NCBI GenBank assembly: GCA_030670795.1
Contig: DAOVAY010000005.1
Span: forward strand, 1-32,796
DNA length: 32,796 nucleotides
Reading direction: 5' to 3'
Origin: Methanobacteriota archaeon
GTDB taxonomy: Archaea; Thermoplasmatota; Thermoplasmata; SG8-5
Shown: piece after piece, positions 1-32,796 of the stretch
How positions within the stretch are numbered: the first letter of the stretch is position 1
Layout of the letters: every line of letters begins with the position of its first letter
Notes under the pieces: generated by a model
The model's input: only the letters and a program-made list of their open reading frames with translations
The model's database searches: none
What the model was told of the DNA's origin: nothing
Translations under genes and position numbers: made by a program

Positions 1-793
1 CCCCCCTCTTGGTCGGTGAGAACTCCAATTTATCCAAAGAGGCCATCAATGCAATGTCCAAGTTAGCTATGTCTTTAGAAGCTATGAACACAGTGTCATG
101 CTCCTCCATTCCAACTATGGCTTTGCTCTTTTGGGTGTACCAGTCTATGAAATTTAAGATCTTTTTCGATTCACAGGATGGGACGTTCACCTTCAACATG
201 GTCAATCTGCTTTTCGCCTCTTTTATGCTCATCGAAGAGACGGCAACCAGGCCGGCATCTCCCTCTCTCAGACCGTGCGCAAGGAATTGAAATGCAAAGT
301 GATATTTTTCACTCCCTGGAGGTCCCAGGAGCAGCACCATGTTTTTATCCGGGACACCCCCATAGAGTAGAGAATCCATGCCTTCTATTCCAGTGGGTAA
401 GTTTCCTCGTAATGAACCTCGAAGTATGTAGTTGGCAATTTTAAGCCTTGAGAACGGTCCAGCAAATTGCTTCTGAACGTTTTCAACACTATCTCTTGCC
501 CTCTCAAAGGCGCTTTCCCTGCCCCCCGTAAATGCGTCAATTTCAATTAGTGAATCATACACCTTTGACAGGTCACGAACAATAGTTACCGAATCCCACT
601 TATGAAGCCCCATAGAAACACGGCCGGTGTTGTCTACATCAACCCCCTCAAGGATAGGAAGGCTCTTCCCGAGTGCTTCAAGCTTTTTTAAATAAAGGAT
701 AATTTTACCGCTTTCAGCCTGCTTCGCAAGATAATCATTGAATAATTTCTCAAAGACAACTGAAGCTTCTACAGAACCTGTATCCTCCACCAT
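1..793 (-). CDS. KaiC-like/RecA-superfamily protein with degenerate Walker A, C-terminus truncated by the window edge
   Basis: Manual minus-strand translation from the ATG at 793 stays open to base 1: MVEDTGSVEASVVFEKLFNDYLAKQ...LPTGIEGMDSLLYGGVPDKNMVLLLGPPGSEKYHFAFQFLAHGLREGDAGLVAVSS. KaiC-like 'G(I/M)xxLDxLLxGGxPxxxxxLLxGPPG' layout, but GPPGSEKYH replaces GxxGxGK[ST]. Absent from the ORF track because it has no stop in the window. Confidence 0.8.
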   Translation of the reverse strand, partial: MVEDTGSVEASVVFEKLFNDYLAKQAESGKIILYLKKLEALGKSLPILEGVDVDNTGRVSMGLHKWDSVTIVRDLSKVYDSLIEIDAFTGGRESAFERARDSVENVQKQFAGPFSRLKIANYILRGSLRGNLPTGIEGMDSLLYGGVPDKNMVLLLGPPGSEKYHFAFQFLAHGLREGDAGLVAVSSMSIKEAKSRLTMLKVNVPSCESKKILNFIDWYTQKSKAIVGMEEHDTVFIASKDIANLDIALMASLDKLEFSPTKRG

Positions 794-916
794 ATAAATT
801 CGTCCACGATATGTTAATATTGGACACAATATGGTAAATACTAATAAAAAATCTTCCATCACTAAGATTGCTAAGAGAAAATATTTTAGATTAGATACGT
901 ATCAACCCCAACCAAA

Positions 917-1027
917 GGGCTTATGGTCTAGCTGGTTACGTCGGTCGAGCTACTCTTTTCGACCGGTGCCACAAATGACATCGCTCTCACACAGCGGGGA
1001 TCTCCGGTTCGAATCCGGATAAGCCCA
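917..1027 (+). tRNA. tRNA-Val(CAC) with an intron in the D-loop
   Basis: Acceptor GGGCTTA (917-923)/TAAGCCC (1020-1026), discriminator A1027; anticodon arm TCGCT-CTCACAC-AGCGG; T-arm TCCGG-TTCGAAT-CCGGA; D-stem GTC/GAC. Removing 37 nt (939-975, or 938-974) restores GTCTAGCTGGTTATGAC and a 74-nt tRNA. Confidence 0.9.
939..975 (+). other. Non-canonical tRNA intron (D-loop, about position 21/22)
   Basis: Hairpin 940-948/959-967 (GTCGGTCGA/TCGACCGGT, two wobbles); central helix TGGT(933-936)/GCCA(968-971); 3-nt 5' bulge TAC (937-939). This is a relaxed BHB-like fold. The boundary can shift by one A. Confidence 0.8.
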
Positions 1028-1113
1028 TACTTATTTTGAACAGCGTGGGGATGGGTGAGAAACGAAAGCCATTTAAGGAGGCTTTCGCATTGGGTTGACG
1101 ATAAGGAGATTCT

Positions 1114-2094
1114 ATGGGAACTGGCAGCGGTTTCGGGAAGGTGATAATCTTTAACGAACATTTCGTGGTCTTTGGCATTCCAGCAATAGCCTCGGCGATC
1201 GACTCTAGAACGGAGGCTTTGGTCGAGAGAATAGATGCTCCTTCTCAACTTGTACCTTCTGGCAACGAAGGCTCCTTAGGTGATGGATGGGTGCTGGAGG
1301 ACAACCGGCCGGCAAACCCAGGATATAAAGTGGAGAAATATGAGCATCAGAAAGAATCTATTAATCTGGTGCTGGATGCTGCCGGATTCGACGCTTCGGA
1401 AAACAACATAAGAATCACCCTCGGCGGAAGCCTGAAAGCGGTGGGCGGCGTTGGTGCCAGCGCAGCGGTTTGCGTGTCCATTGCCCGGGCTTTGAATGAC
1501 GAATTCAGCTTGGGTTTTGATGACGATAGAATCAACAAAATCGCCTTTGAAGGGGAGAAGGCGTATGCTGGCACCCCATCCGGAATCGATAACACAGCCT
1601 CGACTTATGGCGGTCTTCTCTGGTTCGAGAAAAACCTGCAAGGTGGCGATAACAAGATAGAACTCTTGAAGGTAAGAGAGCCGATAAGGATTGTCATGGG
1701 AAACACCGGCCTGACCACGAACACCAAGGCTGCGGTTGAGGGCGTGAGGCAGAGAAGAGAGGCAAATCCGGAGCAATACAAGGGCATTTTCCAGGTGGCC
1801 GAGGACATTGTTTCGAAGGCGAGGCTTGCTCTCAGCGCTCATGACCTGACAATGATGGGCCAGCTTATGGACACGAATCATAAAATTCTTCAGGAAATCG
1901 AGGTTTCGCATCCCAAACTGGACGAACTCGTCAGGATTTCGAAAGACAACGGCGCACTGGGAGCCAAAATGACAGGCGGCGGTCTCGGCGGCTACATGAT
2001 CGCGCTTTGCTCGGACGAAGCAAGCCAGCAGAGAGTTGCGAACGCTATTGAAAGCGCCGGATGCGAGGCACTGAGAACGACAATCGGCGTATGA
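1114..2094 (+). CDS. mvk: Mevalonate kinase (GHMP kinase)
   Basis: MGTGSGFGKVIIFNEHFVVFGIPAIASAID N-terminus, GGSLKAVGGVGASAAVCVS phosphate-binding motif, GTPSGIDNTASTYGG, KMTGGGLGGYMIAL; AAGGAG ribosome-binding site upstream. Confidence 0.92.
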   Translation: MGTGSGFGKVIIFNEHFVVFGIPAIASAIDSRTEALVERIDAPSQLVPSGNEGSLGDGWVLEDNRPANPGYKVEKYEHQKESINLVLDAAGFDASENNIRITLGGSLKAVGGVGASAAVCVSIARALNDEFSLGFDDDRINKIAFEGEKAYAGTPSGIDNTASTYGGLLWFEKNLQGGDNKIELLKVREPIRIVMGNTGLTTNTKAAVEGVRQRREANPEQYKGIFQVAEDIVSKARLALSAHDLTMMGQLMDTNHKILQEIEVSHPKLDELVRISKDNGALGAKMTGGGLGGYMIALCSDEASQQRVANAIESAGCEALRTTIGV

Positions 2095-2182
2095 TTTTTT
2101 ACGTCACGTGTCGACCTGCCAGACGGCAATTATTTATAGAATTGGCAGATAACAGATTTTATAATCAGCCGGAGTGATTGAA

Positions 2183-3466
2183 ATGACCTTGAATGAGTTC
2201 GTAACTGTGCTGGAAGAGAAGGGTCTGCTTGTGAGGATAAGAAATGAGGCGGACCCGAAGTTCGAGATACCCACGATAATGAAGAAGATGGACGGGACAC
2301 CTTTGCTCTTCGAGAACGTGAAGGGCCATGATATGGGAGTCGTGGCCAACATCTGCTCGACAAGGCAGCTGGTAGCCCTGGGTCTGGGAGTGCAGGAAGA
2401 CGAAATACTAAAAACTCTTATGACGGCCATCGAAAGTCCGAGGGAACCGGATGTGGTGGAGGCCACTGGGTATGTTGATAGAGAGCTGGACCTAGGCAAA
2501 CTTCCGATTCTGACGTATTACCCGTTTGACGGAGGCCCGTATGTGGCGTCGGGAATAGTCATCGCCAATGACCCAGAACACGGAATCAACGCATCCTACC
2601 ATCGCGGAATGGCACTTTCCAATGACAGGTTTGTCTTCAGGATACTCCAGAGGGACTTCAACAAGTATATCGAACGGGGTTTGAGGGAATTCGCGTTCTG
2701 CATCGGCAATGCCATACCCGTTTTACTGGGTGCTGCCATCTCCGAAAGTACGGGAGTCCACGAGCTGGCAATAGCCAATGCCCTAAGGACATCCCATCTT
2801 ATAGAGCTGGATGGACATAGGGTGCCACAATCAGAAATCATCATGATTATGGAGTTTACAGGAGAAATGCATGAGGAAGGACCTTTCCTGGATTTGACGG
2901 AAACGCCAGACATTGTCAGGGAGCAGCGAGTCGCCAGAGTGAAAAAGATTTTTGTCAGGCCGGATGCACTTTTCCACGGCCTATTGCCGGGAGGACTAGA
3001 GCATAAGATTCTGATGGGTATGCCGCGGGAGCCGAGTATTTATCGAGAGGTCTCACAGGTTTGCGATGTAAAGGACGTTCTCGTTACGCCTGGCGGATGC
3101 TCCTGGCTGCACGGGGCGGTCAGTATCAGAAAGAAAGCTGAGGGGGATGGTAAAAGGGCAATCGAAGCAGCCTTCAGAGGTCACAAATCAATGAAACACA
3201 TCTTCGTGGTGGATGAAGATATTGATATTCACAAGCCAGAGGAAATCGAATGGGCCATGGCAACCAGATTTCAAGGAGACAACGACCTCATCACAAAGCA
3301 AGAGAAAGGCTCCTCTCTCGACCCATCATCCGACCTCGAAACGAGAATGACGACGAAAATGGGTTTTGACCTGACAATTCCTTGGGGACGAAATCCAGAT
3401 GATTTCAAGAGGCCAGAGTTACCTCTTAAGCTCAATCTGAAGGATTACCTTCAGGGGGAAAAATAA
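2183..3466 (+). CDS. UbiD-family decarboxylase; by context probable anhydromevalonate phosphate decarboxylase
   Basis: UbiD-like protein (PTIMKKMDGTPLLFENVKGHDMGVVANICSTR...PGGLEHKILMGMPREPSIYREV). Placed between mevalonate kinase and the aconitase-X subunits. ATG at 2183 follows GGAGTGATT; GTG at 2174 is an alternative start. Confidence 0.85.
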   Translation: MTLNEFVTVLEEKGLLVRIRNEADPKFEIPTIMKKMDGTPLLFENVKGHDMGVVANICSTRQLVALGLGVQEDEILKTLMTAIESPREPDVVEATGYVDRELDLGKLPILTYYPFDGGPYVASGIVIANDPEHGINASYHRGMALSNDRFVFRILQRDFNKYIERGLREFAFCIGNAIPVLLGAAISESTGVHELAIANALRTSHLIELDGHRVPQSEIIMIMEFTGEMHEEGPFLDLTETPDIVREQRVARVKKIFVRPDALFHGLLPGGLEHKILMGMPREPSIYREVSQVCDVKDVLVTPGGCSWLHGAVSIRKKAEGDGKRAIEAAFRGHKSMKHIFVVDEDIDIHKPEEIEWAMATRFQGDNDLITKQEKGSSLDPSSDLETRMTTKMGFDLTIPWGRNPDDFKRPELPLKLNLKDYLQGEK

Positions 3467-4653
3467 TGCACTTGACCGCCGACCAAGAGAACATGCTGAA
3501 CGGCGAAAACGGAGAAGTGGTCGAACGTCTGTTTAGGCTATTGGTCAGGTTGGGAGACATATACGGTGCAGAGCAGATGATTCCGGTAGGTTCCGTTCAA
3601 GTCGCCGGAGTTTCCTATAAATCCATAGGTGACCCCGGTCTTGAGTTTCTTGAAGATTTCGCAAGCAAAGGAGCGAAGGTGAAGGTTCTCACTTACTTGA
3701 ACCCCGCTGGCATGGATCTGGAGAACTGGCAGGAGCTCGGGTTTCCCCGGGACTTTGCCGAGCATCAGATAAGAATTATGGAGGCATTCAGGCAAATGGG
3801 CATTGTTACCACAGCGACCTGCACCCCCTATCTTGCCGGTAACCTTCCCAGATTCGGAGAGCACATAGCCTGGTCAGAATCTTCGGCTGTCTCATTTTCC
3901 AATTCGGTCATCGGGGCCAGAACAAACAGGGAGGGCGGCCCCTCGGCACTGGCTGCGGCGATTTGCGGCGTCACACCAAATTATGGATTACATCTGGAAG
4001 AAAACAGAAAGCCCGAAATCGTTGCAAAAGTGGATGCCGAGCTGGCCTATAATTCTGATTTCGGAGCGCTCGGTTATTATGTCGGAAAACAGGTGAAGAA
4101 CAAGATTCCATATTTCAAGGGGATCGGGCAGGCAAACACGGACCAACTGAAGGCTTTAGGGGCGGCAATGGCCGCCTCGGGAGCGGTCGCCCTCTATCAT
4201 GCCGAGAATTTAACTCCGGAAGCTGGCAGAATGGACATTGGCGGTCTTGAGACAATAGACGTAACGCAGGGTGACCTCGATGAAACGTACGAGAATCTTA
4301 ACACTGGTGAATTGCCCGACATAGTCATTCTCGGTTGCCCTCACGCTTCGCTGCGTGAGATTTCCAGCCTAGCTGCTAAGGTCAAAGGAAAGAGCTTGAA
4401 GAAGCCCATCTGGATATGCACATCAAGGGTGATGAAGGGGGCGGCCGATAGGTTGGGATACATTGAGACAATTGAGGCCGCAGGAGGCAAGGTCGTGGCA
4501 GATACGTGTATGGTGGTTTCCCCGATCGAGGAAATGGGCTATGCGACCACTGGTGTTAATTCGGGCAAGGCGGCCAATTATCTTCCCGGGTTCTGCAAAC
4601 AGGATGTCGTGTTCTACAATGTCGATGAGCTCATCAGGAGGCTGGCACAATGA
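3466..4653 (+). CDS. Aconitase X catalytic/large subunit; probable phosphomevalonate dehydratase large subunit
   Basis: MHLTADQENMLNGENGEVVERLFRLLVRLGDIYGAEQMIPVGSVQVAGVSYKSIGDPGLEFLEDFA, typical aconitase-X start; TAATG overlap with the upstream gene. Confidence 0.9.
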   Translation: MHLTADQENMLNGENGEVVERLFRLLVRLGDIYGAEQMIPVGSVQVAGVSYKSIGDPGLEFLEDFASKGAKVKVLTYLNPAGMDLENWQELGFPRDFAEHQIRIMEAFRQMGIVTTATCTPYLAGNLPRFGEHIAWSESSAVSFSNSVIGARTNREGGPSALAAAICGVTPNYGLHLEENRKPEIVAKVDAELAYNSDFGALGYYVGKQVKNKIPYFKGIGQANTDQLKALGAAMAASGAVALYHAENLTPEAGRMDIGGLETIDVTQGDLDETYENLNTGELPDIVILGCPHASLREISSLAAKVKGKSLKKPIWICTSRVMKGAADRLGYIETIEAAGGKVVADTCMVVSPIEEMGYATTGVNSGKAANYLPGFCKQDVVFYNVDELIRRLAQ

Positions 4654-5036
4654 AAGGAAGGATGATAAACCCAGGTAAGGCAGAGGCCGAGGCAATAGTG
4701 TCCAAAGAACCCATCGGCTTCTACGGCGGAATCGATGCAAAGACTGGTATAGTCATCGAAAAGGGTCACGAACTCGAAGGACAGTCCGTGACTGGCAAAG
4801 TATTGGTATTTCCTTGCGGTAAGGGCTCTACTGTTGGTTCGTACGTTATTTATGGGTTGAAAAAGAACGGCGTAGCACCGGCGGCAATACTTAACGAAGA
4901 AACCGAAACCATAGTTGCCACGGGAGTGATACTTGCCGGAATCCCGTGTGTTGACGGTATTGAAATCGATAAAATTAACACCGGCGACAGGCTAATGGTA
5001 AACGCCGATGAAGGCATTGTCGAAATCATCAGTTGA
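4650..5036 (+). CDS. Aconitase X swivel domain (DUF126) small subunit; probable phosphomevalonate dehydratase small subunit
   Basis: [68 protein letters not shown] overlap with the large subunit. Confidence 0.9.
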
Positions 5037-5091
5037 TTTTTTAAGGAAAAGGATAAAATACGGCCAGCTTTATTCGGTCAAGGTTGGGAAA

Positions 5092-7311
5092 ATGTCCAAA
5101 GGTGTGACGCTCAAGGTTGAAAGGGCTCAAAGCCAATCCGATGTCGGCCTAGGCAAGGCCAGATTAGACACAAAAACCCGGCTTGCTCTCGGCGTGGAAG
5201 TCGGAGATGTTGTTGAGGTAACCGGAAAAAAGAGCACCGCCGCGAAGATATATCGGCTTTTACACGAGGATGAAGGCAAGGGTTTGATTCGTATGGGCAA
5301 CCTGCTCAGGCAGAGCGCAGGAGTTTCACCGGGGGACAAGGTGGAGGTGAAAAAGGCGGATGTAAAACGCGCATCAAAGATTAGTATGGCACCTTCGATT
5401 TCACAGGGCATGAAGCTCAGCTTCGGAGAGGGCATAGAGGAATTCATAAAGCGTGCCTTGGGCCAGAGGGCTGTTGTCAAGGGCGACACGATTCTGGTGC
5501 CTGGCGTCGGTCTGAGCGGCAATCTTCCCTTCCTCGTGACAAACACATCGCCGAAAGGAGTGGTGCTCATTGACGAGAGCACGGTCATGACGGTAAAGGA
5601 CGAGCCAGTGTCTGAGTCCGAGGTAGTAACCGCCACAGTGGCCTATGAGGATATAGGCGGTCTTCGCGAAGAATTACAACGTGTTAGAGAGATGATAGAG
5701 CTTCCTTTGAAGCACCCAGAACTTTTCAGGCGCCTGGGCATCGATCCGCCGAAAGGCGTTCTGCTTTACGGTCCTCCCGGCACCGGAAAGACCCTAATCG
5801 CCAAGGCCGTTGCCAACGAGTCCGGTGCCAGTTTCTATTCGATCCAGGGTCCCGAGATAATGTCCAAATATTATGGCCAGAGCGAAGAAAAGCTCAGAGA
5901 GAAGTTCGATGACGCGGAGAAAAATGCGCCCTCTGTCATTTTCATCGACGAACTTGATTCTATTGCACCCAAGCGTGACGAGGTACAGGGAGAAGTAGAA
6001 AGGCGTGTGGTTGCCCAACTTTTAACCTTGATGGACGGTCTCAGCGACAGGGGTAACGTAATAGTCATTGCTGCCACAAACCGTGAGGATTCCATTGACC
6101 CAGCACTGAGAAGACCCGGTAGATTCGATCGCGAGATTGAGATTGGTGTTCCGGACAAGGAGGGGAGAAAGGAGGTACTGGAGATACATACTCGCGGCAT
6201 GCCAATTCAAGGAGACGACACCTCAAGATCCAGAATGCTGGACGAGTTCGCTGGCATCACTTACGGCTTTGTTGGCGCAGACCTAGCAGCATTGGCAAGA
6301 GAAGCTGCTATGAAAGCACTTCGCCGCTATCTTCCCGAATTCGACCTCGACCAGCCAATTCCCACCGAGGTCATAGAAAAGATGATTGTGACACGGGACG
6401 ATTTCAAAGAGGCCCTGAAGGATGTGGAACCAAGTGCGATGCGAGAGGTATTGGTGGAGGTACCGAACGTCACCTGGGAGGATATTGGCGGTCTGGATGA
6501 TGTGAAAATGATTTTAAATGAAGTGATAGAGCTGCCGCTGAAGGAGCCAGATGCTTTCAAGAAGATGGGAATTACTCCACCGAGAGGCGTTCTCTTGTAC
6601 GGTCCACCGGGGACGGGAAAAACCCTTCTGGCCAAGGCGGTGGCAAACGAATCGGAGGCAAATTTCATATCAATCAAGGGCCCGGAGGTCATGTCTAAAT
6701 GGGTTGGTGAAAGCGAGAAGGCGGTTCGTTTGATATTCAAAAAGGCAAAACAGGTCTCCCCTTCAATAGTTTTCCTCGACGAGCTTGACGCCATCGCACC
6801 AGCCAGAGGCACATCTCACGACTCCGGCGCGACCGAAAGGGTAGTCAACCAGATTTTAACATCTATTGATGGATTAGAATCACTTGAGGGTGTGGTAACC
6901 ATCGCGGCCACAAACAGACCAGACATTATCGACCACGCACTGTTAAGGACAGGAAGATTTGACCGATTGGTGTACGTGGGAGTGCCGGACATTGAAGCTA
7001 GAAAGGCGATTTTCGCGGTCCATACTCGGAACATGCCGTTGAAGAATGTCAGCATAGACTGGCTGGCAAAACAAACCGACGGTTATGTGGGTGCGGACAT
7101 TGAGGGAGTTTGCAGGGAAGCGGGAATGATTGCCCTACGGGAGAACATCAAGGCAAAGAAAATCACAAAATCTCATTTCGAGGCCGCACTTGAAGCCGTG
7201 AAACCATCTGCCACAGAAGAAACAATCAAATATTACAACCGCATTAGGGAGGCATTAGAGAGTGGAGTGGCCAGAAAGAGTTCAAAGGAAGGGCCAGGAT
7301 ACTACGCCTGA
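5092..7311 (+). CDS. cdc48: CDC48/VCP-like AAA+ ATPase (N domain plus two AAA domains)
   Basis: Two Walker A motifs ([36 protein letters not shown]) and two Walker B/SRH regions. ATG at 5092 ([26 protein letters not shown]) is preferred over the track start at 5008, which overlaps the upstream gene. Confidence 0.96.
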
Positions 7312-7322
7312 GGTGAGAATAT

Positions 7323-7562
7323 ATGAAAAAATTCGTCACGGAATTACGTGGAAAAACCGTTATGACAAATGACGGCCAGATACTTGGCATGATTGAGAAT
7401 TTTGTGATAAACACAACCACTGGAGAGTTGCAGCATGTCCTAGTGATACCCGCCGAGGAGGTAGAAACTCGCCTTTACAGGGTAGATGCCCAGGGCAGAC
7501 TCATCCTCCCCTTCAACGATATGAAGGCTGTAAGAGACGTTGTAGTTATGGACGTAGCATAG
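7323..7562 (+). CDS. PRC-barrel domain protein
   Basis: MKKFVTELRGKTVMTNDGQILGMIENFVINTTTGELQHVLVIP; 79 aa PRC-barrel pattern. Confidence 0.85.
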   Translation: MKKFVTELRGKTVMTNDGQILGMIENFVINTTTGELQHVLVIPAEEVETRLYRVDAQGRLILPFNDMKAVRDVVVMDVA

Positions 7563-7671
7563 GTTACTAACTACGTTTTTCTTGAACTTTAACTTTCATA
7601 ATGATTAATAGTAAATAAAATTATATTTTCAGATAGAAAGACATATAATAAAGGACTATAATACACAGCCC

Positions 7672-8118
7672 GTGGCAGAGAATTCTGAGGATAAGACGGT
7701 TGTTAAGCCAGAGACCAAAGACGCGGACTCACCAACGATGGTTTGTCCAATGTGTGGCACCGCAGTTATAGAAGAGGCAATAGAATGTCCTTCTTGTGGG
7801 GAGCCATTCTCACCCGAAGCCTTTGAACTGATGGAAGCAACAGAGAGTAGAAAAAGTAAAATGTTGTTCTATTCTGGCGTAATACTAGTCTTGGTCGGTG
7901 GTCCAGGCGTAGCCTTTGGCTCTTGGCTGCATGACTGGCTAAAAGTTCCAATCGGCACGTATGACAATTTCGACTCTTTCGGATGGGTAAACAGGCTTGT
8001 CGCGACAGTAGGAATAATTATATTAGTAATCGGTATTATCCTTCTGATATTGTCCTTGCCACGTATAAAATCAGAGAAATCAAAAAAGGACAAGGAATTG
8101 ACCAAGCCAGAAAGCTGA
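7672..8118 (+). CDS. Zinc-ribbon protein with two TM helices (first of three tandem paralogs)
   Basis: GTG start; CPMCGTAVIEEAIECPSCGEPF, then KMLFYSGVILVLVGGPGVAFGSWLHDW...LVATVGIIILVIGIILLILSL. Confidence 0.8.
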   Translation: MAENSEDKTVVKPETKDADSPTMVCPMCGTAVIEEAIECPSCGEPFSPEAFELMEATESRKSKMLFYSGVILVLVGGPGVAFGSWLHDWLKVPIGTYDNFDSFGWVNRLVATVGIIILVIGIILLILSLPRIKSEKSKKDKELTKPES

Positions 8119-8173
8119 ATGGGGGGTTTGTATTCCAGAGAATGAAGAAGTTGAGGGCAAATTTATCTGCCCG

Positions 8174-9463
8174 ATGTGCGGGTCAGCAGTAGATGAGACG
8201 GCTACCGAGTGCCCCGATTGCGGGGAGCAATTCGCTCCTTTGGAAGAAGTGTCTGAAGAACCGGAGTTTGTTGAAGAAATCACAACTGAGGAAACCGAAG
8301 AAATTGAACAGTTGGCTCCTGTAGAAGAAATAACAGACGAAATTCAACCAGAGGATATAGAAGCCGAAGAGAAATTTCAGATAACTGAAGATACCGGAGA
8401 ATTTGAAGAGATGGCTCCGGTCGAAGAGATAACGGACGAAATTCCACCAGAGGACATAGATGCCGAAGAAGAACTTCAGCTAACAGAGGATACTGAAGAG
8501 GAATTATCTGAGGAGGAGGGAGAACCACTCGAAGAAGAGCTGCAGGTATCCGACGCAGGCTGCCCAATTTGTGGTAGTCAGTTGTTCACTGTTGAATCTG
8601 GGGATCTGGTTTCATGCGATGATTGTGGAAATGTTTACATCAGGAAGGAGTATGTGGGCCTTTGTAAACAAAGCTGGAAATTAAAATTCTGGGTTGGCCT
8701 TATATTCATAATAGTCGGGGATATAGGCGTAGCCTTAGGGTCCTATGTCCATAATATTTACAGATGGTCTCCACTTGGTGACTTATACTTGGGCTACGGT
8801 TGGATGGACCAGTTATTTGGAGTGATTGGTGTCGTCCTCTTTATTGTGGGGCTCATTCTGTTTGCATGGTCGTTCAAGAGAGAGAGGGAGGTGCAGTGCC
8901 CCTCTTGTAAGATTATTATATGCGAAGGTCAACTGACGATTCATCAAGAGGAGGAAGAAGAGGAGGCAGTTGTCCCAGAGGCAGAGGCAATAGAGGAGGC
9001 AGTGGAGGAGATTGGAGAAGTGGGCGAATGCCCCCACTGTGGCGTGATGGTTAGTGTATTCGATGCTGTTTGTCCGAATTGCGAAACGCCTTTAGATATC
9101 AAGGAGGAAGATGAAGAAGTAGCTGATGAAATAGTGGAAGAGGAAACTCAAGTTGATGAAATAGAGGCTGAAATAGAGCCTACAGAATATAAACCCGCCT
9201 CAGAATTAGATGAAACAGAGATGATATTGGAAAGTCTTGAACTCATTGAAGAAGAAACCAAAGAGGAAGAACCAAAAGAAGAACCAGAAGAAGATGAGAA
9301 CGGAATGAGGGCGTTGAGAGAACTTGAAGCAGAATTCGATACGACATCTCCTGAGACAGAAATAGAAAAAACAGAGATGGAATGTCCTGGGTGCGGAATG
9401 TTGATTGATAAAGGCTCAAGTTCATGCCCGATATGCGGAGCAGAAACTCCAAGTGGCGAGTAA
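8174..9463 (+). CDS. Acidic zinc-ribbon/two-TM protein (second paralog); true start probably upstream at 8119 if the G6 tract contains an indel
   Basis: Several CxxC pairs, TM hairpin GLIFIIVGDIGVALGSYVHNIYRW...VIGVVLFIVGLILFAWSF similar to the 7672-8118 protein; Glu-rich linkers; two ~33-aa repeats (APVEEITDEI.PEDI.AEE..Q.TEDT). Confidence 0.8.
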   Translation: MCGSAVDETATECPDCGEQFAPLEEVSEEPEFVEEITTEETEEIEQLAPVEEITDEIQPEDIEAEEKFQITEDTGEFEEMAPVEEITDEIPPEDIDAEEELQLTEDTEEELSEEEGEPLEEELQVSDAGCPICGSQLFTVESGDLVSCDDCGNVYIRKEYVGLCKQSWKLKFWVGLIFIIVGDIGVALGSYVHNIYRWSPLGDLYLGYGWMDQLFGVIGVVLFIVGLILFAWSFKREREVQCPSCKIIICEGQLTIHQEEEEEEAVVPEAEAIEEAVEEIGEVGECPHCGVMVSVFDAVCPNCETPLDIKEEDEEVADEIVEEETQVDEIEAEIEPTEYKPASELDETEMILESLELIEEETKEEEPKEEPEEDENGMRALRELEAEFDTTSPETEIEKTEMECPGCGMLIDKGSSSCPICGAETPSGE

Positions 9464-9464
9464 T

Positions 9465-12400
9465 ATGGCAGACTGGCAACCACTTTCCCCAAACGAAAAA
9501 AAGAAGGCAGAAAAGACCCTTCATAACTTCAAAAAAGCTTTGGATAAAGAGTTCAAAAGCGGCAGATTTACGGTGGAAGAATGTAAAACTCGTGTCAAAC
9601 AAAAGGAAATTGAAATCGGTTTAGCACCACCGCCAACCGACGAGGTCCCAACGCCACCAGAGGAGATTATTGAGGAAGTGCCAGAGGAGCCAATTCCAGA
9701 AGAGAAACCGTTACCAACCGAGGAGGAACTCCCGGTGGAGGAGGAATTGCCTCCACCTGAGGAGGAGGTTGTTGAGGAGCCGCCAGTACCTGAAGAAGAG
9801 CCAATAGAAGAGCTTCCGCCCGAAGAACTTCCAGAAGAGGAACTGCCCCCTCCAGCTGAAGAAGATGTTGAAGAGGACGCTGAGAAACCTCCGGAAGTTG
9901 TTGAAGAGGATGTATTTGAAGAAGGCATAGAATGTCCTTCATGCGGTGCTTTTCTACCAGTGGATTCTGAATCATGCACGGTTTGTGGAGTATCATTTGA
10001 GGTCGTGGACGAGGCTATAGAGGAGATACCATCTCCAGATGAAGAACCAGCAGAGGTTGAAGAAGAACCTCTACCAACCGAGGAAGTTCCTGAAGAAGAG
10101 TTAATCCCTTCACCCGAGGAGGAACCGATGGAGGAAGTAGTTGAAGAGATTCCACCGGATGCTCCCACCCCTGCATGGATTCCGCTCCCGCCCAAAGAGC
10201 AGAAGAAAGCAGAGAAGGAAATGCTCAAGTACAAAAAAGCGCTTGATAAAGCCTACAAACGCGGTGAGTTAACCCGTGAACAATGTATCGAAAAGGTCAA
10301 TGAAAAAGAAGTGTCTTTAGGCCTCGCACCACCGCCTGGACTGGCTGAAGAAGCTCCAGAGCCACCGGCGGAAGAGATACCAGTAGAGGAGCTAATCCCA
10401 GAAGAACCCACTGAGGAGCTCCCCGAAGAGCCCCTTCCCTTAGAGGAGGCGGAACCTGTTGAGGAGGAACCTCCAGAAGAATTACCTGAAGAGGAATTAC
10501 CCCCACCGGAGGAGGAGATTATTGAGGAGCCGCCATTGCCTGAAGAAGAGCCAATCGAGGAACTTCCGCCTGAAGAAATACCAGAAGAGTTACCACCTCA
10601 GGTAGAGGAAGAAGAAGTATACGAACTCCCTCCTGAAGAGGTACCAGAGGAAATGGAAGAAATTGTTGAGGAAGTGGAGGAAGTGCCTCCTTCTGAGCCA
10701 ATTGAAGAGGAGTTCGTTGAGATAGATGAACCAACAGAGGAAGAACTTCTGCCACCCGCTCCAGTCCCTATTCCTATCTGGACCCAACTACCACCCAAAG
10801 AGCAAAAGAAAGCAGAGAAGCTCTTAAAGAAATATAGGAAAGAACTTGATAAGGCTTACAAAAGCGGTAAATTAACTCAGGATGAGTGTGTCATCAAAGC
10901 GAAAGAGAAGGAAGTTGAGTACGGCCTTGTACCACCGCCTGAACCGACCGAAGAAGCTCCGGAGCCCCCGGCGGACGCGGTTTTTGTAGAAGATCCTATT
11001 CCTGAACCAATTGAGGAGCTTCCAGAAGAGCCAATTCTCTTAGAGGAGGCGGAACCTGTTGAGGAGGAACCTCCAGAAGAATTACCTGAAGAGGAATTAC
11101 CCCCACCGGAGGAGGAGATTATTGAGGAGCCGCCGTTACCTGAAGAAGAGCCAATCGAAGAGCTTCCCCCAGAAGAACTTCCAGAAGAGGAGTTACCCTC
11201 TCCCGTAGAAGATGTTCTAGATGAGGAGATTAAAGAGGAAGGTATAGAATGCCCTTCATGCGGTGCTTTCTTACCTATTGGCTCAGAGACATGCACTATT
11301 TGTGGGGAATCGTTAGTAATCAAGGAGGAGGTGGAAGTAGATTATGAAGAGTACAAAGATGCCCTAAGAAAAGAGACAACGGAAAAGGGTATTTTTGCTC
11401 CAACTCCAGTAGAAGTAGAAGTACCAGAAGAAGAGGAAGAGGAAGTTGAGGAGTTACCACCACCTATGGAAGAACCCCCTGCACCGCCGGAGGAAGCAGA
11501 TGAGGTTCCTCCAGTTATTCCTGTCCCGATTGTATGGACGCCCCTTCCACCTAAAGAGGAGAAGAAAGCAGAGAAGGAGTTGAACAAGTTCAAGAAAGGG
11601 CTTGACAAGGCTTACAAACACGGTGAGCTAACGCGCGAGCAGTGTCTTGTCGAAGTCAAAGAAAAGGAAGTGGCTTTGGGCCTTGCCCCGCCCCCAGAAC
11701 CGGTTGAAGAAGTTACCGAGCCTCCGGTGGAAGAGATTCCTGTTGAGGAGCCTGTGCCAGAGCCAATCGAAGAGCTTCCCGAGGAGCTAGCAGAGGAAGA
11801 GGTTCCTGTTGAGGAGGAATTGCCCCCACCAGAGGAGGAGGTTATTGAGGAGCCCCCATTACCTGAAGAGGAGGTTATCGAAGAGCTTCCTCCCGACGAG
11901 CTTCCAGAAGAGGTTCCTCCTGAAGAATTACCCGAAGAAGAGGCAATCGAAGAGCTTCCACTCGAGGAACTTCCAGAAGAAGTTCCACCTCCAGCCGAGG
12001 AGGAGCCTGTCGAGGAATTACCACCGCTCCCAGAAGAAGAACCTGTGGAAGCTGAGGAACCAATTGAGCCCCTACCAGTCGAGGAAGTTCCAGAGGAACT
12101 ACCACCCACAATAGAAGAGGAGCCTGTAGAGGAGATCCCACCAGAGGAGTTGCCTGAAGAATTACCTCCACCGCTTGAAGAAGAGGTTATTGAGGAAGAG
12201 CCAGCAATAGGTGAGAGGGTTTGTGCCTCCTGCGGTGCCTTTGTATCAGAGGCTCAAACGACATGCCCCATTTGTAATGCACCTATTGAAATTGAGGAAG
12301 TAGTAGAGCCCCTACCAATCGAGGAACTTCCAGAAGAAGAGCTGCCACCCCCGTTAGAAGAGGAACCCGTCGAGGAGATTCCTCCGGAAGAATTACCAGA

Positions 12401-14084
12401 AGTGGAATTGCCCCCTGTTGTAGAAGATGAAGAAAACATCTGTCCAAATTGTGGGGCGTTTCTTGAGCCTGGCTCCACCGAATGTTTCATCTGTGGGGCT
12501 AAACTGGTTGAAGAAGAAATACCGGTTGAAGAAGAAATTCCAGCGGCTGAGGAGGAAATTCCTGCTGAGGTTCCTATAATTGAGGAACCAGAGGAAGTTG
12601 AAGAAGCAATTGAGGAGCTTCCAGAGACAGAAGAGGTCGAAGTCATAGAACTCAGAGAGGGCGAAATAATGTGCCCCTCTTGTTCAAGTGTGATTCCCGA
12701 TGATAGCCAGAAGTGCCCGGAATGTTGGACCGACCTTTCATTATACGTAAGATGTCCGGCCTGCGATCTTCTTACACCTGCCGGTGAGGAGACATGCAGG
12801 GAATGCTTTGTCCCACTGGCAATCAGCGTCGAGGAGATTGAAGAGGTAATCGAGGGAGAAATAGAGGAAGGTTATGTTCCAAAGGAAATAGACATTCCCG
12901 AAGCTGCTGAGATATCCGCGGAGCTCAGGGAAGAAATGACTGTACTTGAAGCTGAAGAGGCACAGGAAAAGGAGTGCTTGGTCTGTGGTGCCATATTTGG
13001 ACCCGAGGACGAAGTCTGTCCAGTTTGTCGTATGGAATATGGCGTAGTAATCGACGAAATCCCAGAAGAAGAAAGAGTTTGGGAGGGTATGGAGGTCGAG
13101 GTACGGCCTACAGTCTACACTTGCCCGAGCTGTTCTGAAAATGTCGTCGGACTTGATGCCACAGAGAGAGAAATCACCGAGACGAAATGGTTCCGTTATG
13201 GCATATACTCAATATTCATCGGCATCCTGTTCACGTCCTTTTCGATATCACTGAGGGGCTGGACAGTTGAAAACGCATCCCTGGGCGTACGCCCGCCACC
13301 CTTTGATGTATTAATTACTTTGTTAGGCTGGATACTGGTTTTAATCGGTTTTGCCTTCTGGTTTATTTCGTGGAGGCTCCATCAAGAAAGGATGGAATGC
13401 CCGCAATGTGGCATTGAGATAACATCTGATATGGGAATCTGCATCAATTGCGGGACAGAATTGATTGAGGGATACAGCGAGGAGTTTCCAGAAGAAGACG
13501 AGGAGTTCCCAGGAGAAGACGTTGACGTGACCGAGGCACCGCTGGATGCTGAACCAACTGAAATAACAGAAGAGGTTGTTGAAGCAGAGGTGGAGGAAGT
13601 GCCAGCACCGCCGGCAGAATATGTAGAACCCGAGGAAGAGTTTCCCGAGGAAATCTCAGAACCTCTACCGGAACCCGAGCCAGAAGCACCGGCAATCCCT
13701 GAGGAACCTGGCACAGACGATCTTTTACCATTTCCCGAAGCCGAAGCAGAACCTTCAGAGGACGTTATCGGAGCAGAGCTTCCTGTGAAACATGAGGTTC
13801 GTAAGAAATGCCCCGGTTGCGGCATATACGTGGATATGGATGTTCCCGCTTGCCCTGTGTGTGACACCGAATTCGGACCAGAGCCCATTCCATCAGAGGA
13901 AGCAGAACTAGAATCGCTTGAGTCACCGCCAGAAGCAGAGCCAGAGGTAGACGAGATCGCAGAACCAGAAGAACCAACCCCCACAGAAGACGTTTCTTCT
14001 GGAGAAACAGAATGCCCTTCATGCGGGGCAATGATAAAGTCTACCGAGAAGGAATGTCCGATTTGTGAGTATCCTTTGAAGTGA
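9465..14084 (+). CDS. Giant Glu/Pro-rich modular zinc-ribbon membrane protein (~1539 aa)
   Basis: ATG at 9465 (MADWQPLSPNEKKKAEK) just after the upstream stop. Four helical modules 'W.PLPPKE.KKAEKE...KKALDKAYK.GELT.EQC..KV.EKEV.LGLAPPP', about 10 double-CxxC zinc ribbons, (P)EE-rich linkers, TM hairpin near 13195-13370, C-terminal zinc ribbons. Confidence 0.85.
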   Translation: MADWQPLSPNEKKKAEKTLHNFKKALDKEFKSGRFTVEECKTRVKQKEIEIGLAPPPTDEVPTPPEEIIEEVPEEPIPEEKPLPTEEELPVEEELPPPEEEVVEEPPVPEEEPIEELPPEELPEEELPPPAEEDVEEDAEKPPEVVEEDVFEEGIECPSCGAFLPVDSESCTVCGVSFEVVDEAIEEIPSPDEEPAEVEEEPLPTEEVPEEELIPSPEEEPMEEVVEEIPPDAPTPAWIPLPPKEQKKAEKEMLKYKKALDKAYKRGELTREQCIEKVNEKEVSLGLAPPPGLAEEAPEPPAEEIPVEELIPEEPTEELPEEPLPLEEAEPVEEEPPEELPEEELPPPEEEIIEEPPLPEEEPIEELPPEEIPEELPPQVEEEEVYELPPEEVPEEMEEIVEEVEEVPPSEPIEEEFVEIDEPTEEELLPPAPVPIPIWTQLPPKEQKKAEKLLKKYRKELDKAYKSGKLTQDECVIKAKEKEVEYGLVPPPEPTEEAPEPPADAVFVEDPIPEPIEELPEEPILLEEAEPVEEEPPEELPEEELPPPEEEIIEEPPLPEEEPIEELPPEELPEEELPSPVEDVLDEEIKEEGIECPSCGAFLPIGSETCTICGESLVIKEEVEVDYEEYKDALRKETTEKGIFAPTPVEVEVPEEEEEEVEELPPPMEEPPAPPEEADEVPPVIPVPIVWTPLPPKEEKKAEKELNKFKKGLDKAYKHGELTREQCLVEVKEKEVALGLAPPPEPVEEVTEPPVEEIPVEEPVPEPIEELPEELAEEEVPVEEELPPPEEEVIEEPPLPEEEVIEELPPDELPEEVPPEELPEEEAIEELPLEELPEEVPPPAEEEPVEELPPLPEEEPVEAEEPIEPLPVEEVPEELPPTIEEEPVEEIPPEELPEELPPPLEEEVIEEEPAIGERVCASCGAFVSEAQTTCPICNAPIEIEEVVEPLPIEELPEEELPPPLEEEPVEEIPPEELPEVELPPVVEDEENICPNCGAFLEPGSTECFICGAKLVEEEIPVEEEIPAAEEEIPAEVPIIEEPEEVEEAIEELPETEEVEVIELREGEIMCPSCSSVIPDDSQKCPECWTDLSLYVRCPACDLLTPAGEETCRECFVPLAISVEEIEEVIEGEIEEGYVPKEIDIPEAAEISAELREEMTVLEAEEAQEKECLVCGAIFGPEDEVCPVCRMEYGVVIDEIPEEERVWEGMEVEVRPTVYTCPSCSENVVGLDATEREITETKWFRYGIYSIFIGILFTSFSISLRGWTVENASLGVRPPPFDVLITLLGWILVLIGFAFWFISWRLHQERMECPQCGIEITSDMGICINCGTELIEGYSEEFPEEDEEFPGEDVDVTEAPLDAEPTEITEEVVEAEVEEVPAPPAEYVEPEEEFPEEISEPLPEPEPEAPAIPEEPGTDDLLPFPEAEAEPSEDVIGAELPVKHEVRKKCPGCGIYVDMDVPACPVCDTEFGPEPIPSEEAELESLESPPEAEPEVDEIAEPEEPTPTEDVSSGETECPSCGAMIKSTEKECPICEYPLK
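9474..9638 (+). repeat. Helical module 1 of 4 (WQPLSPNEKKKAEKTLHNFKKALDKEFKSGRFTVEECKTRVKQKEIEIGLAPPPT)
   Basis: Aligned by eye with modules starting at 10176, 10779 and 11535. Confidence 0.85.
10176..10341 (+). repeat. Helical module 2 of 4 (WIPLPPKEQKKAEKEMLKYKKALDKAYKRGELTREQCIEKVNEKEVSLGLAPPPG)
   Basis: Same spacing and residues as the other modules. Confidence 0.88.
10439..10558 (+). repeat. Direct repeat copy A (120 bp; copy B at 11039-11158)
   Basis: Offset is exactly 600 bp; the first 96 bp are identical and the remaining 24 bp have two mismatches. Confidence 0.95.
10779..10943 (+). repeat. Helical module 3 of 4 (WTQLPPKEQKKAEKLLKKYRKELDKAYKSGKLTQDECVIKAKEKEVEYGLVPPPE)
   Basis: Same spacing and residues as the other modules. 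Confidence 0.88.
11039..11158 (+). repeat. Direct repeat copy B (copy A at 10439-10558)
   Basis: See copy A. Confidence 0.95.
11535..11699 (+). repeat. Helical module 4 of 4 (WTPLPPKEEKKAEKELNKFKKGLDKAYKHGELTREQCLVEVKEKEVALGLAPPPE)
   Basis: Same spacing and residues as the other modules. Confidence 0.88.
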
Positions 14085-14094
14085 ATTTTTAAGC

Positions 14095-15756
14095 CTAAAA
14101 TATCGGAGGCTCATCATATTCTCCAAAGACCTCTCTAAGTACATCACAGGTTTCCCCGAGCGTGGCATTGGCCTTGACCGCGTCCAATATGTAAGGCATG
14201 AGATTCTGATCCCCCTCTGCGGCTTTCCGTAAGGCTGAAAGAGAATGTTCATATTTTGTTTGGTCGCGGCTTTCCCGTAGTTTTATCAACCGCTCCAGTT
14301 GTTTTCTCTCACCCTCAGGGTCCATCTCCAGGAGAGGTATGCCTATTTCATCCTCTTCAACAAATTCGTTTACCCCCACTATTACCCGCTCCTGTTTATC
14401 AATCTCCTTCTGGTACCCATATGCACTGTTGGCAATCTCTTGCTGAAAGAATCCCTTTTCTATGGCTTTGATAACACCGCCTAAGGCGTTGATTTTATCA
14501 AAATATCTGTGGGTCTCTTCTTCCATGTAATTCGTCATATACTCCACAAAGTAAGAGCCAGCAAGGGGGTCTATGGTATTTGTAACTCCGCACTCATGGG
14601 CTAGAATCTGCTGTGTCCTGAGCGCGACCTTTACCGCCTTCTCCGACGGAAGCGCAAGTGCCTCATCCATCGAGTTGGTGTGCAACGATTGTGTGCCTCC
14701 GAGAATCGCAGCCAATGCCTGGATGGTCGTCCTGACAATGTTGTTCTCCGGTTGTTGGGCAGTGAGCGAGCAACCGGCAGTTTGGGTGTGGAACCTCAAC
14801 CAAAGACTTCGGGATTTCTTTGCCCCCCGATTCTTCATCTCCTTGGCCCAGATGCGCCTTGCCGCCCTGTATTTGGCAATTTCCTCGAACAGATCATTGT
14901 GGGCGTTAAAGAAGAAGGATAACCTGGGAGCGAACGCGTCAATTTCCAGCCCCCGCTCTACAGCTGCATCCACATAGGTCAAGCCGTCCGCCAACGTGAA
15001 TGCCAGCTCCTGAACCGCTGTGGAGCCAGCCTCCCTAATATGGTATCCTGATATGCTTACGGTGTTCCATTTTGGCAGCTCCTTGGAGCCGAACTCAAAC
15101 GTGTCCACGATAACGCGCATGGACTGCTCGGGCGGGAATATCCAGGACTTCTGTGCTATGTATTCCTTGAGTATGTCGTTCTGTATCGTTCCGGCGAGCA
15201 TATCTCTGGAAGCTCCCTGTCTTTCCGCCGCGGCTATGTAGAACGCCCAAACTATGGCAGCGGGTCCGTTTATGGTCATCGATGTGCTCACATCCTTCAT
15301 TGGAATGCCATCGAACAATATTTTCATATCTTCGAGGGACGAGATGGCCACACCGCACTTGCCGAACTCGCCTTCAGCCAGAGGGTCATCTGTGTCCCGT
15401 CCGTATATGGTAGGATAATCGAAGGCCGTGGAAAGGCCGGTTTCGCCATGTGCCAGTAAATATTTGAATCTCAAGTTGGTTTCCTCCGCTGTTCCAAAAC
15501 CCGCGAACTGCCTCATGGTCCAGAGCCTTCCACGGTACATGTCTGGCTGCACACCTCTTGTGAACGGAAAGCGGCTGGGAAAATTCAGGTCTTTTAGGTA
15601 TTCCAAATCAGGCACGTCTTCCGGCGTGTATATGTTTTTTATTTGAACACTGGACGTCGTCATAAAATGTTCTGTTCTCTCTTTCTTGTCCTTGAAGGAG
15701 CTTTCCCACTCCTCTCTGGTCTCTTTAATCTTCTTTATTCGGTCTTCGGACAACAC
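14095..15756 (-). CDS. mcmA: Methylmalonyl-CoA mutase, large/alpha subunit N-terminal catalytic domain
   Basis: [63 protein letters not shown]...[42 protein letters not shown]. Confidence 0.95.
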
Positions 15757-15846
15757 AACCTCTCCTGAATGCTGGGAAATGGTTTACAGGTTAAATAGAG
15801 TTTCGCATCGACCGTAATTATTAATAGAGCCAACACCCTCTAACCG

Positions 15847-16503
15847 ATGATGTCAACCGAGAAGTCCAGGGTCGCTCGAAGATATGACAAATGGAGCGGT
15901 CTTTACGATTCTGTGGATACTTTTCCGCTGATCGGACGCGCAGAAAAGAGATGGAGGCTCGAGGCCATTGAGATGCTGGACTTGAAACCGGACGACATAG
16001 TCCTTGATGTTGGGACCGGCACAGGCCTGATACTGCCTTGGATTGCCCGGCATTTGACTACGGGGAAGGTTATCGGCATCGATATATCTGACAAGATGCT
16101 GGCTAAAGCCAGGGGCAGGGCAGAGAAGGTTGGCGTGGCAGACCGGGTGAAGTTGAAAAAAGAAGACGCGGATTCCATGACCTTCCAGGATTCTGCGTTC
16201 GATAAGGTCATCGCCACTTATACAATGACCACAGTGCCTGAGCCAACCCGGACGTTTCAGGAGATGGTCAGGGTTATGAAGGACGATGGAAAAATGGTGA
16301 TCCTGGACACCGGGAAGCCGAAGAAAGGGGTGGCGAGGGCAATTCACTATTACATGAGACCATTTGCCAGGGTATTCGGCCTGACGCACATAGACAGGGA
16401 CATAGACGCCATTGCTTCCGGCGTGAAGGGGATTGAGAAGGTCAAGGAGAAGAGATTCTACGGCGGAATGGTCTACTCTACTTTATGGGAAAAGACAAGA
16501 TGA
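15847..16503 (+). CDS. Class I SAM-dependent methyltransferase (UbiE-like)
   Basis: Motif I VLDVGTGTGLILPWIA, VIGIDISDKMLAKAR, FDKVIATYTMTTVPEP. Confidence 0.9.
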   Translation: MMSTEKSRVARRYDKWSGLYDSVDTFPLIGRAEKRWRLEAIEMLDLKPDDIVLDVGTGTGLILPWIARHLTTGKVIGIDISDKMLAKARGRAEKVGVADRVKLKKEDADSMTFQDSAFDKVIATYTMTTVPEPTRTFQEMVRVMKDDGKMVILDTGKPKKGVARAIHYYMRPFARVFGLTHIDRDIDAIASGVKGIEKVKEKRFYGGMVYSTLWEKTR

Positions 16504-16518
16504 TAGGTAAATAGATTA

Positions 16519-16983
16519 TTAGTTTACGTATAAGACAGATACTCCATATCCAGTACCGGCGATGGTTATCGTATCACCATGTTGAACACTTGCCGCAAAT
16601 ATGTGTATCATCATCCCACTAGTGAATGGGGCATCGATGTTAGCTAGACCCCAAACACCGTTTGTATATGTCGCAGCAAGGGCTCCGTCCGAGTAATAAA
16701 GTGTAGCATTAGTGGGATATGGCAGTCCATCTTGTGTAATCGATATGGTAGAGTCATGTATCCTTGAACCCGGGTTGGCGGTTGATATGAGAATCGTAAC
16801 ACTTGTTTGGTTTTTTGCCTGCTGGTTGAGTCCGAGCGGGACTTCTGCTCGCGGTCCGCTGGAGCTTATGCCTATTACCATAACATAAAGTACGGCTGCA
16901 AGTACAACAGTAATGGCCACCATGAGGATGGTTGCTATCACGGGTGAGACACCATCTTTGTTCCATGATTTTTTCATATCCAA
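16519..16983 (-). CDS. Archaeal type IV pilin
   Basis: MDMKKSWNKDGVSPVIATILMVAITVVLAAVLYVMVIG: class III signal and hydrophobic N-terminal helix. Confidence 0.9.
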   Translation of the reverse strand: MDMKKSWNKDGVSPVIATILMVAITVVLAAVLYVMVIGISSSGPRAEVPLGLNQQAKNQTSVTILISTANPGSRIHDSTISITQDGLPYPTNATLYYSDGALAATYTNGVWGLANIDAPFTSGMMIHIFAASVQHGDTITIAGTGYGVSVLYVN

Positions 16984-17117
16984 TTCCCCTATTTGTTTCC
17001 AGATATTGCACCTTCTTTAATATACTTTCTATAGAGCATGGATCTAAATAGACATAAATGTACAATGAAATTAAGTTAATAAAAAACTAAAATAAAAAAA
17101 AGAAAAAGGGTTTGGGA

Positions 17118-17600
17118 TCAGTTCACCGTTAAGGTGGTAGTCCCAAAATACTCTTCGATAGAGGCAAATGTGATAACATCGCCGTTAGATACGCCTGGTG
17201 GGTCCACGGTCTGAATCACTATGGACATACCTGCAGTGAATTCTGTATTCCCAACTCCAGTCCAAAGTCCCGTTGCCCCATTATAAGTCCCAATAATTAT
17301 GGCAGCAGAGCTATAAACTGTTGCCTGTTGTATTTGAGTCGGGGTTCCGCCAGACACAAGGGATATTGTTGAACTATCTATCAATGCGCCGTTCGGTGCG
17401 CTAGAGATAAGAACGGTGACGTTAGTCGATGTTCTGCCTGGTTGTTGGTTCAAACCCAGCGGTGTCTCGATGCCGGTGTCGCCGCCCATGCCTATGACCA
17501 TAACATAGAGCACAGCAGCTAATACGACGGTAATCGCGACCATCAAAATGGTAGCAATAACCGGAGACACTGCGTCCTTATTTTTCCAAACTCTTTTCAT
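17118..17600 (-). CDS. Archaeal type IV pilin (paralog of 16519-16983)
   Basis: MKRVWKNKDAVSPVIATILMVAITVVLAAVLYVMVIGM, near-identical N-terminus. Confidence 0.9.
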   Translation of the reverse strand: MKRVWKNKDAVSPVIATILMVAITVVLAAVLYVMVIGMGGDTGIETPLGLNQQPGRTSTNVTVLISSAPNGALIDSSTISLVSGGTPTQIQQATVYSSAAIIIGTYNGATGLWTGVGNTEFTAGMSIVIQTVDPPGVSNGDVITFASIEEYFGTTTLTVN

Positions 17601-17782
17601 ATTTTGTCCTCCTGTAGGCTTTGCCTACGCATCTAAAAGACACTACAATTGTATATAAACCTTTTCGTACTATTATCGGCATTTGATAATAATCACATCG
17701 GCCATTGTCGTATATTTCATTCACCTTATGCCTTAGTCCAGATGTTGAAAAGAAGCTGCCAGTCTATTTAGGGTCTGGTAGT

Positions 17783-18532
17783 TTACACTCCTTTCGCGGA
17801 TATCCCCTTTTCGTCTATTGTGTAAGCCAGTATGCCGGTTTTCTCAGGGTGATTTCGTACCTTCCTGATGAGGAGGTTCCTCTTGAATTCAAACCCATCT
17901 CTAAGTCTTTCGAGCTCTATTATGACATCCACGATCTCCTCTATTCCGCTCTCGGTGCGGCTATCCAGTACGCCTTTGACGAGTGTCACCAGAGCCACGC
18001 CTTCGTTGTGTTGTGTGTGTGCCTTTACTGTCCTCAAGGCTGAAAGCACCTCGTTATATGGATAATATTCGAGGAAGAAATTTAAAGAATCCAGTACGAT
18101 CCTGAACGGAGGCGTCAGCTTTGAAACTTCGTATGTAAGGGTGGTGAGGAAGTTGGCCACATATTCATCTTCAGGATACTCCTCTGCCTCGAATTGACGT
18201 AGATCCCTCATTGTGAGCCCCTCAAGGCGATATTTGCTGACATCCAGATGTCTTGCCAGAACCTTCTCGTAATACATCGTACCTATGTTGACGATTTTGA
18301 GGTCTGTGCTCCATCCAAAATCCTTCATTGTATCTAAAACGTCCTCGTCTCGCTCCGAGGTTGAGAAGTATCTTACGGTCTCGTTTTCAGCGCCAGCAGA
18401 TGCGAATCTCTTGGCGAACAGCTCGACACCGGCTCCTGGGGTGCCAATACAGAGGATAGTGTAGCCTTTCGGTACACCATCCATAATGGCTTTGTCCAAA
18501 GCAGGTATCCCAAAACTAGCACTGTCCGCCAC
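17783..18532 (-). CDS. KaiC-like/RecA-superfamily protein with degenerate Walker A
   Basis: FGIPALDKAIMDGVPKGYTILCIGTPGAGVELFAKRFASAG (K of Walker A replaced); Walker B-like FRIVLDSLNFFLEY; GTG start. Confidence 0.8.
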   Translation of the reverse strand: MADSASFGIPALDKAIMDGVPKGYTILCIGTPGAGVELFAKRFASAGAENETVRYFSTSERDEDVLDTMKDFGWSTDLKIVNIGTMYYEKVLARHLDVSKYRLEGLTMRDLRQFEAEEYPEDEYVANFLTTLTYEVSKLTPPFRIVLDSLNFFLEYYPYNEVLSALRTVKAHTQHNEGVALVTLVKGVLDSRTESGIEEIVDVIIELERLRDGFEFKRNLLIRKVRNHPEKTGILAYTIDEKGISAKGV

Positions 18533-18533
18533 C

Positions 18534-19109
18534 CTATCTTCCCTCCTCGCTCATGTCTAGGGTTAAATCACACACAAAGCCCATCATGTTGTTGATTTCC
18601 TCCGAGCCAAAACCTTCGATGGAGAATAGGACGATGTATGCGTTTTTCGCCCTCAGGTTGTTGATGAGGATGTGAACGAATTCCGAGAGTATTGTTGAGC
18701 TGTTGTGTATTGCCAGGGCGTTAATGGAATCCAGTAGAATTACGCTGCCCTTTCCCTCGGACTTCTTCAAGAGATACTCCACCTTCAGCATTATGTTCTC
18801 CAGCATGGTTGAACTCTCGACCAAGAGTACGTTCTCGGGTTTTTTGGTCGACCCCATCATGGTGTGAGAAACGGAATCCACAAAGTATATTCTCTCCATA
18901 TCAATTTCAAGAATCTTAAGCACGTCTATGATGGATTGTGATGGAATTGCCGCTGAAATATAGATGGTATTGAGGTCTTTTTTCGTTGCGAACCTGTCCA
19001 CCACTCCTCTGATGGCATCAAAATAGGTATCGTCCCTTATAGACAGTGCGATGGCGGATGGCGGCAGCTCCGCAAGCTCATCTGCCAGTTTTGACGGGCT
19101 TTTTGGCAT
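18534..19109 (-). CDS. RecA-fold-like protein lacking a P-loop, KaiC cassette member
   Basis: No GxxxxGK[ST]; Walker B-like GSVILLDSINAL and KaiC-type strand order; overlaps the 19109-19885 gene by 1 nt. Confidence 0.65.
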   Translation of the reverse strand: MPKSPSKLADELAELPPSAIALSIRDDTYFDAIRGVVDRFATKKDLNTIYISAAIPSQSIIDVLKILEIDMERIYFVDSVSHTMMGSTKKPENVLLVESSTMLENIMLKVEYLLKKSEGKGSVILLDSINALAIHNSSTILSEFVHILINNLRAKNAYIVLFSIEGFGSEEINNMMGFVCDLTLDMSEEGR

Positions 19110-19885
19110 TAAGTACCCCCACCGCTTCCGCCTTTTAATAGCGGAACCAATAATATTCCGGCCGGAGTAAGATCAAGCACATACTTGGCTCGTGAGTGAT
19201 TGGTCCCCCTCATCTTCACTACCTGTAACGTTCTCAGGAGGTCGCCCCTTCGTTCCAAGTTACCCATGAGCACTATACCGTCGGCAATGGCCTCTTCCAC
19301 CCCATAAAGGGAATATCTCTCTGCAGACGGAGAGATTTCTGATATCAATAAGCTGGTGCATCCTCTGTCAGAGAGGGTCTTACCTACTTTGAGTATGAAA
19401 TTTCTAATCTTTTCTTCGGTTTTCAGTCTGTAACAGACCGAGGTTACGGAATCTATTACCAGTCTTTTTATTGAAAGCTCGTCAACGAGGTCACCCAGGG
19501 CCTTCACAAGGGTCTCAACATCCTCCAAGGTGAGTTCCATCGCCGTCATGCCAAGACGCCTGTAAATTACGGGCATGTCAACAAAAACCAGTTTGCCTTT
19601 TTTGATAAGGTTCTCGTCAAAGAAATCATAGGGGATGACGTTCCTCATTAATTTCTCTGAAGCCTCAGTGACCGAGACAAACAAGCAGTTCTCCCCGGCT
19701 AACGCACCATGGACAAGGAATTCCAAGCTGAGTGTGGTCTTTCCCGTGCCGCAGCTTCCCGTGAACAGTATAGTGTTGCCCCTCGGGATTCCCCCGTTTA
19801 GGATGTTGTCCAGACCCTCAATGCCTGTGGGACATCGCGCCCTTTCTAAATCATCAACTTCTGCTCCCTCATCATCTGGTGGCAT
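19109..19885 (-). CDS. KaiC-like/RecA-superfamily ATPase (intact P-loop)
   Basis: CPTGIEGLDNILNGGIPRGNTILFTGSCGTGKTTLSLEFLVHGALAGENCLFVSVTEASEKL; Walker B IKRLVIDSVTSV. Confidence 0.9.
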   Translation of the reverse strand: MPPDDEGAEVDDLERARCPTGIEGLDNILNGGIPRGNTILFTGSCGTGKTTLSLEFLVHGALAGENCLFVSVTEASEKLMRNVIPYDFFDENLIKKGKLVFVDMPVIYRRLGMTAMELTLEDVETLVKALGDLVDELSIKRLVIDSVTSVCYRLKTEEKIRNFILKVGKTLSDRGCTSLLISEISPSAERYSLYGVEEAIADGIVLMGNLERRGDLLRTLQVVKMRGTNHSRAKYVLDLTPAGILLVPLLKGGSGGGT

Positions 19886-19926
19886 AGCGTGACTACAATA
19901 TTTTTTCTATTTTAAATGATTTGGTA

Positions 19927-21639
19927 CTAAATTTTGTTTACAGAGGGTTTGGAGATTGCCTTATCGCTCTGTCTCTCAATTTCAGTCGCAACGGTTTCTT
20001 CGGCCAATGGGATCTCGAACTGGGGATTGAACTTACCATCTGATCTGGAGAGGAATTCTCCTCCTATGAAATCTTGTGAAAAACCAGCGAGTTTCATCAC
20101 TGGTCGTACGGAATGTTTCCCATGTTTCCACCGTGCAATGGCCCAATATACGCTGAAAATCAACGTATGTATAGGGAACTTTATGTCTGCAGCCCAGAAA
20201 TCAATATTGTGCCGCCAGCACTGGGTGATGAACTCCCATTGAAGTTCAGTGAGCCCGCCCAGGTCCACTCTTTTCGCCTTGCTCAGCAATGCCGTCTCAA
20301 TTGGGATGAATAATAATGGCGTGAGGAAGGTCTTGCTGCCTTTGAGGTCGTCTATCAATTCCAGGGTCCTGAGAAGGTCATCCTCTGTCTCGTCGGGCAG
20401 GCCGGTCATAAGTGTACATAGTGGCCACCAGTCATAGTCGTTCATGTTGCCTACGCCCTGTTGCACCAGCTCGGGCCAGTTGTCCACACTGAAAGGAAGC
20501 GCCTTGCCCTTCATGAACTTGTTCATTAACTTTGTGCTTCCGGTTTCTATTCCCACCTCTACAGTAATGAATTTTTGTTTGTAGCCTTCCTTGTACTCCG
20601 GGGTCCATCTAGTCTTTTCCAGTAAGATAGGGGTAAGTTCTTCCAGCACGCTGGCATCATACACAATGGGTGCCAAGGCGGCATGTGATACCTGGATATA
20701 CTTCACTCCAGGATAATCCGCAATGGATTTGTAGAGTTTGACCAGCGCCTCCTTGTTGGGCTTGAACTTTTCTTTACATTTATAGAGGAAAATGTCCTCA
20801 GTGGCAATGAAGATCATCTCCGAACCAAATTTAATGTTGGTCTCCACTTCCTTCATAATGGTGTCAAGAGGTACAGAATAGCGCTTTCTCATTGTGGGAG
20901 TACAGAAGTGGCACATTCTGCCGCAGCCCCTTGTTACCTCCACCATGCCGTAGGACGCTGCCCTCTTGATAAGTGGAATTTCCTCCGGCTTTGGTTTTCC
21001 GCCGCGTATGTCCCTATCGACCTTTTCGCCATTGAGTATTTTCTTCACGGTCTCGACAAGGTTCACTTCCGCCTCTCCATGGAAAAGATAATCAACACCA
21101 AATGTGTCGGCCATGTTTGCCTCGTTTATCTGCCAGACACCTGCACCACCTACCATGATTTTGGCGTCTTTCCTCTTCATGGCCAGCCTGTCCATAAGCC
21201 ACCGAAATTCGAACGCGTTCAGTGCGTCGCCGCCGAAACTTATCAGCGAGTTGTAGGTTGTGCTCACGTAGGCCAATCCAACAGGGTCCATGGATGTTAT
21301 GCATATGAGTTTCGTGTCTTCACCTATAAAATTATCAAGATCAACGGCATTGGCCGTGGCCACGTTATCCTCGCCAAACTCCTCCATTAACACGGCTTCG
21401 ACCTTTCTTAGGCCATAAGGCATGAACTGAGCTGAGCCATCCTCATTTCTCAAGGGCTGGAACCACTTTTGGAGTGCTCTTCTTGGGAAGAGCTTATGTG
21501 GAAATGTGTTTGTGAAGGCTATGAAAGGGTCATATCCAAATATACTGCTCTCTGCCCTCGATGCGGTAAGCACGATTTTGTGTCCTTTTATCTTTTTCTC
21601 GCCTTCAGAAGCCATCGCTTCACCCATGGTACTTCGCAA
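19927..21639 (-). CDS. Radical SAM protein with N-terminal B12-binding-like domain
   Basis: CxxxCxxC in VTRGCGRMCHFCTP; preceding KIMVGGAGVWQINEANMADTFGVDYLFHGEAEVNLVETVKKIL resembles B12-binding-type radical SAM enzymes. Confidence 0.85.
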   Translation of the reverse strand: MRSTMGEAMASEGEKKIKGHKIVLTASRAESSIFGYDPFIAFTNTFPHKLFPRRALQKWFQPLRNEDGSAQFMPYGLRKVEAVLMEEFGEDNVATANAVDLDNFIGEDTKLICITSMDPVGLAYVSTTYNSLISFGGDALNAFEFRWLMDRLAMKRKDAKIMVGGAGVWQINEANMADTFGVDYLFHGEAEVNLVETVKKILNGEKVDRDIRGGKPKPEEIPLIKRAASYGMVEVTRGCGRMCHFCTPTMRKRYSVPLDTIMKEVETNIKFGSEMIFIATEDIFLYKCKEKFKPNKEALVKLYKSIADYPGVKYIQVSHAALAPIVYDASVLEELTPILLEKTRWTPEYKEGYKQKFITVEVGIETGSTKLMNKFMKGKALPFSVDNWPELVQQGVGNMNDYDWWPLCTLMTGLPDETEDDLLRTLELIDDLKGSKTFLTPLLFIPIETALLSKAKRVDLGGLTELQWEFITQCWRHNIDFWAADIKFPIHTLIFSVYWAIARWKHGKHSVRPVMKLAGFSQDFIGGEFLSRSDGKFNPQFEIPLAEETVATEIERQSDKAISKPSVNKI

Positions 21640-21699
21640 ACGTTGATACTGCAGTTGTTTATTTACGTTTCGGAGGTCATGAAGGGCGGGCGGGTTTCG

Positions 21700-21720
21700 A
21701 TTGAGGGCACAGCCCTCAAT
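21700..21720. other. Perfect hairpin ATTGAGGGC-ACA-GCCCTCAAT at the Lhr/radical SAM gene junction
   Basis: 9-bp stem (10 with G21699/C21721) and 3-nt loop; overlaps the stop codon of the helicase. Confidence 0.8.
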
Positions 21721-24469
21721 CCCAAAACCTTCTGGTTCTCGCGTAGTTCACCTCGGCGGCCAGGATTGCGGTGAGGAACTCATCTTCGTCATCGTAGTGC
21801 TGGGCAAGTATGCGGCTGGCTTTATCTGAACCAACACCTCTGGCTGCAAGAGCCAGAATCGCCCTTTTACCATGGGTCATGACGAGATTTGCCGACGTTA
21901 TGATACGTTTAATGTCCTTTCTCTCTTCCTTCGAGAGCTCCCTCTTTTCCAGAAGTTGGATTTTGTCCAAATCCGCCCGCCTGACCACGGCTTGCATGAC
22001 TGAGCCACAGCTGTTGCAGACCAGTTTATCGGGAAGGGGCCCGAGGAGCCGTATGCTCTTTCTTTTACAGTGGGTGCAGACAATGCCGATTCTCTCCCTC
22101 TCGAGTCTAGACTTCATTGCACTCAGGATGGCGTGTGTGGGCCTTTGCGGCATCATTATGTCTCCCCTGGACTCGATGCCGGCCTTTCCAATGGGCGAGA
22201 GCTTTGACACCTCGAGGTTGATATCGCCTTTCTGGATTGATGTGAGAACCTCAGCAGTTCGTTTGCAATCAAGCAGTTCCCAAAGACATTTTTCTAGGGA
22301 TTCTTCCATTATTGGCGTTTCTTCAAGAGAGGCCATTACCTTCTCAAGGTTGATGCTTCTGTAATCCACATCCTTTCTCAATGCCCCGAACTTCTTGGCA
22401 ACGTGGATGAACTTCCATCGTAGATAGGACGAACGCTTGAGATACAAACGCAATAAGGCCTCGACGTTCTCTGGCTTTGTTTCCTTCAATATTTCAACGA
22501 TGGCATCGGCATTCAAAGGTCTGGGCAATTGGAGTAGAATCCTGTAGGGGTCAGTGTGGGCCACCACGCTCTCTCCAAGTCTGGTCATCAGGAGTGCGGA
22601 CAAGAGCTTTCCCAGCGTCTCGTTCACTTTGGTACCAAAGCAGGCGTTTATCACGATCAGGCGGTCCTCGATTTCTATTGTTATGAGCTTATCCGTCGCA
22701 ACTTGACAACCTTCTTTATCTTGTGCATCAAGGTAATCCACAGCATCTTTCTTCGCATCGGCATTGAGTGGATAATCCTTGAAGTTTCTCCGACCCCTCA
22801 GGTGACCAACTTCCTGTGCCACGCTGTAAGGTACTGGAATCGCCTCTCCTACCCAGGAAGGAACCGCACCAAGCTCCTTGGACGGCTCAACGAGGATGGC
22901 ATCCTCCTCGATGTCCACTATTTTCCACGGAAGACCACGCACGATGAAAGGCGCATTGGGCTCGGCGTAGGCCACCACGAATCCCTCATCCAGTGTTCCG
23001 ATTATTTTCCTGGTCGTGAGGTCAACGACCTTGTAGGTTCTCTCGTCCGGTATCATCGAAATGTTATCAAGAAAATGGGCACGCGAATTCCTGCTTTTAC
23101 CGATATGCTCCTTCTCTCTCCAGATGATTCGGAGGTCATGGAGTTGGTCGAGCACTTCCTCATAACGTTGCCTGTCCAGATTCCTGAACGGAAATGCCCT
23201 CTTGACTACTTCGAAGAATCCTTCGGGGTCCCAATTAGCCTGATCCATCGCACAGGCGACAATCTGATTGGCCAGCACGGTCATTGGACTTTGTCTGATA
23301 GCCGTCTCCTCAAGTTCACCGGCAAGACATCTGCGGGCAATGACGGTAGCTTCTAGCACATCGTCCGGGTTCTCTGATACTATTTCGCCTCTTGACGTCA
23401 CACCTATGGCGTGGCCTGCTCTCCCCACCCTCTGGATGAGCCGTGTCACCTCCCTCGGGGAATTGTACTGGATGGTGAAATCCGCAGAGCCTATGTCAAT
23501 GCCCAGCTCCAGCGATGATGTGCAAATAAGCGCGTTGATTATGCCGGATTTGAACTCCTCCTCCATCTGCACGCGTACGAACTTGGATAACGAGCCATGA
23601 TGTACCCCTATTGGGAAATCCTCGTCCATCAGATGAAACCGTGCGGCCAGTATTTCTGCGGTATTCCTGGTGTTCACGAAGAGAAGCGTGGTTGTGTGCC
23701 CTTTGATGAGCGCCTTGCATCGCCTGAGCCTTGCAGCGGCCTCTTTGTCTCCGTGGATTATTTCTGATAGTAAGTCATCCTTTTTTTGCGGCTTTGGACA
23801 TGACACGTTGACCTTCATCTTTTTTTCTTCGGACACATTGACGATGCCTACCTCTGAGCCGCTTCCTTGGAGAAAGTCGGCCACTGGCTCTGGGGTTCCT
23901 ATTGTTGCAGAAAGGCCCACTCGCCTGAACGTCTGATGTGTTATCTCGCTCAATCTTTCCAGGGCTATGCTCAATTGCGCCCCTCTTTCGTCCTGGGCAA
24001 GCTCATGTATCTCGTCGACAACCACCCACTTCACGTTTCGTAAATGTGAGGCCAGTCTCTTACCTGTGAGCATTATCTGGAAAGTCTCAGGTGTGGTGAT
24101 AAGTATCTGTGGCGGATTCCTCGACTGCTTTGTTCTCTCGTACTGGCTGGTATCTCCATGACGAACCCCGACAGTAATCCCCAGCTCCTCACCGAACCAA
24201 TCCAATCTCCTGAGCATGTCTCTGTTTAGTGCCCGTAAAGGGGTTACGTAGAGGACGTAGAACCCTTCTGGCTTAGTCTTGAGAATATCGTCGAGGATTG
24301 GCAAAATCGCAGCTTCGGTTTTTCCTATGCCAGTGGGTGCGACCAGAAGCAGATTATGTCCATCCATAAGCTTTGGGATCACACCTTCCTGCGCGTCGGA
24401 GGGCACTTTGATGCCCAATTTTTGCAAAGAAACTTGTATATCTGGGTCCAACAGGTCGAAGGAGTTCAT
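21716..24469 (-). CDS. lhr: Lhr-family DExH helicase
   Basis: LLLVAPTGIGKTEAAILPILD, VVDEIHEL, SATIGTPE, TSSLELGIDIGSADFTIQYNSPREVTRLIQRVGRAGH; C-terminal Zn motif CTHCKR...CNSCG. ATG at 24469 preferred to the track start 24532. Confidence 0.93.
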   Translation of the reverse strand: MNSFDLLDPDIQVSLQKLGIKVPSDAQEGVIPKLMDGHNLLLVAPTGIGKTEAAILPILDDILKTKPEGFYVLYVTPLRALNRDMLRRLDWFGEELGITVGVRHGDTSQYERTKQSRNPPQILITTPETFQIMLTGKRLASHLRNVKWVVVDEIHELAQDERGAQLSIALERLSEITHQTFRRVGLSATIGTPEPVADFLQGSGSEVGIVNVSEEKKMKVNVSCPKPQKKDDLLSEIIHGDKEAAARLRRCKALIKGHTTTLLFVNTRNTAEILAARFHLMDEDFPIGVHHGSLSKFVRVQMEEEFKSGIINALICTSSLELGIDIGSADFTIQYNSPREVTRLIQRVGRAGHAIGVTSRGEIVSENPDDVLEATVIARRCLAGELEETAIRQSPMTVLANQIVACAMDQANWDPEGFFEVVKRAFPFRNLDRQRYEEVLDQLHDLRIIWREKEHIGKSRNSRAHFLDNISMIPDERTYKVVDLTTRKIIGTLDEGFVVAYAEPNAPFIVRGLPWKIVDIEEDAILVEPSKELGAVPSWVGEAIPVPYSVAQEVGHLRGRRNFKDYPLNADAKKDAVDYLDAQDKEGCQVATDKLITIEIEDRLIVINACFGTKVNETLGKLLSALLMTRLGESVVAHTDPYRILLQLPRPLNADAIVEILKETKPENVEALLRLYLKRSSYLRWKFIHVAKKFGALRKDVDYRSINLEKVMASLEETPIMEESLEKCLWELLDCKRTAEVLTSIQKGDINLEVSKLSPIGKAGIESRGDIMMPQRPTHAILSAMKSRLERERIGIVCTHCKRKSIRLLGPLPDKLVCNSCGSVMQAVVRRADLDKIQLLEKRELSKEERKDIKRIITSANLVMTHGKRAILALAARGVGSDKASRILAQHYDDEDEFLTAILAAEVNYARTRRFWD

Positions 24470-24613
24470 AGGGCAGACCCATATTATAAGGGGGATAAAA
24501 AGGTCAAGGTTGGGTTGCTGAAAATATTCCATAAGTTAAATATACCGATTACTTTTACTGGAATCCCATCAGTAAGGGCCCGTAGCTTAGTCAGGTGGAG
24601 CGTCTGGCTCATA

Positions 24614-24644
24614 TCGTGAGGTCTACCCGGACCCGCGGAGCGAA
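24614..24644 (+). other. tRNA intron 1, canonical 37/38 position
   Basis: Inner stem CGTG(A)GGTC/GACCCGCG; CTC/GAG helix between anticodon loop and intron; relaxed BHB. Confidence 0.85.
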
Positions 24645-24666
24645 ACCAGATGGTCGCCGGTTCAAA

Positions 24667-24806
24667 CCGAAGGCCAGCGAAAATACAATATCGCTGGCAG
24701 AGCTGGCCGAGGCACGGATGAAAAACGGTAGGAACATCCTCCCAACATTTTTCATCCAGTGTCTGAAAAATGCATCGCATTTTTCAATCAGCCTCTTCGT
24801 TGAAAA
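24667..24806 (+). other. tRNA intron 2 (140 nt), non-canonical 59/60 position in the T-loop
   Basis: Central helix TTCA(A) 24661-24665 with (T)TGAA 24800-24804; 3-nt 3' bulge AAT (24805-24807); inner helix CGAAG (24668-24672)/CTTCG (24795-24799); three internal hairpins. Confidence 0.85.
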
Positions 24807-24900
24807 TCCGGTCGGGCCCATTCTGATTTTTCATAGCTAGAAACATGGCCCCGACCTCTCTCGGACTATTACTAATAAAATGCTAATTGTGAAGTCCTCG

Positions 24901-24916
24901 ATCCGGTCGGGCCCAT
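24901..24916 (+). repeat. Second copy of the tRNA 3' end (ATCCGGTCGGGCCCAT; first copy 24806-24821)
   Basis: Exact 16-nt match, 95 bp downstream; no TTGAA upstream of it. Confidence 0.9.
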
Positions 24917-24945
24917 CATTTTTTCCTGTTACTTATTACAATGTC

Positions 24946-25863
24946 CTACACTAAAAACAATATTGCTACACCGACGACCGCTATTATGGCTCCGGCGATT
25001 CCACGCCAGCTGGTTCTCTGTTTGTATAGTACCCATATCACCGGAATAATGAAAACGGGCATGAGCGACATCAGTGTTTGTGCGACACCTGCAGCAATAT
25101 AGGTGACGGCAACCATTGATAAGGTTACGCCGATGAAGGGACCGATAAGTGCTCCACCAGCCGTGCACTTCATTCCATGCCTGTCCTTTAGGGCTTTGCG
25201 CAATTCAGGCAATTTACCGACAACGAGGACACACATCCAGATGAAGATGGCCCCCATAATCATGCGTATCAGTGTGGTTGACAGAGGGTTTAAGAGCTCA
25301 TCTGGGTATAGCCACATTCCGGTTTTTGCCATTGCATAACCGATACCCTGACCTGCAGCACCAATTAATCCAAGTACCGTCCCCCAGATTTTCATCTTCT
25401 TGGATATTGGGCTCTCATCGGATTTCTCTTCTCTCTCTAGTATCACAATTATTACCCCGGAGAGTGTGACTGCTATTCCGATAATGACCAACAAAGAAAG
25501 ACTCTCTCCCATTAGGAAAAAAGCTCCGAAGGCTGCGAAGATCGGTGATAAAGCCATCAAAAGAACCGAACGTCTTGGTCCGATTATTATAAAAGCAGTA
25601 AACAAGGCGAAATCCCCGATTCCGAGGCCTATGATGCCACTCATCCCGACCCAGAACCATTGTCCGTCACTAGCTACCGGAATGAAAGCCCCTAACAAAA
25701 TGAAATGCGTCAGAACGAGTAAGCCCACAGCCATGATAATTCGATACGCATTGACACTGATAGATCCAATTCTCTTGCCGGCAGCAGTGAAGAGGATGGA
25801 ATTGAAAGTCCATAACAAAGCCGTGATAATGGCCGCAGATTCTCCAATAATGGTGGGATCCAA
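24946..25863 (-). CDS. EamA/DMT-superfamily permease
   Basis: About 10 hydrophobic segments in two EamA-like halves (ESAAIITALLWTFNSILFTAAGKRIG...GYAMAKTGMWL...GVAQTLMSLMPVFIIPVIWVLYKQR). Confidence 0.85.
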   Translation of the reverse strand: MDPTIIGESAAIITALLWTFNSILFTAAGKRIGSISVNAYRIIMAVGLLVLTHFILLGAFIPVASDGQWFWVGMSGIIGLGIGDFALFTAFIIIGPRRSVLLMALSPIFAAFGAFFLMGESLSLLVIIGIAVTLSGVIIVILEREEKSDESPISKKMKIWGTVLGLIGAAGQGIGYAMAKTGMWLYPDELLNPLSTTLIRMIMGAIFIWMCVLVVGKLPELRKALKDRHGMKCTAGGALIGPFIGVTLSMVAVTYIAAGVAQTLMSLMPVFIIPVIWVLYKQRTSWRGIAGAIIAVVGVAILFLV

Positions 25864-25987
25864 TATTTCACCGTTTTAATCCTGGTTATACGATTAGAGG
25901 GATAGTTGAAGGTTGTTTAAATATACATTCCCACTGAATCTGCCGTTACACTTTAATATTCCTGAGACTTCTGGATAATCTGAGAAT

Positions 25988-26203
25988 ATGAGGCGCAGTA
26001 AAAGACAGACCAGTTTTGAAACCTGTGATGTGTCCGGCTGTGAAAGCGAATCACAACGCTCCTTATCGAGGAAAAAGGTGGAATCTGGTTCAGAACTGAA
26101 ACTAGAGGGGAATAACAAACGTGTAGGACTCTGCAAAGAGCACTATCGAAAATACAAAAAAGAAACAAAAGAGGATAGGAAGTTAGATTCCTTGGGGTGG
26201 TGA
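25988..26203 (+). CDS. Small Cys/His putative zinc-binding protein (71 aa)
   Basis: CDVSGC...KRVGLCKEHYRKYKKETKEDRKLDSLGW: CxxxxC and CxxH; 4 nt before the KaiC gene. Confidence 0.7.
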   Translation: MRRSKRQTSFETCDVSGCESESQRSLSRKKVESGSELKLEGNNKRVGLCKEHYRKYKKETKEDRKLDSLGW

Positions 26204-26207
26204 GGCC

Positions 26208-27119
26208 TTGGCCATGGATAAGATCAAAAGTGGTGTTTATGGTCTAAACACACTCTTGGATGGCGGTATAAACGAGAATACGATAACCGTGGTCATAGGT
26301 TCGTCAGGTGCTGGAAAGACTACGTTTGCAACATATTTTCTGAAAAGAGGTTTGGAACTGGGAGAGGACGCGATATTTATCACGTTGGACGAGGAACCAA
26401 AGCAGATAGTCAAGGGAGTAATCGAGATGGGGTGGGTGGAAGTCGAGGATTACCTTGACGAAGGCAAAATGGTGTTTGTGGACGCGGGTGGGAAGCAGTT
26501 CTCGGATTTTATTAAGACTGAACTCGCGGGCTTTGTGGAAGATTGGAAAGGATACAATGCCAGGATAGTCATCGACCCTTTGACGCCGGTAATGTGGTCT
26601 GTGCAACACCAATACGAACAGAGGGATTTAGTTTCATTTTTGCTCCGGGAAACCAGAAAAATAGGGACAGTGGTATGCACCTTGGAAGAACACGGTGTAT
26701 TGGGAGATTTATCCGGTCCTGAGCTTGTCATTCCCATGTACCTGGCAGACAATGTCGTGCATTTGCGGTATAAAAGCCATGAAAGTCCCGAGCGCAGAGA
26801 TCTGAAAGTAATAAAATGCAGAAGCAGCAGGCACAGCCAATTCTGGCATCCGTATCGCATTGTCAGAGGGAGCGGCATCATTGTACAGGAATCCGCTTTG
26901 GCAGCAGAGACGCCGAAGAAGATCGTAGATATGCGAGTGCTCCTGGACGAAGCACTGGATAAAATTTCGAAAGAGAAAAAAGCAAGCCTTACACCAAGAG
27001 TCAAACGAAGCATAGACAGGACAATACATTCGCTTTCCAAAGAAGATATCAGCACTTTGGATGCGGACTACATCCTTTCACAAATACTCGGAGAGTATGA
27101 CCTTCTTGATGAAAATTAA
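26208..27119 (+). CDS. KaiC-like/RecA-superfamily ATPase
   Basis: IKSGVYGLNTLLDGGINENTITVVIGSSGAGKTTFATYFLKRGLELGEDAIFITLDEEPKQI; Walker B NARIVIDPLTPV. Confidence 0.9.
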   Translation: MAMDKIKSGVYGLNTLLDGGINENTITVVIGSSGAGKTTFATYFLKRGLELGEDAIFITLDEEPKQIVKGVIEMGWVEVEDYLDEGKMVFVDAGGKQFSDFIKTELAGFVEDWKGYNARIVIDPLTPVMWSVQHQYEQRDLVSFLLRETRKIGTVVCTLEEHGVLGDLSGPELVIPMYLADNVVHLRYKSHESPERRDLKVIKCRSSRHSQFWHPYRIVRGSGIIVQESALAAETPKKIVDMRVLLDEALDKISKEKKASLTPRVKRSIDRTIHSLSKEDISTLDADYILSQILGEYDLLDEN

Positions 27120-27121
27120 AG

Positions 27122-27847
27122 GTGGAGAATTCTTTGGTCAAAATAGGAGATGCACTCAAAAGGGCTGTTGAGGAGGAGCTGCCGACTCCTGAGGAGCCGG
27201 AAAAGAAAGCCAGGATCTCTAGTCTATTGATGAACGCAAATCGGAGGAACATATTCAAGTTTCTTTGCCAACGTCCTTGTTCCAGCGCGGGTGATTTGAC
27301 CGCAGGACTATCAATATCCAGAGCGACGGCCTATTGGCATCTGAAGATACTCATCGGAGAGGATTACGTGGAGAGCTTCAGCTTCAATAACAAAGAGTTG
27401 TTCTCCCCCAAAGACATGGTCTCACACGGTGATGCGATGCTAATAACAGCCATCCTGAACGATTCTCGATGCAACAGGCTGTTCAAGGCAATCATTGAGA
27501 ATAATGGCGCAAATACCGCAGGATTGCGAGAATCTCTTCAGACTACCCGGTCAATAACAGTGAGCCTTAAGAAACTTGAAGTCGTTGGTTTGATATCCTC
27601 TGTAAAAGACGGCAACCAAGTGCGTTTTTTCCCAACAACCAAGCTTGAAAATACAGTGAAGGCCGAGGGGTCGAGGTTGAAAGCGTTTAGAAGGACATTA
27701 ATAAAAAGAATGGAAAACGAACATCTCAGGCCCATAATAGAGGAAATCAAGGGAAGTGGCCTCGTCATTCTCCTCCACATCTTCGACCAGCCCGAGGAGA
27801 TACTCGTACCATATAAGCCGCTCGAGGCATTATTTGCAACCGGGTAA
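27122..27847 (+). CDS. Winged-helix transcriptional regulator (two wHTH segments)
   Basis: GTG start; NRRNIFKFLCQRPCSSAGDLTAGLSISRATAYWHLKILIGEDYVES, then a second wHTH (FKAIIENNGANTAGLRESLQTTRSITVSLKKLEVVGLISSVKDG). Confidence 0.8.
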   Translation: MENSLVKIGDALKRAVEEELPTPEEPEKKARISSLLMNANRRNIFKFLCQRPCSSAGDLTAGLSISRATAYWHLKILIGEDYVESFSFNNKELFSPKDMVSHGDAMLITAILNDSRCNRLFKAIIENNGANTAGLRESLQTTRSITVSLKKLEVVGLISSVKDGNQVRFFPTTKLENTVKAEGSRLKAFRRTLIKRMENEHLRPIIEEIKGSGLVILLHIFDQPEEILVPYKPLEALFATG

Positions 27848-27983
27848 TTCGACAATTTCTTGTAATATAATATTGAAATTTTGTGCTAGGAATATTACTT
27901 TTATGTATAGAAAGTTCTAATAGATTGTAAGTACTCCCTTATTTTTACCAATATCATCTAATATAGAGAATTGAGTGAAGTTC

Positions 27984-30900
27984 ATGCCACCGCCGAAAAA
28001 ACGTTTCACAGAAGATTTCATCGCCAAATGGAGCAAATCCTCAACAGATGGGGAAGACGAGTCCGCACAGAAACTTCTAGAGAAATTAAAAAATCAATTA
28101 ACTAAGGACCCGAAAAACGCTAAGTTATGGCTCGATTATGGTAAGACCTTATTGTCTCTGGGCCGACCCGAAGAGGCTTTGTCCGTTTTCGAGAGGGCAG
28201 AGTCTTTGGATCCGGCTTTACCGGACTTATCCACGGCAATAGCAAATGCTCATTCGATGCGCAGCAGAAAGAAGGCGATATCTCTTTTAATGAATGTTCC
28301 TGGATTGGGCAAATTAAAAGCCAAGACGCTTTATGAAGCTGGCTTTAGGAGTCTCGAGGATTTAAGAGAAGCTAATGTGGAGGAGCTGGCAGAGGTAGAA
28401 GGTATCGGAATCAAGTCTGCCCAAAAGATAAAGATCATTGTCACTTTGGATGAAATGGATAAAGCAAGTCTTCCGGAATTAGACTCAATTAAGGATGAGG
28501 AAGAAGAGTTTGAATGTCCCGTTTGTGGGACAATCCTTTCCCTCGGGGAAACTGTTTGTTATGAATGTGGCAAGAAATTTATAGAAAAAGCTGCGGTGGA
28601 AGGTGAGGATGAACTACAGAAAGAATTAGCCGAATATGAAGGTAGGGTAAAAAAGAATCCTGAAGATGCAGAAGGTTGGTTCAATCTAGGCTCTGCACAG
28701 GCAAAACTGGGGCAATATGACGAAGCAATCAAGGCACTCAATAAAGTAACCCAACTCAATATAGAATATCCTGATGTATGGAAAACCAAGGCCGAAATAT
28801 TTACTAAGATGGGCGAGCACGAAAAGGCCGCGAATTGTTACAAACGGGAAGTAGAACTCACCCTCCCTAAAGCGGAGGAGGAAGAAGATATAGACCTTCT
28901 TGAAGAGATTGAAACAGTTCTGCAGCCAAGTGAGTTAGAAGTAGAGGAGCCGGAGGAATTCATAGAATCTCTCGAGGATACGGAGGAGGCTAGGGCGGAA
29001 GAAGAAAGAATTGCTAGATGCAATAGGATGCTGGCTGCTGCAAAAATATCTCCGGAAGACAGAGAGCGGCTGAAACAGTTAATACCTACGGGCACAACCG
29101 TTAAGGACTTCACAAGTGAGATTAGAAAAGTTATCGAAGTGGCAAAAAAGAAGGAAGAGGAAAAAAGCATCCGTGAGGGACTTGTCACTGAGTTAACTTC
29201 GATTGACGAGGAGTTAGAACTCGATACTGGGCCATCGTCTCTAAAAAAGCCAGAAGAATTAGAGGAGGAATTACCCACCCTCGAAAAGAAACCGGAACTA
29301 GAGGTGCCGAAAGAGGATGAAGAAGAAAAAATGTTAATTGAAAGCCTCGAACTTCTAGAGGAAGAGTTCGATGATGTTCCTGAAGATCCGCCGGTTGACG
29401 GAACCGAGATGATAATCGAGAGTCTCGAGGACCTTGAAAAAGAGTTTGATGGTGAGGAAGAAAAGGAGGAGTTGGATGAGGATAAGATAGAGGCAATTAC
29501 CAAACCCGCCGAAATGCCAGCAAGAGAAGTGGCGCCGAAGGAAGGCATGACAAACGGATTGGTGAGAGCCCGACCTACCACCCTTCCGGGCAAGACCAAC
29601 GGTTTGACCAACGGCCTTACCAATGGTTTTACGAATGGACTGACAAATGGGTTGACCAATGGCCTAACGAATGGCCTTACCAATGGCTTGACCAACGGTC
29701 TAACAAACGGTCTCACTAACGGCCTCACAAATGGTCTGACCAATGGTCTAACGAATGGCCTAACTAATGGGCTAACCAATGGTTTGACGAACGGCCTGAT
29801 AGCCCAGAGGCGAGTATTGAGAAAAAAGACAAGGCGCAATCGTTGGATACTCTACGGTGCCTTGGTTTTATCCCTCCTACTCTTTGTACCGATGTTTTAC
29901 ACAACCTCACCGCCGATTCAAACGTATCCGATAACCATTGACGGCGATTTCTCTGACTGGACAGATATAACACAGATGAGCACTTCCACGGCTCAAATCA
30001 ATCCCAGCGTGGACATAGTCAGCTGTGCCATGACAGAGAACGGAGAATCTTACCTTTCATTTTTCATAGGCGTAAGGGGTCAGATAATGGCCGGCGAGCC
30101 GGTGACAAACGAGGGTTTGGCTGACATATTTCACATACTCCTGGACTCTGATATGGATACCGGCACCGGTTATTACATGGACGGCATCGGAGCGGACTAC
30201 ATGATTGAAATCGCCGGTTGGAACGGCGCAGTTATATCTACGAGCCAATACTCTTTTTCTCCGACCGCCGACAACGACAATTGGAACGGTTTCATGCACA
30301 TAGGTTCGGGAAACACCCGAGTTAACCAGAACATGCTTGAGACCCAGATATCATGGGCCCAGCTTCAGGCGACTTCACCGATACCCGTCGCGGCACGGGT
30401 GCATGCCCAGTCCTATGATGGTTGGCATGATTTTTCGGATTGTGTGTTAAGCAACCGGTTACCATCTGTGTGTTTGACTCAGAGGAGCCTGGCATCCGAG
30501 ATTCTCTTGGGCAATAACCAGGAGTTGCTTTTGCTCACTTTCACATCAATGATCGGGAATTCTACTATTGATAGAATCATAGTTTCTCTCGAGGGCACAG
30601 CCTCGGTGTCAGACCTGAATGTCCTCCGACTCGTCGAATACGGCTCCGGCACTATGGTGGATGAGAGCGCCCCAGCTCAAACAGTGACTTTCGACGTGGG
30701 AAGCACCATATCGTTGGGCAGTACGGTAACCTATGCAGTCCAGGCAGATTTATCCGCCGGTGCAGCACCGGGAACCACCCTTGGCTGCAGAGTAACATCG
30801 ACGGAGAATGTCCTAATGACGAACGGTACGGTCTGCCTGGAAACCCAAGAGAGCGCCCATGACCTTGGTTACATTGGCACGGTGCCTACGAACATAAGGA

Positions 30901-32796
30901 TAGACGGTGCGTTTTCTGACTGGACATCAAGGGATATCGCCGACCTGGTTGGTGAGAGTTCCATAGGTCACTGTAACAACGTGGACATACGCGATTTTGG
31001 CGCGTATAACGACGGTACACAACTGTATCTTTATGTTTCCACCGCAGGGAAAATCATGGCCGGAACATCTATCCCATGCGCCGGCGAAATCCGAGCGTCA
31101 GGCCCGGTTCAACCTTCGGAACCGGACTCAGACCGTGACGGGATACCGGATGCCAACGAGGAGCCGGGTTATGAACACGACTTCAACAATGATGGAATCA
31201 TTGACGGTCAAAGTCTCGTGGGCGGTCAGCCTGACGTCGACGCGGACGGCATAGCCGATTACCCGTACGGAAACGACGAGTGGCTGATATGGGAAGAAAA
31301 CAGCGTGATACTGGCCGAGGTTTTCATAGGCCTCGTGGAAAAGCCGGTTGTCACGGGGGAGGACGTGGGCAGAATTTTTATTGACGTAGACAACTCCTCG
31401 AGCACGGGTTATGCGGTCGGTAACATCGGTGCGGACAGAATGGTCGAGTTCAGGGGCAAGCACGGAGCAGTCACCGAAACGTCGTTCAACTCTTTCATCG
31501 GCTTATCCCCGGGTGCATGGGACTGGAACAACATTGGCACTCCAAACTACAGGAAAGACAACAACCAGATAGAAGCGAATGTCCAGGTGAGCATAGCGAC
31601 AAATGCAAACCTGTGGTTCGAAATAGAAGCGTGGAATGAGGATGCGGACGATGCCAGTGTTACACAACTTCCCGTGCAACCCCCTATGACGCGTTCTGAC
31701 TCGGGGCAGAACGAGCCACTAGCGGACTTGAAACCCCTTTACGAGGTCACATTCGGTAATGGTTCAGCCGCCAACGACAGATTTGGCTGGAACATTTCCT
31801 GGGCGGGGGATGTGAATAATGACGGAATTGATGATGTAATCGTTGGCGCACCTTACGTTGATTACAACGGTTTAACAGATTGCGGTGCAGTTTACATCCA
31901 TTTCGGTTATCCGGGCTTCAATTCTACTAATGGCAATTATATGAATCCAGAGGATGCGAACGTTACGATTTACGGAGCTGCTGCCAGCGACCATTTTGGC
32001 TGGGACGTGAGCGATGCAGGAGACGTGGACAATGACGGCTATAGCGATGTTATCGTGGGTGCTCCCGAGGGAACCATCATACAAAACTGGTGGAATAATA
32101 ATTGGCTGTATCGTGAAAACTTGACCTTCGATAACAGCGGGCAATCCGAGGTCCTGGTAAATTTCCCGGTTTTGGTCACCCTTAACTCGACGAATTTCGA
32201 TTATTCGAAAGCCAAGGCAGACGGCACGGATTTGAGGTTTATCGATTCGGACGGTTCCACCGAGCTAAAATATCATATAGAGGACTGGAATCCTTCTGGG
32301 GATAGCTTCGTATGGGTAAATGTTACAAACATAGCTTCCGGTGTGTCCACGGATTATATGCACATGTATTACGGTAACCTTGTCGCACCGGACGTTCAGG
32401 ATGTAGCTGGAACCTATAATAAAGAATATATCGGCGTATGGCATTTGAATGAAACAGGAGCGGGAACATGTTTTGATTCCACTCAATACGGAAATGACGG
32501 GACAACTCAAGGAGGCGTCGTACAGGATGCCGCCGGTAAAATAAACGGCGGCGATACCTTCGACGGCTTAAACGATTTCATTGATTGCGGGGTCGGCTCG
32601 AGCATGGACATATCAAACGCGGTCACCCTTGAAGGTTGGGCGAAGAAGGCCACGCCCGTAACGAAGAATATTGCCGAGTTCGAACCCATGCAGAGCATAT
32701 TGATAAGATTCGACGGAACCGATTTCGGCATATCATACGAGGCAATTGCGGAGATGTCGCTGGATGCCCAAGTGGTGAGTATCGTAGCCAGTGCAG
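27984..32796 (+). CDS. Giant single-pass membrane protein: TPR + HhH + zinc ribbon (cytoplasmic), TNGL repeat linker, TM, extracellular DOMON/CBM9-like, FG-GAP, DUF2341 and LamG-like domains; 3' truncated
   Basis: Manual translation in the frame of ATG 27984 is open to the window end (>=1604 aa), so it is absent from the ORF track. Motifs: TPRs, HhH LMNVPGLGKLKAKTLYEAG..., CPVCG...CYECG, (TNGL)n, RRNRWILYGALVLSLLLFVPMFY, IDGDFSDW x2, DSDRDGIPDANEE, FGWNISWAGDVNNDGIDDVIVGAPY x2, LamG-like VWHLNETG...DGLNDFIDCG. Confidence 0.88.
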   Translation, partial: MPPPKKRFTEDFIAKWSKSSTDGEDESAQKLLEKLKNQLTKDPKNAKLWLDYGKTLLSLGRPEEALSVFERAESLDPALPDLSTAIANAHSMRSRKKAISLLMNVPGLGKLKAKTLYEAGFRSLEDLREANVEELAEVEGIGIKSAQKIKIIVTLDEMDKASLPELDSIKDEEEEFECPVCGTILSLGETVCYECGKKFIEKAAVEGEDELQKELAEYEGRVKKNPEDAEGWFNLGSAQAKLGQYDEAIKALNKVTQLNIEYPDVWKTKAEIFTKMGEHEKAANCYKREVELTLPKAEEEEDIDLLEEIETVLQPSELEVEEPEEFIESLEDTEEARAEEERIARCNRMLAAAKISPEDRERLKQLIPTGTTVKDFTSEIRKVIEVAKKKEEEKSIREGLVTELTSIDEELELDTGPSSLKKPEELEEELPTLEKKPELEVPKEDEEEKMLIESLELLEEEFDDVPEDPPVDGTEMIIESLEDLEKEFDGEEEKEELDEDKIEAITKPAEMPAREVAPKEGMTNGLVRARPTTLPGKTNGLTNGLTNGFTNGLTNGLTNGLTNGLTNGLTNGLTNGLTNGLTNGLTNGLTNGLTNGLTNGLTNGLIAQRRVLRKKTRRNRWILYGALVLSLLLFVPMFYTTSPPIQTYPITIDGDFSDWTDITQMSTSTAQINPSVDIVSCAMTENGESYLSFFIGVRGQIMAGEPVTNEGLADIFHILLDSDMDTGTGYYMDGIGADYMIEIAGWNGAVISTSQYSFSPTADNDNWNGFMHIGSGNTRVNQNMLETQISWAQLQATSPIPVAARVHAQSYDGWHDFSDCVLSNRLPSVCLTQRSLASEILLGNNQELLLLTFTSMIGNSTIDRIIVSLEGTASVSDLNVLRLVEYGSGTMVDESAPAQTVTFDVGSTISLGSTVTYAVQADLSAGAAPGTTLGCRVTSTENVLMTNGTVCLETQESAHDLGYIGTVPTNIRIDGAFSDWTSRDIADLVGESSIGHCNNVDIRDFGAYNDGTQLYLYVSTAGKIMAGTSIPCAGEIRASGPVQPSEPDSDRDGIPDANEEPGYEHDFNNDGIIDGQSLVGGQPDVDADGIADYPYGNDEWLIWEENSVILAEVFIGLVEKPVVTGEDVGRIFIDVDNSSSTGYAVGNIGADRMVEFRGKHGAVTETSFNSFIGLSPGAWDWNNIGTPNYRKDNNQIEANVQVSIATNANLWFEIEAWNEDADDASVTQLPVQPPMTRSDSGQNEPLADLKPLYEVTFGNGSAANDRFGWNISWAGDVNNDGIDDVIVGAPYVDYNGLTDCGAVYIHFGYPGFNSTNGNYMNPEDANVTIYGAAASDHFGWDVSDAGDVDNDGYSDVIVGAPEGTIIQNWWNNNWLYRENLTFDNSGQSEVLVNFPVLVTLNSTNFDYSKAKADGTDLRFIDSDGSTELKYHIEDWNPSGDSFVWVNVTNIASGVSTDYMHMYYGNLVAPDVQDVAGTYNKEYIGVWHLNETGAGTCFDSTQYGNDGTTQGGVVQDAAGKINGGDTFDGLNDFIDCGVGSSMDISNAVTLEGWAKKATPVTKNIAEFEPMQSILIRFDGTDFGISYEAIAEMSLDAQVVSIVASA
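29595..29798 (+). repeat. 17 tandem 12-nt units encoding (TNGL/F)17
   Basis: Counted by codon: 16 TNGL and one TNGF; synonymous third positions vary freely. Confidence 0.95.

What the first reader, a model, noticed from the sequence alone, without database searches (positions are those of the whole stretch)
24576..24820. tRNA(CAT) gene in three pieces with a 140-nt structured intron in the T-loop (59/60)
A standard reading of this tRNA fails after TTCAAA: the next bases are CCGAAGGCC, not a T-stem. 140 nt later the missing 3' part appears exactly: T CCGGT CGGGCCC A, completing a 5-bp T-stem and a perfect 7-bp acceptor stem. The junction folds as a near-canonical bulge-helix-bulge: TTCA/TGAA central helix, AAT 3' bulge next to the T-stem, AAC 5' bulge, CGAAG/CTTCG inner helix. 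With the 37/38 intron this makes a two-intron tRNA. 59/60 introns are known mainly from Crenarchaeota (Thermoproteales), while the rest of this window looks euryarchaeal, and 140 nt is long for such an intron.
Basis: partly seen in the sequence, partly recalled or inferred. Interest (0 to 1): 0.9.

Follow-up and report, generated by a model that had tools for sequence, protein, structure and literature searches.

The report
Spreading T-loop introns in archaeal tRNAs
This transfer-RNA gene from an uncultured Thermoplasmata archaeon is split by two introns, and the large one belongs to a newly recognised family of folded RNA introns that has spread precisely into the same spot of many different tRNA genes in one archaeal order.

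Summary
Window 24576-24820 is a tRNA(CAT) with a 31-nt intron at 37/38 and a 140-nt intron at 59/60; joining the exons gives a 74-nt tRNA that ARAGORN accepts. The 140-nt intron is one copy of a family of T-loop introns with covarying structure. A 39-nt covariance model of its 5' module finds 30 copies at E<=1e-4 in 7 of 13 genomes of the same order (Thermoplasmata, SG8-5 group), all in tRNA T-loops, and none in the rest of the phylum sampled. I tabulated 37 T-loop introns (32-177 nt) in many isoacceptors, including the only initiator-tRNA locus found in two genomes. Related genomes carry the same genes with the site empty and exons unchanged. Intron relatedness does not follow tRNA identity, so introns moved between tRNA genes. 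The central splice-site helix forms in 34/37, and the partner of base 57 covaries. The endonuclease is a two-repeat, alpha'2-like protein, a class reported to need canonical BHBs; most of these introns carry one extra nucleotide. Splicing is inferred: no RNA data. This is a new variant of a known kind (large-scale tRNA intron transposition, known from Thermoproteales).

The parts
24576..24613 (+). tRNA(CAT) exon 1: acceptor 5' strand GGGCCCG, D arm, anticodon stem-loop to A37
24614..24644 (+). 31-nt intron at 37/38; near-identical intron in G010
24645..24666 (+). tRNA exon 2: anticodon 3' stem, variable region, T-stem 5' strand, T-loop TTCAAA
24667..24806 (+). 140-nt structured intron at T-loop position 59/60, member of the order-restricted T-loop intron family
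24660..24698 (+). match to covariance model R1 (T-loop plus 5' intron module; P1 hairpin GCCAGCG 24673-24679 with CGCTGGC 24692-24698), 60.1 bits; this sequence was in the training set
24668..24672 (+). h' helix 5' strand CGAAG, pairs with CTTCG 24795-24799
24711..24763 (+). P3 long hairpin (GGCACGGATGAAAAA...TTTTTCATCCAGTGTC)
24764..24786 (+). P5 hairpin (TGAAAAATGC-ATC-GCATTTTTCA)
24801..24807 (+). BHB 3' half: TGAA pairs with T-loop TTCA (24661-24664), then bulge AAT; extra U at 24800
24807..24820 (+). tRNA exon 3: T60, T-stem 3' strand CCGGT, acceptor 3' strand CGGGCCC, A73
24845..24915 (+). downstream hairpin whose 5' arm is complementary to the tRNA 3' end and whose 3' arm is a copy of it; role unknown
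24902..24915 (+). exact second copy of tRNA positions 60-73 (TCCGGTCGGGCCCA)

Best explanation
The locus is a functional, single-copy tRNA(CAT) gene read as one precursor containing two BHB introns. The two-repeat splicing endonuclease (alpha'2-like) should cut at 24613/24614 and 24644/24645 and at 24666/24667 and 24806/24807, and the exons be joined by RtcB. The T-loop intron is one copy of a family of folded RNA introns (P0/h', P1, P3, P5 around a junction) that in this order has been copied between tRNA genes, always at 59/60. The intron supplies the complement of the nearly invariant T-loop (TTCR / YGRA), so any T-loop it lands in becomes a splice site. Shown by comparison: position, structure, family, empty sites, movement between isoacceptors. 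Inferred: the cutting and joining, the enzyme that does it, and how copying takes place.
For: Joined exons give a 74-nt tRNA. 37 tabulated T-loop introns in 8 genomes: ARAGORN reports a tRNA in 34/37 sequences with the T-loop intron removed (with a wrong isotype call in some that also have an intron in the D or anticodon arm) against 2/37 unjoined; central 4-bp helix complete in 34/37; base 57 and its intron partner covary (A-U 15/16; G-C 14 and G-U 5 of 21; Fisher p = 3e-5, relatedness not corrected). On 12 introns 23 of 39 pairs show double changes (0/500 shuffles), 94.4% of cells paired against 30-50% when slid. R1 hits at E<=1e-4: 30 in 7/13 genomes of the order, all in tRNA T-loops; in a 293-genome phylum sample only the window's own genome matched. 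Empty sites: G010 for this tRNA; initiator tRNA T-loop filled in G001 and G004, empty in ten others, with exons identical between G000 and G001. One initiator locus per genome in 12 of 13, so the filled ones should have to work. The nearest relative of an intron is usually in another isoacceptor. EndA with two repeats found; RtcB in G002, G004, G006.
Against: No RNA data. 28 of 37 introns, this one included, carry one nucleotide opposite the 5' bulge, while alpha'2 enzymes are said to need canonical BHBs with strict 3-nt bulges (PMC12397907, PMC4033280). RtcB was not found in G000 (59% complete) or G001 (70%). The route of copying is unknown; no reverse transcriptase (RVT_1) was found in five genomes.
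Confidence: 0.92

Rival explanations
1. A tRNA pseudogene broken by an inserted DNA repeat; the cell uses another copy.
For: The insert is a repeat found elsewhere in the genome, and the tRNA 3' end is duplicated downstream.
Against: No other copy of this tRNA in the assembly. The acceptor stem is intact and the joined tRNA is a full cloverleaf. The same family interrupts the only initiator-tRNA locus found in G001 and G004. BHB and inner helices covary.
Confidence: 0.03
2. Not an intron family but a small integrase-type mobile element using the tRNA 3' half as its attachment site, with the interrupted T-loop a by-product.
For: Copies of positions 60-73 lie downstream of about ten tRNA genes in this genome; such repeats are typical of integration at tRNA genes.
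Against: The intron sits precisely at the splice junction, and its RNA structure is conserved by compensatory change. Most intron-bearing tRNAs have no downstream copy. None in plasmid or phage records, and the two viral-contig pattern hits lie inside ordinary coding genes.
Confidence: 0.03
3. A trans-spliced or alternatively spliced tRNA that joins to the second 3' copy at 24902-24915.
For: The second copy is exact and preceded by a folded segment.
Against: The intervening hairpin does not form a clear BHB with the T-loop, and the proximal 3' exon is intact. Other tRNAs have degenerate downstream copies.
Confidence: 0.02

Closest known systems
[quoted passage not shown] 2010, as summarised in PMC4090602 and PMC4033280)
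   Same: [quoted passage not shown] gain after species formed; BHB splice sites.
   Different: Here in Thermoplasmata, only the T-loop 59/60 site for this family, longer and with a conserved multi-helix fold, and with a two-repeat alpha'2-like endonuclease instead of (alpha beta)2.
Intron-rich tRNAs of Asgard archaea (Atabeyarchaeia, Freyarchaeia; PMC11291895)
   Same: Many tRNA genes with several introns at non-canonical positions.
   Different: No shared structured intron family is described in the passages read; different lineage.
Permuted tRNAs joined at 59/60 in Thermofilum pendens (PMC3218864)
   Same: Same T-loop junction, BHB at 59/60, initiator tRNA affected.
   Different: There the 3' half lies upstream; here the order is normal.
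tRNA gene disruption in Caldiarchaeum (PMC3293823)
   Same: Intron gain linked to partial tRNA copies beside the gene.
   Different: There 24/25 and 45/46 introns and a 1.8-kb element with a recombinase; none was identified here.
Box C/D-bearing tRNA-Trp intron of archaea (PMC4090602)
   Same: A long structured intron in a tRNA.
   Different: No box C/D or other Rfam family matched at a meaningful level; different position.

Membership tests
Archaeal BHB tRNA intron | Removal gives a standard tRNA | tested here: met
   for the family
Archaeal BHB tRNA intron | Bulge-helix-bulge at the exon junctions, canonical 3-4-3 | tested here: inconclusive
   4-bp central helix and two 3-nt bulges present and covarying, but one extra U opposite the 5' bulge here and one extra nucleotide in 28/37: a slightly relaxed form
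Archaeal BHB tRNA intron | Splicing endonuclease encoded in the genome | tested here: met
   EndA with two tRNA_int_endo repeats, 357 aa, on another contig
Archaeal BHB tRNA intron | Cut and joined in the cell | not testable with these tools
   no RNA data
Transposed tRNA introns (Thermoproteales type) | Related introns at the same position in different tRNA species, not following tRNA identity | tested here: met
Transposed tRNA introns (Thermoproteales type) | Orthologous genes with empty sites in related species | tested here: met
Transposed tRNA introns (Thermoproteales type) | Occurs in Thermoproteales with (alpha beta)2 endonuclease | tested here: not met
   Thermoplasmata; two-repeat protein without an insertion at the aligned place of the crenarchaeal loop (place of the loop from memory)
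Group I self-splicing intron | Group I core | tested here: not met
   no Rfam group I match
Split (trans-spliced) tRNA | Halves encoded apart | tested here: not met
   all exons in order within 245 nt

The most novel reading that the evidence does not exclude
The T-loop introns are a selfish RNA element: a folded RNA that carries half of its own splice site (the complement of the near-universal T-loop), is excised by the host's splicing endonuclease, and copies itself into other tRNA genes at exactly 59/60. The partial tRNA copies beside many tRNA genes would be leftovers of that movement.
Probability: 0.3. Interest if true: 0.82.

Novelty: new variant of a known kind. Interest (0 to 1): 0.62.

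Why it matters
How tRNA introns are gained is an old open question, and the main case of mass movement comes from Thermoproteales. Here is a separate, recent wave in Thermoplasmata, with filled and empty sites in otherwise identical genes, so direction and mechanism can be studied. The introns also have a conserved fold far beyond what splicing needs, which suggests selection on the intron RNA itself. They occur with an endonuclease type thought too strict for non-canonical introns, which gives a direct biochemical test. Practically, tRNAs of this lineage are missed by ordinary finders: ARAGORN recognised 2 of 37 unspliced.

Tried and rejected
Rfam scans for a known RNA inside the intron: only sub-threshold chance hits. 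Plasmids and phages: no match. Viral contigs: two pattern hits, both inside protein-coding genes, so chance. The genome contigs pattern scan was too permissive: mostly bacterial chance hits, but it named G001 (Candidatus Proteinoplasmatales archaeon SG8-5); matching contig lengths (15,060 and 8,904 bases) point to G004 as Thermoplasmata archaeon STF1_128. A home-made intron finder was too noisy at its lower score and was replaced by hand-defined boundaries. The 15-sequence MAFFT alignment A1 aligned the middle poorly; I used the better behaved 12-sequence set A3. Gene conversion with long tracts as the means of spread is not favoured because T-stems next to the intron stay those of the recipient. 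Copying through reverse transcription is not favoured because no RVT_1 was found in five incomplete genomes. The downstream hairpins gave only weak consensus structure and no model was built; a control on other orders gave too few usable tRNAs (five, none with a copy; one of the five is a false match). I did not submit EndA for structure prediction.

Full report
Observation. The window holds a tRNA(CAT) gene in three exons with a 31-nt intron at 37/38 and a 140-nt intron at 59/60, at exactly the coordinates given. ARAGORN sees nothing there; Rfam tRNA gives 17.9 bits, below threshold. Joined, the exons make a 74-nt tRNA called Met(cat). The anticodon alone does not separate elongator Met from Ile2 (agmatidine), so identity stays open. 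The segment folds at z = -6.4.

A family, not a single case. A DNA search of the genome and 60 relatives showed the intron sequence again inside other tRNA genes. A model of the first 39 nt (7 pairs, 5 with changes on both sides) found 30 copies at E<=1e-4 in 7 of the 13 genomes held for this order. Reading each locus showed that every one lies in a T-loop right after TTCRAA. In a class-wide sample of 250 genomes, matches outside the order were weak (at most about 26 bits, scores that ordinary T-arms can reach; not each read). In 293 genomes spread over the phylum only the window's own genome matched at 1e-5. Names come: the same-genus relative G001 is Candidatus Proteinoplasmatales archaeon SG8-5, class Thermoplasmata.

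Anatomy. With more divergent T-loop introns added there are 37, from 32 nt (a short tRNA-Glu intron) up to 177 nt, in tRNAs for CAT, initiator Met, Lys, Gly, Arg, Ser, Ala, Leu, Thr, Val, Pro and Glu (some isotypes assigned by eye). Published archaeal tRNA introns run 11-129 nt with medians mostly 12-25 (PMC4090602). The central helix pairs T-loop TTCR with YGRA at the intron end in 34 of 37. When base 57 is A the partner is U in 15 of 16; when G it is C in 14 and U in 5 of 21. Inside the intron, 23 of 39 pairs change on both sides among 12 sequences, 0 of 500 shuffles reach this, and slid controls collapse. The structure was predicted from these sequences, which favours it on percentage paired, but the double changes are far above the controls. 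No Rfam family fits.

Gain and movement. The same CAT tRNA with nearly the same 37/38 intron has an uninterrupted T-loop in G010. The initiator tRNA shows it best: 12 genomes each have one locus; the T-loop is filled in G001 and G004 only, and the G000 gene equals the G001 exons base for base. Intron similarity does not follow isoacceptor: an Arg intron of G000 is closest to a Leu intron of G001 (0.83), a G004 initiator intron to a G004 Ser intron (0.82). So introns moved between genes, precisely, without changing the neighbouring T-stem. How is unknown.

Enzyme. The genome encodes an EndA of 357 aa with two tRNA_int_endo repeats, like the alpha'2 type; best PDB match 5x89, then A. fulgidus. 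At the place where, from memory, crenarchaeal enzymes carry the extra loop, the catalytic repeat aligns without insertion to M. jannaschii and A. fulgidus. A review states that alpha4 and alpha2 enzymes cut only canonical BHBs (PMC4033280), and a 2025 study that alpha'2 needs a strict 3-nt bulge (PMC12397907). Most introns here have both 3-nt bulges but one added nucleotide opposite the 5' one. Either the lineage's enzyme is more tolerant or the helix shifts to five pairs; this is testable.

Surroundings. Downstream, positions 60-73 of this tRNA recur exactly at 24902-24915, in a hairpin with a complementary 5' arm. Copies of 12 or more of 14 nt occur about 60-130 nt behind about ten of the G000 tRNA genes checked and are separated cleanly from background; some are in tandem. 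Partial 5' copies with D-loop inserts stand upstream of the CAT gene in G006, G004 and G012. These resemble tRNA fragments tied to mobile elements elsewhere (PMC3293823, PMC3218864), but no element was identified here.

Verdict. The intron reading is firm by comparison (0.92); splicing in the cell is inferred. Kind: transposed BHB tRNA introns, a known kind, in a new lineage with a new structured family.

Noticed in passing
window 917-1027 (+): A second tRNA, Val(CAC), with a 37-nt intron in the D-loop (about 939-975); ARAGORN recognises it only after joining.
   Followed up: partly
window 24902-24915 and G000 tRNA loci L036, L039, L040, L055, L059, L060, L061, L066, L067: Copies of the tRNA 3' end (positions 60-73) about 60-130 nt downstream of about ten tRNA genes, several in tandem, often forming a hairpin with a complementary 5' arm.
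   Followed up: partly
L073 (G006), L074 (G004), L251 (G012): Partial 5' copies of the CAT tRNA, with inserts in the D-loop, lie just upstream of the complete gene.
   Followed up: no
L280 (G002), L281 (G004), L271 (G009), L272 (G010): The initiator tRNA also carries D-loop introns in three genomes and an anticodon-loop intron in one, so several intron positions are in use in this order.
   Followed up: no
L059 and L060 (G000:C35 and C25, minus strand), downstream of the tRNA: Downstream units of intact Gly and Glu tRNAs contain TTTGAACCGAAGG, close to the T-loop intron start TTCRAACCGAAGG, and end in GAAT plus the 3' end copy: a possible link between the two phenomena.
   Followed up: partly
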